In this document: piece after piece, positions 1 through 64,000 of the stretch
Layout of the letters: each line of letters begins with the position of its first letter
Position numbering within the stretch: the stretch's first letter is position 1
Notes under the pieces: model-generated
What the model saw: the letters and a program-made list of their open reading frames with translations, nothing else
The model's database searches: none
Told to the model about the DNA's origin: nothing
Position numbers and translations under genes: made by a program
Assembly: GCF_006716355.1 (NCBI RefSeq)
Contig: NZ_VFOW01000001.1
Coordinates: 1,860,001-1,924,000 of the forward strand
DNA length: 64,000 nt
Direction of reading: 5' to 3'
Origin: Stackebrandtia endophytica
Lineage (GTDB): Bacteria > Actinomycetota > Actinomycetes > Mycobacteriales > Micromonosporaceae

Positions 1-947
1 CGACCCCGCTTCCGGCTGTCCTCGGCCACGAGGGTGCCGGCATCGTGGAGGCCGTGGGAAGTGACGTCGACTTCGTCGCCGTCGGCGATCACGTCGTTCT
101 CGGGTTCAACCACTGTGGAGTGTGCCGGCTGTGTCGACGTGGCCGCCCCGCCTATTGCGAGTACCTGTACGAACGCAACTTCGGAGGGACCCGCCCCGAC
201 GGCAGCGTCGCCTTCAGCGAGGACGGTAAGGCCGTCTCCTCCCACTTCTTCGGGCAATCGTCATTCGCCTCCCACGTCAACGCCGCGCGAAACAGCGTCG
301 TGAAGGTTCCCGACGAGGTCCCCTTGGAGTTGTTGGGGCCGTTGGGATGCGGGTTCGGCACCGGTGCGGGCGCGATCTTGAACTCCTTCGGAGTCCGTCC
401 CGGCGACACCGTGGCGGTGTTCGGGTCCGGCGCGGTCGGTAGCGCCGCCATCATGGCGGCGGCGGCCGTCGGGGCCGGCGCCATCGTCGCCGTCGACCTG
501 ATCGACTCACGACTCGAGGTCGCCACTGAGCTAGGCGCCACTCACACCGTGAACTCCAAGACCGACGACCTGGCGGCCGCCGTCGCCGACATCACCGGCG
601 GCATCGGCCTCGACTTCGCGCTCGACTGCACCGGTATTCCGGCGGTCACTCGGCAGGCCGCCGACTCCCTGGGCAAGCTGGGTACCGCGGGCCTGGTGGG
701 CGCGCCACCGTTCGGTGCGGAGGCGTCCTTCGAGATCGGGGAGTCGTTGATGAAGGGCTGGCGTTTCCAGACCATCATCGAGGGCGACGCGATTCCGCAG
801 GACTTCATTCCGCGGATGATCGGTCTGTGGCGACAGGGCAGGTTCCCGCTGGAGAAGTTGGTGAAGTCCTTCCCCATCGCCGACATCAACGAGGCCTTCG
901 ACGCGTCGGCACGCGGTGAGGTGATCAAACCGATCCTGACCTTCTGA
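1..947 (+). CDS. Zinc-dependent NAD(P) alcohol dehydrogenase, 5' end missing
   Basis: The reading frame is already open at position 3 and the first visible residues include the GHE zinc-site motif of medium-chain alcohol dehydrogenases, so the true start lies before the window. A structural-zinc cysteine cluster (CGVCRLC followed by PAYC) comes next, then a Rossmann fold with GSGAVGSAA, and the C-terminus ends in the usual INEAFDASARGEVIKPIL helix. The spacing of the cysteines and the C-terminal third resemble aryl or benzyl alcohol dehydrogenases, which oxidise an alcohol to an aldehyde with NAD in the cytoplasm. Substrate is an inference only. It ends four bases from the converging dioxygenase gene, with no terminator space between them. 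Confidence 0.9.
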   Translation, partial: TPLPAVLGHEGAGIVEAVGSDVDFVAVGDHVVLGFNHCGVCRLCRRGRPAYCEYLYERNFGGTRPDGSVAFSEDGKAVSSHFFGQSSFASHVNAARNSVVKVPDEVPLELLGPLGCGFGTGAGAILNSFGVRPGDTVAVFGSGAVGSAAIMAAAAVGAGAIVAVDLIDSRLEVATELGATHTVNSKTDDLAAAVADITGGIGLDFALDCTGIPAVTRQAADSLGKLGTAGLVGAPPFGAEASFEIGESLMKGWRFQTIIEGDAIPQDFIPRMIGLWRQGRFPLEKLVKSFPIADINEAFDASARGEVIKPILTF

Positions 948-951
948 GAAC

Positions 952-1812
952 TCAGAGGTTGGAATCCAACACCGGGAAACCCTCGGGCAGGTCGGCCGCC
1001 GGCTCGTCGCCCACCGAGCTGGCGAGGTCCCGGTCCAGGCCGAGCGTGTAAGCACTCATCGATATCGAGCCCGCGACATGCCCGTCGACGAGCAGGTCGA
1101 GTGGTCGGGCGTCGGCGAGACCGGCGATGTACAGCAGCGGAAGATAGTGGTCCGGCGTCGGTACCGCGCGCCGGAAGTCGGGGTCACCGTCCAGTGCCGC
1201 GACCCCGGTGGGGTCGGCTTCCAGGACTTCGCGGGCCCTGTCGTCGAAGCGCCGCGCCCAGTCGTAACCGGAGTCGGATTGCGCGAAGTCGACGGTTCGC
1301 AGATTGTGGACGATGTTTCCGCTGCCGATGATCAGGACTCCCTGACGGCGCAGCGGTGCCAGCTTGCGTCCGAGCTCCAAGTGGTGGTCGAAGTCCTTGG
1401 AGGCGTTCAGCGACAGTTGGATCACCGGGATCGACGCGTCCGGGAACGCATGCAGCAGCACCGACCAGGCGCCGTGGTCGATTCCCCAACTGTCGACGTC
1501 CTGCCCGACCCAGGTCGGTTTCACCACGTCGGCGACCTGTTCGGCGACATCGGGGGCGCCCGGCGCCGGATACTGCACGTCGAACAGCTCCTGCGGAAAC
1601 CCGTAGAAGTCGTGGATGGTGCGTGGTCGAGGCATCGCGGTGACGGCGGTGGCGTTGGTGTACCAGTGGGCGGAGATCATCAGAATCGCCCGAGGCCGGG
1701 GCACCGATCGTCCGAACGCTCGCCACGCCTGGGTGTAGCGGTTGTCGTCCAAGGCGTTCATCGGATTACCGTGCCCGAGGAACGCGGCCGGCATCGTTTC
1801 CGTTTCACTCAC
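952..1812 (-). CDS. DODA/YgiD-type extradiol ring-cleavage dioxygenase
   Basis: This is a 286-residue member of the LigB/4,5-DOPA extradiol dioxygenase family, the usual length. Metal-ligand histidines lie in GHGNP near residue 14, ISAHWY near 48, NIVHN near 170 and PDHYLPL near 222. Family members open catechol rings or act on DOPA-like compounds and use a zinc or iron ion. The start is GTG, preceded by GAGGAGG eight bases upstream. It converges on the alcohol dehydrogenase, so a joint role in aromatic metabolism is possible but not shown. Physiological substrate unknown. Confidence 0.9.
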   Translation of the reverse strand: MSETETMPAAFLGHGNPMNALDDNRYTQAWRAFGRSVPRPRAILMISAHWYTNATAVTAMPRPRTIHDFYGFPQELFDVQYPAPGAPDVAEQVADVVKPTWVGQDVDSWGIDHGAWSVLLHAFPDASIPVIQLSLNASKDFDHHLELGRKLAPLRRQGVLIIGSGNIVHNLRTVDFAQSDSGYDWARRFDDRAREVLEADPTGVAALDGDPDFRRAVPTPDHYLPLLYIAGLADARPLDLLVDGHVAGSISMSAYTLGLDRDLASSVGDEPAADLPEGFPVLDSNL

Positions 1813-1992
1813 CGGATCCTCCTCACCTGGACGATGCGCGGCGGACGCCGCTGTCGTGCATACTACCGTGCGGATACGCCCCGGGATCGAGATCGACTCG
1901 ACTATGAGTCCACACAGTACGATGGCACCGCGCCCGAAGCGGCGGCGGCGAGCTACCTTGGTCGTTTACGCCCCTGCGCCCTGAAGGACATC

Positions 1993-2529
1993 ATGTTCAC
2001 CGACTTCCTGCGCGACGCGCTGTTCACCACCGCGTGGTTCGGTCTTATGACCTGTGTCTGGCTGGGCTGGGCCCAGGAGGACCCGCCCAGGAAGTGGCGT
2101 GCCTGGCTCGGTGCCGGTTCAGGGCTCGGCATCCTCCTGGCTCTCGGGTTCGGTGCGTGGACCGGCTTCAACTGGCGAACCGACAGCGCCTTGGAAGGGC
2201 GTTACGAATGGTTCGGAGTGTTGGTCCTGGCCGAAGTGGTGGCGGCGGGAGCCGGATGTTGGCTGCTGGCCCGTCAAGGCAGGTCCCGGTGGATGGCCTG
2301 GTGGGTCGCGTTGGTCGTGGCCGGGCATTTCATTCCGTTGGCGTGGTTCCTGTCGGACGTCTCGATCGCCGTGGTGGGAGTGATCCAGCTGGCTCTCCTG
2401 GCCGGGCTGACGCCCCGGTTGCGTCGCACGACCGGCGCCACGAGCGCATCGGTCGGCGTCGTCATGGGTGGCACCGTGTTGGCCTACGCCCTGGTCAACG
2501 CCGCCATCCTGCTGCCGCGCCTGTTCTGA
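1993..2529 (+). CDS. Hypothetical four-helix membrane protein
   Basis: The product is 178 residues with hydrophobic segments at about 10-27, 37-55, 78-95, 104-125, 130-145 and 155-175, separated by short basic or acidic loops, so it is an integral membrane protein with roughly five or six passes. No motif that identifies a transporter or enzyme is visible. The open frame extends upstream to 1078, but that part lies antisense to the dioxygenase gene and has shadow-like composition, so the ATG at 1993 (MFTDFLRD) is the likely start. It converges on the next gene with a 3-base gap. Function not recognised. Confidence 0.7.
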   Translation: MFTDFLRDALFTTAWFGLMTCVWLGWAQEDPPRKWRAWLGAGSGLGILLALGFGAWTGFNWRTDSALEGRYEWFGVLVLAEVVAAGAGCWLLARQGRSRWMAWWVALVVAGHFIPLAWFLSDVSIAVVGVIQLALLAGLTPRLRRTTGATSASVGVVMGGTVLAYALVNAAILLPRLF

Positions 2530-2532
2530 CGG

Positions 2533-3276
2533 CTACGCCATCACGATGAGCTCGACCGGTTCGCCATCGGCGCGGAAGTTGATCCGGGGCCAGTAGCCGT
2601 CCTCGAAGTACTTATTGGACTCGTCGAGGTCGAGACCGAAGTCGGCCGAGTGGTAGATCGTGACGCCCATCGGCTGGAAGTCGGCGCGGAAGGTCTTGCG
2701 ATCCAGACGCGCCCGGTCGTCGTCGCTTCCGGACTCCCACAGGAAGTCCACCGCACGGTCGAACAGCTGACGCAGGTCGGCGACCACTTTGTGGACACCG
2801 GGCAGGACTTCGACGAGCCGATCGCGGCTCATCGCGTCAAACGTCAGATCCACCGGAGAGTCACTCCAGCCGACCAGCGGTCGGATGTCGACGATCTCGG
2901 CGGTCTGACCGAACCCGGACGGCGGATGCGGCGTGATGGAGCCGAACAGATCGTCCTCGACCGGCATCGTGAACGCGGCATCGGAGGTGTCGGAGGCCGG
3001 GCGCAACGCCCGGTCGAGGAATTCCATCTCGAACTGGGTCGCATAATCCGGATTAGCCTCTTCGGACACCAGTTGGCTCCAGGTGGCGAGCTGGCCGCGG
3101 GTGGCGCTCAGCCGCCGTCCATCGTGCGCGACCAACCGCACCAGTCCCTCGACGACGCCGACCTCTCGGACGTGGAAGCGAGTCGGCAGCGGCACCGGCG
3201 CGTACCCGCCACCGACGTGAAGCGTCTGGGGTGGATTCTCGCCCGCCACACTGATCTCATCGAACCGCAAGGTCAC
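2533..3276 (-). CDS. Hypothetical protein
   Basis: A 247-residue soluble, acidic protein. The GTG at 3276 (first residues MTLRFDEISVAG) is preferred because the open frame upstream of it has no protein-like composition. The N-terminal half is beta-rich with a VEGLVRLVAHDGRRLSATR stretch, and the C-terminal half is a conserved-looking alpha/beta domain ending in INFRADGEPVELIVMA. There is no signal peptide or membrane segment and I cannot assign it to a family. It stands alone, convergent with the membrane-protein gene. Confidence 0.65.
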   Translation of the reverse strand: MTLRFDEISVAGENPPQTLHVGGGYAPVPLPTRFHVREVGVVEGLVRLVAHDGRRLSATRGQLATWSQLVSEEANPDYATQFEMEFLDRALRPASDTSDAAFTMPVEDDLFGSITPHPPSGFGQTAEIVDIRPLVGWSDSPVDLTFDAMSRDRLVEVLPGVHKVVADLRQLFDRAVDFLWESGSDDDRARLDRKTFRADFQPMGVTIYHSADFGLDLDESNKYFEDGYWPRINFRADGEPVELIVMA

Positions 3277-3614
3277 GCGGCCAATATACAAGCGCGCCGC
3301 GGGAGCTTCGGCGTTCTGCGAACCATGCCGCCGAATGCCGAACAGATCCTGCGCGACCACAGCAGCTACTTCTCCGACCAGACGTCATGGACCTCATGAA
3401 GAAGGCAGCGACCCGCTGTTGACCACGCCGGGTCCACATCGCAGGTTCGCCCGGACGACGTCCGGAGTCATCAGGCGCACGACCGGGTAATCCTCCACTG
3501 GCGACAGCCCGACTTACCACGCGTGACGATGCGAACACGTTACGCTCCGATGAGCGGTGGGCGGGCGATCGACGGAGGCGTCGATGCACCCCTGAACGGA
3601 AGGTCACCTCGGCG
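3277..3614. other. Intergenic region between divergent genes
   Basis: This 338-base stretch separates the hypothetical gene on the minus strand from nhaA and must hold both promoters. No clear inverted repeat, RNA gene or additional coding sequence was seen. A GAAGGT Shine-Dalgarno lies about ten bases before the nhaA ATG. Confidence 0.5.
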
Positions 3615-5534
3615 ATGCCAGAGACTATCCCGGCGATGATGCAGCGGCATGCGCCACGCCGCCGCCGCATCGATCCCGATGTATTGGCCGCCATCGTGTT
3701 GGCGTGCGCGACCTTGGTGGCTCTACTGTGGGCGAACCTCAGCGACAGCTACAACGCGGTGTGGGACCTGGAGGCAGGCTTCACCGTCGGTGACGTCGAC
3801 CTGTCGATGACGTTGGGGCACTGGGTGAACGAGGCCCTGATGGCGATCTTCTTCTTCGCCGTCGGTCTGGACGTCCGTCGAGACCTCAGCATCGGTGAAC
3901 TGCGGCAACGGGAACGCGCGATCCTGTCGGTGTGTGGAGCCGTCGGCGGTCTGATCGTGCCCGCCGCGGTGTTCTTCCTGTTCACCGCAGGCACCGCCGG
4001 AGCGGTCGTGTGGGGGGCGGTCATCTCCACCGACACGGCGTTCGCGCTGGGCATGCTCGCCCTGGTGGGTCCACGGAACGCGCCCCGCCTTCGGGTGTTC
4101 CTGTTGACGTTGGCCGTCGTCGACGATGTGGGCGCGCTGAGCGTGATCGCCATCTTCTACACCGATCACCTGAACCTGTTCGCGTTGGGCGGCGTCGCGG
4201 TCGGGCTGGGCGTCATCTGGCTGCTGCAACGCAACGACGTCGGCCGGGTCACCCCGTATCTGGCGGTCGGCATCGTCACCTGGCTGGCGATGTACGCCTC
4301 GGGCGTGCACGCGACACTGGCCGGAGTGCTGATCGCGCTGCTGATCCCGGTATACCCGACGAGTTCCCGCGATGTGGAGGCCGCCTCACGCGTGGTGCAC
4401 CTGTTCCGACAGGCTCCGGTCCCCAAGGCCGCCCGCATCGCCCGCCACAGCATCAGTCAGTCGATCTCCCTGAACCAACGGCTGGGCGAACTGTTGCCGC
4501 CCTATGTGAACTTCCTGATCGTCCCGCTGTTCGCGCTGGCCAACGCCGGCGTCATCTTGTCGGGCGACATGTTGTCGGCGGCGATGACCTCATACCTCAC
4601 GTGGGGAATCGTGGCCGGTCTGGTGTTGGGCAAGCTGGTGGGCATCACCTTCGCGACCGAACTGGTGCAACGGCTGGTGCCGGCGGCACGGGCACCGGGT
4701 CTCGACCTGCCTCGGGTCGCCGGTATCGCCGCGTTGGCGGGTATGGGATTCACGATCTCGCTGTTGGTGGTCGACATCGGTTTGACCGATCCCCAGCTTC
4801 GCGATGAGGCGCGCATGGGCGTGCTGTTGGCGTCGTTCATCGCCTTGGGGGTCGCCTGGTTGATCTTCAAGGTCAGCAGTTGGTTGAAGCCACTGCCGTT
4901 GCCGACCGGCATCAAGCTCCAGCGTGGAATCGACGGCAGCCGCGACCACATGACCGGACCGGCGAAGGCCACCTCCAGCATCGTCGTCTACACCGCGATG
5001 TCGTCGGCCTATCGCAACCGCACCGCCGAGGCGATCGCGGAGGTCAAGACACACCTGGGCGACAAGGTGAACGTGGTGTACCGCCATCACACCGACACCG
5101 ACGAGGAGCTGACGATGGCGATCATGTTGGAGGCGGCGGGAGCGCAGCGGAAGTTCTGGGAGCTGCACGACGCGATCATCGCGCGACGTGCTCCGGTGGG
5201 CGATGAGGATCTGGTGGATCTCGCCGAGGAGGCCGGGCTGCATACGGCGCGGTTCCTCCACGACGTGAACACCTACGCGCATCTCGCCCGGGTGGACGAC
5301 GACAACCTGGACGCCCAGGCCGCCGGACTGCCCGACTCCCCGGTCCTGTATCTGGACGGGGTCAGGTTGAAGGGGCCCGCCAACTCATGGCATATCGCCA
5401 CGGTGTTGCAGCACAACCGGGAGAAGAAGCCGACCGACGGTCAGCGACCGACCTTACGCTGCCACCAGGCCTTCAAGCTGCCGGTCGTGGCCTCCTTGTG
5501 TGGGTCGGCGACGACGCCGGCGATGTGCTGGTAG
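3615..5534 (+). CDS. nhaA: Na+/H+ antiporter NhaA fused to a thioredoxin-like domain
   Basis: The first 430 residues are a complete NhaA antiporter, which exchanges external protons for cytoplasmic sodium. The essential aspartate pair is present in LAVVDDVGALS (D170, D171), and ISTDTAFALG carries the third conserved aspartate (D140). About 12 hydrophobic segments are visible. From about residue 450 to 600 a DsbA/thioredoxin-4-like domain follows. Its active-site position reads TAMSSAY and has no cysteine, so it cannot do disulfide chemistry and is probably structural or regulatory. NhaA-thioredoxin fusions are known in actinobacteria. The last 94 bases overlap the convergent pterin-dehydratase-like gene, and the final 30 residues look unlike the family, suggesting the stop was extended. 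Salt homeostasis fits the nearby ectoine operon. Confidence 0.93.
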   Translation: MPETIPAMMQRHAPRRRRIDPDVLAAIVLACATLVALLWANLSDSYNAVWDLEAGFTVGDVDLSMTLGHWVNEALMAIFFFAVGLDVRRDLSIGELRQRERAILSVCGAVGGLIVPAAVFFLFTAGTAGAVVWGAVISTDTAFALGMLALVGPRNAPRLRVFLLTLAVVDDVGALSVIAIFYTDHLNLFALGGVAVGLGVIWLLQRNDVGRVTPYLAVGIVTWLAMYASGVHATLAGVLIALLIPVYPTSSRDVEAASRVVHLFRQAPVPKAARIARHSISQSISLNQRLGELLPPYVNFLIVPLFALANAGVILSGDMLSAAMTSYLTWGIVAGLVLGKLVGITFATELVQRLVPAARAPGLDLPRVAGIAALAGMGFTISLLVVDIGLTDPQLRDEARMGVLLASFIALGVAWLIFKVSSWLKPLPLPTGIKLQRGIDGSRDHMTGPAKATSSIVVYTAMSSAYRNRTAEAIAEVKTHLGDKVNVVYRHHTDTDEELTMAIMLEAAGAQRKFWELHDAIIARRAPVGDEDLVDLAEEAGLHTARFLHDVNTYAHLARVDDDNLDAQAAGLPDSPVLYLDGVRLKGPANSWHIATVLQHNREKKPTDGQRPTLRCHQAFKLPVVASLCGSATTPAMCW

Positions 5535-5794
5535 GCGTCCTCGACACGCGCGGCGAACTTGATCTCGGAGATCGTCACGCCCTCGGCGCGGTTGACCGCG
5601 ATTTGGGTGCAACCGTCGAGCCGTCGGACATCGGGACGCAGCTCCAACGCGTCGGCGAATATCTTGATGCGCTCGGTCAGGTCGGCGTGCTGGCTGTCGT
5701 CGATGGTCAAGGTACGGCTGATGTGCGTCGGTGCCGCGTTCCATCCGTCGAGCTGTTGTAGGGCATCTCGCAACAGGTCATTGCCTCGCGTCAT
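5441..5794 (-). CDS. Pterin-4a-carbinolamine dehydratase-like protein
   Basis: A 117-residue protein with the layout of the PCD/DCoH family: an N-terminal GW motif (DGWNAAPTHISRTLTI), a central helix, and a C-terminal strand-helix segment (GVTISEIKFAARVEDAYQHI). The family recycles tetrahydrobiopterin. The catalytic His-His-Pro-Asp segment reads LRPD here, so both histidines are replaced and dehydratase activity is doubtful. A GAGGTGTGAG Shine-Dalgarno precedes the ATG. It overlaps the 3' end of nhaA by 94 bases on the opposite strand. The family assignment rests on pattern, not a search. Confidence 0.6.
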   Translation of the reverse strand: MTRGNDLLRDALQQLDGWNAAPTHISRTLTIDDSQHADLTERIKIFADALELRPDVRRLDGCTQIAVNRAEGVTISEIKFAARVEDAYQHIAGVVADPHKEATTGSLKAWWQRKVGR

Positions 5795-6083
5795 CTCACA
5801 CCTCGTGCGCGATCGAAGGGGCCGAAGTTACGGTTCCTTACCGGGAAGTGGCCAAATCGTCGCCGCATCTTTACCGTCGAACCCCGGCAAGTCTGGCCTG
5901 TCAGGGGTCGATCTGTCCACACCGACAAAGTCCGCAAAACAGATATTTCCCCCGTAAGCGGCGTGCTGTCCCAGGATCAGGCGTGGCCCGGGATCGAAAT
6001 CAACCGGTTGACCGATGCCGACTGGCCTGTTCGGTGAGGTCGGCGTGAACCTGAATAAACGTTCACTTGAATCCCGGCACACG
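5795..6083. other. Spacer between the pterin-dehydratase-like gene and the protease gene
   Basis: Together with the terminator that follows it, this is a 370-base non-coding stretch. It should hold the promoter of the pterin-dehydratase-like gene. I see no further gene, RNA or strong repeat. Confidence 0.45.
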
Positions 6084-6120
6084 AAAAGGGGTCCTCCCCC
6101 GGTATTCGGGAGAGGACCCC
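6084..6120 (-). terminator. Rho-independent terminator of the protease gene
   Basis: On the minus strand a stem with 9-bp GGGGTCCTC/GAGGACCCC arms, extended by inner C-G pairs around a short loop, is followed by a run of four T residues. It sits 45 bases past the protease stop codon. Confidence 0.85.
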
Positions 6121-6164
6121 TCGCCGTCATCAGGGCCTTTCAGCCACGAGACGACTCGATCCGA

Positions 6165-9100
6165 CTACGCCAACTGGCTGAGACCACTGGAGCAACCCAG
6201 TGCCGCGACCGAGAAGTCGGCGCCGACCGAACGTCCCGCCCGAACGGCGAAACTATTGAAGTCGGCGGCCCAACCGTCCTTGGACACGATCACCAGATGC
6301 TGACCGGCGGCGAACCAGTAGGAGAAGTAACCATCGGCATCGGTGGTCAGGTCGTAGCGGGTTCCATCCGGACCGCGGACCTGAACCTGGACGCCGGCCA
6401 ACCCGACGGTGGAACCGTCACAGTTGACACCGGTCACGGTGCCCGTCATCCGACCCATGTTCGCGCCGGGGGCGACGGTCATGGTGACGTCGATGACGAC
6501 GCTGCCGTACGGGGTGTCGGTGCCCAGGTTGATGCCACCGACGTAGGTGCCCGGCTGCGGGACGCCGTCGGCGGCCTTGCCGGACGTGGTGACCTCCAGA
6601 ACGACCGAGTCACCGGGGGCGATGGTCACGGTGGTCTGGTCGGTGTTCAGCCACGGCAGGTCTCCGCCACCGGCGGTGGCGCAGTCGTCGTAGCCGGCCA
6701 GCAGCTCCACGTTGTTCGTCGGAGCGTTACCACCGTCGCGGCCACCGACCTTGAGGAATCCGCAGGCACCCGTGGTGCGGTACCGGGCCTGTCCCGAAGG
6801 AGCAAGCTCGGTCCACGAGTCGGCGGACACGTCGTAGGCGTAGGTCGCGTTGGTCAGAACCGAGCTTCCGTCGGCCGCACCGTTGCTGACGATCAACAGG
6901 CCGTTGGCCACGTCGGCCGCCGCACCCCACACGTCGGTGGGCATGGAGGCGGCTTCGGTCCACTCGTCGGCACCCGCGTTGTAGACGTAGGTGCTGGCGC
7001 TGGTCACGTCACCGTAACCACCGGCGCAGACGATCGCGCTTCCGACACCGCCACAGGCGATGTAAGCGGTCGAGTCCGGGTAGTTACCCAGAACCTCCCA
7101 CGAGTCGGACGCGGGGTCGTAGCGCTGGACGTCCGAGGACGAGGCGCAGTTGCCGTCGATGCAGCCACCGATGATGTACAGCTTGCCGTCGATGGTGGCC
7201 GAACCGGCCGCCCAACGGGCCGCCGGGCCCGAAGCACCCTCGGTCCAGGTGTCGGTCACCGGGTCGTAGATGTACAGCGTGTCCACAGTGTCACCAGTGG
7301 TTCCACCGTAGACGTACAGCAGACCGTTGATGAACGTCGCCGTCGGAAGCTCAAGAGCCTCCGGCAGGTCCGCCACACGGCTCCAGGAGTCACCCTCGTG
7401 GTCGTAGGCGTAAACGGCGCTGCTCAGAGAGCTGCCCGCGACACCCGCGACGACATAGGTGTATCCGTCGTGACTGGCCGACGCGCTGTCGTAAACCGAG
7501 GCCGGGTAGTTGGCCACGGTCGACCACTCGTCATCCGGTCCGAGGTCCGACAGAGTCGAGACACCGGCCGGAACGGCCTTGTCGGCGTCGAACGCCGTCT
7601 TGTCGGCCGGGCTGGTCAACGGAACCTGGGTGCTCTGGTGACCCGACATCGGCGTGAAGCCGCCGCCGGTCTCGCCGACCTCGACGGTCAGCGGAGCCGA
7701 ACCGGTGTTGGTCAGTTCGACTTCCTCGGTCCAGGAACCCTCCATCGTGACGTTGGTGGAGATCGCGGTGGTGGAGACTTCGAGACGTCCGGCGCCGAGG
7801 GTGAAGTCGGCGGTCGCGACCGCCGAGCCCACAACGTCGACACTGGTGGTCTCGTCGACCCAACCGGTGCGCGAAGCGGTGAAGTCGTGCTCACCGAGCT
7901 CCGAGGTGAACAGCCAGTAGAAGCCGTCGGCGAGGTTCTCGTCGGCCGGGGTGGCCGCCGAGACGCCGCTGGCGCCGCTGACGGTGTCGGTCACGGTGAC
8001 CTTGTCCAGGTTGGCGCCGGTGTTGGCGTCAACGGTGTGTCCGACCACCAGGCCGCCGTCGGTCGCGACACAGTCGGGCAGGCCCAACTGGAAGTCGTCG
8101 ACCTGCCAGTACCAAGCCCAGGATCCACCGTCGGTGTACCAGAACTTGAACTGAGCGGCGGTCGCGTCGGCGTAGGCCGACAGGTCGACCTCCTCGGTGC
8201 GAGGTCCGCGCAGACTGGTTTCAGTCGCCCAGAGCTCGTCCCAGGTCTCGCCACCGTCCACACTGATGAGAACGGCTGCGGCGCTGGCGCCGAGGTCGTT
8301 GAAGTCGCTGGAGAACGACAGGCCCGCAGTCGACAACTGGGTCAGGTCGTACACCGGCGAAATCAGCTCGGTGTCGATGATGCCGTGGCCGCTTCCGGCC
8401 GCGTCACTGTCGGCGGTGGCGAAGTTGCCCTCTCCACCGGTCTGGTTGTTGCGGCTCTTCGGGTTGTCGAAGCGCCATCCGTCGTCGGCGGTTCCGCTGT
8501 TGACGACGGTCCAGCCCTCGGGTGCCTCGGTGCCGTCGAAGCCCTCGACGCCCGGCAGGTTGCCGAAGTCGAGTTCGTATCCGGCGGCGGTGCAGGCGAC
8601 GTCGACGGTCAGCGCCACGTCGGCGGCGGTACCGGTGCTGACGTCGGCCTGGCCGATGACGTAACCGGGGTAGACCGACTCGATGGTCAGGCTGTAGTCG
8701 CCCTCGGGCAGGTTCAGAGCGTAAGCGCCGCTCACCGGGTCGGTGAACGTGGACACTCCGGTGCCGTCGGCGGTGACCTTCGCGTAGAGCGGGTAGCCCT
8801 GGCCGCTTCCGTCGGACACGACACCGGTGACGTTTCCGGCGGGAGCCGGTTCCAGGTCGAAGTCGGCGGTGACGGCCTCGTCCTCGACCACCGTAACGGT
8901 GACGGTCGAGGGCAGGTAACCGAACTTGGCGGCGGTGACGGTGTACTCACCGGGCAGCAGGCTGCCGAACGAGTACTCACCGGCGGCGTTGGAGGTGGTG
9001 CTGCGGCTGAAGTCGGCGCTGTCGGCGTTGATCGCGACGCCACCGACGGCGGAACCGTCGGAGGTGACGCTGCCGGCCAGCGAGCCGACTCCGTCCATCG

Positions 9101-10553
9101 GGGAGGCCGAGACCGCGGCGAAGGCGTCGAGCTTGCCCTCACCGAAGACGTTGTTGTTCTCGGCGGTTCCACCACACTGGAGGTCCTCGGTGTCGATGGC
9201 GGTGCCGTTGAGGATCTCCATCGTGGCGGCGACATCACCGCGCAGCGCGGGCGAAGCCGACCACATCAGACCGACCACACCGGCGGTGTGGGGGGAGGCC
9301 ATCGAGGTTCCGGACATGGAGCCGTAACCACTGCCGGGCATCGCGGAACGGGTGTTGACACCCGGTGCGGCGATGTTCGGCTTGACGTTGCCGTCGAGGC
9401 CCGGCCCACGGCCGGAGAAGCTGGCGATGTTGCCGTTGATGTCGAAAGCACCACTGGAGTAGCTGTTGTCGTACAGACCGGGAGATCCGGTCGTGTTACA
9501 GCCGGGTCCGCTGTTGCCGTTGGAGAAGGCCGGGAAGATTCCCGCCGCGATCCAGGCGGCCACGATCTCTTCGTAGAAGGGGTCGTAGGTCGGGATCGTG
9601 GTTCCCCACGAGTTGTTCACGATGTCAGCGGCTTTGGACGGGTCGGGGTTCTGACCGTTGGTGTCGGTCGGAGCGATGATCCACTCACCCGAGCTCAGCA
9701 GGGTGAAGTCGGAGTCGCAGCAACCGTTGGTGGCGATCCAGGTGGCGCCGGGGGCGACACCAATCTCGTTGCTGCCACCGTCGCTACCCACCATGGTTCC
9801 CATGGTGTGGGTGCCGTGTCCGTGGGTGTCACACGCGATGGTGGAACCGCACTTCTCGGCGACGTCGTAGAAGTTGTAGTCGTGGGTGAAGGTGCCGTCG
9901 CCGTTGTTGCCACGGTACTGCTCGACCAACGCGGGGTGGTCGAACTGGACACCGGTGTCGATGCCGGCGATGACGATGTCCTCACCGGTGATACCGAACT
10001 CGCTCCACACGTCGTTGGCGTTGATGGCGTCGATGCCCCATTCAACGTTGTCGACAGTGGCCTCGTTGGTACCCGGCAGGGTCTCGACCATCGGGATGTC
10101 CTGCTGCGGCAGGATCGACGCGACATCGGTGCGCAGAGCCAGATCGCCGACCAGATCGATGTCGCCCTTGACGGCGATGGTGTTCACGATCCAGAAGCTG
10201 TCGAACTCCACACCGTTCTCGGTGAGCAGTTCCTTGATCTCGCCCTGGGTCTCCTCGGCATGAGCGGTCTTCGCCTCATATACCGCGGTTCCCTTGGCGG
10301 TCTTTCCCTCGGCTTCGTAGGCGGCGGACAGGTCGGCGTCCGAATCCAGGCGGATCCAGAAGTCGGCTGCACCATCGGCTTCCAATGCGGACAGCACGTC
10401 GGCGTCCACCTTGGAGGCGATGGCCTGATCCACCGTCATGTTCTCAAGACCGGGGTCGGCATATGCCGGCTGTGACCCCAGAATCAGCGGAACGGCGACT
10501 GTGACGGCTACCGCCGCACCCGCCGCCGTTCTGCGTCGTCGTGATCCAGTCAC
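6165..10553 (-). CDS. Secreted subtilisin-like (S8) protease with kelch repeats, 1462 aa
   Basis: A basic N-terminus and hydrophobic core ending in AYA form a signal peptide (about 1-32). A propeptide-like region follows to about 160. The S8 catalytic domain spans about 175-480, with Asp199 in AGIDTGV, His246 in HGHGTHT and Ser417 in GTSMASPH. After it come two or three carboxypeptidase-regulatory-like beta domains (about 490-640), a MAM or immune-inhibitor-like beta domain (about 650-800), further beta domains, five or six kelch units (about 985-1260, repeats such as YVYGGTTGD and YIIGGCIDGN), and a final beta domain. It is an extracellular endopeptidase resembling bacillopeptidase F-like proteins, and the kelch propeller may bind substrate or surface polymer. 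It is a single-gene unit ending at a strong terminator. Confidence 0.95.
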   Translation of the reverse strand: MTGSRRRRTAAGAAVAVTVAVPLILGSQPAYADPGLENMTVDQAIASKVDADVLSALEADGAADFWIRLDSDADLSAAYEAEGKTAKGTAVYEAKTAHAEETQGEIKELLTENGVEFDSFWIVNTIAVKGDIDLVGDLALRTDVASILPQQDIPMVETLPGTNEATVDNVEWGIDAINANDVWSEFGITGEDIVIAGIDTGVQFDHPALVEQYRGNNGDGTFTHDYNFYDVAEKCGSTIACDTHGHGTHTMGTMVGSDGGSNEIGVAPGATWIATNGCCDSDFTLLSSGEWIIAPTDTNGQNPDPSKAADIVNNSWGTTIPTYDPFYEEIVAAWIAAGIFPAFSNGNSGPGCNTTGSPGLYDNSYSSGAFDINGNIASFSGRGPGLDGNVKPNIAAPGVNTRSAMPGSGYGSMSGTSMASPHTAGVVGLMWSASPALRGDVAATMEILNGTAIDTEDLQCGGTAENNNVFGEGKLDAFAAVSASPMDGVGSLAGSVTSDGSAVGGVAINADSADFSRSTTSNAAGEYSFGSLLPGEYTVTAAKFGYLPSTVTVTVVEDEAVTADFDLEPAPAGNVTGVVSDGSGQGYPLYAKVTADGTGVSTFTDPVSGAYALNLPEGDYSLTIESVYPGYVIGQADVSTGTAADVALTVDVACTAAGYELDFGNLPGVEGFDGTEAPEGWTVVNSGTADDGWRFDNPKSRNNQTGGEGNFATADSDAAGSGHGIIDTELISPVYDLTQLSTAGLSFSSDFNDLGASAAAVLISVDGGETWDELWATETSLRGPRTEEVDLSAYADATAAQFKFWYTDGGSWAWYWQVDDFQLGLPDCVATDGGLVVGHTVDANTGANLDKVTVTDTVSGASGVSAATPADENLADGFYWLFTSELGEHDFTASRTGWVDETTSVDVVGSAVATADFTLGAGRLEVSTTAISTNVTMEGSWTEEVELTNTGSAPLTVEVGETGGGFTPMSGHQSTQVPLTSPADKTAFDADKAVPAGVSTLSDLGPDDEWSTVANYPASVYDSASASHDGYTYVVAGVAGSSLSSAVYAYDHEGDSWSRVADLPEALELPTATFINGLLYVYGGTTGDTVDTLYIYDPVTDTWTEGASGPAARWAAGSATIDGKLYIIGGCIDGNCASSSDVQRYDPASDSWEVLGNYPDSTAYIACGGVGSAIVCAGGYGDVTSASTYVYNAGADEWTEAASMPTDVWGAAADVANGLLIVSNGAADGSSVLTNATYAYDVSADSWTELAPSGQARYRTTGACGFLKVGGRDGGNAPTNNVELLAGYDDCATAGGGDLPWLNTDQTTVTIAPGDSVVLEVTTSGKAADGVPQPGTYVGGINLGTDTPYGSVVIDVTMTVAPGANMGRMTGTVTGVNCDGSTVGLAGVQVQVRGPDGTRYDLTTDADGYFSYWFAAGQHLVIVSKDGWAADFNSFAVRAGRSVGADFSVAALGCSSGLSQLA

Positions 10554-11274
10554 GACAACTCCTCTCTAAACAGACAGGCCACGCCGCACCCCCCGGGTCG
10601 GGTTGGCAGGCAGGTGGACTGTCAAAGTGGGCAATAGAGAGGCCTTCAGTGCCGGCTTCAGGCATCTCAGTTCGTGAGCCTTCCCCAAGCGATTCACTGA
10701 GTCAAGTATTTCTATGTGACATATTTACGCCTGGCTGATATGCGCCACCGATAACGGGCGTCACAAATACGACATACACGACGAGCCGTGCCATCGAACA
10801 AAATCGATGGATTACGTCGGCTTTCGCATTCCATGTGCGACGGTTGGGCATCCATCGTCCCCCCACTCTAGAGCGCGTTGGGATCCCGGATCCCACCCGG
10901 CTCCCGGGGCGCACCATTCACGACGGTGGACTCGCCCAACCGACGTTCCTCACCGACCACAATCAACAGACGCGACCATGCGCCCGATTGTCCACACCGG
11001 CCATTCGACGCCGAACCCCGAATCGGTCGCCTCGACCCACCCGATCCCGGCACTCACCACGCCGATCACCCACCCGACGTCGGCCGATACGCAGACGAAC
11101 CGGCTGGTCACCGACTCGACCCCGCAGTGTGATCTCGGTCGCGACGCCGCAGGGGCGCCGGGTGGCCGAATGCTTACCAGATCACGATTCCCGCAGCGCA
11201 AGACACAGACGCCAGCCTGACATCGTCGGATTAATGACAGGCGTCAAACGGGTTTCACCGGTTACCGTGACATA
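10554..11274. other. 721-base non-coding region between divergent units
   Basis: The first 200 bases hold the protease promoter, with an AT-rich patch around 10,695-10,740. The right end holds the promoter of the ABC exporter pair. The ABC start codon GTG at 11,275 has no good Shine-Dalgarno, so its transcript may be leaderless. Short open frames in the middle have no protein-like features. No RNA gene or repeat is evident. Confidence 0.45.
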
Positions 11275-13062
11275 GTGACTTCTGACTCCACTGACAAACT
11301 CGAGCCGCCCTCGCGGCGGCATGCCCTGACCAGTCTGTGGCAGCTTCGCAGCTATGTGCGTCCGTATCGATTCCGGATGCTCGCCATGTTCATCCTGGCG
11401 GCCGCCTCCACGGTGGCTCAGCTGTTGGTACCCGGGATGATTCAAGCGGTCATCGACGGCCCGGTCAAACACGGAAACCTGGCCGGACTGTGGCTGCTGG
11501 GACTGGTCATCGCACTACTTGGTATCGCCGAGGGACTCACCGTCTGGTTGCGGCGATTCATTCAAGCCAAGGTCGCCCTCAGCATGGAAGCCGACATGCG
11601 GACCGACCTTTACGCCCACATGCAGAAACTGCACGCCGGTTTCCACGATCGCTGGCAGACCGGACAGTTGCTCGCCCGCGCGACCTCGGACCTGGGATCG
11701 ATTCGCCGGTTCCTCGCCTGGGGTTTGATATTCGGTCTCATGAGCCTGGGGATCTACGTCGCCGTCTCGGTCCAGTTGATGACCAAGCACTTCTGGCTGG
11801 GCCTGGTCGTGGCGGCGTCGGCGATTCCGCTGTTCATCGTGGCCCGCAACTTCGCCCGCAACTTCATCGTCGCCTCCCGCGAGGTGCAGGACCAGCAGGG
11901 TGAGGTCGCCACGATCGCCGAGCAGGCCGCGCAGGGCATCCGCGTCATCAAGGCGTTCGGTCGTGCCCCGCACATGCAACGACAGTTCGACGACGAGGCG
12001 ATGAAGCTCCACGACCTGTCGGTCAGGAAGCTGATGATCGCCTCCCGCTCGTGGTCACTGTTCTCGTTGATTCCCAATGCGACTCTGGCCGTGGTTCTGG
12101 TCGGCGGATCCATCGCGGTGGCCAACGAGACGTTGTCATTGGGTGGCCTCGCCGCCTTCGTGACGCTACAGCTGATGCTGGTGTGGCCGATCGAGGCACT
12201 GGGCTGGATCATCGCCAACGGAAACGAGGCCATGACGGCCGCCGACCGGGTACGAGACGTGTTCGAGACCGAACCGACCATTGTCGACCGGCCGGATGCC
12301 AAGCCCGTCGACCGCAGCAAATCCCGTGGCCTGGTTCGGTTCGAGAACGTGCGTTTCCAGTACGAGGACACCCCCGAGCCGGTCCTCAAGGGCATCGATC
12401 TGGAGGTCCGCCCCGGCGAGACCCTGGCGATCGCCGGTGTCACCGGCAGCGGCAAGACCACTCTGGTCTCGCTGGTCCCCCGCCTGTACGACCTCACCGA
12501 GGGTCGGATCACCATCGACGGCACCGATATCCGCGACATCACGATCCAGAGCCTGCGGACCGTGGTCAGCACCGCCTTCGAGGATCCGACGCTGTTCTCC
12601 ATGAGCGTCCGGGAGAACCTGACGCTCGGTCGGGCCGAAGCCACCGATGACGAGGTCAACGAGGCCCTGTCGGTCGCGCAGGCCGACTTCGTCCACGACC
12701 TGCCGTTCGGTCTCGACACCAGGATCGGCGAACAGGGCCTATCCCTGTCGGGCGGCCAACGGCAGCGGCTGGCGTTGGCGCGCGCCGTCCTGGTGAAGCC
12801 GGCGGTTCTGGTGCTGGACGATCCACTGTCGGCATTGGATGTTCACACCGAGGAACTGGTGGAACGAGCCCTGGCCAGTGTCCTCACCGGAACCACAGCC
12901 CTGATCGTGGTGCACCGCCCCTCGACCGTCGCGCTGGCGGACCGGGTGGCACTACTGGCCGACGGCCGCATCGCGGCGGTGGGAACCCACAGCGAACTAC
13001 TTGAGTCCACACCCGACTATGCCGCCGTGCTATCGGCCGAATCCGAGGAGGTGACCGCGTGA
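11275..13062 (+). CDS. ABC exporter half-transporter with degenerate ATP site
   Basis: A 595-residue fusion of a six-helix type IV exporter domain (about 25-330) and a nucleotide-binding domain (about 350-590). Walker A is GVTGSGKTT (about 388-396) and the signature is LSGGQ (491-495). Two catalytic positions are unusual: the Q-loop has Glu at 436 (AFED), and the residue after the Walker B aspartate is Asp516 instead of the catalytic glutamate (LVLDDPLSALD). The switch histidine H547 is present. This is the pattern of the non-catalytic half of a heterodimeric multidrug or lipid exporter. It overlaps the second half-transporter by four bases, so the two are translationally coupled. Substrate unknown. 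Confidence 0.93.
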   Translation: MTSDSTDKLEPPSRRHALTSLWQLRSYVRPYRFRMLAMFILAAASTVAQLLVPGMIQAVIDGPVKHGNLAGLWLLGLVIALLGIAEGLTVWLRRFIQAKVALSMEADMRTDLYAHMQKLHAGFHDRWQTGQLLARATSDLGSIRRFLAWGLIFGLMSLGIYVAVSVQLMTKHFWLGLVVAASAIPLFIVARNFARNFIVASREVQDQQGEVATIAEQAAQGIRVIKAFGRAPHMQRQFDDEAMKLHDLSVRKLMIASRSWSLFSLIPNATLAVVLVGGSIAVANETLSLGGLAAFVTLQLMLVWPIEALGWIIANGNEAMTAADRVRDVFETEPTIVDRPDAKPVDRSKSRGLVRFENVRFQYEDTPEPVLKGIDLEVRPGETLAIAGVTGSGKTTLVSLVPRLYDLTEGRITIDGTDIRDITIQSLRTVVSTAFEDPTLFSMSVRENLTLGRAEATDDEVNEALSVAQADFVHDLPFGLDTRIGEQGLSLSGGQRQRLALARAVLVKPAVLVLDDPLSALDVHTEELVERALASVLTGTTALIVVHRPSTVALADRVALLADGRIAAVGTHSELLESTPDYAAVLSAESEEVTA

Positions 13063-14927
13063 CGACCGTCCAGACCCCGGTGGACGAGGCGAACACCGCT
13101 ACATCCTGGCGAGGCAGGGCCGAAGCCGACGACGCCGAACGCACCACCGCCGAGGCCACCGACGCGGCCTCGATCAAACAGTTGCGCGGACGCAGCCAGG
13201 CGTTGCTGCGGTCGTTGCTTCGCCCCCACAAACGCCAGATCATCGGGATCGTCATCCTCCTGTTGATCATGAACGCGGCGAATCTGGCCGGCCCCTACCT
13301 GGTGATGTTGGGTATCAGCAACGGCATCCCCGCACTGACCGACGGCAACGACTACTCGGTGTTGACGGCCGTGGGTATCGCCTTCGGGTTGGTCACCATC
13401 GCCGAGTACGCCGCCACACGCAGCGAGATCGCGCTGTCGGGTCGGGTCAGCCAGTCGCTGCTGCTGGAGTTGCGGCGGCGGGTGTTCAACCACTTCAACA
13501 AGTTGTCGGTGAGCTTCCACGAGCGGTTCACCTCGGGCCGGGTGGTCGCCCGGATGACGTCCGATATGGATGCCATTCGTGAACTGTCCGACAACGGGGT
13601 CCACGACCTGGTGTTGGCCGCGCTGTCGGTAGTGAGCATCGCCGGGATCATGCTGTTCATGGACGTCGAGCTGGCGCTGGTCGCGCTGGTGACGTTCCCG
13701 ATCATGGGTCTGCTGGGCAACTGGTTCCGCAAGTACTCCACGGTGGTCTATCGTCGCACCCGCGAGACGATCGCCCTGGTCATCGTCTACTTCGTAGAGT
13801 CGATGAGCGGTGTCCGCGCGGTGCAGTCCTACCGTCGAGAGCCTCGCAACCAACGGATCTTCGACCGACTGAACGACGACAACCGCGACGCCAACATCAA
13901 CGGCCACCGCGCGGCGGCGACGTTCGCGGCCAGCACCAAGGGCATCGGCAACCTGTCGATCGCGATCGTGCTGATGTACGGCGGGTACCTGGTGATGGAG
14001 GGCCGCACCGACGTGGGCGTCCTGGTGGCGTTCCTGCTGTACCTGCGCCGGTTCTACGAACCGATGCAGGAGTTGACGATGTTCTACAACACGCTCCAGT
14101 CGGCCACCGCCGCGTTGGAGAAGTTGTCGGGTGTTCTGGACGAGAAGCCGGAGGTGGCATCGCCGGCCAAGCCGGTCGCGCTGCCGCAGGCCAACGGGGT
14201 CATCGAGTTCGACGACGTCATGTTCTCGTACCGCGACGACAAGGTCGTGCTTCCCGACATGAATCTGACGATCCCGGCGGGACAGACCATCGCGATCGTC
14301 GGTGCCACCGGGGCGGGCAAGACCACCATGGCGAAGTTGGTCTCCCGGTTCTACGACCCGGTCTCGGGCGTGGTCTCGCTGGACGGCGTGAACCTGAAGG
14401 ACCTCTCCGAGGCCGATCTCAGTCGTGCCATCGCGATGGTCACCCAGGAGAACTACATGTTCGACGGGACGATCGGCGAGAACATCGCATTCGGCAAGCC
14501 CTCGGCCGGTCAGGAGGAGATCGAGGCCGCCGCGAAGGCCATCGGTGCGCACGATTTCATTGCCGCGCTGCCCGACGGTTACGACACCGACGTCCGCAAA
14601 CGCGGTGGGCGCCTGTCGGCCGGTCAACGTCAGTTGGTGGCCTTCGCCCGGGCGTTCCTGGCGGATCCACGGGTGTTGATCCTGGATGAGGCGACCTCGT
14701 CGCTGGACATCCCCAGTGAACGACTGGTGCAGCATGCGTTGCGGACCATCCTGGCCGACCGCACCGCGATCATCATCGCCCACCGGTTGTCCACCGTCGA
14801 GATCGCCGACCGCGTGCTGGTGTTGGATGCCGGACGCATCGTCGAGGACGGCCCGCCGGCGGTGCTGATCAGCGGTAGCGGTCGCTACGCGAAACTGCAC
14901 GAACAGTGGGAGGACTCGCTGGTGTAA
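13059..14927 (+). CDS. ABC exporter half-transporter, catalytic partner
   Basis: A 622-residue transmembrane plus ATPase protein that pairs with the preceding gene. The membrane domain lies at about 60-345. The nucleotide-binding domain has Walker A GATGAGKTT (415-423), Q463 in the Q-loop, and a canonical Walker B with Glu544 (ILDEATSSLD). Its signature reads LSAGQ, not LSGGQ. In heterodimeric exporters the degenerate site combines Walker motifs of one subunit with the signature of the other, so a weak signature here matches the weak Walker B of the partner. The start GTG overlaps the upstream stop. The TetR gene downstream probably controls the pair or senses the exported compound. Confidence 0.93.
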   Translation: MTTVQTPVDEANTATSWRGRAEADDAERTTAEATDAASIKQLRGRSQALLRSLLRPHKRQIIGIVILLLIMNAANLAGPYLVMLGISNGIPALTDGNDYSVLTAVGIAFGLVTIAEYAATRSEIALSGRVSQSLLLELRRRVFNHFNKLSVSFHERFTSGRVVARMTSDMDAIRELSDNGVHDLVLAALSVVSIAGIMLFMDVELALVALVTFPIMGLLGNWFRKYSTVVYRRTRETIALVIVYFVESMSGVRAVQSYRREPRNQRIFDRLNDDNRDANINGHRAAATFAASTKGIGNLSIAIVLMYGGYLVMEGRTDVGVLVAFLLYLRRFYEPMQELTMFYNTLQSATAALEKLSGVLDEKPEVASPAKPVALPQANGVIEFDDVMFSYRDDKVVLPDMNLTIPAGQTIAIVGATGAGKTTMAKLVSRFYDPVSGVVSLDGVNLKDLSEADLSRAIAMVTQENYMFDGTIGENIAFGKPSAGQEEIEAAAKAIGAHDFIAALPDGYDTDVRKRGGRLSAGQRQLVAFARAFLADPRVLILDEATSSLDIPSERLVQHALRTILADRTAIIIAHRLSTVEIADRVLVLDAGRIVEDGPPAVLISGSGRYAKLHEQWEDSLV

Positions 14928-14948
14928 CGCACACGCGAGACCCCTGGG

Positions 14949-14982
14949 ACGCGGCGTCACCGAGCATTCGGTGGCGCCGCGT
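14949..14982 (+). terminator. Hairpin after the ABC exporter operon
   Basis: An 8-bp arm ACGCGGCG and an inner 5-bp arm CACCG pair with their complements around a short loop, 21 bases after the stop codon. There is no T run, which is common in high-GC actinobacteria. Confidence 0.65.
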
Positions 14983-15033
14983 TCGGCTGCGGTGCGGGCG
15001 CCTTCGCATCGTGCTCTAGTATCGGCCGCGATA

Positions 15034-15051
15034 GGATACGCACTCGTATCC
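15034..15051. promoter_or_regulatory. Probable TetR operator
   Basis: A perfect inverted repeat with 7-bp arms GGATACG and CGTATCC separated by CACT. It lies about 95 bases before the TetR start codon, in the only promoter region available to that gene. The geometry is that of a TetR-family dimer site, so autoregulation is the likely role. Confidence 0.65.
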
Positions 15052-15145
15052 AATGGGCCGGTCGCGGTCGGCACCGTCGGCGGCACCGCGGCCACCGACG
15101 CGACGGGCGGCCCGTATGGCTCTTCACAGCCCCGTGGAGGTGACG

Positions 15146-15733
15146 GTGACCGGCGGCAGGACCAGACGACGCGGCGACGAACTCGTCCGCGCCATTCACG
15201 ACGCCGCACTGGCGGAGGTGGCCCAGGTCGGGGTCGCCCGCCTGACCATGGAGGGAATCGCCCGCCGCGCGGCAACCGCGAAGACCTCGCTGTATCGCCG
15301 GTGGAGCAGCCCGCTGGATCTGGTGCTGGACGCGCTCTATCACGCTCATCCGGTCGAGCGACCCTCGCCAGGGACCGATCGGCTACGGGACGACCTGATC
15401 GCCTCGCTGCGTCAACTGCTGGACTGGGCGGTGAGCCCGGCGGGTGCGGCCACTTCGGCGATCATGAACGACCCGCAGCGCGATCCCGAGGTGGTGAACA
15501 ACCTGTTCACCCGGGTCTTCGATGCCCGTGGCGGCACCTTCACCGGCACCGTGCTGCGCCATTACCGTGACCACGGCCGGATCCGACCGGAGCTGGTCAC
15601 ACCGTTGGTGATGGACATCGGCGAGGCCATGGTGTCCAAACACCTCATGGACAAGGGAACGGTACCGACGGAGGCGGAGCTGGCGGACATCGTCGATCAG
15701 GTGATCCTGCCCGCCGTCGGTCACGGCCACTGA
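15146..15733 (+). CDS. TetR/AcrR-family transcriptional regulator
   Basis: A 195-residue repressor with an N-terminal helix-turn-helix (MEGIARRAATAKTSLYRRW at about 37-55) and a C-terminal ligand-binding domain of the TetR_C type. The GTG at 15,146 is chosen because GGAGG lies five bases before it. Upstream in-frame ATG codons at 15,053 and 15,116 lack a ribosome site. A perfect palindrome at 15,034-15,051 is its likely operator. It follows the ABC exporter pair on the same strand after a hairpin, so control of export is a reasonable guess. The ligand is unknown. Confidence 0.88.
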   Translation: MTGGRTRRRGDELVRAIHDAALAEVAQVGVARLTMEGIARRAATAKTSLYRRWSSPLDLVLDALYHAHPVERPSPGTDRLRDDLIASLRQLLDWAVSPAGAATSAIMNDPQRDPEVVNNLFTRVFDARGGTFTGTVLRHYRDHGRIRPELVTPLVMDIGEAMVSKHLMDKGTVPTEAELADIVDQVILPAVGHGH

Positions 15734-16079
15734 CCGGGCGACACCCTCTCGTGTTCCGCTCGACCGTCGCTTGTGAGCATTGACCGGCCGGCGGTTCGGC
15801 CCGGCACCGCCGGGACCTCACATTCAGTGAATAACCCACAGCGGAGAAATTTCCGGCGAGCGCCCCCATCACCGATGGATTTCACGGCCGCCAACCGGCG
15901 AGCCATTATGGGCATTTGGCATAAATGGTGCATAACATCGACTGCGCCGCACGCTAAATAGCAGTCATCACCGCTTTTCGTTGCCACACTTCGAAAACCG
16001 CGTCCGAATTGCCCGTTAACAGCTACCTTGTTGTTGCTCGCCATCTGCCTGGTGGCGATCGTATGCTTGTTTATCACCA
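15734..16079. other. Non-coding region upstream of ectA, AT-richer part
   Basis: This part of the 450-base gap has noticeably lower GC than its surroundings. A minus-strand open frame exists but shows no family features or ribosome site. I see no RNA gene. Confidence 0.4.
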
Positions 16080-16093
16080 GATTGTCAACAATC
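16080..16093. promoter_or_regulatory. Palindrome upstream of ectA (site 1)
   Basis: GATTGT and ACAATC arms flank a 2-base centre. The site is about 90 bases before the ectA start, in an AT-rich promoter region, and is a candidate operator for osmotic or nitrogen control of the ectoine operon. Confidence 0.45.
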
Positions 16094-16119
16094 GACCAGA
16101 GAGAAACCTGCCTGGTTGT

Positions 16120-16133
16120 CCGGATATATCCGG
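16120..16133. promoter_or_regulatory. Palindrome upstream of ectA (site 2)
   Basis: A 14-base perfect palindrome, CCGGATATATCCGG, about 50 bases before the ectA start. Its position suggests it overlaps or borders the core promoter. Confidence 0.5.
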
Positions 16134-16183
16134 GCAAAACAGGTCAGTATCTCGGTAAGGACGAGTGAGCTACGTTGGTTGCC

Positions 16184-16720
16184 ATGCCCCGAAGTGACGC
16201 GAGCGGGACTGCTACCCAGGTCGAAGCGACCGGGAGCGTGCAACTGTGCGCTCCCACCGTCGACGACGGCGCGGACATGTGGCGACTTGCCGGCGCGGCG
16301 CAAACCCTTGACGTGAACTCCCGTTACAGCTATCTACTGTGGTGCCGCGACTTCGCGGCCACCAGCGTCGTCGCCCGAGACGGCGAACAGCTGGCGGGAT
16401 TCATCACCGGGTATCGCCGCCCCTCGTTGCCGGAAACACTGTTCGTGTGGCAGGTCGCGGTATCTCCCACTCATCGACGCCAGGGGCTGGCCCGGCGGAT
16501 GTTGGATCACCTCGTGGATCGGTCGACGCCGCACGGCGTCGACCACGTCGAGGCGACCGTGACGCCGGACAATCTGCCGTCCACGCGACTGTTCACCTCA
16601 TTCGCAACGGCGTATGGGGTTGAGCTGAAGCGGGACGTGTTGTTCTCCGAGGCGATGCTCGGTGACGGTCATGAAGCAGAAGTCCGATTTCTCATCGGAC
16701 CGTTGCATGACCGGACGTGA
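16184..16720 (+). CDS. ectA: L-2,4-diaminobutyrate acetyltransferase EctA
   Basis: A GNAT-fold enzyme of 178 residues that acetylates L-2,4-diaminobutyrate, the second step of ectoine synthesis. The EctA hallmark NSRYSYLLWCRDFAATSVVA is present near residue 50, and the acetyl-CoA loop appears as VSPTHRRQGLARRML near 97. The start is uncertain: ATG at 16,184 and TTG at 16,175 are both in frame and neither has a well-placed Shine-Dalgarno (AAGG lies about 23 bases before the ATG). It begins the ectABCD operon, 107 bases before ectB. Two palindromes lie in its promoter region. Confidence 0.95.
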   Translation: MPRSDASGTATQVEATGSVQLCAPTVDDGADMWRLAGAAQTLDVNSRYSYLLWCRDFAATSVVARDGEQLAGFITGYRRPSLPETLFVWQVAVSPTHRRQGLARRMLDHLVDRSTPHGVDHVEATVTPDNLPSTRLFTSFATAYGVELKRDVLFSEAMLGDGHEAEVRFLIGPLHDRT

Positions 16721-16827
16721 GCGTCTCCACCGTCACGACTTCGAGCCGGTCGAGACGGTCCACCGCCGGACAGTTCGGCTGACGGCGCAGCGCGGAGGCA
16801 ACGGCCGCAGGCCGACCCGAAGAGCCT

Positions 16828-18087
16828 ATGAGTGTTTTTGAAGAAGTAGAGTCCCAAGTCCGTTCCTACTGCCGTGGTTGGCCCACCGTGTTCACCACGG
16901 CGAAACAGTCCACGGTGATCGACGAGTCCGGTAAGTCCTACATCGACTTCTTCGCGGGGGCCGGAGCGCTCAACTACGGCCATAACCACCCGGTCTTGAA
17001 GAAGGCGCTGCTGGACTATCTGGCCGAGGACAACATCGTCCACTCGCTGGACATGTACACCGCGGCCAAGCGAAAGTTCCTGTCCCGATTCCGGGACATC
17101 ATCCTGACTCCACGCGGCCTGGACTACAAAGTCCAGTTCCCCGGTCCCGCCGGCACCAATGCCGTGGAAGCCGCGATCAAACTGGCCCGCAAGGTGACCG
17201 GGCGCGAACTCATCGCACGGTTCACCAACGCCTTCCACGGCATGACCCTGGGCGCACTGGCGCTCACCGGTAACGCCATGAAACGCGGCGGAGCCGGAGT
17301 ACCACTGGGGCACACGGTCACCCTGCCCTACGACCACTATCTCGACGGGCAGATGCCCGACTTCCTGTGGATGCGCCGCCTCCTGGAGGACTCCGGTTCC
17401 GGAGTGGGACAGCCGGCTGCCGTCATCGTCGAGACCGTCCAGGGCGAGGGGGGCATCAACGTCGCGCGAGCCGAGTGGCTGCGCGCGCTGGCGGACCTGT
17501 GCCGCGAGAACGACATCCTGTTCATCGTCGACGACATCCAGATGGGGTGCGGCCGCACCGGCCCGTTCTTCAGCTTCGAGGCCGCCGGCATCAAACCCGA
17601 CATCGTCTGCCTGTCGAAGTCGCTGTCCGGCAACGGCCTACCGATGGCGTTGACGCTGTTCCGTCCCGACCTCGACATCTGGGAGCCGGGCGAACACAAC
17701 GGCACCTTCCGCGGCTACAACCCGGCGTTCGTCACCGCGGCAACCGCTTTGGAGGAGTTCTGGACCGACTCGACCTTCTCGCAGGGCACCTCGGGCAAGG
17801 CGGGTCTGGTATCGGATCGTCTCGAACAGATCGTCGGTGAACAGGCCGAACACGGGCTGTCCACCCGCGGATCGGGGCTGGCGCGCGGTCTGGTGTTCGA
17901 GAACCCCGCGACGGCTGCGGCCACCTGCGCCGAGGCGTTCAACCGTGGACTTCTGGTGGAGAGCGCGGGGCCGGAGGACGAGGTCGTCAAGCTCCTGCCT
18001 CCGCTGAACACTCCCGACGAACAGCTCAAGGATGGACTGTCCATTCTGTCGGAATCGGTTCGGATAGCGATTAAGGAGACCGCATGA
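16828..18087 (+). CDS. ectB: Diaminobutyrate-2-oxoglutarate transaminase EctB
   Basis: A 419-residue class III aminotransferase. It converts L-aspartate semialdehyde and glutamate to L-2,4-diaminobutyrate, the entry step of ectoine synthesis. The PLP-binding lysine is K264 in LSKSLSGNG, and the [12 protein letters not shown] segment carries the cofactor aspartate. Length and the NYGHNHP motif match EctB. It overlaps ectC by four bases, so the two are translationally coupled. The enzyme acts in the cytoplasm, and the product accumulates as a compatible solute under salt or heat stress. Confidence 0.97.
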
Positions 18088-18506
18088 AGGTTCGCAGACT
18101 CGACGACATCATCGGCACCGATCGGGACGTCCTCGGCCACGACCGCGACGTGGCGGAGGGGACCTGGCGGTCCCGCAGGCTGCTGTTGGCCGACGATCGG
18201 GTCGGCTTCTCCATGCACGACACGGTTCTGTTCGCCGGGACCGAGACGTCGATGTGGTACGCCAATCACATCGAGGCGGTCTATGTGATCGAGGGTGAGG
18301 GAGAACTGGTCGATCACGAAACCGGCGACAAGCACCGACTCTCCCCGGGAACACTGTACCTTCTGGACGGACACGAACGCCACACGCTGCATGCGCACAC
18401 CGACGTGCGCACCGTGTGCGTCTTCAACCCCCCGGTGACCGGGCGGGAGGTACACGACGAGAACGGGGTTTACCCCCTGTTGACGGAAACGGAGGATGAC
18501 CAGTGA
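18084..18506 (+). CDS. ectC: L-ectoine synthase EctC
   Basis: A 140-residue cupin that cyclises N-gamma-acetyl-diaminobutyrate to ectoine. The start [12 protein letters not shown] and the [20 protein letters not shown] region are characteristic, as are the cupin strands around [15 protein letters not shown] and [11 protein letters not shown]. Length is as expected. The gene overlaps ectB and ectD by four bases on each side. Confidence 0.97.
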
Positions 18507-19390
18507 CCATTCGCGACATCTATCCCACTCGTTCCGGCCGGGAACCGTTGATGTTGTACCGCAATGACGATCCCGTCGTCTACGGATCGGCCGCCGACGG
18601 CCCGATCGACGAGGTGACTCTCAACGGCTATCACGACAACGGCTTCCTGACCGTTGATCAACTGGTCACTCCCACGGAGCTGGCCGGCTACCAGAATGAA
18701 CTCAACCGGCTGCTGGTCGACGAGTCCCTCGACGACGACGAGCGCGTGGTCCGGGAGAAGGACTCCAACGAGGTACGGTCCATTTTCGAGGTTCACAAGA
18801 TCTCGCCGTTGTTCGCCGAGCTGCTCGCCGATGAGCGGGTGGTCGGTCGGGCTCGACAGATCCTGGGTTCCGACGTCTACATTCATCAAAGCCGCGTCAA
18901 CTACAAGCCCGGCTTCCGAGGTAATCCGTTCTACTGGCACTCGGATTTCGAGACCTGGCACGCCGAGGACGGCATGCCCCGGATGCGGGCGGTCAGTCTG
19001 TCGTTGGCGCTGACGGACAACCACGCCTACAACGGTGGTCTGATGATCATGCCGGGTTCACACAAGACCTTCGTGTCCTGTGTGGGTGAAACGCCGGAGG
19101 ACCACTACCGGGAGTCGTTGAAGGAACAGGAGATCGGCACACCCGACGAGACCTCGTTGAGTGTGTTGGCCGAGAAGCACGGCATCGAGCTGTTCACCGG
19201 AGCCGCGGGTTCGGCGACCATGTTCGACTGCAATTGCATGCACGGTTCGAACGGCAACATCACGCCGTTCCCACGTTCCAACGTGTTCGTGGTGTTCAAC
19301 AGCGTTGAGAACGCCTGTGTGGAGCCGTTCGCGGCGCCACGCCGACGGCCCTCCTTCATCGCCGCGAGGGACTTCACGCCGGTGAAGTAG
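18503..19390 (+). CDS. ectD: Ectoine 5-hydroxylase EctD
   Basis: A 295-residue Fe(II)/2-oxoglutarate dioxygenase of the PhyH family that converts ectoine to 5-hydroxyectoine. The iron triad is visible as H146 and D148 in [11 protein letters not shown] and H247 in NCMHGSNGN. The last segment ends in an ARDFTPVK motif typical for EctD. It is the last gene of ectABCD, so the organism should be able to make both solutes. A GTG start overlaps the ectC stop. Confidence 0.96.
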
Positions 19391-19607
19391 ACACGGGGCG
19401 CAACGACGACCCACCCGTCGGATCCCGGACCGAAACACCACCCCACCGACCGAACCTGAGCCGCGGCGAGTGTCCGATCGCCACTTCGGGCACACCTCAC
19501 CGAGGTATCCCCCTCGGTACCCGATACGGCTCTTGACGAAACCACTGAGACCTCACCGTCGACCGCTTCGCCCGCTGAAGTTCATCGACCACCCTCGACG
19601 GTCGAGC

Positions 19608-19639
19608 CGATGGCCGTCCCGCCGCCGGGACGGCCATCG
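19608..19639. terminator. Perfect inverted repeat between ectD and the DUF885 gene
   Basis: 13-bp arms starting CGATGGCCGTCCC flank a 6-base GC loop. It lies 218 bases after ectD and only 20 bases before the next start codon, so it may end ect transcripts or act in the 5' leader of the DUF885 gene. There is no T run. Confidence 0.55.
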
Positions 19640-19658
19640 ACGTGGTTATGGTGGGAAA

Positions 19659-21266
19659 ATGGCTGACCCGTTTGTATCCCGTGCCGAGCGTGTCGTTGAC
19701 GCTTTGTTGGAGTCCGACCCGGAGATGGCGTTGTGGGCGGGCGATCACCGGTTCGACGGCCGTCTGCCGGACTACTCCACGGAAGCGGTCGCGGCTCGGG
19801 TGTCCATGTTGCGCGAGGCCTCCCACGCCCTGGCGGAGGTCGATCCCGATGACCTGGACCTCGCCGACGGGGTGGATCTGGAGATCGTGGCCGGGCAGGT
19901 CTCAGCCCAGTTGTTCCATCTGACCGAGTTGCGGGAACACGAGTGGAATCCACTGCAATACAACCCGGGGCGGCTGTTGAACGCGTTGTTGACGCGTCCG
20001 ACGGATACGGCCGAGGTCCGGTTGACCGCGTTGATCGAGCGACTGTCGGCGATACCGGATTCGCTGGCCACGGCGAGGGGGCGGTTGTCGGACATTCCCG
20101 CCGTGTTCGCCGAGACCGGAGTCGGCCAATTTCGGGGCGCGGCGCAGCTGATCAGGGGCCGACTGTCGACGTTGACCGACGAGGTGCCGCACCTGCGACC
20201 GGCCGCTTCGGCGGCGGCGGATCAGGCGGTCACGGCCCTGACCGACTTCAGCGACTGGTTGTCTCGTCAACCCGACGGGCGCAGCCCTCGATTGGGGCGG
20301 GCGTTGTGGGAGGCGAAGCTGTGGCATTCGCTGGACACCCCGCTGTCGGCGTCGGAGTTGGCACGACGGGCCGAGGCGATGTTGACGCAGGTGACCGACG
20401 AACTGGCCGAATGCGCGGCCCAGCTGCTGGGTGAACCGGCGTCGGATGACGTGACGGCGCGGGCATTGGCGAAACTGGCCGAAGACCGACCCACCAATGA
20501 CACGATCCTGCCGAGGTCGCGGGAAGTATTCGCCGAGCTGTCGGCCTTCGTGCGCGAACACGACCTGGTGAGCCTGGTGGACGCGCCGTTGGACATCGTG
20601 GAGATGCCCGAGTTCGCCAGGGGCGTCTCAGCGGCCTATGTGGATCCACCGGGGGCGTTGGAGACCGCGTCGGTTCCGACGTTCTACGCGATCTCGCCCG
20701 CTCCGGCCGATTGGAGTGACGAACGGACGGCATCGTTCTTCGCCGAGTACAACGACCACATGCTGCGCAACCTCACGGTGCACGAGGCCATGCCGGGACA
20801 TTATCTTCAGCTGGCACACGCTCGCCGGTATCGCGGCCGGACCCGGGTTCGTCAGACCTGTTTCAGCGGCACCTTCATCGAGGGTTGGGCGGTGTACGCC
20901 GAAGAGCTCCTTCAGTCGTATGGCTACGGTGGCCTGCCGGTGCGGATGCAGCAGCTGAAGATGCGGTTGCGCATGATCATCAACGTCCTGCTGGACCAGT
21001 CGATCCACTGTGATGGGATGACGGAGGAGGAGGCGCTGCACCTGATGGTCGGACGAGGTCACCAGTCACAGGAGGAAGCCGAGGGCAAGTGGGCACGGGC
21101 CCGGTTGTCGTCAACGCAGTTGTCGACGTACTTCGTCGGGTACCAGGAGGTGAGTCGGCTGGCTGCGGCCTGCCCGCGGGGGCGCGCCGACCGGGCCTGG
21201 CATGACGAGATCCTGTCCCACGGCAGCATCGCCCCGCGTCACGTAGCGACGTTGCTGGGGGTCTGA
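19659..21266 (+). CDS. DUF885 family metallopeptidase-like protein
   Basis: A 535-residue cytoplasmic protein of the DUF885 family. The zinc-binding motif HEAMPGH is at about 375-381, with a second conserved block (FIEGWAVYAEELL) about 30 residues later, as in other members that are thought to be carboxypeptidases or dipeptidases. The ATG at 19,659 is chosen because the protein starts there with a typical ADPFVSRAERVVDALLE helix. The open frame extends to 19,470 but that part looks non-coding. No signal peptide. Catalytic specificity unknown. Confidence 0.85.
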   Translation: MADPFVSRAERVVDALLESDPEMALWAGDHRFDGRLPDYSTEAVAARVSMLREASHALAEVDPDDLDLADGVDLEIVAGQVSAQLFHLTELREHEWNPLQYNPGRLLNALLTRPTDTAEVRLTALIERLSAIPDSLATARGRLSDIPAVFAETGVGQFRGAAQLIRGRLSTLTDEVPHLRPAASAAADQAVTALTDFSDWLSRQPDGRSPRLGRALWEAKLWHSLDTPLSASELARRAEAMLTQVTDELAECAAQLLGEPASDDVTARALAKLAEDRPTNDTILPRSREVFAELSAFVREHDLVSLVDAPLDIVEMPEFARGVSAAYVDPPGALETASVPTFYAISPAPADWSDERTASFFAEYNDHMLRNLTVHEAMPGHYLQLAHARRYRGRTRVRQTCFSGTFIEGWAVYAEELLQSYGYGGLPVRMQQLKMRLRMIINVLLDQSIHCDGMTEEEALHLMVGRGHQSQEEAEGKWARARLSSTQLSTYFVGYQEVSRLAAACPRGRADRAWHDEILSHGSIAPRHVATLLGV

Positions 21267-21412
21267 GCCGCGACTGCATGAGCACAGTGGTGCGGATGGT
21301 TGCGTTCGCCGCCGCCCCTTGTCAGTACCGGAAACAGCGCACCTGACCGCTCGTCACGATCACGGCCCACATTCGGCACCGGCACGACGAAGGAACCTGC
21401 GCGGATACGCCC

Positions 21413-22111
21413 CTAGGCCGGGGTGGAGGCCCGCTCGTCAATGATGGCGGCGCCTTCGGGCACGTGGAACAGCTCCGGATCGACGGTACCGCTGACCGCT
21501 TTGAGGACCACCGATTTCGGTACGCCGTCGACGGTTCCGGCGAAACTGCCCAGCAGGCCGGTATCGGTGACACAGGCCTCGAACTCACTGACCCGGGCGG
21601 TCTCGGCACCGTTGACGGTCACGCAGGTGGCATGGGTGCCGGCGATCGTGCGGGTCTCGGAGCTGATGTCGGCCGAGGAACTGGCACCGACCTCGGTGAG
21701 CCATCCCATCACCGTGTGCACCGACAGGAACTGCTCCCCGTCGAGTTCACCGAGGACGCTCTCGGCCGGGGACAGTGTCACCTCGGTGGCCCGATTCAGT
21801 ACACAGTCGACGGCTTCTGCGGGTGTACACAACATCTCGAACTGTCTGGTGATGACATACCGCCCGCCGGGGAACAGGAATGCGACCTGTTCGGGATCGA
21901 CCTGTTTGGCCACCGTCATCACCTCCTGCCCTCCCGCCAGCAGGTACTCCGCGGTGTATCCACGCCCCTCGGCACTGTCCACCTGCAACGCCAGCTCATC
22001 GATCAGTCGACTGTGGCCGGTGATGTCGGAGCCCCCGGACGTGCCGCCGCAGCCGGTGACCAGACAGATCACCACTACCGCGGCACTGAGGATCGTCGCG
22101 CGCATGCGCAT
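21413..22111 (-). CDS. Hypothetical lipoprotein
   Basis: A 232-residue protein with a lipoprotein signal: basic start, hydrophobic core and lipobox LVTGC at about 17-21. The mature part has the LppX/LprG-like alternating strand pattern, with four cysteines in two pairs (MLCTPAEAVDC, TCVTV and EACVTD). AGGAG lies eight bases before the ATG. It would be anchored to the outer face of the membrane. Role not recognised. Confidence 0.7.
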   Translation of the reverse strand: MRMRATILSAAVVVICLVTGCGGTSGGSDITGHSRLIDELALQVDSAEGRGYTAEYLLAGGQEVMTVAKQVDPEQVAFLFPGGRYVITRQFEMLCTPAEAVDCVLNRATEVTLSPAESVLGELDGEQFLSVHTVMGWLTEVGASSSADISSETRTIAGTHATCVTVNGAETARVSEFEACVTDTGLLGSFAGTVDGVPKSVVLKAVSGTVDPELFHVPEGAAIIDERASTPA

Positions 22112-22362
22112 GGCGAGGGCTCCTGGGAGAGGTGGTCGGGGGTGGTTAGAGCTGCCACGTTACCCGTGACAGGCAAGGGACGACCGATTCGTCCGCCGCG
22201 GACACCGCCGCCGGTCGGCTCGGTCGGCGGCGCGGGTTCCGGCTAGGCTCACCTGTGCACGTGTGACCAGCGCAGCGCCGCGCTGCCCGATTCGAGTGGC
22301 TCGACCGGTTCGCACCGTCGAGGGCGGGTGCTCGGGATTTCAAGCCACCGACAGCCAGTTGA

Positions 22363-23658
<1,296 letters not shown>

Positions 23659-23664
23659 CACCTC

Positions 23665-23696
23665 GCCGGGGAACGACCGATTCGTCGTTCCCCGGC
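23665..23696 (+). terminator. Terminator of eno
   Basis: 13-bp perfect arms beginning GCCGGGGAACGAC with a 6-base loop, seven bases after the enolase stop. No T run. Confidence 0.8.
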
Positions 23697-24091
23697 CACC
23701 GTCATCATCGGAATACCACGGCTACTCATAACGCGTTCGCCCAGCGCCGAGACGGCTGCGGTCGTGAAGGTCACAGCCTCGGTCATGATCCACAACGCCT
23801 GGAAACTGATACCGTTCACCACGGTTTAGATCGGCTATACCGGCAGCGGGAAGCCGATGTGTTCACACGTGGTCCGGCCGTCAGGCCGTCGAGGTTTCCC
23901 TCGACGAACGCCGGACAGAAGATGGGAACGGGTCCCATCGCCATCACCGACAGTGAGCAGCCTCCTGTATGCCGCCGACATCGACGGTGCCGCCGGGTCG
24001 GCCACGACCTCGGATCGACGATGCCGATGTCCCGCGCGGCATGCATCAATGTCACAGCCGCCCCAAAAGCCCATTAGAGGTCCGATACCCG
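23697..24091. other. Non-coding region between eno and a lipoprotein gene
   Basis: About 395 bases with short open frames on both strands but no protein-like segment. It should contain the promoter of the lipoprotein gene. No RNA gene recognised. Confidence 0.4.
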
Positions 24092-24703
24092 ATGACACTT
24101 CGTTCAGCCCTTCCCGTCGTTGCCGCACTCAGCCTCGCACTCGGCTTGAGCGCCTGCTCGTCACCCGATGACTCCGAGCCGACCGACGCCACCACCACCG
24201 AGGCCACCACCGACGTCGAAACAGAAGCATCCGAAGAAGCCGAAACCACCCCCGTCGAGGAAACAACGATCGACATCGGCGAATCCTTCACGGACCCCGA
24301 CATCGGTGACACCATCGAGGTCCTCTCCGTCGTCCGCGGCTTCTCCTCAGCGGAGACCCTCGAGGGCGGCGAGGCCGTCCTGGTCGAGGTCAAGATCACT
24401 CCGGGTGAGGAGTACGGTGGCCGCATCTCGGCCGGCGACTTCAAGATCTCCTGGGACGACGGCGCCGACTTCTGGAACAACAAGACCCGCATGGTCTCCG
24501 AAGAGATGGACGCCGCGGGTTACCCCGTTCTCGAAGACATCTCCCGCATCGACGGTGGTGAGCACACCGGGTGGATCGCCTTCCTGGTGGATGAGCAGGC
24601 CGACACCTACACCCTGCAGTACATCCGCCCCGAGTCCAAAGTGATTGGTTCGGACGACGTGCTTGAGGAGTTCCTGGTCGAGGTCGAGATCCCGGCGCCA
24701 TAA
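24092..24703 (+). CDS. DUF4352-like lipoprotein
   Basis: A 203-residue lipoprotein with lipobox LGLSAC at about 18-23. A low-complexity, Thr/Glu-rich linker of about 45 residues leads to an immunoglobulin-like beta domain (GESFTDPDIGDTIEVLSVV to YTLQYIRPES) with the strand pattern of DUF4352. The ATG at 24,092 begins a clean signal peptide (MTLRSALPVVAAL), and the longer open frame upstream does not. It would sit on the outer face of the membrane. Function unknown. Confidence 0.75.
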   Translation: MTLRSALPVVAALSLALGLSACSSPDDSEPTDATTTEATTDVETEASEEAETTPVEETTIDIGESFTDPDIGDTIEVLSVVRGFSSAETLEGGEAVLVEVKITPGEEYGGRISAGDFKISWDDGADFWNNKTRMVSEEMDAAGYPVLEDISRIDGGEHTGWIAFLVDEQADTYTLQYIRPESKVIGSDDVLEEFLVEVEIPAP

Positions 24704-24730
24704 CCGCCGAGAACCGACCCGATTGACCAC

Positions 24731-24770
24731 CGCCACGGCCACCGTCCCACGACGGTGGCCGTGGCGTTTT
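24731..24770 (+). terminator. Terminator with T run
   Basis: 16-bp perfect arms starting CGCCACGGCCACCGTC around a CCAC loop, then TTTT. It is one of the strongest intrinsic terminators in the window, 27 bases after the lipoprotein stop. Confidence 0.92.
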
Positions 24771-24927
24771 CCGGCGCCGTGACCACACGCACCCCTTCGG
24801 GCGGCGCCGATCCACTCCGAGGGAGAAGGGTGTGGTGAGGCGCCCGTTCCGCCACCGAGCGGCGGACGTCAGTCGATTTCGGACTTCGGCACGTTCGGCC
24901 TCACCGGCCACCAGATCAGTGGTTCGC

Positions 24928-24987
24928 GGTCACCCCATCGGGCTAGGTATTGAGTATTCTCAATGCTTGTATGCCTAGCCGGTGACC
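24928..24987. promoter_or_regulatory. Three nested inverted repeats before the carboxypeptidase gene
   Basis: From outside to inside: GGTCACC with GGTGACC, GGCTAGG with CCTAGCC, and ATTGAG with CTCAAT around TATT. The array ends 24 bases before the start codon and overlaps the region expected to hold the promoter or 5' leader. It could be a compound operator or an RNA hairpin controlling translation. Confidence 0.5.
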
Positions 24988-25010
24988 CCTCACCGGTGGA
25001 GAGGAACCAC

Positions 25011-26309
25011 ATGTCCAAGCGAAAGCTCCTCGGCGTCGCCGGGATCGTCGTGCTCGTCACGGCGATGTCAGGCCCGGCGAACGCCGAGGAGACCACCGAC
25101 CTACCGGTGACCTGGCAGATCACCGACGTCTCCCCCACCGACCTCGCGCAGCTGTACAACGACGGCTACGACATCGCCCGGTACGCCGACGACACCGCCA
25201 TCGTCGTCGGCACTGATGACGTCGCCGACCAACTGCGGGCCGACGGCTACTCGCCGGTCTTCAACGACACCATCTACAAGGACCTCGACCCGATCAGCGT
25301 GTCCGAGGACACCTACTACGGCGGTTACCACACCGTCGACGCGCACGAGGCGCACCTCAACCAGGTCGCCGCCGACTACCCCGACCTCGCCACGGTCTAC
25401 GACATCGGCGACTCCTGGCTGAAGACCCAGGGCGACGGCGGTCACGACATCCTCGCCATCTGCCTCACCAAGAAGGCCGACGGCGACTGCGAACTGTCGC
25501 CCGACTCGGCCAAGCCCAGGTTCTCGGTGATCGCCCAGATCCACGCGCGCGAGGTCGCCACCGGCGAGGTCGCCTGGAAGTGGATCGACAAGCTGGTCGA
25601 GGGTTACGAAACCGATACCGAGATCACCGAGCTGATGGACACCACCGAGATGTGGGTCGTGCCGATCGCCAACCCCGACGGTGTCGACATCGTCGCCTCC
25701 GGAGGCAACTCACCGATCCTGCATCGCAAGAACGCCAACGACTCCTACGGTTCCTGCACCGGCGTCGATCTGAACCGCAACTCCAGCTTCGCCTGGGGTG
25801 ACGACTCGACCAACCCGTGTGCGGAGACCTACCAGGGACCGTCGGCCGCCTCCGAACCGGAGGTCTCCGCGCTGGAGAACTGGCTGCGGGACATCCACCC
25901 GGACCAGCGTGACGACGCGGAGGACGCGCCGGCACCTGACGACGCGCGCGACGTGTTCATCTCGCTGCACTCCTACGGCGAGTACATCATCGTGCCGTGG
26001 GGATTCACCGACACCACCGCGCCCAACGACGCGAAGCTGCGGGAGCTGGGCGCCGCGATGTCCGAGCACAATGGATATTTCGTCGGCACCAACGACGACA
26101 CCGTCGGCTACGGCACCAGCGGCACCACCGATGACATGGCCTACGGCGAACTCGGTGTCGCCAGCTTCACCTTCGAGATGGGTGGCGGCGGCTGGGGCTC
26201 GTGTTCCGGCTTCCTGCCGGAATACTCCTGCATCGACAGTGAACTGTGGCCGATCAACGAGGGAGCCCTGATGGTGGCGGCGCAGTCCGCCGCCGGCCCC
26301 TACGCGTAG
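25011..26309 (+). CDS. Secreted M14 zinc carboxypeptidase
   Basis: A 432-residue exported protein with a signal peptide ending in ANA (about 1-24). A short N-terminal region of about 90 residues looks like a propeptide. The M14 catalytic domain has the zinc ligands H178 and E181 in IHAREV and H320 in SLHSYGE, and the catalytic glutamate E389 in FTFEMG. VDLNRNSSFAW provides the substrate-binding arginine and asparagine region. The enzyme removes C-terminal amino acids from peptides outside the cell. The ATG at 25,011 has GGAGAGG upstream. It is monocistronic with a strong terminator. Confidence 0.94.
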   Translation: MSKRKLLGVAGIVVLVTAMSGPANAEETTDLPVTWQITDVSPTDLAQLYNDGYDIARYADDTAIVVGTDDVADQLRADGYSPVFNDTIYKDLDPISVSEDTYYGGYHTVDAHEAHLNQVAADYPDLATVYDIGDSWLKTQGDGGHDILAICLTKKADGDCELSPDSAKPRFSVIAQIHAREVATGEVAWKWIDKLVEGYETDTEITELMDTTEMWVVPIANPDGVDIVASGGNSPILHRKNANDSYGSCTGVDLNRNSSFAWGDDSTNPCAETYQGPSAASEPEVSALENWLRDIHPDQRDDAEDAPAPDDARDVFISLHSYGEYIIVPWGFTDTTAPNDAKLRELGAAMSEHNGYFVGTNDDTVGYGTSGTTDDMAYGELGVASFTFEMGGGGWGSCSGFLPEYSCIDSELWPINEGALMVAAQSAAGPYA

Positions 26310-26317
26310 ATGAACCC

Positions 26318-26358
26318 CCGATCGCGGACCTCCTGCCTCCCGGGAGGTCCGCGATCGG
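26318..26358 (+). terminator. Terminator of the carboxypeptidase gene
   Basis: 16-bp perfect arms starting CCGATCGCGGACCTCC around a 9-base loop, eight bases after the stop. No T run. Confidence 0.8.
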
Positions 26359-26472
26359 TGTGTCCACCGTTTCTCCACCCGACAAGTGCGACTTCGGCGT
26401 TTTTGTCGTCGTCGACACCGGGGATCTACTCTCGTCAGGACGCACACGACGAGACGAACCGAGGGCGGCACG

Positions 26473-27804
26473 GTGAGCAAAGGCGAGCTTGGGGACCTGC
26501 TGGACACCCGCGACCTCGTCGGGGTCAGACGCTGGCTGGAGGGACAGCCCGCCTATGTGATCGCCGACGAGTTGGCCCGGATGGACGCGGTGTCGGCGGT
26601 GGTGCCGTTTCGAATGCTCGGCAAGGACGAGGCACTCACCGTCTTCGAGGAACTGGAACCGCCCGACCAGCAGCGCCTGCTGTCGGGCCTTCGTGACAAG
26701 GCCTTCGCCGACCTCGTCGAGGGCATGGACCCCGACAACCGCGCCCGGATGCTGGACGAGGCACCCGCCAAGGTCACCAACCGGGTCCTGTCGGGACTGA
26801 GTCCCCAGCAACGCCTCATGACCGCGGCGCTGCTGGGATACCCGGAGGGCTCCGTCGGTCGGGTGATGACCCCGGAGATGATGTCCCTGCCGATCACACT
26901 GCCGGTGGGTGACGCACTGCGCCGGGTCCGGGCCAGAGGCGCCGCCGCCGAGACGATCTACACACTGCCCATCGTGGAGTCGGGGCGTCGACTGGTCGGG
27001 GTGGCCGAGCTACGAGACCTGGTGCTGGCCGAACTGGAGACGCCACTGTCCGATCTGGTCGACACCGAGGTGCCCCGGGTGCGGGCCACCGACTCGGCCG
27101 AGGACGCCGCCCGGTTGATGACTGAGACGAACCTGGCGAACCTCCCGGTTGTCGACAGCGAGAATCGGTTGGTCGGCCTGTTGACCTTCGACGACGCCAT
27201 GGAGATCATCGAGGCCGCCGACACCGAGGACATGGCCCGCCAGTCCGGTTCGAGCCCGTGGAGCGGTCACTACATGTTCGTGGGCGTCTGGCAGTTGGCG
27301 CGAGCCCGCGCGATCTGGCTGCTGCTGCTCATCGTCGCGGCGACGTTGACCGTTGCGGTGACCCAGGCGTTCGAGGCGACCCTGCAGGAGGTCACCGCAC
27401 TGGCCCTGTTCATTCCACTGTTGATCGGTACCGGCGGTAACGCGGGCGCCCAGGCCGCCACGGCGGCGGTGCGGGCGCTGGCCGTCGGTGAGGTCCGCAC
27501 CGGCGACCTGGCCAAGGTGATCTGGCGGGAATGCCGGGTCGGACTGCTGTTGGGGGCGATGCTCGCCGCCGTCGGGATGGTCGTGGCGGCGGTCTTCGTC
27601 GACCCGAGAATCGCGTTGGTGGTGTCGGTGTCGCTGGTCGTCATCTGCGCGTGGGCGGCGGCGGTGGGCGGCACGATGCCGCTGCTGGCCAAGGCCGCCC
27701 GCATCGACCCGGCGGTCGTGTCCGCCCCCATGGTCACCACCCTTGTGGATGCCACCGGATTGATCATCTACTTCGCCACCGCCAACGCGGTACTGAATCT
27801 CTGA
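26473..27804 (+). CDS. mgtE: Magnesium transporter MgtE
   Basis: A 443-residue Mg2+ channel. The superhelical MgtE_N domain is at about 1-125, a pair of CBS domains at about 130-255, a plug helix (HYMFVGVWQLARARAIWL) and five membrane helices at about 285-440. The pore motif region PLLIGTGGNAGAQAA near 345-360 is intact. The CBS and N domains sense cytoplasmic magnesium and close the pore. The GTG at 26,473 with a GAGGGCGG ribosome site is the start. No magnesium riboswitch is evident in the 110 bases before it. Confidence 0.94.
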   Translation: MSKGELGDLLDTRDLVGVRRWLEGQPAYVIADELARMDAVSAVVPFRMLGKDEALTVFEELEPPDQQRLLSGLRDKAFADLVEGMDPDNRARMLDEAPAKVTNRVLSGLSPQQRLMTAALLGYPEGSVGRVMTPEMMSLPITLPVGDALRRVRARGAAAETIYTLPIVESGRRLVGVAELRDLVLAELETPLSDLVDTEVPRVRATDSAEDAARLMTETNLANLPVVDSENRLVGLLTFDDAMEIIEAADTEDMARQSGSSPWSGHYMFVGVWQLARARAIWLLLLIVAATLTVAVTQAFEATLQEVTALALFIPLLIGTGGNAGAQAATAAVRALAVGEVRTGDLAKVIWRECRVGLLLGAMLAAVGMVVAAVFVDPRIALVVSVSLVVICAWAAAVGGTMPLLAKAARIDPAVVSAPMVTTLVDATGLIIYFATANAVLNL

Positions 27805-27860
27805 CCGTCCCGATCCGACGTCCGGCGACACGCACAACGCAGATCACACCCACCTCACGA

Positions 27861-27885
27861 GTTATTGCAAGCTGCTTGCAATAAC
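27861..27885. promoter_or_regulatory. Nur-box-like palindrome before the superoxide dismutase gene
   Basis: A perfect inverted repeat with 12-bp arms (left arm GTTATTGCAAGC) around a single T, 39 bases before the sod start codon. Its core is TGCAA, five bases, TTGCA. That matches what I recall of the Nur (nickel-responsive Fur-family repressor) consensus in Streptomyces, where Nur represses the iron superoxide dismutase gene sodF when nickel is present. Confidence 0.75.
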
Positions 27886-27923
27886 ATGAGTCAGGCAATT
27901 GCCAGACGGACGTAAGGGACACC

Positions 27924-28523
27924 ATGACCGTTTACACACTTCCCGACCTCACCTACGACTACGGTTCGCTCGAACCGGCCATGTCGGGTGACATCCTGGA
28001 GCTTCACCACAGCAAGCACCACGCCGCCTATGTCAAGGGCGCCAACGAGACCCTCGACCGGTTGGCCGAGGCTCGGGAGAACAACGACTACACCGGGCTG
28101 GTCGGTCTGGAGAAGACCATGGCGTTCAACCTCTCCGGACACGTCCTGCACTCCATCTTCTGGAACAACCTGTCCCCCGAGGGCGGCGGCCGCCCCGAAG
28201 GCGAACTGGCCGCCGCGATCGACGAGCACCTCGGCGGGTTCGACAAGTTCTCGGCGCAACTGTCGGCAGCCACCACCGGTGTGCAGGGTTCGGGCTGGGG
28301 AGTGCTGGCCTGGGAACCACTCGGCCAACGATTGACGATCGAGCAGGTGTACGACCACCACGGCAACGTCGGCCAGGGCACCACCCCGCTGCTGGTCTTC
28401 GACGCCTGGGAACACGCCTACTACCTCCAGTACCGCAACGTGCGACCCGACTACGTGCAGCGCCTGTGGGACCTGGTGAACTGGCAGGACGTCACCACCC
28501 GATTCGACGCTGCCCGCGCCTGA
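27924..28523 (+). CDS. Iron/manganese superoxide dismutase
   Basis: A 199-residue cytoplasmic SOD that converts superoxide to oxygen and hydrogen peroxide. Metal ligands are H28 (LHHSKHH), H76 (LHSIFW), D160 and H164 ([11 protein letters not shown]). The metal, iron or manganese, cannot be settled by eye. The Nur-type palindrome upstream suggests the iron type, expressed when nickel is scarce and a nickel SOD cannot be made. A small hypothetical gene starts one base after its stop codon. Confidence 0.95.
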
Positions 28524-28524
28524 C

Positions 28525-28800
28525 GTGATCGATCGACCCAGCCCGTTCGAAGCGGCACAACGCGCCGCCGGGGTCCTGGCGGCTCGGCACCGTGGCGACC
28601 TCCACGGTGCCGAGGCGTTGCTGGCGTCGTTCCCCGACGAGGCCAGCAAGACCCGAGGGTTCTATCTGCTGGCCCAACTGTCGCTGTCGTTGGTGTGCGA
28701 GCAGACCGGCCAGACGTTCGGCGAACTGATCCAGGAACTGTCGACCCACCTGGGACAGGCCGACGGCTCACTCGAGCCGCCCGACGCTCCCGACCGGTGA
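28525..28800 (+). CDS. Small hypothetical protein
   Basis: A 91-residue mostly helical protein starting at GTG one base after the sod stop. It contains a central KTRGFYLLAQLSLSLVCEQTGQTFGELIQEL helix pair and an acidic tail. There is no signal or membrane segment. It is probably co-transcribed with sod. Family not recognised. Confidence 0.6.
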   Translation: MIDRPSPFEAAQRAAGVLAARHRGDLHGAEALLASFPDEASKTRGFYLLAQLSLSLVCEQTGQTFGELIQELSTHLGQADGSLEPPDAPDR

Positions 28801-28842
28801 ACCCGCCCAGCGTTGACCGGGTAGGCAAGGCAGAATGTACGG

Positions 28843-29361
28843 GTGAGCGCACGTCGAGGCCCCAGCGGCCAAGGACCGCGAGGCGGCCGACCGGATCGAG
28901 GTAGAAGCCGCCGACCGTCGTCGACCCGAAGTCGTGCTCGGGCCGCCACGGCGAAGCGGACCACCCCCAAGATCCGCCGCATCCGGTTCAAGGCGCCGTG
29001 GCGCATGTCGGGCCGCACCGCCGTCATCGCGCTGGTCCTGTCGGCATTGGCACTGTCGTATGCCTACCCGGTCCGGACCTACCTGGAGCAGCGCGCCGAC
29101 ATCAACGAGCTGCGCGATTCGCAGGCCACCCAAGCCGACCGGATCGCCGAACTCGAAGCCGAGCGCGCAAAGTGGGAGGACCCCGAGTACGTTCGCGCCC
29201 AAGCCCGGGAACGACTGCTGCTGGTCAAGCCGGGGGAACAATTGATCATCATCATCGACGACCCCGAGGGTGCGGCCGCCGACGCCGGTCAGACGCCCGA
29301 CCCGGGGCCACAGGACACCTGGTACGAGGACCTGTGGGAAGGCTTCAAGGACTCTCAGTGA
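28843..29361 (+). CDS. ftsB: FtsB/DivIC-type septum formation initiator
   Basis: A 172-residue bitopic membrane protein of the divisome. The first 55 residues are Arg/Ser-rich and cytoplasmic, a membrane helix follows (about 58-77), then a coiled coil (YLEQRADINELRDSQATQAD) and the conserved YVRAQARERLLLVKPGE motif. An acidic C-terminal tail ends the protein. FtsB links FtsQ and FtsL at the septum. The stop overlaps the GTG start of the DUF501 gene, and the ftsB - DUF501 - ppx order is conserved in actinobacteria. Confidence 0.92.
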   Translation: MSARRGPSGQGPRGGRPDRGRSRRPSSTRSRARAATAKRTTPKIRRIRFKAPWRMSGRTAVIALVLSALALSYAYPVRTYLEQRADINELRDSQATQADRIAELEAERAKWEDPEYVRAQARERLLLVKPGEQLIIIIDDPEGAAADAGQTPDPGPQDTWYEDLWEGFKDSQ

Positions 29362-29876
29362 CCTCACTCTCCGATTCCGACCGCGACGCCGTCACCGAAC
29401 AGTTGGGGCGGCCGCCCCGTTCGGTCAACGCGGTGGCCTTCCGGTGTCCCTGCGGCAATCCCGCCGTCACCGAGACCCTGCCACGCCTGGCCGACGGCAC
29501 TCCGTTTCCCACGACGTACTACCTGACCTGCCCGAAGGCGTCCTCCGCAGTCGGTCGCCTCGAAGGCGGCGGTCTGATGCGTGAGATGACGGAACGGCTG
29601 GCCACCGACCCGGACCTGGCCGAGCGGTACCGCGCCGCGCATGAGGCGTATCTGCGGCAGCGGACGAAACTGGGCGAGGTCCCCGAGATCGAGGGGGTCT
29701 CCGCCGGCGGGATGCCCGATCGGGTCAAGTGCCTGCACGTCCACCTGGCGCACAGTCTGGCCGCCGGTGAGGGCGTCAACCCGTTCGGGGACGAGACCCG
29801 CGAGGCCATCGGCTCGTGGTGGGCCGACGGACCGTGCGTGTCCCCCGAGCCCCAGGCATCCGAGGAGTCGTCATGA
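29358..29876 (+). CDS. DUF501 family protein
   Basis: A 172-residue protein of DUF501, found almost always between ftsB and ppx in actinobacteria. Two conserved cysteine pairs, FRCPCGNPAV and YLTCPKA, could bind a metal. The later segment GMPDRVKCLHVHLAHSLAAG is highly conserved in the family. It starts at GTG 29,358 inside the ftsB stop and overlaps ppx by four bases, giving a translationally coupled trio. The biochemical role is unknown. Confidence 0.93.
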   Translation: MTSLSDSDRDAVTEQLGRPPRSVNAVAFRCPCGNPAVTETLPRLADGTPFPTTYYLTCPKASSAVGRLEGGGLMREMTERLATDPDLAERYRAAHEAYLRQRTKLGEVPEIEGVSAGGMPDRVKCLHVHLAHSLAAGEGVNPFGDETREAIGSWWADGPCVSPEPQASEESS

Positions 29877-30787
29877 CCACCGTCGCCGCGATCGATTGCG
29901 GAACCAACTCGATCCGCCTGCTCATCTCCACCGATGGTCCACAGGGGCCGGTCGATGTGGTGCGGAAGATGGAGATCATCCGACTGGGCGAGGGCATCGA
30001 CACCACTGGCCGGATCTCCGCGGCGGCCCTGCAACGTACCGACACCGCGCTGGAGATCTACGGCCGCATCATCGCCAAACACCAACCCGACACAGTGCGC
30101 ATGGTGGCCACCAGCGCCACCCGGGACGCCGAGAACTCTGACGCGTTCGCCGACCTGGTCATGGCGCGGCTGGGCGTGAGCCCCGAGGTGATCAGCGGGG
30201 ATGAGGAGGCCCGACTGTCGTTCGCGGGTGCGGTCGCCGACCTCCCCGACGACGGACGGACCCGCCTGGTCGTCGACATCGGCGGCGGTTCGACCGAGTT
30301 CGTGCGGGGCGTTCGCCACTCCGACGCCGCCCACAGCGTCAACATCGGTTGTGTCCGCATGACCGAACGCCATTTGACCTCCGATCCGCCGACGGCCGAG
30401 CAGATCGCCGCCGCAGAATCGGACATCCTCGTCCACGTCGACACGGCGCTGGCCATTGTGGATCCCCGCGGTTTGGCGACCTCCCTGGTGGGGCTGGCCG
30501 GTTCGGTGACGACGGTGACCGCACTGGCGCTCGGTCTGGATTCGTATCAACCCGAACGCATCCACCACGCCGAGGTCACCTACGACCAGGTCGCGGAGGT
30601 GACCGACACCCTGCTGCGGCAGACCCGGCAGGAACGGTTGACCTCACCGGTCATGCACCCGGGCCGGGCCGATGTTATCGGTGCCGGCGCCCTGGTGCTG
30701 CGCACCATCATGGAGCGCGCCAAGGCCACCACCGTCACCGCCAGCGAGCACGACATCCTCGACGGGATCGCCGCGAGCATCCGATAG
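29873..30787 (+). CDS. ppx: Exopolyphosphatase/guanosine pentaphosphatase (Ppx/GppA)
   Basis: A 304-residue member of the ASKHA superfamily. The phosphate-binding loops are DCGTNSIRLL near the N-terminus and VDIGGGSTEF at about 139-148. The short length, without the C-terminal helical domains of the E. coli enzyme, is typical for actinobacteria. It hydrolyses inorganic polyphosphate or pppGpp in the cytoplasm. The start ATG overlaps the DUF501 stop by four bases. Confidence 0.94.
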   Translation: MTTVAAIDCGTNSIRLLISTDGPQGPVDVVRKMEIIRLGEGIDTTGRISAAALQRTDTALEIYGRIIAKHQPDTVRMVATSATRDAENSDAFADLVMARLGVSPEVISGDEEARLSFAGAVADLPDDGRTRLVVDIGGGSTEFVRGVRHSDAAHSVNIGCVRMTERHLTSDPPTAEQIAAAESDILVHVDTALAIVDPRGLATSLVGLAGSVTTVTALALGLDSYQPERIHHAEVTYDQVAEVTDTLLRQTRQERLTSPVMHPGRADVIGAGALVLRTIMERAKATTVTASEHDILDGIAASIR

Positions 30788-30797
30788 CGGAGGCTTC

Positions 30798-31631
30798 ATG
30801 GAACTCCCCGAGCCGGTGCGCGCCCTGTTGGGCGCATCGATCGAACCGCTGACCGGGTACGGTGCGAGTCGGGTGTATCGCGGCAACGGACTGGTCGCCA
30901 AGGTCGGCCCGGGTGCCGCCGCCGAACGACACGTGTTGACGCGGTTGGCGCCGCTGCCGATCGAGACGCCCGAATCGGTGGCCGACGGCGAGGGCTGGAT
31001 CGTCATGGCCGAGGTCGCTGACACCGCCGACCGGATCTGGCCGCTGCCCGAACTGGTCGAACTACTCGATGACCTGGCGGCCCTGCACGACTCCCACCAG
31101 GCCCACCCCGCGTTGACCGGTCCGTTGGCGGTCTCACTCGTGGAGTACTTCGAGCGCCTCGCCGGCTACGGCGACGCCACCGGACTTCCCGAGCGGCTAC
31201 GTGCCGCGCTCGCGGCGCCTCAACACCTGATCGCTCTGCTGGAAGCCGAGCCGGTCACCCTGGTGCACGGGGATCCCTATCCCCGGAACATCCTCCGACC
31301 GGCGGCCGGGCGTCGCGTGTGGATCGATTGGGAGGACTCACTGGCCGGTCCGGCGGCGCTCGACGTCGCCGCCTGGGCCATGGAGGGTCCGTGGGGATCA
31401 GGCAGCTCCATCTACGGTCCGGCGGCGCTCGACCATTATCTGGCGCGCCGTCGCGCCCCGGTGGAACGCCGCCGGTTCTCGTTGGCGGTCGACGCGGCGA
31501 GCATCCTGCTCACGCCGAGCCAGAACCTGACGGAGTTGGCCGACAGCCGGGGCTCGGGTGCGGTGGCAGCCTTCGTCGCCGACCGCTTGGCCGCGCTCGA
31601 TCGGCTGGCGGACAACGGCTTCTCAAGGTGA
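30798..31631 (+). CDS. Aminoglycoside phosphotransferase-fold kinase
   Basis: A 277-residue member of the APH/choline kinase fold. The catalytic loop is VHGDPYPRN (about 155-163) and the metal-binding loop is WIDWED (about 175-180). The N-terminal lobe carries VAKVGPG with the ATP-binding lysine. Such proteins phosphorylate small molecules, and the substrate here cannot be predicted. The ATG has CGGAGG five bases upstream and lies 10 bases after ppx, so it may be the last gene of that operon. Confidence 0.87.
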   Translation: MELPEPVRALLGASIEPLTGYGASRVYRGNGLVAKVGPGAAAERHVLTRLAPLPIETPESVADGEGWIVMAEVADTADRIWPLPELVELLDDLAALHDSHQAHPALTGPLAVSLVEYFERLAGYGDATGLPERLRAALAAPQHLIALLEAEPVTLVHGDPYPRNILRPAAGRRVWIDWEDSLAGPAALDVAAWAMEGPWGSGSSIYGPAALDHYLARRRAPVERRRFSLAVDAASILLTPSQNLTELADSRGSGAVAAFVADRLAALDRLADNGFSR

Positions 31632-31903
31632 CGGTCGGTACTCGGCGGCGAGGATGCGGTATCCGTCGATCTCGCCGGTAGCCACCGAGCCCGAAATAAC
31701 ATCCACTATAGATTCAACTTCTGGGCACAGGCCTCGACTCGTCGGCAACAAACGATCATCTGCCCATGGATATTTACAGCCGTAACTACTATGTTGGTCA
31801 AAGCGATGCCGGCTCGCGTCGGCCTCGCGAGCGGACCCTCGCAACGGTCAGCCCGATTATCCCCCAGGGCATGACCGTACGCTCCACCACCATTGGAGGA
31901 ATC
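31632..31903 (+). promoter_or_regulatory. Leader region of the RiPP locus
   Basis: This 272-base region precedes the first precursor peptide. AT-richer patches with TATAGAT near 31,709 and TATGTT near 31,791 are possible -10 elements, but neither has a convincing -35 partner. Just before the start codon is a perfect GGAGGA ribosome site. A minus-strand frame here shows no family features. Confidence 0.4.
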
Positions 31904-32029
31904 ATGGAAAAGAAGAAGAGCCCCAACAAGTCCAACCTCGATTCCATGCTGGGCAGCATCGAACGCAAGGTGCCGGCCGCCAAACCAGCCAGCGTGACCT
32001 GCAGGAACTGGTACTGCTCCCCCATGTAG
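31904..32029 (+). CDS. RiPP precursor peptide A (41 aa)
   Basis: A 41-residue peptide starting MEKKKSPNKS, with a helical, charged leader (DSMLGSIERKVP) and a C-terminal core-like segment TCRNWYCSPM. The last 12 residues contain Ser, Thr and two Cys, the residues used by lanthipeptide synthetases. GGAGGA lies four bases before the ATG. A paralogue begins 195 bases downstream and the two are nearly identical over the first 30 residues. A LanM-type dehydratase gene follows. I infer that the leader guides the synthetase and that the segment around C-x-x-W-Y-C is modified. No standard cleavage site such as GG is visible. Confidence 0.85.
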   Translation: MEKKKSPNKSNLDSMLGSIERKVPAAKPASVTCRNWYCSPM

Positions 32030-32224
32030 GACGCTGAGTTCGAGGTCGTCGGGCGCAGCCGGCGGGTGTCTCGACGGAAACCGATCGGACCGCCGACACA
32101 AGGCGTATCCTCATCGGACTCACCGAGCAAACCGCCATGGGCCCGTCATGGCGAGTATCGTGGAGTCACCAGAACATCACGCGTGATTCAGATGTGGCGC
32201 CGCACAACTCCCCTCGGAGGAATC

Positions 32225-32344
32225 ATGGAAAAGAAGAAGAGCCCGAACAAGTCCAAGCTGGATTCCATGCTGGGCAGCGTAGAACGCAAGGTACCTGTGG
32301 CCAAGCCGGCCCTGAATTCCTGCGCAAGCTGGTACTGCGTCTAG
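32225..32344 (+). CDS. RiPP precursor peptide B (39 aa)
   Basis: A 39-residue paralogue of peptide A: 26 of the first 30 residues are the same. The core differs, ending NSCASWYCV. Both peptides share [S/T]-C-x-[N/S]-W-Y-C, so selection is acting on a C-terminal motif while the residues around it vary, which is the usual RiPP pattern. The ribosome site and start context (GGAGGAATCATGGAAAAG) are identical to those of peptide A, so the two genes arose by duplication. A strong hairpin follows nine bases after the stop. Confidence 0.85.
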   Translation: MEKKKSPNKSKLDSMLGSVERKVPVAKPALNSCASWYCV

Positions 32345-32352
32345 CTTGAACC

Positions 32353-32382
32353 CCCTCTCCCCGAGGGGACTCGGGGAGAGGG
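32353..32382 (+). terminator. Hairpin between precursor B and the synthetase (attenuator)
   Basis: 13-bp perfect arms (left arm CCCTCTCCCCGAG) with a GGGA loop. It can act as a partial terminator that gives more precursor than enzyme transcript, a common RiPP arrangement. Its right arm contains GGGGAGAGGG, which is also the only good Shine-Dalgarno for the ATG at 32,392, so the folded hairpin would hide that ribosome site. Confidence 0.75.
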
Positions 32383-32391
32383 TCATGCTTT

Positions 32392-34650
32392 ATGGACAGT
32401 GTTCTATGGAGGCCCGGGCCGTCGCGCATGTCACCGGCCGCCGCGAGCATCGCCGAAGCCGTCGCCGCCGGCCGATGCGGCGCGATGTTCCCTTCGGTGG
32501 CCACCCCGATCGAGGGACGTATCCGACCGGTACGGCGACTGGCGGGTCCTCACGATGCGGAGTTCGTAGCGGCCGCACTGTCGGCGCCGCAGTTTCGACC
32601 GGTGGTCGATGCGATCAAGCACGCAACCGCCTGGTGCGAGGCCACCGATGGCCACGACCTGGTGGCGACGGGGGTGTTGAGCATCGACAACGACGACCTG
32701 TTCGGTCCGCTGTTCACCGAACTGTTCACGGTGTGCGCCGCCAATCGAATATCCCAAGTCGATTCGTACTGTCACTCTCGTCTGCTGGGCTGGTTGACCT
32801 ACCTCGAATCGTTTCTCCAGCACCTACGTGCCGACCGGGGAGACCTGGCCGACCGCTTCGGGCTGGGCCAGACGATCGTATCGATCACCGCGCAGGACAA
32901 CGAAACCCACAACCGCGGACGGCGGGTCTTGAGACTGGCCGATGCCGGTGGCGTGACCGTGGCATACAAGGCGCGGCCCGCTGTAGGTGAGTCGATGTTT
33001 CTGTCGGACGACGGTTCGGTGTTCGAACTGGTCAACTCCCTTGTCGACGAACAAACCTCCGAGCTCCCGACACTGACCTGCCTGGCACGTGGAACGGACG
33101 CCGATTCCCGGCTGTGGCAGGAGTGGATCGAGCCGATGCAGCGGGAGCCGATCCTGCGCCGCGACGACGTGACGGTGAATGGCCCGGTGCTGCCGACGGC
33201 ACAGGCCCCGTTGTTCTGGAGCCGTGCCGGCGCGCTGGCCGCCGCCTCGATGGCTTTCGGAATCGGCGATCTCATCGAGGGCAACATCATCTGCGGACGC
33301 CGGGCCGGTGAAGTGCTGCCTCGTTACCACGTCGTCGATCTCGAAGTCTTTGGAAGTCACGTCGTTCGCCTGTCGGAGACCGGCTTGATCACCGGGCCCG
33401 GGCCGCTGCACCACGTCGGATTCGAAAGCCGACCGCGAGCCTGCACGGTGGATCCCCCAATGGTCTACTTTCGACATGACGACATGGCTCTGGTCCGTTC
33501 AGATCGTTCCTGGACACGGCAGACCACCGACACCGTCGTCTCCGATTCGGACGGCCGGTTCGGCTACGGCCAATACCTTCCCGACTTTATTCGTGGCGCC
33601 TTCGATCTGTGGGCGATACTGTGCCACCACCGCGATGAGATCGGCGCGGTCCTTTCGAATCGGTACGGCGACACCGCGGTGACTAGGGTTCTACCTCGTG
33701 AGACCGGCGACTACGCGCACGCTCTCGAACGGCTGCTCTTGGACGGTCAGGAACCTGCAGGACACTTCAACCGGGCCGAGCGTGAGCAGTTGCTAGCCGG
33801 CGACGTTCCCTACTTTCACGTCACCGCAGGCGATCCCGCTACACTGTACACACTGGATGGTCCGACCGGCGAGTCGCCGGACATCCGTTTCTTCGACACC
33901 GATGGCTGGGACCTCAGCGCCTTCGGCACGGTCATACGCGATGCCGTGCTGTTCGTGAAACCGACGTCACCCGACCGTGCCGCCGGGGTACGAACCGGTT
34001 ATCACGAAGTCGCCATCGATTGGACGGACGTCGATTCCCGGCTCATCTACATCTGGGATGACGACACCGTGCGACTACAGGTCACCGACCTCGACGACCC
34101 GACCGGGCTCGACGAGGTGTCGACACGGCTGCGCCGCATCGACCACGCCGACGCGACACTTCGTTCCGCCTGGGTCGAGAGCGGGAAGAAGGACGAGGAT
34201 CTCGCGACCCGGTTGGCACAACTGTGCGGCGAAGCGGCGCTCTGGCTGGAGTCCGTTGTGGATGAACACGGCTGGCCGACGGCCGCCATGGTGGGCGCCG
34301 AGGCTGCCGCAGCGGCGTGCCGACTTCTGCAACACATGGACGGATCATTCGATTTTCGACACCGTTGTCTGCGCGAGATGACCTCTGCGGCGCAGAACAA
34401 CGCCGTGCCGCTCGCCGACGTCGCCTACGTGACCGATGCCGTGCGCCTGTCGGAGGGACGACCTCAGCTGTACGGCACGAAGTTCGAACTGCGAAACGGC
34501 GAATTCCTCCCCGGTCGGCTGGCCGACCCCGACGGCGTCGACGCGCTGCGGGCCTCCATGGGGATGCCGCCGCTGGCCGAGTACGCCGAGAAGATCCGCC
34601 AACGCTTCGGACACACCATCACCTCACCCGCCGCTGGAGCCGCCCCGTGA
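32392..34650 (+). CDS. LanM-type dehydratase domain fused to DUF6624, no cyclase
   Basis: A 752-residue protein. Residues about 50-480 match the dehydratase half of class II lanthipeptide synthetases (DUF4135): HNRGRRV (173-179), AYKAR with K193, D293-L-I-E-G-N298, VVDLE (314-318), R432...RETGDY (436-441) and EQLLAGDVPYF (465-475). This half phosphorylates Ser/Thr with ATP and eliminates phosphate. Two positions differ from the usual motifs: the histidine of DLHxxN is Ile295, and the GDxH motif reads NETH. Where LanM has a zinc LanC cyclase, residues about 580-740 are a DUF6624 domain (HGWPTAAMVG, AYVTDAVRLSEGRPQLYGT, PPLAEY). Any rings would therefore form spontaneously, need another enzyme, or not form. 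The stop overlaps the next gene by four bases. An internal ATG at 32,428 is an alternative start. Confidence 0.85.
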   Translation: MDSVLWRPGPSRMSPAAASIAEAVAAGRCGAMFPSVATPIEGRIRPVRRLAGPHDAEFVAAALSAPQFRPVVDAIKHATAWCEATDGHDLVATGVLSIDNDDLFGPLFTELFTVCAANRISQVDSYCHSRLLGWLTYLESFLQHLRADRGDLADRFGLGQTIVSITAQDNETHNRGRRVLRLADAGGVTVAYKARPAVGESMFLSDDGSVFELVNSLVDEQTSELPTLTCLARGTDADSRLWQEWIEPMQREPILRRDDVTVNGPVLPTAQAPLFWSRAGALAAASMAFGIGDLIEGNIICGRRAGEVLPRYHVVDLEVFGSHVVRLSETGLITGPGPLHHVGFESRPRACTVDPPMVYFRHDDMALVRSDRSWTRQTTDTVVSDSDGRFGYGQYLPDFIRGAFDLWAILCHHRDEIGAVLSNRYGDTAVTRVLPRETGDYAHALERLLLDGQEPAGHFNRAEREQLLAGDVPYFHVTAGDPATLYTLDGPTGESPDIRFFDTDGWDLSAFGTVIRDAVLFVKPTSPDRAAGVRTGYHEVAIDWTDVDSRLIYIWDDDTVRLQVTDLDDPTGLDEVSTRLRRIDHADATLRSAWVESGKKDEDLATRLAQLCGEAALWLESVVDEHGWPTAAMVGAEAAAAACRLLQHMDGSFDFRHRCLREMTSAAQNNAVPLADVAYVTDAVRLSEGRPQLYGTKFELRNGEFLPGRLADPDGVDALRASMGMPPLAEYAEKIRQRFGHTITSPAAGAAP

Positions 34651-35789
34651 ACTGGACCGAGATCGCCGACGGCTGGAACCGAGCGCACATCGTCACCTCC
34701 ACGGCACCGAGCTTCGCCCCCGAGTACGTCTTCTCGGTGATCCGCGACGCCTGCGTGCCGTTCGCACGGGGGATGCGACACTTCGCCCTGCCGGCGCTGA
34801 CATTCGAGGCCGACGGACACCCGATGACCGCGCCCGGTGGGTTGTTGCCCTCCAACGACGACGGTTCGATGTCGGAATACCGCACCAGGATGAGCGGCCA
34901 CGCCCGAACCTGGCGGCTGTGTCTGACGGAGCCGCTGTTCACCGATTATCGGCTCTGGTCACAGGTCCGCGATCTGCTGATGCCACTGTGGCGGACCGAG
35001 GTCGGGCTTCCGGTACTCGCGGTGGCCTCCGAGCTGATCGCCGCCCAGGGCCCCGTGCGGGTCTGCGACGCCGAGACCACTCACATCGGACTGATCGTGA
35101 CGCTGTCGGGCAGCATGACACTCCATAATGGTGATACCACGCGGCGAGTTGAGGCCGGTGACGTGGTTCACCTGGCCGATAGCGGCCCGGCGACCCTGCA
35201 CACCGACGATTCCTGTCTGGTGCTGCGATTGCGGGTACCGACCGGGCGTCGGCTCCCCGCGACCGAGGCGTTGAAGGTGCTCACCGACGTCATCGCGGCA
35301 GATGCGATGGAGGCTGCCGAACCGGTGCCGCAGCCGCTGTTTCCGCCGCCGGTACGTGGCCGGGAGCTGCTGCTCGAGACCTCCGAAGCCAAGGAGCGGC
35401 CACCGCACCGAGACGACTTCGTGGCCAGGGCTCGACAACTGGCTCATCTGTGGTGGGCGGGCCGTGCCAGCGCGGCAGGTCTAGACCCCGCCCCCGAGCC
35501 GGGGGAACCACACCCGCTCGCGTCGGAGGACCTGGTGCGGCTTGACGCGCCGATTCTCGTGGCGTCGGGGCTCGAACCCGATACCGACCTGTGGTCGGTC
35601 AACGGGATGGTGTTCACCGTTCGCGGGCCGACCCCCGATCGGATCCTGCAACTGTTGCGTACCAACGAGATCGTATCGGTCGACTGGCTGTGCCGCGACG
35701 AGGACGGACACGACAACGGTGCCGAACCACTAGTCAACCGACTGCATGCGCTGCGCGCTGTCAAGCTCGTCGAGGAGGCCCGGGCATGA
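34647..35789 (+). CDS. JmjC/cupin-like protein without an iron site (pseudo-oxygenase)
   Basis: A 380-residue protein with a cupin core at about 130-205 (GLIVTLSGSMTLHNGDTTRRVEAGDVVHLADSGPATLH) and a C-terminal winged-helix-like domain at about 285-380. Aligned on the shared LSG strand with the next gene product, the HxD iron ligands fall on Ala and Thr here and the distal histidine is not conserved, so iron catalysis is unlikely. I infer a scaffold or substrate-binding partner of the active oxygenase encoded next. It starts at GTG inside the synthetase stop and overlaps the next gene by four bases, giving strict coupling of three modification proteins. Confidence 0.7.
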   Translation: MNWTEIADGWNRAHIVTSTAPSFAPEYVFSVIRDACVPFARGMRHFALPALTFEADGHPMTAPGGLLPSNDDGSMSEYRTRMSGHARTWRLCLTEPLFTDYRLWSQVRDLLMPLWRTEVGLPVLAVASELIAAQGPVRVCDAETTHIGLIVTLSGSMTLHNGDTTRRVEAGDVVHLADSGPATLHTDDSCLVLRLRVPTGRRLPATEALKVLTDVIAADAMEAAEPVPQPLFPPPVRGRELLLETSEAKERPPHRDDFVARARQLAHLWWAGRASAAGLDPAPEPGEPHPLASEDLVRLDAPILVASGLEPDTDLWSVNGMVFTVRGPTPDRILQLLRTNEIVSVDWLCRDEDGHDNGAEPLVNRLHALRAVKLVEEARA

Positions 35790-37039
35790 GTTCGATATCG
35801 GTGGAGGAGACCCTCGACTGGGAGGTGTTCGTCTCACGCTACTGGGACCGGGCCCCAGTGCTGTTTCGCTCACCAGGGCCCGTACCGTTCGTCGCCGAAG
35901 AGGTCTTCGAGGCCGCAACCGCGACGGTGGGGCCCGACGGTGCGGCGTCCAAGGCGGTCCAGTTGACCTCCGAGGGGCGTCGGCTCCCCACCATCGACCG
36001 CGCAACGCCACACGTCGACGACGGCGACTTCGACAGCTACGTCTCGCGAATCACCGAACGTCTCGGCGGTGATCGTCATGCCCTGGTCATCTCCAGTTTC
36101 CATGCCTATGGTCCGGCCATGTGGAGTCGGCAACGCGCCTTCTTCGCTCCCCTGTGGCAGCGAGTGGGAATTCCCATGACCACCGCGCTGACCACGCTCT
36201 TTCACGGTAATTACGAGCACTCCCCGGTTGGTGTCCACAAAGATCGATACGGCACGTTCATGTATGTCCTGTCGGGCCGTAAACGGATGCGAATGTGGAG
36301 CCGACGGCCGTGGGAGCACGACGCCAGCACCATCGTCGACTACGACCAGTACCTCGACTCCTCTATCAGCGCCGAAGCCGAAGCCGGCCAGTTGTTGTAC
36401 TGGCCGTCGAGCCACTTCCACGTCGGCGAGAACATCGGCGATCAGCCCGCCACGAGTGTCAACGTCGGAGTGCCTCGCGAGGAACGCCGCATGGACCAGG
36501 AGACGGTCGCCCTCCTGGGGGACACCCCCGCCGCCGAATACGGCGACGTCGGCGCCTACCTCGCATCGGTCCTGCCGCCGGTTGAGGCCGCGATGTTCAC
36601 CGACGGCATCGCCGCTCAACCACCCGACGCGCTGCGACTCGGCCTAGACCAGGTGGTCTCTCGACTCACGGTGGCGTGGACGGGACGACGACGGCGCGAG
36701 TTGGCATTGAACCGCTACACCGCCGGGGGATTCCAACCGGTACCCGCCGCCCGACCACTACACCGCCTGTCCACCAGGGATCGGCTGCGCCTCGATCCCG
36801 CCGCGTCGATCCTGTGGTGTGTCGTCGACGAGACGTCGGCCCTGTGCTCCGCCAACGGACACACCGCGACCGAAACGCTCTCACCAAGGGCGATGGGCAC
36901 GCTGTTCGACGGCCTCGACCGGGCTCAGCCACCGACCGTCACCGAGCTGTGCCGAGCCGTCGATCCCGGGGAACGGGACAAGACGGCCTCACTGCTCGCG
37001 GAACTGTGCGCATTCCGCGCCCTTGACGTGTCGAGATGA
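35786..37039 (+). CDS. JmjC-type Fe(II)/2-oxoglutarate oxygenase with winged-helix tail
   Basis: A 417-residue protein with the JmjC/ribosomal-oxygenase layout. The cupin core at about 130-230 has H151 and D153 in VHKDRYG and a distal histidine in SSHFHVGE (H210 or H212), followed by the NVGVP strand. Residues about 330-417 (LRLDPAASILWCVVDE to ELCAFRALDV) form a small winged-helix-like domain resembling PqqD-type recognition elements or the tail of ribosomal oxygenases. Such enzymes hydroxylate amino-acid side chains. The two precursor peptides encoded upstream are the obvious substrates, with Trp, Tyr, Asn and Arg near the C-x-x-W-Y-C motif as candidates. ATG follows GAGGAGG. It is the last gene of the locus. 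Confidence 0.78.
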   Translation: MSSISVEETLDWEVFVSRYWDRAPVLFRSPGPVPFVAEEVFEAATATVGPDGAASKAVQLTSEGRRLPTIDRATPHVDDGDFDSYVSRITERLGGDRHALVISSFHAYGPAMWSRQRAFFAPLWQRVGIPMTTALTTLFHGNYEHSPVGVHKDRYGTFMYVLSGRKRMRMWSRRPWEHDASTIVDYDQYLDSSISAEAEAGQLLYWPSSHFHVGENIGDQPATSVNVGVPREERRMDQETVALLGDTPAAEYGDVGAYLASVLPPVEAAMFTDGIAAQPPDALRLGLDQVVSRLTVAWTGRRRRELALNRYTAGGFQPVPAARPLHRLSTRDRLRLDPAASILWCVVDETSALCSANGHTATETLSPRAMGTLFDGLDRAQPPTVTELCRAVDPGERDKTASLLAELCAFRALDVSR

Positions 37040-37109
37040 ATGCGGTTGGTTCGCGCCGGTGGCCCGGCGTGAACCAACCGGGGTGGCCTCGAGACGGACT
37101 TGAGCCGTG

Positions 37110-38744
37110 TCAACACCGTTGCCGGTCGGACACCACGTAACCGTTGCGGCTGCGGATATGCCGATCGAAGCACGCCCCGTTTCCGTTGCCGGCATCCCAG
37201 CGCACCTGGAAACGGACACTCGATGTTCCGGTGGCGTTGCGCTCCTCCCGGGGAACGTTGATGGTCCAGGATGCCTTGCCCATATAGCCGTGGCTGACGT
37301 GGACCCTGCTCAGAACCCGTTGTGCCGAGGTGACCTCGCTGATCAGGCTGTCGTGCAGGACGATCGAGGTGGTCAACCGGTCGTCCTCGTCGAGGCTGAT
37401 CTGTCCGTCGACCTGGTAACGGCGGTCGTTCTTGCGTTCCTCGGCCTCGGCGGAGTCGGCCAGCACGGTCCGGGTTTCGACGTCCCGCCAGTTGGAGCCG
37501 AGGGCGTCGGGGTTCTCGGCCGCACCGAAGGCGTGGGTCGACGAGTAGGTCAACACACGATCCACCGTCGTCAGCACACGGCCTTCGGAGGTCTCCAGCC
37601 AACCGGTCGCGGTGTGCTGGTGCCCCGCTTCGGCGAGGACCTGGGTCTCGTCGCCGTTGGCGGTCACCGACCAGGTGTTGCGCAGCTGGGTGGTGTTGGA
37701 ACTCAACAGTCCACCGGCGACGACATCACTGTCGTGGTCTTGCCACACCCGAAACGCCGTCGGCGTCGACCAGCCGTCGGTGTCCTCGTCGACACCCACG
37801 ACCCGCACCGCGACCTCGTGGGCACGCCCGTCGTTGAGCAGTCCCAGATAGGGGGTGAGGTCGTAGGTGATCGGCCGCAGGTCGAACGCGCGTGGCGCGG
37901 GCAGGTTGTACCAGAGGAACGGGTTGGACCAGCCGCCGGTGTAGATCGCCGGATAGGGCGTCGCGATACCTGCGACCCGACCGTCGACCAGCACCTGGAC
38001 CTCCCGGTACGGGCCTTCGGAGGACTCGCAGGAGTAATCGGCTTCCGGTGGCGCGGTCAGATACCAGAACTCCTCGCACCCGCCGCCGGAACCGGTGGCG
38101 TACACGTCGGCGAGCAACCGCATCGAATTGCGCGGCACCGTCACCGACCCCACCAGGTCGGTCCCCACCCGGTCCGCGTCCTCCAACGGCAGGACGCGGT
38201 CGGCGCCGGTCGTGACCGGGTAGTCGTCATCGGCGGCGTAGAAGGTCACGGTGACCTGGATGTCGAAGACGCCGGTGTGCACGTCGTCGACGAGGTTGCC
38301 CAGTTCCATGACCACGGGCTGGTCATCACGGAACAGTGCCTGGTAACCGGTGAGATCCTTCTCGGCCTGCCATTCGATCCCCTCCGGTGACGGCTGCGGT
38401 GTGGAGGTGTTGAACACCGGCACGCCACCGATGGTCAGGGTCCCCATCCGGTCGTACTGCCGACCCGACACCGCCCCGGTGAGGTCGAGCACCACCTTCG
38501 ACCAGTCCCCCGCGCATTCTGCGGGCGGGGTGTACTCGGATTCGTACGGTTCGAAATCGTCGAATACGTGATCGACGAGAACGACTTCACAGGACTCGGT
38601 ATCGGGTCGTTCGACGGGGGCCACCGCTGAGATCGGGTCATCCCAGTCGGAACCGAACTCATCGGGGGCGTCGGCTTGGGCGGGGGAATTGATTACGGCG
38701 GTCAGAAGGGCGACGGCCGCCGTAACGGACAGTGCGCGTCTCAC
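37110..38744 (-). CDS. Secreted PNGase A-like glycoamidase
   Basis: A 544-residue exported protein with a signal peptide ending in AQA (about 1-25). The sequence shows the plant and fungal peptide-N4-(N-acetyl-beta-glucosaminyl)asparagine amidase A pattern: FEPYESEYTPPAEC, KVVLDLTGAVSGRQYDRMGTLTIGG, FNTSTPQPSPEGIEWQAEKDLTGY. PNGase A removes N-glycans from proteins, including those with core alpha-1,3-fucose. Six or more cysteines suggest disulfides outside the cell. The GTG at 38,744 with AAGGAG nine bases upstream is the start. It converges on the RiPP locus, which appears unrelated. Possible role: deglycosylating plant or fungal glycoproteins. Confidence 0.85.
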   Translation of the reverse strand: MRRALSVTAAVALLTAVINSPAQADAPDEFGSDWDDPISAVAPVERPDTESCEVVLVDHVFDDFEPYESEYTPPAECAGDWSKVVLDLTGAVSGRQYDRMGTLTIGGVPVFNTSTPQPSPEGIEWQAEKDLTGYQALFRDDQPVVMELGNLVDDVHTGVFDIQVTVTFYAADDDYPVTTGADRVLPLEDADRVGTDLVGSVTVPRNSMRLLADVYATGSGGGCEEFWYLTAPPEADYSCESSEGPYREVQVLVDGRVAGIATPYPAIYTGGWSNPFLWYNLPAPRAFDLRPITYDLTPYLGLLNDGRAHEVAVRVVGVDEDTDGWSTPTAFRVWQDHDSDVVAGGLLSSNTTQLRNTWSVTANGDETQVLAEAGHQHTATGWLETSEGRVLTTVDRVLTYSSTHAFGAAENPDALGSNWRDVETRTVLADSAEAEERKNDRRYQVDGQISLDEDDRLTTSIVLHDSLISEVTSAQRVLSRVHVSHGYMGKASWTINVPREERNATGTSSVRFQVRWDAGNGNGACFDRHIRSRNGYVVSDRQRC

Positions 38745-38923
38745 GCGACACTCCTTGGGCTGGGCGGGCGGTTTGATCGGACTCGGCAGGGGTGAATCAT
38801 GCCCTGTCGGCGGTGTCGAGCGCAACCGCATCGTCGCGGCCATCGCCGAAACCGGTCGAGGGCATTGGTTGGACGCTAATCATGCCTGACCGGTTCCATC
38901 GACGTGCAGCTATCCCAGCCGGG

Positions 38924-39676
38924 TCACCGCTTGAACCAGCCGCGGAAACTGGTCGATTTCGCCGGGGAGACGACGTCGGCGATCACGGTGGTGATGTTGT
39001 CGGGACCGCCGCCCTGGAGCGCCAGATCCACCAACTGAGCAGTGCATTCGTCGGGGTCGTCGATCTGCCTCACGATAGTGGCGATGTCGTCGGCATCGGC
39101 GGCATCGGGCAAACCGTCACTACACACCAGATATCGGTCACCGACAGCCACCGGCCGCGTCGACAGTTTCGCCTCCACGGGTTGACCAGAAACGACACGG
39201 GTGACCATGGAGCGGTACGGGTGGGTCCGAACTTCGGCCTCTTCGATGCTTCCCTGTTCGATCAACACCTGAACATAGGTGTCGTCGCGCGTCAGCTGAG
39301 TGAACTCACCGTCACGCAGCAGATAAGCGCGGGAGTCGCCGATGTGCGCGATCGTGACCTCGTCATCGGTGAACAACAGCGCCGTGACCGTGGTGGCCAT
39401 TCCGTGTTGTTCCGGATTGTTGACGATGGAACGTTTGATGTCGCGGCTGGCGGTCTCGACTGCCGACCGCAGCACCTCCATCGGCTGACGAGGCGGACGT
39501 CCCTTGTTCAGCGGCTCCAGCGCGGCGGCCGTCAACGCGCTGGCGACTTCACCGGCGGCTTCACCACCGACGCCATCGGCCACCGCGACCAGGCGTTTGC
39601 CGGTCACGTATGCGTCCTCGTTGTGCTCACGGATCAAACCGGGGTGTGTGGACGCGGCGATGCGAAGGTCGACCAT
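38924..39676 (-). CDS. PP2C-type protein Ser/Thr phosphatase
   Basis: A 250-residue PPM/PP2C phosphatase. Conserved metal motifs are present: REHNEDA (about 16-22), VADGVGG (31-37), IAHIGDSRAYLLRDG (109-123), VCSDGLPD and GGPDNITTVIADV. It dephosphorylates Ser/Thr-phosphorylated proteins in the cytoplasm using Mn or Mg. It lacks a membrane anchor and so is not the PstP cell-division form. ATG 39,676 is used because the family domain starts there. An in-frame ATG at 39,715 is an alternative. It diverges from the LuxR-type regulator gene. Confidence 0.9.
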   Translation of the reverse strand: MVDLRIAASTHPGLIREHNEDAYVTGKRLVAVADGVGGEAAGEVASALTAAALEPLNKGRPPRQPMEVLRSAVETASRDIKRSIVNNPEQHGMATTVTALLFTDDEVTIAHIGDSRAYLLRDGEFTQLTRDDTYVQVLIEQGSIEEAEVRTHPYRSMVTRVVSGQPVEAKLSTRPVAVGDRYLVCSDGLPDAADADDIATIVRQIDDPDECTAQLVDLALQGGGPDNITTVIADVVSPAKSTSFRGWFKR

Positions 39677-39875
39677 AATCAAGGAGGATGCCAGGTTGAG
39701 AACCCGCGCGTCCATACGTAGTTGTGCGTAGAACGTGCCCAGACCCGTCGAAACGATGCCTGTTGCCGACCGCGACGTCGGCCGCGGCCAGCGGGTTCGA
39801 TGCACTTCGGACACAACCGTCGGCCTCACCGACCGGCGCCACGGTACGAGACGACCGCCAGCGGAAAGGGGATCG

Positions 39876-40961
39876 GTGGATTCCAGGGCGTTCACGGGAC
39901 GAACCGCCGAACTGGAACGGTTGGGAGCTATCTGGCAGCAGGTGTGTTCCAGCCACCCGCGAGTCATCGTCGTGAGTGGCCCGGCGGGAGCGGGCAAGAG
40001 CCGACTCATCGCCGAAGCGGTGGCGGGACTGTCTCCCGAACCGACCGAGGTCCTGGTGGGGCATGCCGGTTGGCCGCACCCGGCGCCCTACGACTGGATC
40101 GCCAGCGCGCTGCGGTCCCGGGACACGACGAATCTGCCGGTTTCACCGGACACCTTGGCGTGGCTCACCCAAAGCGGTACCGCACCGCAGCGACGATGGG
40201 AACCGACGGCGCTGTTGCGAGCCGCCACCGACATCGTCCGGCATTTGGTGGCCGGCGGCCCCTCGGTGGTCGTCGTGGAGGACTTTCAGGCGCTGGATCC
40301 GGCCAGTCTGGCCTTGGTCGGCCGAATCGTGGGCCTATCCGACATGCCGGTGCTGACGGTGATCGCTACCCGGGACAACGCGCCGATGCCGGCGGCGCAG
40401 ACGGCGCTACTACAGGGCCTTTCGGACGAGTCGCGTTTCGAGGTCGAACCGGTCGGACCGGGCGACGCCGCCGACACCGCGTCGGTGTGGGCGCGTTACG
40501 CGGCCTCGATCGGACTGTCGAAGGAGGCGGCGGTAGCCGGATTGCACGGCGCGGCGGATCTGCTGTCGTTGGGACGTCCCGATGAGGCGCGCCGACTGTT
40601 GAACGACTGCCTGGGCGGCGGGGACACCGAACAGTCCGCCAATGTCCAGCTGGTACTGGCCGAGGCGCTGCTTCGCTTGGGGCACAAGGATCAGGCGGAG
40701 CAGACGGCGAGGCCGCTGACCGAGGAGCCGGAGGCGGCCGCACTGATCGACACGCTGAAATCCATCAACGAGTTGACCGCCCGCGAACGGGAGGTTCTGT
40801 CATGTCTGGCGGCGGGAATGTCCAATCGCCACATCGCACGCGCTCTGGGCATCTCGGTTCGGACGGTGGGTGTGCACGTGTCGAATCTGTTGCGCAAGAC
40901 CGGAACCGCGTCCCGGACCGAGGCAGCCCTCTGGGCGGTCCAACATGGCCTGACCGACTGA
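39876..40961 (+). CDS. LuxR-family ATPase regulator (LAL-like, short)
   Basis: A 361-residue regulator. The N-terminus (FTGRTAELERLGAIW) leads to an AAA/STAND ATPase with Walker A SGPAGAGKS (about 33-41) and a Walker B-like VVVVEDFQAL. A linker of about 100 residues replaces the long TPR region of classical LAL proteins. The C-terminal GerE helix-turn-helix is intact (LTAREREVLSCLAAGMSNRHIARALGISVRTVGVHVSNLLRK). The GTG at 39,876 has GGAAAGGGG upstream. Target genes unknown. The divergent PP2C gene shares its promoter region. Confidence 0.88.
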   Translation: MDSRAFTGRTAELERLGAIWQQVCSSHPRVIVVSGPAGAGKSRLIAEAVAGLSPEPTEVLVGHAGWPHPAPYDWIASALRSRDTTNLPVSPDTLAWLTQSGTAPQRRWEPTALLRAATDIVRHLVAGGPSVVVVEDFQALDPASLALVGRIVGLSDMPVLTVIATRDNAPMPAAQTALLQGLSDESRFEVEPVGPGDAADTASVWARYAASIGLSKEAAVAGLHGAADLLSLGRPDEARRLLNDCLGGGDTEQSANVQLVLAEALLRLGHKDQAEQTARPLTEEPEAAALIDTLKSINELTAREREVLSCLAAGMSNRHIARALGISVRTVGVHVSNLLRKTGTASRTEAALWAVQHGLTD

Positions 40962-40962
40962 A

Positions 40963-40986
40963 CGGTGTCGGTGTCGGTGTCGGTGT
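40963..40986. repeat. Hexanucleotide repeat (CGGTGT)x4
   Basis: Four perfect tandem copies of CGGTGT directly after the LuxR stop codon and bordering the terminator. It may vary in copy number between strains, but it lies outside coding sequence. Confidence 0.85.
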
Positions 40987-41014
40987 CGAGGACCGTCACG
41001 ACGACGGTCCTCGA
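40986..41014. terminator. Bidirectional terminator between convergent genes
   Basis: 12-bp perfect arms (TCGAGGACCGTC) with a 5-base loop, between the LuxR-type gene and the converging thioesterase gene. No clear T run on either strand. Confidence 0.75.
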
Positions 41015-41021
41015 TCGAACC

Positions 41022-41441
41022 TCAGTCGCCGCGTTCCACCGCGACGATGGTGCCCTGCGCGACCGCGACCAGTTTCTCGCCCCGGTCGCCGACGGCGAAG
41101 ATGGAACACGTGCACACCGCCTGGCGACGTGTCGTCACGACGGCCTTGGCCCGAGCGATGATCACATCGCCCAGCGCCGGTTTCACGTAGTTGATCTTGT
41201 ATTCGGCGGTGAGTGCGTCACCTCCCAGGGCCAGGCCACCGGCGAAGGTCAGCGAGTTGTCGGCGAGGTAACTGATGACCCCACCGTGGATGAAGCCGTG
41301 CTGTTGCTGAAGTTCTTTGCGGTTCCCGACGCGGATCTCGGCCGAGTCCGCACCCACCTCGGTGAGCTCGGCACCCAGGAATCCGGAGAACGGCTGGGCT
41401 TCGAAGATTCCCCGCGCGAATTCGGTCAAGTCGACTGTCAT
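41022..41441 (-). CDS. PaaI-type hotdog thioesterase
   Basis: A 139-residue single-domain hotdog protein. The motif HGFIHGGVISYLADNSLTFAGG carries the family's active-site region, and TAEYKINYVKPALGD is the following strand. Such enzymes hydrolyse acyl-CoA or phenylacetyl-CoA thioesters. Its ATG overlaps the stop of the Rieske oxygenase gene by four bases, so the two are co-translated and probably share a pathway for aromatic compound degradation. Confidence 0.9.
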   Translation of the reverse strand: MTVDLTEFARGIFEAQPFSGFLGAELTEVGADSAEIRVGNRKELQQQHGFIHGGVISYLADNSLTFAGGLALGGDALTAEYKINYVKPALGDVIIARAKAVVTTRRQAVCTCSIFAVGDRGEKLVAVAQGTIVAVERGD

Positions 41442-42616
41442 GCCACCTGCTCGTTGTTCGCCTCGACGACGTCGTCGAGGCGTTGGTCGATGTTGTCCTG
41501 GAACATGGCCAGCAGTCCTTCGGCCAGGCCCAGTACATGGTATTTGCTTCCACCACGGGTCAAGGTGCGTTGCACGTCCTCGGCGACGGCGAAGTCCTCC
41601 TTGTCGAACACGTCGTCGTTGGTGAACGTGAATCGCTTGTTCAACGCGCTCTGTCCGGTGGAGCCGGGGAAGTCCTCGGCGCGGTACAGCATCTCGTGTG
41701 TCCAGATGGAACGTTCCGGTCCGTCGGGCCAGAACGTGTTGATGGAGACGTAATCGGGATGCAGGATGAAGAACGTGTTCGGGAAGAGCGTGTAGTAGAC
41801 CGAGGCGTAATCGAGGATGCGCCACTCGGCCTCCGGCTTCATCGCGGTGTCACCGATGTTGGTGCGGGCCGCCGACAGCCGAATGTTCGGACCTTCGACG
41901 TCGTAGGCGATGACACCCCGCTTGAACGCGAAAGCGAGCGTCTCCCGGTGCAGGTAGGGGACGTGATAGCCCTCAAGGTAGGTCTTGATGAGCAGTTTCC
42001 AGTTGGCCTCCTTGACGACCCGGGTCTTCTTGTACTGCACCAGGGAGGCCACGTCGAAGTTGACCAGGTCGTCGTGGAACGAACCGAGATGGCCCGGTAT
42101 GTCCAATGAGGCCTGCGGGCTGCGGGCGACCCATACGAAGCCCCCGGACTCGGTCGCCGGAAGTTCCACCAGTCCGTACTCGCTCTTGTCGATTCCGGGG
42201 AAGTCGTGTGAGCGGGTCATCCCCTTCAACTCGCCGCTCAGGCCGTACACCCAGCCGTGGAACGGGCACACCAGGTTCTTGACGCTGCCGGCTCGCTGGT
42301 CCACCAGGCGTGAACCTCGGTGGCGGCACTGGTTGTAGAAGGCCCGGACTCGACCGTCCTCGCCGCGGATCACGAAGTAGGGGAACTCCTCCCAATCACT
42401 GGCGATGTACGAGCCGGGCTCGCTCAACTGGGAGACGTGGCCGGCGATCAGCGGGTAGGTCGTGAACGCCGACGCCAGCTCCCGATCGAGCAGTGCCTGG
42501 TCGGTGTACTTGCTGATGGGAATGTGGACGACCTCGTCCAGCATCTTCTCGTCACGACGATCCTCTCTCAATGCCAAGAGTCGCTTGATCATCGCGACCT
42601 GCTCGTGTTGCTGCAT
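41438..42616 (-). CDS. Rieske non-heme iron ring-hydroxylating oxygenase, alpha subunit
   Basis: A 392-residue oxygenase component. The Rieske [2Fe-2S] ligands are C97 and H99 (CRHRG) with C117 and H120 (CPFHGW). The mononuclear iron site uses H218 and H223 in EGYHVPYLHRET and a later aspartate near 345. Members hydroxylate aromatic rings or demethylate amines, with electrons from a reductase that is not encoded nearby. It is coupled to a PaaI-like thioesterase. Substrate unknown. Confidence 0.9.
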   Translation of the reverse strand: MQQHEQVAMIKRLLALREDRRDEKMLDEVVHIPISKYTDQALLDRELASAFTTYPLIAGHVSQLSEPGSYIASDWEEFPYFVIRGEDGRVRAFYNQCRHRGSRLVDQRAGSVKNLVCPFHGWVYGLSGELKGMTRSHDFPGIDKSEYGLVELPATESGGFVWVARSPQASLDIPGHLGSFHDDLVNFDVASLVQYKKTRVVKEANWKLLIKTYLEGYHVPYLHRETLAFAFKRGVIAYDVEGPNIRLSAARTNIGDTAMKPEAEWRILDYASVYYTLFPNTFFILHPDYVSINTFWPDGPERSIWTHEMLYRAEDFPGSTGQSALNKRFTFTNDDVFDKEDFAVAEDVQRTLTRGGSKYHVLGLAEGLLAMFQDNIDQRLDDVVEANNEQVA

Positions 42617-42796
42617 CTGGGTTCACTCCGCTCCCTTGTACACGGTGCCAGGACGCGACCGGGGTGGTCTCGGCCATCATACGGCGACGAAATGCCTACG
42701 GCACAGGACAATCGAGCCGCCGAATCCGCATCATCGACTCGGCCCGAGTTCGTCACCATTGTCCGTCCAGATAAGAGTCTCGGGATCGTCGGCGAG

Positions 42797-44062
42797 TCAG
42801 TTGGAAGCGCCTGCCGACATCGTCCCGGGCTGTTCAGACCCGACCGACGGCATCTCCACCTCAGGCCGGGTTCCATTGCGCAGGTGTGGGTTTCGCAGCA
42901 TCGGCAGGACCGAGATCACCGCGACGACGGCAAAGCCGATACCCAACACGATCGGGGCGCGCAAACCGTGGCCGGGAATGAGCGCCGACCCCAACCCCGA
43001 ACCGAGGATGACACCGAGGGTGATGAACGAGGCGTGGACGGTGTTCACCAACGGGCGGGTACTGCCCGCACGTTGGACCCGCACCGCCATGGCCGGGTTC
43101 ATGGTGATCCCGACCAGACCGATGCCCAGCATGAACACCACGGCCGGCAACGGAACGTCGGCGAGGAGCGCGAAGCCGACGAGGAACGCCAGGTTCAACG
43201 TCGTACCGATCAGCAGGACCCCGCCGGTGTGGCGATCCGCGAGTCGCCCGACCACGATGTTGCCCAGCAGGGTGGCGGCGCCGTAGGCCAACAACAGCAG
43301 CGGCACGGTGTCGCCGCCGAATCCGCTGATGCGGGTCAGGATCGGGGTGAGGAAGCTGAACATCGCGAAGGTGGCTCCGATGATCATCGTGCTGGATGCC
43401 AGGGCCAGCAACAGTTGCGGCCGACGGAACACCGCGAGCTCGCCGGTCAGGCGGGTGCGCACCTCCGCGCTGTCGGGTTCGGCGACCGGATTACGCACCA
43501 GCGCGAGAGTCAATCCGGCGGCGATGACGGTGAGGACCGCGATACCCCAGAAGGCGGCCTGCCAACCCAGGCGTCCGCCGATCAGGGTCGCCAACGGAAG
43601 TCCCAACAGCGTCCCCAGCATCAAGCCGTTGAGGGCGACGCCGACGGCGCGGCCCCGGATGCCGGGGTCGACCAGGCGCGCACACAGTGAGATCGCGATT
43701 CCGAAGAACGCCTGCGCCGCGACGCCGGTGACCACGCGGGCGGCCACCATCGCCGGGTAGGAGGTCGCCGATGCGGCCAACAGATTCCCGGCGAAGAAGA
43801 TCACGAATATGGTCAGCAACGCGGTTCGCGGTGTGACCCGCAGCAGTGCCAGGGTGAGCGCCGGGCCGCCCACGGTCATGGCGATCGCGAACACGGTCAC
43901 GAGGTAACCGATCTGTTCGATCCCGGTTCCAAGGCTGTCGGCCAGTTGCGGCATGAGTCCGGCGACGGCGAACTCACTGGTCACCATGGTGAATACACCG
44001 GCGGCCAGGACGTATACGGCGGCCGGCACGGTGCGTGACGCCGTCGAGGTGTTGGCGGGCAA
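42797..44062 (-). CDS. MFS transporter of the DHA1/arabinose-efflux type
   Basis: A 421-residue, 12-helix drug:H+ antiporter-like protein. The motif region between helices 2 and 3 (PALTLALLRVTPRTALL) and the VARVVTGVAAQAFFGIA helix resemble AraJ/CmlA-type exporters. The TTG start at 44,062 is supported by GGAGGAG six bases upstream and by the hydrophobic segment that follows. The adjacent TetR gene lies upstream on the same strand. Both promoter regions contain a similar partial palindrome, so the regulator probably represses this exporter. Confidence 0.88.
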   Translation of the reverse strand: MPANTSTASRTVPAAVYVLAAGVFTMVTSEFAVAGLMPQLADSLGTGIEQIGYLVTVFAIAMTVGGPALTLALLRVTPRTALLTIFVIFFAGNLLAASATSYPAMVAARVVTGVAAQAFFGIAISLCARLVDPGIRGRAVGVALNGLMLGTLLGLPLATLIGGRLGWQAAFWGIAVLTVIAAGLTLALVRNPVAEPDSAEVRTRLTGELAVFRRPQLLLALASSTMIIGATFAMFSFLTPILTRISGFGGDTVPLLLLAYGAATLLGNIVVGRLADRHTGGVLLIGTTLNLAFLVGFALLADVPLPAVVFMLGIGLVGITMNPAMAVRVQRAGSTRPLVNTVHASFITLGVILGSGLGSALIPGHGLRAPIVLGIGFAVVAVISVLPMLRNPHLRNGTRPEVEMPSVGSEQPGTMSAGASN

Positions 44063-44087
44063 GGTTTCTCCTCCTGAGGGATGTTTT

Positions 44088-44105
44088 GGAATGTTCGTTA
44101 CAGAA
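44088..44105 (-). promoter_or_regulatory. Candidate TetR operator before the MFS gene
   Basis: On the minus strand TTCTGTAACGAACATTCC, an imperfect palindrome 26 bases before the MFS start. Its first 13 bases match the site in front of the TetR gene at 11 positions. Confidence 0.45.
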
Positions 44106-44144
44106 TTGGACCGCACGTTGCCCCGACCGTGGGGACCGATCGGG

Positions 44145-44747
44145 TCAGGCGCGCAGAGCTCGAACGGTGGAGGTGACGATGTCGACCAGCGCCTGTCGGG
44201 AGGCGCCCCGCTGCGAGGAGATCCGCAGGCCCGCGATAGCAGCGTTGACGAAGGTGGCCAGACCCTCGGCGCCGACCTGGTCGGTGATCTCACCGGCGGC
44301 TTGACCGAGCCGCAGCACCGCGGTCAACGACCGAAGCCGGGTGGCGGTGTCCTCATTGATCATGTCGACGAGATCGGTGTGTTCGGGGTCGTTCGACAGC
44401 TCGGCGATGGTGTTGACCCCGAGACATCCCAGTGGGGCGTCGTCGGCGCGCCGCTCGACCTCCTCGGCGACCAGGCGCGTCAGCAACGTCGAGATCCGCG
44501 TCGGCACATCCAGCGCGGAATCACTCAGCAACTCCTCACCCTGCGCGCGGGTCCGCTCCAGATACGCGGCGAGGCATTCGGCGAACAGGGCGTCCTTGCC
44601 ACCGAAGGTGTTGTAGAGGCTGCCCCGACCCAGCCCGGTCGCACGGCACAGATCGTCGGCGCTGGTCGCGTGGAGGCCGTGGCGCCAGAACGTGCGCATC
44701 GCGTCGTCGACGACACGGTCGCGGTCGAAGCTCAGTGGTCGGGCCAT
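44145..44747 (-). CDS. TetR/AcrR-family regulator
   Basis: A 200-residue repressor with the helix-turn-helix TSADDLCRATGLGRGSLYNTFGGKDALF at about 28-55. Its C-terminal domain is of the TetR_C_16 or AcrR_C type (ERRADDAPLGCLGVN). It lies immediately upstream of the MFS gene on the same strand. The start ATG lies only six bases after a -10-like TAGGGT, so the transcript is probably leaderless. Likely autoregulated and controlling the exporter. Confidence 0.9.
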   Translation of the reverse strand: MARPLSFDRDRVVDDAMRTFWRHGLHATSADDLCRATGLGRGSLYNTFGGKDALFAECLAAYLERTRAQGEELLSDSALDVPTRISTLLTRLVAEEVERRADDAPLGCLGVNTIAELSNDPEHTDLVDMINEDTATRLRSLTAVLRLGQAAGEITDQVGAEGLATFVNAAIAGLRISSQRGASRQALVDIVTSTVRALRA

Positions 44748-44764
44748 GCGCCCACCCTAGCCAG

Positions 44765-44781
44765 TTCTGGAACGATCGGTC
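44765..44781 (-). promoter_or_regulatory. Promoter with candidate TetR operator
   Basis: Reading the minus strand, -35 TTGACC and -10 TAGGGT are separated by 18 bases, and the spacer holds the near-palindrome GATCGTTCCAGAA. A repressor bound there would block polymerase directly. The plus-strand text TTCTGGAACGATCGGTC resembles the site before the MFS gene. Confidence 0.5.
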
Positions 44782-44823
44782 AACAACTGACGGTGTGGTG
44801 TGGCTCGCTGCGGCGAACGGACC

Positions 44824-45822
44824 TCAACGGCCGCGACGAGTGGTCACGACATACGCACTGGGGTGGGCACCGCCGCTGGCGAACTCGATCTCCTTGATCA
44901 CCCGGATCCCCCGAGTCCGCTGCACCGACTGGGTGAACAGCCGTTTGTCCTCCGTCAACAGCACGGCCCGCCCACTGCGGGTCAGCACCCGGGCGTACTC
45001 GCGCAGCACGTCGGGATACAGCGTCACGTTGTGGCGATGCGATCCCACCCGCTTGCCGAACGGCAGATTCGACACGATCCGATCCACCGATCCGTCACGC
45101 AACGGCAGCCGCCTGGCGTCGCCGCGCCACAGGGTGATCGCGGTGTCGGTGTCATCGGTGCGGTCTCGGGCCAGGTCCAGATTTCGCCGAGTCGCCTGAA
45201 TCCACCGGCTATCGTGGTCGGCGCCCAACAATCGACCGGCCGGGCCACGAAGCGCCTCCACCAGGAGGGTTCCCGCTCCACAGAACGGATCCAGCACGGT
45301 GTGGCCGGGTTCGACCTTGGCCAGTCGAACCATGACGGTGGCGATCACCGGCGTCGTCGAAGCCGGGGCCCGCAGCAGATCGCCGAATCGGCTGGTCCAG
45401 TACAGCTGGCCGATCTCAGCCACCAGGCCACTCGGACCGGTCTCGATGTTGAGGTCCCAATCACCGGGTTCGTTGGCCCAGCCGAGGTCCTCCAGCCGAT
45501 CCCGCAACGGCCACCGTTGTTCACCGATGGCTCCGATACGAAACCGCGGTGCCCGCGCCAAGGTCGACAGGACCCCCGAGTCCAACGACTCACGCAATCT
45601 GCCGACCGGATCGTCCCCCAGAATCACGGCGGCAGTGGAGTAGTACCGGTTGGCCGCCAACCCCGTGAGGTCCCCGGCCACCGTGACGGTGACGCCGTCG
45701 CGTTGCCGCCCGGTGATCTCCACCTCGGGCACGTGGCGAAGCTCCTCATACAGGTAATCCACGGCCCCCGGGACCGTGGTCAGCAACAGCCGATCGGCCA
45801 CCGGCCGTTCCAGATCAAGCAC
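44824..45822 (-). CDS. THUMP-domain RNA methyltransferase (Trm14/RlmL type)
   Basis: A 332-residue protein with an N-terminal THUMP-like RNA-binding region (about 1-140) and a class I SAM methyltransferase domain. Motif I is DPFCGAGTLLVEAL (about 173-186), and motif IV is NLPFGKRVG where most relatives have NPPY. Family members make N2-methylguanosine in tRNA or rRNA. It stands alone, about 100 bases before tRNA-Ala on the other strand. Confidence 0.88.
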   Translation of the reverse strand: MLDLERPVADRLLLTTVPGAVDYLYEELRHVPEVEITGRQRDGVTVTVAGDLTGLAANRYYSTAAVILGDDPVGRLRESLDSGVLSTLARAPRFRIGAIGEQRWPLRDRLEDLGWANEPGDWDLNIETGPSGLVAEIGQLYWTSRFGDLLRAPASTTPVIATVMVRLAKVEPGHTVLDPFCGAGTLLVEALRGPAGRLLGADHDSRWIQATRRNLDLARDRTDDTDTAITLWRGDARRLPLRDGSVDRIVSNLPFGKRVGSHRHNVTLYPDVLREYARVLTRSGRAVLLTEDKRLFTQSVQRTRGIRVIKEIEFASGGAHPSAYVVTTRRGR

Positions 45823-45929
45823 GGTCCCACGGTACGTCCAGCCAGGTCCCGCCCCTAGACGCAGCCCGGTTGGCGACCCGGCGAGGGGGTATGTACACTA
45901 ATCCAGTCGTTCGCGACAGAACACCTTCC

Positions 45930-46002
45930 GGGGCTGTGGCGCAGCTGGTAGCGCACCACACTGGCAGTGTGGGGGTCAGGGGTTCAAGTCCCCTCAGCTC
46001 CA
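45930..46002 (+). tRNA. tRNA-Ala (anticodon GGC)
   Basis: A 73-base cloverleaf. The acceptor stem GGGGCTG/CAGCTCC includes the G3-U70 wobble pair that identifies alanine tRNAs. The anticodon stem CCACA/TGTGG holds loop CTGGCAG with anticodon GGC. The T arm GGTTCAAGTCCC is standard. CCA is not encoded. Confidence 0.97.
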
Positions 46003-46011
46003 CCGGAATAG

Positions 46012-46043
46012 GAAACGGCACCTCCTTCGGGAGGTGCCGTTTC
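46012..46043 (+). terminator. Terminator of tRNA-Ala
   Basis: 14-bp perfect arms (GAAACGGCACCTCC) with a TTCG tetraloop, ten bases after the tRNA 3' end. Confidence 0.9.
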
Positions 46044-46170
46044 TGATTGGTGGGTGCGGTGTTCGGGGATGTGTGGACCCCTCGTGAGCGTCGACTTTGC
46101 ACCCCCGGGCGTCGCAGGCGAACTGTATCCTGTTCAGAACCTCACGAACACCGATCGCATCGGAGGCGCC

Positions 46171-46536
46171 ATGGGCTCCCTGATCTCCGAAACGCCGCGA
46201 GAAGGTCCTGAAGTCACCGAAATCCGCCTCTCTATCTCCGACGGTGCCGAGCTGCGCTCACTCCGTGAACATCTGCGGCGCATTCGCGGGGTGGAGATCG
46301 AGCAGATTCCATTCGCGAGCCGACCCGGATCACTCGGTGCCAGCGACGTCCTCCAGATTGCGGTCCCCGCAGTCGGAGTGATCGCAGTCGTCATCCGGAC
46401 CCTCCCCGACTTCATCCGCTCGCGCCGCTCGTCGGTCACCATCACTGTGGAGTCCGGGGACATGAAGGCCACCATCACTGGTGAGAACATCGACGACATC
46501 GAGCCCATCGTCAAGCGGTTCTACCCCGATGCCTGA
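46171..46536 (+). CDS. EACC1-like effector-associated constant component
   Basis: A 121-residue protein with the plan of EACC1, a small component described next to caspase, NTPase and other effectors in actinobacterial conflict systems. The N-terminal half carries ELRSLREHLRRIRGVEI, a single hydrophobic helix follows (VLQIAVPAVGVIAVVIRTL, about 66-84), and a C-terminal beta unit ends in TITVESGDMKATITGEN. CGGAGG lies five bases before the ATG. The stop overlaps the caspase gene start by eight bases. Likely role: adaptor or membrane anchor for the effector. Assignment by pattern only. Confidence 0.72.
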   Translation: MGSLISETPREGPEVTEIRLSISDGAELRSLREHLRRIRGVEIEQIPFASRPGSLGASDVLQIAVPAVGVIAVVIRTLPDFIRSRRSSVTITVESGDMKATITGENIDDIEPIVKRFYPDA

Positions 46537-47728
46537 TGCGCTTGACGGCGATTACTCCAGCTCGCGCGCGATCCTGATGGGCACCTGGTCATACCAGCAC
46601 CTCGACCCGGTCGATGCAGTCGAACGCAGTTTCAACCGTATGCACGGGCTCCTGCGAAGTCCGATTTGCGGCACATGGCCGGATAACCGCATCACTCTGA
46701 TCGCGGACGCGCCGACAGTCGGTGACATCAGGCGCGAACTCATAGCGTCCTTCCTGAACGTGCGAGATGTCGCACTCTTCTACTACGTCGGTCATGGCCT
46801 CTACGATTTCGAGGACCGGTTGCACCTGACCGTCCAGGGCAGTGAATCGGCCGCCGCGTTCCGCTCCGCTACGAGCCTGCCCTTCGAAGCAGTCCGCGAG
46901 GCTTTCTTCCACAGCAAGGCTCGCACCAAGATCGCCATTCTCGACTGCTGCTACGCCGGCCTCGCCGCCCGCCCCGGTGGGTCCCTGGGCGTCGAGGGAC
47001 CACTTCCGAATTCCGGGTCTTACCTCATGATGAGTAGCAGCGGATACGCCCAGTCCTGGTACGAGCTGCCCGATACCTCCCCGAAGCCGCAGACCTACTT
47101 CACAAAGTACTTCGTGGACACGGTCGAGTCGGGCATCCCGGGGAGGCCATCGACACTGACGCTCATGGACCTCTTCGAGTCCGTATCCCACCAGCTCGAA
47201 GAGGCCGATATTCCAGAACCCAGGAGCCGTTCAGACGATCGGGCGGCGGGGTTCGCATTCGCTCGCAACAAGTCCGCCGAAGCCGTATCGGAAGCGACCA
47301 GCCCGGACGAGCTCTACGCCCAAGCAATGCAGCTTCAACGGGAAGGCGGCGCAGAGAACCTGCCGACCATGAAGGCCCGGTTCCGGACCGCTGCAGAACA
47401 GGGCCATTCCCGTGCGATGGTCCAGTTGGGACTTATCGCTGAAGGCCGAACGCTCGCGGAGCTGGAGGGCGTCCCGTTCAAGGCCGACGCCGACTCCGAC
47501 ATGGCAACGGCGGTGCACTGGTACACGATGGCGTCCGAACGCGGCGATGACGGTGCGGCCTTTCTCCTCGGCCACATCCATGAAGAGGTCTACCACGAGG
47601 TGGACGAAGCCCTGAGTTGGTACCAACTCGCAGTGAACCGCGGCAATAGCGCTGCAAGGGAACGACTCAGCAGGCTCCGGTACCGGCGGGAACACGGACT
47701 CGGCCACGGTCGCCGAGAGAGAGGTTGA
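46529..47728 (+). CDS. Caspase-family (C14) protease with Sel1-like repeats
   Basis: A 399-residue protein. The caspase-fold domain at about 10-220 has the catalytic histidine H89 in YYVGHGLYDFED and the cysteine C141 in LDCCYAG, so both active residues are intact. The C-terminal part (about 250-395) contains Sel1/TPR-like repeats (AMVQLGLIAEG, AVHWYTMASERGDDGAAFLLGHIHEE, ALSWYQLAVNRGN) that usually bind proteins. With EACC1 upstream, this fits a stress or infection-triggered protease effector. The repeats would sense a signal or recruit a target. It is followed six bases later by a hypothetical gene. Confidence 0.85.
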   Translation: MPDALDGDYSSSRAILMGTWSYQHLDPVDAVERSFNRMHGLLRSPICGTWPDNRITLIADAPTVGDIRRELIASFLNVRDVALFYYVGHGLYDFEDRLHLTVQGSESAAAFRSATSLPFEAVREAFFHSKARTKIAILDCCYAGLAARPGGSLGVEGPLPNSGSYLMMSSSGYAQSWYELPDTSPKPQTYFTKYFVDTVESGIPGRPSTLTLMDLFESVSHQLEEADIPEPRSRSDDRAAGFAFARNKSAEAVSEATSPDELYAQAMQLQREGGAENLPTMKARFRTAAEQGHSRAMVQLGLIAEGRTLAELEGVPFKADADSDMATAVHWYTMASERGDDGAAFLLGHIHEEVYHEVDEALSWYQLAVNRGNSAARERLSRLRYRREHGLGHGRRERG

Positions 47729-47733
47729 GCGAC

Positions 47734-48336
47734 ATGAGCAAGGCCGAACTGCGAAGAGCGCAACAGGAATATCAACGCTGGATAGACACTGAATGGGATG
47801 GGAATTCGGCAGGCGCGATCGTGTGCTGCCTGGACGCGCTGGAGCAGGTCGGCAGTGGCTACTACGGCGAGTTGACGACCCTTGCCGAAGCGGACCAGCA
47901 ACTGCTCATCAAGTGCTTCTGCGCGCTCTACCCCGCCCGGAACGCCGTCCGCCGGAGGGCCCTCGACTTCTATGAGCACATTGGGCCGGGTCGCCTCGCG
48001 TGGTTCGCAACCGAGCTCATGAAGCCGAGCGGGCTACGACTCTTTGAGGAACTTCGACGCGCCCAGTCAGGTTCGGGCTCCACTGTGATCGACCCCGCCT
48101 TGCGGGCCGCGGTCGATCGACACGGTGGCGATCTGACCTTCTCCTCTGAAGACGCAGAGGATAGGTGGTCCCTCACGGTAAGCGCCAGCTATGCCGGCCA
48201 TGTCGCCAACGTGGGCGGCCTCTGGGAGGCCTACGCATTGGTCCGCCCAAACGCCATGTGGAGCACTGAGAAGGTCGGCGTGCACCGAGATCTGGAGCCC
48301 GCGATCCGAGACGTGCTCGTGAACTTCCAGATGTGA
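47734..48336 (+). CDS. Hypothetical protein in the EACC1-caspase operon
   Basis: A 200-residue soluble protein of unknown family. The first half is helical (RRAQQEYQRWIDTEWDG, CCLDALEQVGSGYYGEL), and the last half is mixed, with a conserved-looking GGLWEAYALVRPNAMWSTEKVGVHRDLE segment. GAGAGGT lies about ten bases before the ATG. A TTG at 47,725 is an alternative start. It follows the caspase gene after five bases and precedes another small gene after 13 bases, so it belongs to the operon and may be a substrate, inhibitor or sensor. Confidence 0.65.
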   Translation: MSKAELRRAQQEYQRWIDTEWDGNSAGAIVCCLDALEQVGSGYYGELTTLAEADQQLLIKCFCALYPARNAVRRRALDFYEHIGPGRLAWFATELMKPSGLRLFEELRRAQSGSGSTVIDPALRAAVDRHGGDLTFSSEDAEDRWSLTVSASYAGHVANVGGLWEAYALVRPNAMWSTEKVGVHRDLEPAIRDVLVNFQM

Positions 48337-48349
48337 TAGGAGGATACCG

Positions 48350-48787
48350 TTGCACGTCGAACCGCGATTCCGCCGCCAGATCAAGGCGCTCATCACCAAG
48401 GATCCGAGCGCCCGCGCCCTCAACGATGCACTCTCCGAAGCGGACCGCATCCGATTCAATCGGTACGGCGAAGCGGTAGTGGCCGTCCTACTGCGCCCTC
48501 GCTTCGGGGACGCCACGGCAGCCGATCTGACGGCACTCACCACCGCGATCGTGGCTGGGCACCGGGTCGAGCGAAGACCGGTGAACGCGTTGGTCATCGA
48601 ACATGTGCTGCTCGCGGCGTTCGGGCTGCCCTCACTGTTCGACACCGCCGAGGTCCCCGCTTACATCGTGTCCGGCTCAGCGGCTGCGGTCATCAGACAC
48701 GAGCGTGACACTCGCCCGGACGTCGCTAGAAAGGCCGACGCGATCCTTGACGCCGCAGAGGCGGCGCTGCGGACGCAGACCGGCTGA
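48350..48787 (+). CDS. Hypothetical protein, last gene of the EACC1-caspase operon
   Basis: A 145-residue protein, helical throughout, with no signal or membrane segment. The start is TTG with AGGAGG seven bases before it. The C-terminal half (HVLLAAFGLPSLFDTAEVPAYIVSGSAAAVI) is the most conserved-looking part. I do not recognise it. Position suggests a partner of the caspase effector. Confidence 0.6.
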   Translation: MHVEPRFRRQIKALITKDPSARALNDALSEADRIRFNRYGEAVVAVLLRPRFGDATAADLTALTTAIVAGHRVERRPVNALVIEHVLLAAFGLPSLFDTAEVPAYIVSGSAAAVIRHERDTRPDVARKADAILDAAEAALRTQTG

Positions 48788-49370
48788 GAGTAAGGCCGCT
48801 GGCACAATATTCACGGATGGGCTGTGCAAAACTTTCGCCCATTCGGGATATCCCACCAAAAGGCTGTGAACAGCGGCATCCCCGCGCTGGATGCGATACA
48901 CCTGACGGCCTTTGGTCAAGCCGAGGTACTGAGCTGCCTGGCCGCGTGAGTGGCGACGATACGCTCACGATCGAGGACGGTCTGACCGAAACTCATGTAG
49001 CCGACCGCTTCGTTGACGAAACGGCGACCGTGCCAATCGACCATCAACGACCCGGGCAGTGAACGCTCCGCAAGCAGCACCTGCGGGGCCTCTCCGAGGA
49101 GGGGCGCCATGGCGGGGTACCCGAGACCGACGAGAACCCTCGAAGCTGCAGCAACCACGTCGACGCGGCGGAATCCAACCCAGCCTGCGTCCCTGATGGA
49201 CGATTATCCGGTCGACTCAAGGTCGCCAGAGGTCAACCGCGGCAATGAAAGAACATACGGCGACCGAGCGGACGGGTCACCGATATCCACTTGTGACTCG
49301 CCGAACACGCTGCGAACATCAAGTCCGACATGAACGCCTGTGGGAGCGGCGAGCCCGTTGAGGACAGTAA
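48788..49370. other. 583-base region with decayed sequence
   Basis: Between the EACC1-caspase operon and the MFS gene. It contains the flavoprotein fragment listed separately, and a minus-strand stretch near 48,830-48,950 that reads like a short helix-turn-helix remnant in another frame. The promoter of the MFS gene should be near 49,300. Confidence 0.5.
48916..49158 (-). pseudogene. Fragment of an FAD-binding dehydrogenase
   Basis: An 80-codon open stretch containing PGSLMVDWHGRRFVNEAVGYMSFGQ. That matches the FAD-dependent 3-oxosteroid or fumarate-reductase-type dehydrogenases, which share the RFVNEA block in the middle of a protein of about 500 residues. The N-terminal GxGxxG nucleotide motif and the C-terminus are missing on both sides, so this is a leftover from a deleted gene. 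Confidence 0.6.
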
Positions 49371-50687
49371 GTGAACCAGAATCCAGAAGACACCCGGTGG
49401 AGACGGCGTCGATTGTTTCGGAACCGGAACTTCCTGCTGCTGTGGGTGGGGGAATCCACCAGCGCCCTGGGAAACAGCCTTGCCACGTTGGCTCTACCAC
49501 TGATCGCGGTGTTCGCACTGGACGCGAGCACCTTCGAGGTGAGTCTGTTGGCGGCATCGGTGTGGGTGCCGTGGCTGATCATGGGGTTGCCGGTGGGAGC
49601 CTGGGTGGACAGACTCCCCACTCGACCGTTGATGATCGTGTGCGATGTGGTGGCGGCGACGTTGTTTGTCAGCGTTTCGGTCGCGTGGTGGCTGGACCTG
49701 CTCAGCTTTGGCTATCTGATGACCGTCGGAACGTTGGCGGGCACCACATCGGTGTTCTTCTCCACCGCCTTCCACGTGTATCTGCCAACGGTGATTTCGC
49801 CGAAGGACCTCATCCAGGGCAATGCGATCCTGCAGGGCAGCGAGTCGGTGGTACAGGTTGCGGGGCCTGGCATCGCGGGCCTCATCGCCCGTGCGTTCGG
49901 GGCCGTCACCGGCATGCTCGTCACCACCGTGACCTTCCTGGTGTCGGCGCTGTGCCTGCTGTTGGTTCGGGCAACGCCGGTTGACCGCGAGCCGGAGCCG
50001 GATCAGGGCGGCCTGCGACAGCAGATTGCCGAAGGGCTGCGTTTTCTCGCGCGGGACGAGTATCTGCGCCCCCTCGTCCTCTACGGCGCCTGCGCCAACC
50101 TCGCATTGGCCGGCTATGAGGCGATTCAGGTCGTGTATCTGGTCCGCACTCTGGGGGCTGATTCCCTACAGGTCGGGCTGCTCGTCTCGGCGGGAAGCCT
50201 GGGCGGGGTCTTGGGCGCTTTGGCCGTGGGTCCGGTGACCCGGCATCTGGGGACTGCTCGGGGCTTGTTGGTGGTGAAGTTGGCCGCCGCGCCGTTTGGC
50301 CTGCTCATTCCCCTCGCCGGCCCACAGTGGTGGATGTTGTTGTTCGCGGTCGGAACGATGATGCCCATCGCCGGAACGATCGTCGCCAACATAATCCTCA
50401 ACAGTTTTCGGCAGACGTACTGCCCACCAAGACTTCTGGGTCGAGTCGTCGCCAGCACCATGATGGTCAACCTTGGCGCCCTGCCGGTCGGGGCGTTGAT
50501 CGGCGGGCTACTCGGCACCTGGGTCGGACTGCGCACCACCATGTGGATGGTGGCCTTCCTCTTCACCGGGTTGATACTGCTGTTCAGCCGGATCGCCCAG
50601 GTCCGAGATCTGCCGGATCACCCCGCCGAGGAACTGGGCGATCGCTCCTCCCCTGAACCGGCGGCCGACGCCGTGGAGCCGGCCTGA
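49371..50687 (+). CDS. MFS transporter, EntS/TMP type
   Basis: A 438-residue protein with 12 membrane helices of the MFS_3 group, which includes the enterobactin exporter EntS and macrolide efflux proteins. The RNRNFLLLWVGESTSALGNSLATLALPLIAV start and the GLPVGAWVDRLPTRPLMI motif between helices 2 and 3 are typical. The GTG start has GAGGACA upstream. Polar C-terminal tail. Substrate unknown. It is single and not coupled to neighbours. Confidence 0.88.
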   Translation: MNQNPEDTRWRRRRLFRNRNFLLLWVGESTSALGNSLATLALPLIAVFALDASTFEVSLLAASVWVPWLIMGLPVGAWVDRLPTRPLMIVCDVVAATLFVSVSVAWWLDLLSFGYLMTVGTLAGTTSVFFSTAFHVYLPTVISPKDLIQGNAILQGSESVVQVAGPGIAGLIARAFGAVTGMLVTTVTFLVSALCLLLVRATPVDREPEPDQGGLRQQIAEGLRFLARDEYLRPLVLYGACANLALAGYEAIQVVYLVRTLGADSLQVGLLVSAGSLGGVLGALAVGPVTRHLGTARGLLVVKLAAAPFGLLIPLAGPQWWMLLFAVGTMMPIAGTIVANIILNSFRQTYCPPRLLGRVVASTMMVNLGALPVGALIGGLLGTWVGLRTTMWMVAFLFTGLILLFSRIAQVRDLPDHPAEELGDRSSPEPAADAVEPA

Positions 50688-50770
50688 CACCGTTGCCAGG
50701 CCGGCGAATGAGGCACCCGATGAGTGGGATCAACTTCCCCCAAGTGGTGCCTTCACCACAAGCGGATGGT

Positions 50771-51406
50771 TCACCCATCACGACGCAGGGTGAACCAGTT
50801 GGTGGGGAACGGATTGGTGCCCGGCGTGACGTCCACGAGCTCCCAGCCGCCGAAACGACTGGTCAATTCTGCCGCGGTTACCCCGGTGTAGCCGTCGTCG
50901 AAGACGCCCGGCCCGTATCCGAACATCAGCAGTCGAGCTCCCGCAGCGGCACGGTGGGTAAGCCCTTCGGCATATGCGTCGCGCCGATGGGTGGGTATAC
51001 CGCAGTAGCAGCTCAGATCGAAGAACAGATCGAACGGACCCGAGACGTCGAGGGAGTCGAGCCGGGTGACATCGCCGGGCTGGAATCGAATCGACAGGTC
51101 GGCCGCGTCGGCCTTTCGCCGTGCCTGGTCGATCGCGCGGTCGATCAGGTCGACGCCGGTCACCTCCCAACCGTTGCGGGCGAGATAGACGGAGTTGGTT
51201 CCGGTGCCACAGCCTAGATCGAGGGCGCGTCCGGGAAGAAGCGCCGCGTCACCGGCGACGAGTGCCGTCAGTTCGGGTGGCGCGACATCGGTGTCCCATG
51301 GCGGCTTTCCGTCCCGGTAGTACTGCTCAAGCTTGTCGCGGACGAACTCCTCGAGTTCGGATTCGTCCTGTGGGATGTCACCGTGGTGCGTTTCGCGGGT
51401 GGTCAC
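50771..51406 (-). CDS. Class I SAM-dependent methyltransferase
   Basis: A 211-residue protein with motif I RALDLGCGTGTNSVYLA (about 61-77) and an acidic motif II (VTGVDLIDRAI). It looks like small-molecule methyltransferases such as thiopurine or tellurite-type enzymes (start EEFVRDKLEQYYRDGKPPWD). The GTG at 51,406 is preferred over ATG 51,421 because AGGAG then lies at the right spacing. An operator-like palindrome lies just upstream, and the same palindrome precedes the neighbouring TetR gene, so the repressor probably controls it. Confidence 0.85.
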   Translation of the reverse strand: MTTRETHHGDIPQDESELEEFVRDKLEQYYRDGKPPWDTDVAPPELTALVAGDAALLPGRALDLGCGTGTNSVYLARNGWEVTGVDLIDRAIDQARRKADAADLSIRFQPGDVTRLDSLDVSGPFDLFFDLSCYCGIPTHRRDAYAEGLTHRAAAGARLLMFGYGPGVFDDGYTGVTAAELTSRFGGWELVDVTPGTNPFPTNWFTLRRDG

Positions 51407-51423
51407 GACCGATCTCCTCATTG

Positions 51424-51453
51424 CTAGAGTTCCACTCTAGTGTTTGACTCTAG
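51424..51453. promoter_or_regulatory. TetR operator before the methyltransferase gene
   Basis: CTAGAGT and ACTCTAG form a perfect 7-bp inverted repeat around TCC (51,424-51,440), and a third ACTCTAG half-site follows at 51,447-51,453. It lies 18 bases before the start codon. Confidence 0.65.
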
Positions 51454-51489
51454 CGTAGATCGTCTGTGCGACAACCGAATATCCACCCG

Positions 51490-52128
51490 TCAACCCACCG
51501 GGGCACACAGTTGGGCCGCCAGCGTTCCCCGCGCCCACTCAACCCACCGGGCATTCGACCAACAACGGTCGTGAACGAAGACGAGATACAGCTCCGGGCT
51601 GAGCAGCCCGTACAGAAGATCCGCCGCCTGTTCAGCGGACATGCCCTGGCGCGCATCGGGTTTACCCACCAGGGACGTCGCGGCCGTCAACATCACCGTG
51701 TATCGCGGGTCGACCTCCGAAGGCCACATCGCGGACACCTCGGGATCCGTCGCGACCGCGGTCGCCAGCACCTTGGTAACGGGCGCGACCCGTTCGAGGA
51801 TTTCGCCGGTGGCGGGAACGTGAACGGCCAGCTGCCCGGCCACCGTGGGCGCGGCCAGCGCCTCCTCAAACCATGGACGATCCATTGTGGCCACCGGTTC
51901 GTCGTCTCCGGCGATGGATACGTCCACCACCTCCTTCAGCAGCGTTCGCTTGTTGCCGAAGGTGAAATAGATCGTCTGCACCGCGACACCCGCCCGGTCG
52001 GCGACGTCCTGCAAGGCCGTGGCGCCGTAACCGTGTTCGACGAACAGATCCCGCGCCGCGTCCAGCATCCGCTTCCTGGTCGCCCGCGCCTTCTCGGCGC
52101 GCTTTCCACTGCTCTTTCCCACTGTCAT
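51490..52128 (-). CDS. TetR/AcrR-family regulator
   Basis: A 212-residue repressor with helix-turn-helix ALQDVADRAGVAVQTIYFTFGNKRTLL at about 38-64. The C-terminal domain has a TetR ligand-binding pattern (DPEVSAMWPSEVDPRYTVML). The methyltransferase gene follows on the same strand. A site very similar to the one before the methyltransferase gene lies 16 bases before its own start, so it is likely to repress both. Possible role: detoxification of a small molecule. Confidence 0.9.
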   Translation of the reverse strand: MTVGKSSGKRAEKARATRKRMLDAARDLFVEHGYGATALQDVADRAGVAVQTIYFTFGNKRTLLKEVVDVSIAGDDEPVATMDRPWFEEALAAPTVAGQLAVHVPATGEILERVAPVTKVLATAVATDPEVSAMWPSEVDPRYTVMLTAATSLVGKPDARQGMSAEQAADLLYGLLSPELYLVFVHDRCWSNARWVEWARGTLAAQLCAPVG

Positions 52129-52143
52129 CGGCGCAGTGTATAG

Positions 52144-52160
52144 CTGGAGTCGAACGCTAG
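52144..52160. promoter_or_regulatory. TetR operator before the regulator's own gene
   Basis: CTGGAGT, three bases, ACGCTAG. It matches the site at 51,424-51,440 in 12 of 14 arm positions. It sits directly upstream of a TATACA -10-like hexamer on the minus strand. Confidence 0.6.
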
Positions 52161-52180
52161 CGACGGGCTCTAACGCGACG

Positions 52181-54790
52181 TCAGCATGCCAGGTTGTAGA
52201 CCATGCCCGGGCTGATCAGCTTGTTCTGAAAAGTGACGTCACAACGGAATCCCTTGTTGCCGAGCGCGATGACGCGAATGCCTCGGAGCGGGCCGTCCTT
52301 CCCCTGGTATACCGGCAGAGCGAGATAGACCACGTGCTCGCCCCCGGCGACCTTCTCCTTCACCTGTTTCTCGATTCGGCTGCGCATGTTGATGTTCGTC
52401 TGCCAATAGCAGGTGACCAGGTTGCCCGGATCCGTCCCCGAACCCCCCAGGATGTTGGCCACCAGGTGACAACGCTGGAATATCGAGCGTCCTCCTTCGG
52501 AGGCCCTCGGGTTCTTCGTCACCGAGCCATCGGGCAGAACAATCTCAGCCCGTGGCCAATCCCGCAGCGGATCAAACTTCGCCTTGCCGCCGTCTTTCAG
52601 AGGCTTACATAGGTAGCCGGCGGAGAACACCGCCAGCTGTCCGTCCAGAAAGTACTTGGCGTTCTCCGTCGTCGGCTTATGCGAGGACCCACCGTTGGTG
52701 TAACCGGGTTCGCACTGACGTTCCGGGTCACGCCAGTTGACGGCGGTGACCTCGCCCTGTGCGTTCACGCTGACGAGTCGATCGGTGGCGAGTTTGCGTA
52801 TGACCTTCTCCGGCAGGTTCAGACTGTTCAGGTGCTCGACCGCCTCCTGCGGGGTGAACGTAGTGGGACTCATGCACAGCATCGCCATCGGCCATTCGTG
52901 GTCGCCGGTGTTGTTGACGATCCCCAGCCGTTCGAAACCGGGGTCTCCGCCGACACAATGGTCCGCCACCGCCGTTCGCAACGCCGACTCCAATGTGGTC
53001 GGGCCAGCGGTCCACAGGTCACGGTTTGTCTGCGGTATCACCAGTCGGACGTACACGGTGCAGTCGTCGACTTCTCGGGTGGCGTTTCTGACGGACCGCT
53101 CGATGCCGGCGGCGAGGTTGCCGTCGGACACGACCGTGACCGCGGTGCAGCGCGTCGGCTCCGGGGATGGAAGGTCGCTGACGACGACCGCGTCCATCGG
53201 GGCTCCCCTGCCGCCCGGGATATAGCTGATGGCGACGGTGGAGACGGCGAGATCGTCAAGTTCCGAGGCGACGGCATCGAGTCCCGGCAGGTGTGCGGCG
53301 TACTCGGCCGGCCCCTTACCACGCAACAGATCCGCGATGAGATCCCACGAGATGAAGCGGTCGCCGGCTTCGGCGAGACGACGCAGCAGCGGCGTATCGG
53401 CATACTCGCCACGCGCTGGATCTGCCTGGGTCGCCTGGTCCATCGCATCGAGTGCACGCGTGCCCGACACGTCGCTGTCGAGCAGGTCGTGCATGACCTC
53501 GACGACGACGTCCCTGGCCAGTTCGGCGAGGGGACGAAGGACGCGATCGAGAGCCGGCTGCGCCTGTTGACCGCCGAGACGGTCCACGAGTTTGCGGTAG
53601 CGCGGGGCATCGGAGCCACCGATCTGCGGCGAGTAGATGATCACCGAGTAGTTGACGGTGATGCTGGTCGTCTGTCCGGGGGCCGGTTTCGGTGCGGGGT
53701 TGGCGAACTTCATGGTCGGTGTCGTAACCTGCTCGCCGGGTTGGATGGTTCCCAGCGACTTGGTGACCGCACTCATCCCAGGGCTGACGCTGGCAGTGAT
53801 GGTCGCCTCTCCCGGGCCGGTACCGGTGTTCTCGACGGTCGCCGTCCATGAACAGGTGGGCGTTGAACAGTCCGAGGCGTTGATCGTGGGACGGAAATCC
53901 GGCGCGACTGCGGGGAAGTCGGCTAGCGGTGGCGGCGGCTCGCCCTTCGAGTCGGGTTGCTTCGAATCGGTGGTCTCCCCCATCGTGGCCCCGGAGGTCT
54001 CCCTGGTCGCATCCGCGGTCGCCGGTGATGATCGAGTGGGCGAGACCGCGAGCGTGCCAACCCCGGCGTCTGCGGTCTCGGTGGCTCGGTTCGGTTCGGA
54101 GGTCCTTTCATCACCTGGTACTCGGATGCTGTCGGCGTCCGTACCCGGTGCCGCGGCGGTCTGGACCGAATCCGTGTCGATCGGGCCGGACAACAACAGC
54201 ACCTGCATCGGCACGCTCGCGGTGCGAACCAACATCCAATCCTCAAAGACCAATGCCTCCACCGGGATGCCCTGGTACGACGTCAGATCGGGTACCGGTT
54301 CTCCCGCGTCGTTGATCGTGCGGATCCGATCAGCCAGTGAGGACGGATTGAACTCGGCGGCGAGGTCAACCGGCAGCACCGTCCCGGATTCGGGCTGCAC
54401 CCACTGTTCCTTGACCTGGTCCGCCTGGGAGGGTGACCGACGGGACCACCAGTCCTCGTCACCCCAGACCGCGGTGCCAGTCGGCGAGGTGTGTACCACC
54501 GCGTCCCCGGCGAACTGGTCGATGACGGTGCCGGTCGCATAACCGTCCGCGGTGATGGTGAATTGTCCGACCGATTCGGAGCCGTCGGGTGCCGTGTAGG
54601 TGTAACCGATGTCGACCGCCGGCGCGGTCTCGAAACCGGCGGCCGGATCGTCGACGAACACCGCGGAGCCGTCGGCCCCGGTCGGCGCCACCGCGACCAC
54701 CGTCGCGACCACGGCGACCACCACGACCAGGCAGGCCGGTAGGGCCATTTGAATATACGAATGCCGCTGTGAACGGTGCGGGGTGTACAT
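52181..54790 (-). CDS. Membrane-anchored protein with C-terminal NUC-type nuclease domain
   Basis: An 869-residue protein. An N-terminal membrane helix (about 14-36, with VVVVAVVATVVAV) is followed by a beta-rich domain (about 50-210), a Ser/Thr/Pro-rich linker (about 240-310), an immunoglobulin-like beta domain (about 325-410), and a large middle region. Residues about 720-869 resemble the DNA/RNA non-specific endonuclease fold: the catalytic histidine is H775 in QRCHLVANILGG, followed by NLVTCYWQTNINMRSRIEKQV with the metal-binding Asn and Glu. Most relatives have DRGH at the active site. The plan, membrane-tethered ectodomain with a terminal nuclease, is that of contact-dependent polymorphic toxins. 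ATG 54,790 has GAGGAG nine bases before it. No immunity gene is obvious nearby. Confidence 0.72.
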   Translation of the reverse strand: MYTPHRSQRHSYIQMALPACLVVVVAVVATVVAVAPTGADGSAVFVDDPAAGFETAPAVDIGYTYTAPDGSESVGQFTITADGYATGTVIDQFAGDAVVHTSPTGTAVWGDEDWWSRRSPSQADQVKEQWVQPESGTVLPVDLAAEFNPSSLADRIRTINDAGEPVPDLTSYQGIPVEALVFEDWMLVRTASVPMQVLLLSGPIDTDSVQTAAAPGTDADSIRVPGDERTSEPNRATETADAGVGTLAVSPTRSSPATADATRETSGATMGETTDSKQPDSKGEPPPPLADFPAVAPDFRPTINASDCSTPTCSWTATVENTGTGPGEATITASVSPGMSAVTKSLGTIQPGEQVTTPTMKFANPAPKPAPGQTTSITVNYSVIIYSPQIGGSDAPRYRKLVDRLGGQQAQPALDRVLRPLAELARDVVVEVMHDLLDSDVSGTRALDAMDQATQADPARGEYADTPLLRRLAEAGDRFISWDLIADLLRGKGPAEYAAHLPGLDAVASELDDLAVSTVAISYIPGGRGAPMDAVVVSDLPSPEPTRCTAVTVVSDGNLAAGIERSVRNATREVDDCTVYVRLVIPQTNRDLWTAGPTTLESALRTAVADHCVGGDPGFERLGIVNNTGDHEWPMAMLCMSPTTFTPQEAVEHLNSLNLPEKVIRKLATDRLVSVNAQGEVTAVNWRDPERQCEPGYTNGGSSHKPTTENAKYFLDGQLAVFSAGYLCKPLKDGGKAKFDPLRDWPRAEIVLPDGSVTKNPRASEGGRSIFQRCHLVANILGGSGTDPGNLVTCYWQTNINMRSRIEKQVKEKVAGGEHVVYLALPVYQGKDGPLRGIRVIALGNKGFRCDVTFQNKLISPGMVYNLAC

Positions 54791-55141
54791 GGCGGCGGGC
54801 TCCTCGAGGTCGAGCCGGGAGGCATGAGGGGGTTCATGCAGGACGCCGACGACATCGTCGGCACCATCCGGGCTGGGCGGTACCCCTGGGACCGCCTCCA
54901 CGACGGATGCCTTGGCTCCCAGAGGTTAGAGCAACTACCCGCCAGAAGCAGTCAGATACCCGACATGCCGCATACATCCGGTGACAGTGGATGTGTCCCG
55001 ATTATTCACCGGAGCATCGATCTGTCCATACATCGACAGATCGCCGAGTCGACATGGCCGCCTTCTCGTCGCGCGCATCAAGCACCACAATGGAAGTATG
55101 GATCCCGTCGGCTACCAACCATGATGGACAGACAACCGCAG
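54791..55141. other. Region between the nuclease and sigma-factor genes
   Basis: 351 bases with no gene. It holds the promoter of the nuclease gene and a 9-bp inverted repeat (CGATCTGTC / GACAGATCG, 55,018-55,043) that could end sigma-factor transcripts or act as an operator. Confidence 0.5.
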
Positions 55142-56371
55142 CTAACCCAATTGATCCCGGCGACGGGTCAGATACGCGACCTCGGCGGTGTTGCCCGCCA
55201 AGTCGATGGCCCTGTCGTAGGCGGCACGCGCCCCTCGACCGTCTCCCGACCGGCGCAACAGGTCGGCGCGGATCGCATGGTAGGCATGGTAATCGGACAA
55301 TCCGGCGGCCAGGCCGTCGACGATCGCCAACGCCACCTGGGGCCCATCCAGTTCGGCGACCGCAACCGCTCTATTGAGGACAACGATGGGCGAGGGGTCC
55401 AGGACCACGAGCTGGTCGTACAGGGCGATGATCTGGGACCAATCGGTGTCTCGGATGTCTCGGGCGGAGGTGTGCACGGCATTGATCGCCGCGAGAATCT
55501 GGTAACGGCCCGGAGCGACCCCCGAGGCCAAGCGCTCCCTCACCAGTCGATGGCCCTCCGCGATCAGCTCAGCGTCCCAGGCGCCCCGGTCCTGTTCGGC
55601 GAGGGTGACCAGTTCACCGCCCGCCGAGACCCGGGTACTTCGGCGGGCGTCGGTGAGCAGCATCAACGCCAGCAGTCCCGTCACCTCGCCCTCGGTCGGC
55701 ATGAGCGCATGGAGAAGACGGGTGAGCCGGATCGCCTCGGCGGTCAGGTCCAACCGGATGGGGTCGGAGTCGGGTCCGGTGGCCAGGTACCCCTCGTTGA
55801 GCACCAGGTAGAGCACGGCGAGCACCCCACCGACCCGCGCCGGCAAATCCTCGGCCGAAGGCACCCGGTAGGGAACCCCGGCCAACTTGATCTTGGCCTT
55901 CGCCCGCGTGATCCGCTGTTCCATCGCCTTGTCCCCCACCAGGAACGCCCGCGCGATCTGCGGCACGGTCAGACCACCGAGCAAACGCAACGTCAGCGCG
56001 GCCCGGCTCTGCATCGACAGAGCGGGGTGGCAACAGGTGAAGATCAATCGGAGTCGTTCATCCTCGATGACGCCGGTCGGTTCGGGCGGTTCGGCGTACA
56101 TCAACTGAGCCTGCTTCTGCTTGCCGTCGCGTTTACTCTCCCGCCGAATCCGATCGACCGCCTTGCGGTGGGCCGTCGTGGTCAACCAGGCGCCGGGATT
56201 GGGTGGCAGCCCGTCGCGCGGCCACCGCTCGACGGCCACCGTGAACGCCTCGGCGGTCGACTCCTCGGCGATGTCCAGATCACCGAACCGCCTGGCCACG
56301 GTGGCGACCACCCGGGACCACTCGTCACGGTGGACCCGGGTGATCGCCTCGGCGATGTCGTTCGAAGTCAC
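55142..56371 (-). CDS. ECF sigma factor with C-terminal TPR-like domain (ECF42 type)
   Basis: A 409-residue group 4 sigma factor. Sigma region 2 (HRDEWSRVVATVARRFGDLDIAEESTAEAF) and region 4 (RAALTLRLLGGLTVPQIARAFLV) are followed by a helical DUF6596/TPR-like extension of about 230 residues, as in ECF42. Such sigma factors lack a classical anti-sigma factor and are genetically linked to YCII (DGPF) proteins, as here. The GTG at 56,371 overlaps the stop of the YCII gene by four bases. It probably directs transcription of its own cluster, including the DHFR-like gene. Confidence 0.9.
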   Translation of the reverse strand: MTSNDIAEAITRVHRDEWSRVVATVARRFGDLDIAEESTAEAFTVAVERWPRDGLPPNPGAWLTTTAHRKAVDRIRRESKRDGKQKQAQLMYAEPPEPTGVIEDERLRLIFTCCHPALSMQSRAALTLRLLGGLTVPQIARAFLVGDKAMEQRITRAKAKIKLAGVPYRVPSAEDLPARVGGVLAVLYLVLNEGYLATGPDSDPIRLDLTAEAIRLTRLLHALMPTEGEVTGLLALMLLTDARRSTRVSAGGELVTLAEQDRGAWDAELIAEGHRLVRERLASGVAPGRYQILAAINAVHTSARDIRDTDWSQIIALYDQLVVLDPSPIVVLNRAVAVAELDGPQVALAIVDGLAAGLSDYHAYHAIRADLLRRSGDGRGARAAYDRAIDLAGNTAEVAYLTRRRDQLG

Positions 56372-56718
56372 AGGAACGGCCGTACCTCGACCTTCCGGTT
56401 GCATGCCTTCGACGCCTCGACGGCGATCTTCAGCGCGGCATCGAGGTCAGCCGCCTCGATAACCCAGATACCGGCCAGATGTTCCTTGGACTCCAGGAAG
56501 GGCCCATCGGTGATCATCGGTTCCTCACCACGGTTGTCGACCACGGTGGCGGTGCTGGGCGAGGCCAACCCTCCGACGAAGACCCAGTGCCCATCGGCCT
56601 TGAGCCGCCGGTTGAATTCGGCGATGGCCCCGTCCTCGTCGGGAGTGGCCGAGCCGGACTCGTCGGCGCGGACACCACCGGGCAGGAACTCCTCGATCAC
56701 GGTGACCAGGTATTGCAT
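56368..56718 (-). CDS. YCII/DGPF domain protein
   Basis: A 116-residue YCII-fold protein with the family block ITDGPFLESKEHLAGIWVIEA. These small proteins are the usual neighbours of ECF42 sigma factors, and their own role is unclear (perhaps enzymatic or modulating the sigma factor). The ATG at 56,718 is used, since the domain begins MQYLVTVIEEFLPGG. Its end overlaps the sigma factor start. Confidence 0.9.
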   Translation of the reverse strand: MQYLVTVIEEFLPGGVRADESGSATPDEDGAIAEFNRRLKADGHWVFVGGLASPSTATVVDNRGEEPMITDGPFLESKEHLAGIWVIEAADLDAALKIAVEASKACNRKVEVRPFL

Positions 56719-56843
56719 CTCGATCATCTCCCATGTTGTCTTTCGAAGACGCCGCTTCAGCGTCCCCTCACCCCTACAACGAACCGCGCGACGCCGATCC
56801 GACACCGTTTCAGGATATTTTTCGAGGTGTCGGCGTCAACGGA

Positions 56844-57452
56844 TCACGCGCCGGAGTATCGGGGGCGCCCGGCCGGGCGATGGACCTGCAGGATGACGCC
56901 GTTGCCGAACACCCGGGAATCGACCAGGTCGAGTGCGACGTCCGGACCCGAATCGGGAAACAACCGAGTCCCCCGCCCGACCACCACCGGATAGGTGAAG
57001 AGAGTGATCTCGTCGACCAGTCGGTTGTCCAACAACCAACGCACCAGCCTGCCACTTCCGTGAACCTGAAGCTCCCCAACGGATCCGTCCTTCAGCTCAC
57101 GAATCGCGGTGGCGAGATCTCCAGAGAGGACGGTGGTGTCGCCCCACCCGGGTTCGGTAATGGTCGTCGACACCAGAAACTTGGGCCGACCGTTCAAGGC
57201 CCGACCGATCGGAGTATCGGCCATGTCCTCGACGGTGCCCCAACTGTCGGCGAAGATCTGGTAGGTGACCCGGCCGAACAGGAACGCGTCGGCACGCTGA
57301 TACAGCTGCCCGAGAAACGAGTCGACCTCCTCACTAAAGAGCGGCAGCGCCCAGCCGCCGCGGTCGAACCCGCCCCGGCGATCCTCGTCCCGATCACCGA
57401 GCCCTTGCATCACTCCGTCAACGGACACGTTCGTGACGGTTGTCAGTTTCAT
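56844..57452 (-). CDS. Dihydrofolate reductase-like (RibD C-terminal) protein
   Basis: A 202-residue member of the RibD_C/DHFR fold. The N-terminus MKLTTVTNVSVDGVMQG and the segment GSVGELQVHGSGRLVRWLLDNRLVDEITLFTYPVVVGRGTRLFP are typical for the YyaP/YwjB-type group found next to ECF42/YCII genes. A reductase acting with NADPH is likely, with unknown substrate. ATG 57,452 has GGGAGAAGAG before it. A decayed paralogue is at 61,420-61,630. Confidence 0.88.
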   Translation of the reverse strand: MKLTTVTNVSVDGVMQGLGDRDEDRRGGFDRGGWALPLFSEEVDSFLGQLYQRADAFLFGRVTYQIFADSWGTVEDMADTPIGRALNGRPKFLVSTTITEPGWGDTTVLSGDLATAIRELKDGSVGELQVHGSGRLVRWLLDNRLVDEITLFTYPVVVGRGTRLFPDSGPDVALDLVDSRVFGNGVILQVHRPAGRPRYSGA

Positions 57453-57690
57453 GGCTCTTCTCCCTTCCGATGATGATGTTCTCTCCCCTACTACGAACAG
57501 CACCCGGTGAATCCGACATCGTCCGGGAGGTTCATGTCCACGAGATCGACGACCGGGTCACAACGATCATCATGGGGCTGAGATGTCGAATGACCGGCGT
57601 TTTGTCCCGCAATCCCACCGAGTCCGGACGGGAAAGACACCCCAGCAGCCTCCGCTAGGGTCTAGGTGCTTTCGCCGAAGAGGAGACGAC

Positions 57691-58983
57691 ATGGCCATGG
57701 CACGACTGCGAACGACGGTGGAGGAGCTCGGTGGGGCTCACGCGGTCGGGGAGGTCGACGAGCTCGAAAAACGCCTGAGCCGCTATGCGAACCTTCCCGG
57801 CGTCATCAAGGGGCTCGGCAAGCTCGACTTCAGCCCGACGCTGTGTGACGCGGCTTTGCAGGTCGTGCGCGCGCTGGGCGATGAGGACGCTCTGGAGCCA
57901 CAGGTCTACACGGCCCTATTCGAAACCTGGACGATGATCGCGCTCGCGGCCCGCAGTGACATCACGGTGATCGATGAGGTCGAACCGAAGCTGAATGGCG
58001 ATCACGTCCCGAAGCGGCTGCACGAGATACGTACGACGACGCAGAAGGCCCGTGAACGCAGTGCACAGCCGAGCGCCGCACCGCAATCCGCCCCGGACGC
58101 ACCCCAGTCGGTCGGCAAGGTCAAAGCCTGGCTGGCCGACCACCCGGATCCCGACCTGCGGCTGCTCGCACCGAAACCCAAGCAGAAGGCCGGAGCGGTG
58201 GCCGCCGCGGTGCGAGCGTTGTCGCAGATCGGAACGCCGAGCGCCTTCGAGGTGCTCAAGGAGTACGCGACCGACGAACCCACCGATCCGCTGCTCAACG
58301 AACTCAAGCTCGCCTGGAAGCGATTCGACCGGCGTGAGTTCGCCGCCACGATGCTCATTCCGAGGCGAGGACACCTCGATCTTGGCATCGTCCGCGACAT
58401 CACGGGGATCGACGCCGTCGAGAACCTGACGTCACTGCGGATCGTGGTGGATGACAAGAAGGCCGACCAGACCGATCTGTCTCCGCTGACGGCGTGCACC
58501 CCGTTGCAGGCTCTGCAAATACAGAGCGACGGACTCGGTAACCCCAGCAATATCGAATGGCTTCGATCGCTGACCGGTCTTCGAACCCTCGATCTCGGTG
58601 TCCAGTTGCGCGACACCGATCTGAGTCCGTTGGCCGACTCGGGCATCGAGAACCTCACGATCTGGTTGGACGGTCAGAGTGGATCGATCCTCCTCGACAT
58701 GCCGAACCTGACGAACCTCACCGTGATCGGTGCGAGCTCACCGAGTTCCGAAGGGCCGCAGACTAACGCGCATCCAGACCTCACCGAAGCCGTCTTCACT
58801 CTGGTCGGTCGCGGGGTACCCGTGACGGTTTACGACTTCGACCGTGACTGGGTGGGCGAGCTGCTACCCCGGGCTCAGGACGCCGGGCTACAACTCATCG
58901 AGGGTCACGGCGTAACGATGATCCACAGTGGCTTCGGAACGGGTCGGTCTGGCGATCCCGCGCCGATCCAGCCGTCGGCATAG
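57691..58983 (+). CDS. Leucine-rich-repeat-like hypothetical protein
   Basis: A 430-residue soluble protein. The N-terminal half is helical and HEAT-like (VKAWLADHPDPDLRLL, AVAAAVRALSQIG). The C-terminal half shows short leucine-rich units resembling the LRR/internalin pattern (NLTSLRIVVDD, LSPLTACTPLQALQIQ, SLTGLRTLDLGV, NLTNLTVIG). Such domains bind proteins and are common as C-terminal sensors in actinobacterial STAND and conflict proteins. Here no NTPase domain is attached. ATG 57,691 follows GAGGAGACG. Function unknown. Confidence 0.75.
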   Translation: MAMARLRTTVEELGGAHAVGEVDELEKRLSRYANLPGVIKGLGKLDFSPTLCDAALQVVRALGDEDALEPQVYTALFETWTMIALAARSDITVIDEVEPKLNGDHVPKRLHEIRTTTQKARERSAQPSAAPQSAPDAPQSVGKVKAWLADHPDPDLRLLAPKPKQKAGAVAAAVRALSQIGTPSAFEVLKEYATDEPTDPLLNELKLAWKRFDRREFAATMLIPRRGHLDLGIVRDITGIDAVENLTSLRIVVDDKKADQTDLSPLTACTPLQALQIQSDGLGNPSNIEWLRSLTGLRTLDLGVQLRDTDLSPLADSGIENLTIWLDGQSGSILLDMPNLTNLTVIGASSPSSEGPQTNAHPDLTEAVFTLVGRGVPVTVYDFDRDWVGELLPRAQDAGLQLIEGHGVTMIHSGFGTGRSGDPAPIQPSA

Positions 58984-59010
58984 ACCTGCGGTCACGACGA
59001 ACTCCGTCGA

Positions 59011-59895
<885 letters not shown>

Positions 59896-60117
59896 TTACC
59901 CGCGGACGGTGGTCGTCTATCCGATTCGAGCGCGAGTCCCATCCGATACCGGAACTCGGCATCGTCGAAATTACCTGCCGAAACGCCGGAGCGGACGCGA
60001 TCGGTGATCAACTCGATCTCAACTGATGATCCTCAGGAGACAACCTAATGGCGTCCACAGTGAGTCCTAAATGTTGCGATCGCATCGAAGTAGTCGGACG
60101 AGACGGAAGGCATCAAC

Positions 60118-61206
60118 ATGTCACGAACCCTCGGCACTCGTAACCGGTTGCCGGTCACCGCTGCATTGGCGGTAGTGACCGGAACGGTGACCGCCTTGAC
60201 ACTCAGTTCAACGGCGTCCACCGAACCGATCAGCGCGGACCCACCCGCACCCCTGGAGTGGCAGACCCTCGACGAAGCCCCCGCCGGTGACTTGCGCTCG
60301 CTCGCCGTCATCAGCGACGACAGCCTGTGGACTGTGGGACGCGACGCCGACACCGCGACGGCGTCGCATTGGAACGGCTCAACCTGGACGTCGATGACCG
60401 TCCCGGGCCTGAGGTATTTCACGGCGACCGCTTTCAGCGCAGATACCGACGGCTGGGCCGTCGGTGACGGCACCGCGCACTGGGACGGCTCGGCCTGGAC
60501 CAGCGTCCCGGTCGACCTGCCGGACACGACGTCGGCATGGCTGTCGGCCGTTGACGCGGTCGGTCCCGATCTGGCCTGGGCGGTCGGTAACACCACACTG
60601 CAGGGCGGAGGCGAGGGAAGCGCGTTCATTCAGCAATGGGACGGCACCGAATGGACATTGATCGAACCGACATTCCCCGCCGACTACACCGCCGTCGACC
60701 TCAACGACATCGTCTCAACCGGCGATGACGAGGCCTGGGCGGTCGGAACCGCCTATCGCGACTTCGGATCGACGCCGTTGATCATGCGATGGGACGGAAC
60801 GGAATGGTCCATTCACGATTCCAAGGAGATGGGAAACCTGACCTCCCTCACCGTCTCCGATGGTGAGCTGTACGCCAGCGGATTCACCTCGGTCGACAAC
60901 AGCCCGGTTGACGCCGTGCCGCTGTTGATGCACCTCGACGGCGCCGACTGGACCGTCGTGGAGACGACGACGGAGAGGGGCTGGATTTACAGCTCGACCG
61001 CCGATGGAAACGGTGGTCTGATCATGGCCGGCTACGACAGCCAGATCGATCGGATTCTTCGCTGGAACGACGGAACCTCGACGTTCGAGGAAGGGCCGGC
61101 CGGATCGAGTGCACTCAACGTCATCGCGTCCGCGCCCGACGGCGAGTCGGCCGTCTGGCTGCTCACCCGCGACGATGACGGCTGGTTCATCGCCTACGCC
61201 AAGTAA
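60118..61206 (+). CDS. Secreted beta-propeller-like protein
   Basis: A 362-residue exported protein with a signal peptide (RNRLPVTAALAVVTGTVTALTLSSTAST, about 1-34). The mature part repeats W-x-G-S/T-x-W units (HWNGSTWTSM, HWDGSAWTSV, QWDGTEWTLI, RWDGTEWSIH, LDGADWTVV) about every 50 residues, with DAWAVG-type strands between, so it probably folds as a propeller of BNR/Asp-box type. Enzymatic residues are not visible. Function unknown. Confidence 0.8.
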   Translation: MSRTLGTRNRLPVTAALAVVTGTVTALTLSSTASTEPISADPPAPLEWQTLDEAPAGDLRSLAVISDDSLWTVGRDADTATASHWNGSTWTSMTVPGLRYFTATAFSADTDGWAVGDGTAHWDGSAWTSVPVDLPDTTSAWLSAVDAVGPDLAWAVGNTTLQGGGEGSAFIQQWDGTEWTLIEPTFPADYTAVDLNDIVSTGDDEAWAVGTAYRDFGSTPLIMRWDGTEWSIHDSKEMGNLTSLTVSDGELYASGFTSVDNSPVDAVPLLMHLDGADWTVVETTTERGWIYSSTADGNGGLIMAGYDSQIDRILRWNDGTSTFEEGPAGSSALNVIASAPDGESAVWLLTRDDDGWFIAYAK

Positions 61207-61419
61207 CGCACCGGGCGGGGTGTAACCGCATCCCGCCGGCCTGGATAGGTGAATCCGACCGCGCTCACCATGCGGAGCACCGCGACGCGAATGTCACTCG
61301 CACCGTCCGGACTCCGCATTCTACTGGCGACAGACGAGCTCCCTGGAGACCGGAGAAGTCTTGAACCGGCGCGAACGCGGACACAGAAGGTAGGACACCG
61401 AATCACGGCTGAACTCATT

Positions 61420-61630
61420 CTCGCGACACCCGGCCCCGGGGTGTCGGGAAACATCCGGATGTTTCCCGACGCCCCGGGCCGGTGCGCAACGTGGACTCAT
61501 CGACGAACCGGTTTCCAGGAGCCAACGGACGAACCTGCCACGGCCGTGAACCTGAAGTTCCCCAACACACTGGGCCTTCATCTCGAGCGTGACGGCGGAA
61601 TCTCCGACAAAAACAGTGCCGTTCATCGAC
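61420..61630 (-). pseudogene. Decayed DHFR-like (RibD C-terminal) gene
   Basis: One minus-strand frame reads CVGELQVHGRGRFVRWLLE, nearly identical to the corresponding block of the intact gene at 56,844-57,452. The expected continuation NRFVDES appears in a different frame, showing a frameshift. Start and end are missing and a palindrome interrupts the part that would encode the LFP segment. Confidence 0.7.
61435..61478. repeat. 44-bp near-perfect palindrome
   Basis: The inner 28 bases are a perfect palindrome (left arm GTCGGGAAACATCC with no loop), extended by CCCGGGG/CCCCGGG arms with one T-G pair. It lies within the DHFR-like pseudogene and looks like an inverted duplication of that gene's own sequence. 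Confidence 0.8.
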
Positions 61631-61704
61631 TGCGGATCGGTGAGTGCTGTCGGCTCCCTGGGGTGGCGATTCGAGGCGTGGCCGAGCGTCGAGGATGAAA
61701 GCCG

Positions 61705-62334
61705 TCAGCTTGCGACCTGGACGCCGTCTCGCTGGCGGGGCTGCCATTCGAAGCCGTCCGGATCCGTGGAGGCGCCAATGGCACCGTCGATGACGATGCG
61801 GTGCGAGCCGGCTCCGTCCGGGCTGACTCCGACATCCTTGGCGGCGGCACGCCGACCGTACAGCGCCAGCTTGATCGGCCCGGTGGCGAACTCGACGTAC
61901 TTGCGGCCGAAGCTACGCGCCACGGTCAACCCGTGATCTACGTAGAACGTCTTGGTAACCGCAACGTCGGCCACACCCAACAAAAGCACGATCTCCTTGA
62001 TTTCGCGGGTTGTCGGACCGGTGTTCTTCTTCGACGACGAAGCGATCTTCCACATCGCTCCATCGGGGTCACGAACAACGCCTCCGTACCCCCAGAAGCT
62101 TTTCGCGACGGGTTTGACGGCGGTCGCTCCCGCAGCCAGCGCGGTGGACACGAGACTGTCCACGTCACCAGGCTGAGACACCACAAGAGACAAAGCGAAG
62201 CCGCGAAAGCCGGTGGTCGCCGCTTGGGAGGCTGCAGCCCGGATTCGATCGTCGATGCCGAAAGCCGACCGATAGAACTCGATGGAAGCCGTCGGGTCGG
62301 CCGATTGCAGGGTGATCGATTCGAGGAGATTCAT
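61705..62334 (-). CDS. VOC/glyoxalase-family protein, two-module
   Basis: A 209-residue protein with two vicinal-oxygen-chelate units. The first is MNLLESITLQSADPTASIEFYRSAFGIDD to DPDGAMWKIAS, and the second is EIVLLLGVADVAVTKTFYVDHGL to DPDGFEWQP. Classical metal-binding residues are partly replaced, so it may bind rather than transform its ligand. No Shine-Dalgarno ambiguity. It ends close to the pseudogene and is followed upstream by another VOC gene on the same strand, forming a likely operon. Confidence 0.85.
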   Translation of the reverse strand: MNLLESITLQSADPTASIEFYRSAFGIDDRIRAAASQAATTGFRGFALSLVVSQPGDVDSLVSTALAAGATAVKPVAKSFWGYGGVVRDPDGAMWKIASSSKKNTGPTTREIKEIVLLLGVADVAVTKTFYVDHGLTVARSFGRKYVEFATGPIKLALYGRRAAAKDVGVSPDGAGSHRIVIDGAIGASTDPDGFEWQPRQRDGVQVAS

Positions 62335-62363
62335 GGGTCTTCCGTTCTGGGTGATCGGTCGGT

Positions 62364-62723
62364 TTAGGAGGCGTCTTGGATGAGTCCGAGCGAGTTTCCG
62401 TCAAGGTCGATGACCACAGCGGTGAGGCGCCCGGCACCAACGTCACGGGCGGGTTGGCCGACCGTCGCGCCGGCGGCGGTCAACTCGGTGAGTTTGGCTT
62501 CGATGTCGGCGACGTGCCAATAGGCGACCGGCGCAGTCATGCCGTCGGGCCCGCCGTCGGGCACCAGCCCGATGTGCTGGCCGGCGACGTCGAAGCCGAC
62601 GTAGTATGGCGCGTCGACTTGCGGTTGAACGCCCAGCAGAGCGGTGTATACAGGCTTCGCCGTGGCCAGGTCCGACACCGGGTGGAGGATTGTCTTGACG
62701 CCTTCAACGGAATTGCCGGTCAT
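62364..62723 (-). CDS. VOC/glyoxalase-family protein, single module
   Basis: A 119-residue VOC protein: VKTILHPVSDLATAKPVYTALLG at the N-terminus, PVAYWHVADIEAKLTELTAAGATVG in the second half and a C-terminal DLDGNSLGLIQ strand. It resembles bleomycin-resistance or glyoxalase-like proteins. The ATG at 62,723 is used, and a GTG two codons earlier (62,729) has a slightly better AAGGA spacing. The open frame to 62,969 is not coding because it overlaps the divergent regulator gene. Confidence 0.85.
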   Translation of the reverse strand: MTGNSVEGVKTILHPVSDLATAKPVYTALLGVQPQVDAPYYVGFDVAGQHIGLVPDGGPDGMTAPVAYWHVADIEAKLTELTAAGATVGQPARDVGAGRLTAVVIDLDGNSLGLIQDAS

Positions 62724-62858
62724 GTTCACTGTCGTCCTTCGTCGTGGTGGAATCTCGGGCTGTGTGGAAAGGATCGCCCGACAGCGACCAGGCCGCATCC
62801 GTGGTGACCACGGAATCGACCACGTAACGGCACACGTAGAGATGACGGGAGAGTCCGA

Positions 62859-64000
62859 ATGGAGGTCTCGATTCGGGAGGCCGAAGTGCTGGGGCTGGTC
62901 GGTGAACACCTCACCAACGCCGAGATAGCGGCTCGCCTCTACATCTCGGTACGCACTGTGGAAAGCCACGTCTCGTCACTGCTACGCAAACTGGAAGCAC
63001 CCGATCGCCGTTCACTGGCACGTTATGCCGCAAGCCTGGCCGGCCATTCCGAACAGACTTCGCCCGTCCTACCCACACCTCTGACCCCGTTCATAGGCCG
63101 GGCACGCGAAAGAGCCGAACTCGCCGACGCAATGAGAGCACACCGGCAGGTGACCGCCGTTGGCCCCGGCGGTGTGGGTAAGACCCGCCTGGCGATCGCA
63201 GTGGCCGCCGACATCGCGAGCGTCTACGCCGACGGAGTCTGGTTCGTCGACCTGGTCTCCACCACCGATCCCGGTATGGTGGCGGCGACGACGGCCGACT
63301 CGCTCGGCCTCGGGGAACAACCCGGCCGAGACATGGCCGGGTCGGTCCTGACCACTCTCCGCGATCGTCAAGCATTGCTGGTACTCGACAATTGCGAACA
63401 CGTCATCGACGGTGTGGCACCGTTTCTGGAACGGCTGTTGTCCAACTGTCCACGGATGACGGTGCTGGCTACCAGCCGAGCCCGGCTCATGGTGCCGTTC
63501 GAACGGGTCTATCAGGTTCCGTCCCTGTCGCTGGATCGTAACGAAGGCTCGGATGCGGTTGCGCTGTTCCTCAACCGTGCCGCCATGACCAAAACCCCAC
63601 TTGATACCGCCACTCACGACGCGATCACCATCCTTTGTGAACGATTGGACGGAATGGCGCTGGCGATCGAACTCGCGGCAGCACGAGTCTCCACGCTCGG
63701 GCTGGACGGTCTCACCGCCGCAATCGCCGATCCGCTGCGCATGCTGACCGGAGGATCACGCGCCAATGATCGACACCAGTCGATGCGCGCCACCCTGGAC
63801 TGGAGTCACGCGCTACTCGACCCGGCCGACCAGGTATTGCTTCGATCGGTCACGGTGTTCGCCGCACCGTTCACGGCGGAATCGGCCGCCGAGATCGCTG
63901 GGCTCGCGCCGGGCGTCACTCTCGACGGACTGGCTCGACTGGCCGAACAGAGCCTTCTCACCGTCACCATCACCGGTGATGCCACCCGCTACCGAGCATT
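62859..64000 (+). CDS. LuxR-type HTH/ATPase regulator, 3' end missing
   Basis: At least 380 residues, running off the window. Unusually the GerE helix-turn-helix is at the N-terminus (EVSIREAEVLGLVGEHLTNAEIAARLYISVRTVESHVSSLLRKLE), followed by an NB-ARC/STAND ATPase: TPLTPFIGRARERAEL, Walker A VGPGGVGKTRLA (about 96-107), Walker B LLVLDNCEHV (about 167), ATSRARL, and a winged-helix region (DRHQSMRATLDWSHALLDP). A TPR sensor region probably follows. ATG 62,859 has GGGAGAG six bases before it. Divergent from the VOC genes, which it may control. Confidence 0.88.
   Translation, partial: MEVSIREAEVLGLVGEHLTNAEIAARLYISVRTVESHVSSLLRKLEAPDRRSLARYAASLAGHSEQTSPVLPTPLTPFIGRARERAELADAMRAHRQVTAVGPGGVGKTRLAIAVAADIASVYADGVWFVDLVSTTDPGMVAATTADSLGLGEQPGRDMAGSVLTTLRDRQALLVLDNCEHVIDGVAPFLERLLSNCPRMTVLATSRARLMVPFERVYQVPSLSLDRNEGSDAVALFLNRAAMTKTPLDTATHDAITILCERLDGMALAIELAAARVSTLGLDGLTAAIADPLRMLTGGSRANDRHQSMRATLDWSHALLDPADQVLLRSVTVFAAPFTAESAAEIAGLAPGVTLDGLARLAEQSLLTVTITGDATRYRA

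What the first reader, a model, noticed from the sequence alone, without database searches (positions are those of the whole stretch)
31904..37039. Compact RiPP locus: twin precursors, LanM dehydratase-DUF6624 fusion and paired JmjC proteins
Two tandem short peptides with a common leader and variable core are followed by three translationally coupled genes (4-bp overlaps) for a lanthipeptide-type dehydratase without cyclase and two JmjC/cupin proteins. Seen directly: the gene order, overlaps, hairpin and motifs. Known: LanM dehydratases phosphorylate and dehydrate Ser/Thr, and JmjC enzymes hydroxylate side chains. Inferred: a new class or subclass of modified peptide. I know of no described pathway with this set. 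No dedicated exporter or leader protease is encoded nearby.
Basis: partly seen in the sequence, partly recalled or inferred. Interest (0 to 1): 0.92.

Follow-up and report, generated by a model that had tools for sequence, protein, structure and literature searches.

The report
Peptide-modifying cassette with cyclase-free dehydratase
A small gene set found in dozens of bacteria appears to make a chemically modified, cysteine-containing mini-peptide with an unusual combination of enzymes that I found in no paper available to me, which would make it a new kind of bacterial natural product pathway to test.

Summary
Observation confirmed: two 39-41 aa peptides with one leader, then E (752 aa, DUF4135+DUF6624), J1 and J2, joined by 4-base overlaps. 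The set recurs. Of 58 loci, 57 carry a short ORF just upstream of E ending in [ST]-C-x(3-5)-Y-C-x(0-4): 74 of 885 upstream ORFs match, 0 of 7,404 other ORFs. J1 and J2 accompany E wherever the contig reaches, except at one degenerate E, in Actinomycetota and in Lysobacter/Luteimonas. E keeps LanM kinase and elimination residues but has DUF6624 where LanM has its cyclase. J2 keeps the JmjC iron ligands (42 of 42); J1 has the ribosomal-oxygenase fold without them. A LanC gene follows J2 in 23 of 23 four-Cys loci with enough contig and 0 of 28 two-Cys loci; two two-Cys genomes show no LanC anywhere. Most likely E dehydrates the conserved Ser/Thr and J2 oxidises the core; how the two-Cys form closes its ring, if it does, is open. 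Ten searches of an open-licence library showed no matching pathway; subscription literature was not covered.

The parts
31904..32029 (+). Precursor peptide A1 (41 aa), core ending ...SVTCRNWYCSPM
   Evidence: ORF with SD GGAGG; core motif [ST]C-x(3-5)-YC shared with relatives
32225..32344 (+). Precursor peptide A2 (39 aa), core ending ...NSCASWYCV
   Evidence: ORF, 79% identical to A1 over 38 aa; motif
32353..32382 (+). 13-bp perfect hairpin between A2 and E; its 3' arm holds an SD-like GAGAGGG before E (attenuation role inferred)
   Evidence: z -2.9 in the window; mean z -1.8 and 14 of 43 loci below -2
32392..34650 (+). E: LanM-type Ser/Thr dehydratase fused to DUF6624 (752 aa)
   Evidence: Pfam; residues of the LanM kinase and elimination sites conserved in 43 aligned E proteins and aligned with the genome's own LanM
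34132..34611 (+). DUF6624 domain of E (residues 581-740), an all-helical domain in the place of LanM's cyclase
   Evidence: Pfam (32 of 32 family members scanned); model pLDDT 90.6
34647..35789 (+). J1: ribosomal-oxygenase-fold JmjC protein without the HxD...H metal ligands, with a C-terminal winged-helix/RRE-like domain
   Evidence: alignment; model; YcfD-type fold
35786..37039 (+). J2: JmjC Fe(II)/2-oxoglutarate oxygenase with H151-x-D153...H212
   Evidence: Pfam JmjC_2; triad in 42 of 42 aligned J2

Best explanation
It is a biosynthetic cassette for a ribosomally made, post-translationally modified peptide (RiPP). Shown by sequence: a short precursor, mostly with a leader of the form [FL]-D-x-[VM]-[IL]-G-x-[LIV]-E, and a C-terminal core [ST]-C-x(3-5)-Y-C, beside E, J1 and J2. 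Inferred mechanism: J1 (a pseudo-JmjC protein) and the RRE-like tail of J1, and probably that of J2, hold the leader; E uses ATP to phosphorylate the conserved Ser/Thr just before the first Cys of the motif and then eliminates phosphate to give dehydroalanine/dehydrobutyrine; J2 hydroxylates or otherwise oxidises a core residue (the invariant Tyr or a neighbouring Cys are the candidates). In four-Cys precursors a dedicated LanC then adds Cys to the dehydro residues to make lanthionine rings. In two-Cys precursors such as those of the window there is no LanC; the last Cys either adds to the dehydro residue without LanC (spontaneously or helped by E/DUF6624), giving a ring with five to seven residues between the linked positions, or the ring is a disulfide or another oxidative link. 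My confidence by step: RiPP cassette 0.95; dehydration of the conserved Ser/Thr 0.7; J2 an active oxygenase on the core 0.7; thioether ring in the two-Cys type 0.4.
Against: No chemistry was measured. The position of CylM His349 is Ile, Gly or another residue in 41 of 43 E proteins; CylM-H349A is slow but active (PMC4550811), so phosphorylation could be altered. NCBIfam's LanM model is far below its cut-off (42 bits against 304; at most 44 in four relatives). Both Cys types share the T-C...Y-C motif although only one has LanC, so the motif alone does not prove a thioether. One E (L161, G654) lacks DUF6624 and that genome has no match to it. The LanC/four-Cys link rests on as few as two evolutionary events. 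Only 47 of 74 precursors fit the strict leader pattern.
Confidence: 0.7

Rival explanations
1. An ordinary class II-like lanthipeptide pathway whose cyclase works in trans: the two-Cys clusters borrow a LanC or LanM cyclase encoded elsewhere.
For: G000 has LanC domains in three other places, and 12 of 13 further genomes searched carry some; four-Cys relatives do use an adjacent LanC.
Against: G480 (completeness listed 100%, 320 contigs) and G1079 (99%, 200 contigs) carry two-Cys clusters and no LANC_like match at E 0.001; 0 of 28 two-Cys loci have a LanC in the fetched flank.
Confidence: 0.2
2. The product is not lanthionine-type: E only phosphorylates, or leaves a free dehydro residue, and the key link (for instance Tyr- or Cys-centred) is made by J2; DUF6624 binds the phosphorylated or dehydrated peptide.
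For: Tyr stands next to the last Cys of the motif in all 74 matches (by the pattern), and searches that also allowed F, W or H there found only Tyr on the strand of E; no LanC for the two-Cys type; family-specific loss of the His349 equivalent; CcaM shows that a DUF4135 enzyme can dehydrate without making rings (PMC10676384, passages).
Against: The Arg506 and Thr512 equivalents of the elimination site are kept, and LanC recurs in the four-Cys branch, which needs dehydro residues.
Confidence: 0.3
3. The short ORFs are chance and the enzymes act on something else.
For: Each peptide is only about 40-60 aa, and the motif was written down after the first precursors had been seen.
Against: 0 of 7,404 control ORFs against 74 of 885 upstream ORFs, in 57 of 58 loci.
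Confidence: 0.02

Closest known systems
Class II lanthipeptide synthetase LanM (e.g. CylM)
   Same: DUF4135 dehydratase with kinase and elimination residues in the same order
   Different: No C-terminal LanC cyclase, DUF6624 instead; His349 position not conserved; very low score to NCBIfam LanM
Dehydrazoles (CcaM/LanMbC, carnazolamide; PMC10676384, passages seen)
   Same: DUF4135 fused to a non-standard C-terminal domain, dehydration without lanthionine rings
   Different: [quoted passage not shown] here DUF6624, J1, J2 and a Cys/Tyr core
Graspetide clusters with DUF6624 (PMC13097080, passages seen)
   Same: DUF6624 near RiPP precursors, called there a possible undiscovered class of biosynthetic enzyme
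   Different: Those use a graspetide (ATP-grasp) synthetase; none was found beside E in the window, and DUF6624 is here fused to a dehydratase with its own residue changes
Ribosomal oxygenases YcfD/NO66/MINA53 and the biphenomycin JmjC hydroxylase BipG (PMC12707348, passages seen)
   Same: JmjC fold (J1 model); a JmjC enzyme acting on a RiPP core
   Different: Here two paralogues, one without metal ligands, tied to a LanM-type dehydratase

Membership tests
RiPP biosynthetic cluster | Short precursor gene with leader and recurrent core beside modifying enzymes | tested here: met
   57 of 58 loci, 74 precursors, 0 of 7,404 control ORFs; strict leader pattern in 47 of 74, relaxed in 65 of 74
RiPP biosynthetic cluster | Core is chemically modified and cut from the leader | not testable with these tools
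   needs expression and mass spectrometry
Class II lanthipeptide synthetase (LanM) | DUF4135 dehydratase domain with kinase/elimination residues | tested here: met
   one residue (His349 position) differs in 41 of 43
Class II lanthipeptide synthetase (LanM) | C-terminal LanC cyclase in the same protein | tested here: not met
   Pfam finds DUF6624 there and no LANC_like in the window's E and three relatives; LanM NCBIfam cut-off not reached
Lanthipeptide | Lanthionine or methyllanthionine in the product | not testable with these tools
   LanC adjacent only in the four-Cys branch
Graspetide | ATP-grasp ligase in the cluster | tested here: not met
   no ATP-grasp match among the 35 of 51 window ORFs scanned, which include nearly all within 10 kb
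Dehydrazole | YcaO cyclodehydratase beside a DUF4135 enzyme | tested here: not met
   no YcaO match among the 35 window ORFs scanned
JmjC Fe(II)/2OG oxygenase (J2) | HxD...H triad in a JmjC fold | tested here: met
   Pfam JmjC_2 over cut-off in the window and four of four relatives; triad in 42 of 42
JmjC Fe(II)/2OG oxygenase (J1) | HxD...H triad | tested here: not met
   no conserved triad in 42 aligned J1; one row of 42 (L090) has an HxD and two an HxE in that stretch, not shared by the others; the fold matches

The most novel reading that the evidence does not exclude
A separate RiPP class defined by a DUF4135-DUF6624 dehydratase with a pseudo-JmjC/JmjC pair, in which the two-Cys branch closes or links the [ST]-C-x3-5-Y-C core without any LanC, by chemistry of DUF6624 or J2 not seen before, and whose lack of exporter, immunity and protease genes beside the set points to a product acting inside the producer, perhaps as a redox or metal-binding peptide rather than an antibiotic.
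Probability: 0.35. Interest if true: 0.92.

Novelty: new variant of a known kind. Interest (0 to 1): 0.8.

Why it matters
It gives a sizeable, clean, testable family (58 loci here) with one core motif. It offers a domain of unknown function, DUF6624, a concrete biochemical setting in the position of a missing cyclase; a natural pair of branches, with and without LanC, to ask how thioether formation evolved or was replaced; and a case of a metal-less JmjC paralogue kept beside an intact one. Heterologous tests are simple because the cassette is four to five genes.

Tried and rejected

Papers: JmjC with lanthipeptide and dehydratase gave two papers on other subjects (passages); DUF6624 one (passages); DUF4135 with JmjC none; CylM residues (passages); graspetide/aminomalonic acid the same graspetide paper; DUF4135 with lanthipeptide nine, two of them seen in passages, the other seven as listing only; split/standalone LanM or PF20329 none; nothing matching. 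PMC12186529 is not held. PMC4550811, PMC10676384, PMC11251773, PMC12707348, PMC12710340 and PMC13097080 were seen as passages only. Whether surveys of peptides beside cyclase domains (such as PMC11251773) list the four-Cys precursors was not checked.

Rows dropped: one search aligned 43 E proteins out of 49 rows (L033, L063, L064 dropped as copies of L126, L117, L086; L122, L124, L126 truncated or broken), 42 J1 and 42 J2. Structure alignments used 32 of 41 usable DUF6624 rows and 31 of 39 J1 rows. One search used 58 loci: the window, all 43, L031, L032 and 12 of the 20 regions; the other eight were taken as the same contigs as loci because their contig lengths agree. A distance of 4,500 bases beyond E was required to call LanC absent; six loci were contig ends. 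One search counts J2 in 54 loci, but the L109 hit is J1 itself (same coordinates), so I count 53.

Full report
What is in the window. Two short genes, A1 (31904-32029) and A2 (32225-32344), encode MEKKKSPNKSNLDSMLGSIERKVPAAKPASVTCRNWYCSPM and MEKKKSPNKSKLDSMLGSVERKVPVAKPALNSCASWYCV. A 13-bp hairpin (32353-32382) lies between A2 and E. E (32392-34650), J1 (34647-35789) and J2 (35786-37039) overlap by four bases each. E has DUF4135 (71 bits) and DUF6624 (54 bits); J2 has JmjC_2 just over its cut-off; J1 has no Pfam match over cut-off. The flanks are housekeeping or unrelated genes: Ppx/GppA, DivIC, SOD and MgtE upstream, a PNGaseA-like protein, PP2C, LuxR-type and Rieske genes downstream. The window lies in a 5.66 Mb genome with one E.

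Recurrence. E matches along most of its length, beside J1 and J2, turned up in three of 298 genomes of its order and three of 394 of its class, the window's own genome counted in both; most other matches there were to DUF6624 alone. With a profile and E <= 1e-60, 14 of 394 genomes of the family of G480 and 8 of 300 of the window's own family match; one of the eight is the degenerate L169. A pattern-based scan of the 84,980-species collection gave 43 loci: Streptomyces, Kitasatospora, Nonomuraea, Sphaerisporangium, Catenulispora, Fodinicola, a Nocardiopsaceae MAG, and in Pseudomonadota Luteimonas and Lysobacter. Over 58 loci, J1 is found in 55 and J2 in 53 (one search says 54, but its L109 hit is J1 itself). 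J1 is missing in L122, L124 and L169, J2 in these and in L109 and L123; all but L169 are contig ends. In Luteimonas J1 sits upstream of E.

Precursors. I searched all ORFs of 25 residues or more in these 58 loci for a C-terminal [ST]-C-x(3-5)-Y-C-x(0-4): 74 of 885 ORFs on the strand of E ending within 3 kb upstream match, and 0 of 7,404 others. The pattern was set after seeing the first precursors and was widened after L088 and L123, so it describes the family rather than predicting it blindly; the control counts carry the weight. 57 of 58 loci have at least one. Patterns that allowed F, W or H in place of Tyr found only Tyr on the strand of E; the one other match was on the opposite strand of L168. 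Of the 74, the first residue is Thr in 56 and Ser in 18, and the loop is 3, 4 or 5 residues in 51, 19 and 4. A strict leader pattern [FL]-D-x-[VM]-[IL]-G-x-[LIV]-E fits 47 of 74 and a relaxed one 65 of 74; among the nine left over, four are the Lysobacter ones, which keep little of it.

Two branches. Four-Cys cores (for example GTACGTCAGVYCC in Streptomyces, CxxCTCxxxYC in Fodinicola) go with a LanC-family gene directly after J2: 23 of 23 loci with enough contig, two more being contig ends. Two-Cys cores, including the window's, have no LanC within the fetched flank: 0 of 28, four more being contig ends. The LanC proteins tested match Pfam LANC_like over cut-off; of 24 LanC rows (two genomes counted twice) 20 show the W-C-Y-G and 22 the C-H-G motif of the zinc site (motifs recalled), the others being broken frames. 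On a tree of 54 E proteins the four-Cys label (23 rows, L109 included) needs two changes, forced by well-supported branches, so the correlation may reflect as few as two evolutionary events; the tool warned of long branches among the two-Cys rows. The window's genome and the 12 other genomes with a match do have LanC domains elsewhere.

The dehydratase. Aligned with 43 E proteins and with the window genome's own LanM (L170), E keeps the lysine of YKxR, the Asp and Asn of the D-x-x-x-x-N loop, the Asp of DLE/DME, the P-loop His and the Arg of the elimination site in 43 of 43; the following Thr is Ser in two; the P-loop Asp is Glu. PMC4550811 (passages) assigns CylM Asp347, Asn352, Asp364, His349 and Lys274 to the phosphorylation site and finds Asp252, His254, Arg506 and Thr512 important for elimination. 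The His349 position is Ile, Gly or another residue in 41 of 43 E proteins; only the two Fodinicola-type rows (G004) have His. CylM-H349A was slow but active (same passages), so E may still work, though this needs testing. I mapped residues through L170 and the printed motif, not through the CylM sequence itself.

DUF6624. All 32 family members scanned match PF20329. The model is nearly all helical and confident (pLDDT 90.6) with no clear PDB relative. Compared with 37 stand-alone DUF6624 proteins found on the way, the fused form shares G-W-P, Q-H, the Asp of residue 682 and Q-x-Y-G-T, but has Lys for Gln after YGT (30 of 32 against Gln in 37 of 37) and a Cys (31 of 32) where the others mostly have Ala (26 of 37). 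PMC13097080 (passages) reports DUF6624 at high frequency in four graspetide groups as a possible undiscovered class of biosynthetic enzyme. One E (L161) has no DUF6624 and its genome has no match to it, so the domain is not absolutely required.

Mechanism. Leader binding by J1/J2, phosphorylation and elimination of the conserved Ser/Thr by E, and oxidation by J2 follow from the families; none is measured. LanC would close rings in the four-Cys branch. For the two-Cys branch, the window's, three options remain: LanC-free thioether, disulfide or other oxidative link, or a dehydrated linear peptide. No exporter or leader protease was recognised as a conserved part of the set, which leaves open that the product stays in the cell.

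Novelty. Ten searches of the open-licence library showed no pathway with this set; one search was about CylM. Most subscription papers are not held, so the family may already be described elsewhere. I rate it a new variant of a known kind (RiPP, LanM-type dehydration), with a fair chance that its chemistry defines a class of its own.

Noticed in passing
window 46054-47725: An EACC1 domain gene overlapping a caspase-like (Peptidase_C14) gene, about 9 kb downstream; from recall, EACC1 marks predicted conflict/defence systems.
   Followed up: no
L169 4615-6288: A degenerate E relative in the window's genus (G1064) without DUF6624, J1, J2 or precursor and with the kinase DxxxxN region altered.
   Followed up: partly
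L161 4202-6409: An E without DUF6624 but with precursor, J1 and J2; the genome has no DUF6624 match.
   Followed up: yes
L063 and L117 (LanC region); L033 and L126 (E and LanC regions): LanC in Streptomyces globisporus 1912-4Crt and E/LanC in Fodinicola feengrottensis are split over frames, by decay or assembly error.
   Followed up: no
L111, L112, L116: Luteimonas clusters have two to three precursors, J1 upstream of E, and a longer loop (C-x4-Y-C); with the Lysobacter rows they form one group of E (95/89 support, long branches), suggesting transfer between phyla.
   Followed up: partly
window 6168-10553: A 1462-aa subtilase with kelch repeats on the minus strand.
   Followed up: no
L004-L024, L046-L062: Stand-alone DUF6624 proteins with a near-invariant D-R...G-x-x-Q-x-Y-G-T-Q signature are frequent in the sampled Actinomycetota genomes and unexplained.
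   Followed up: partly
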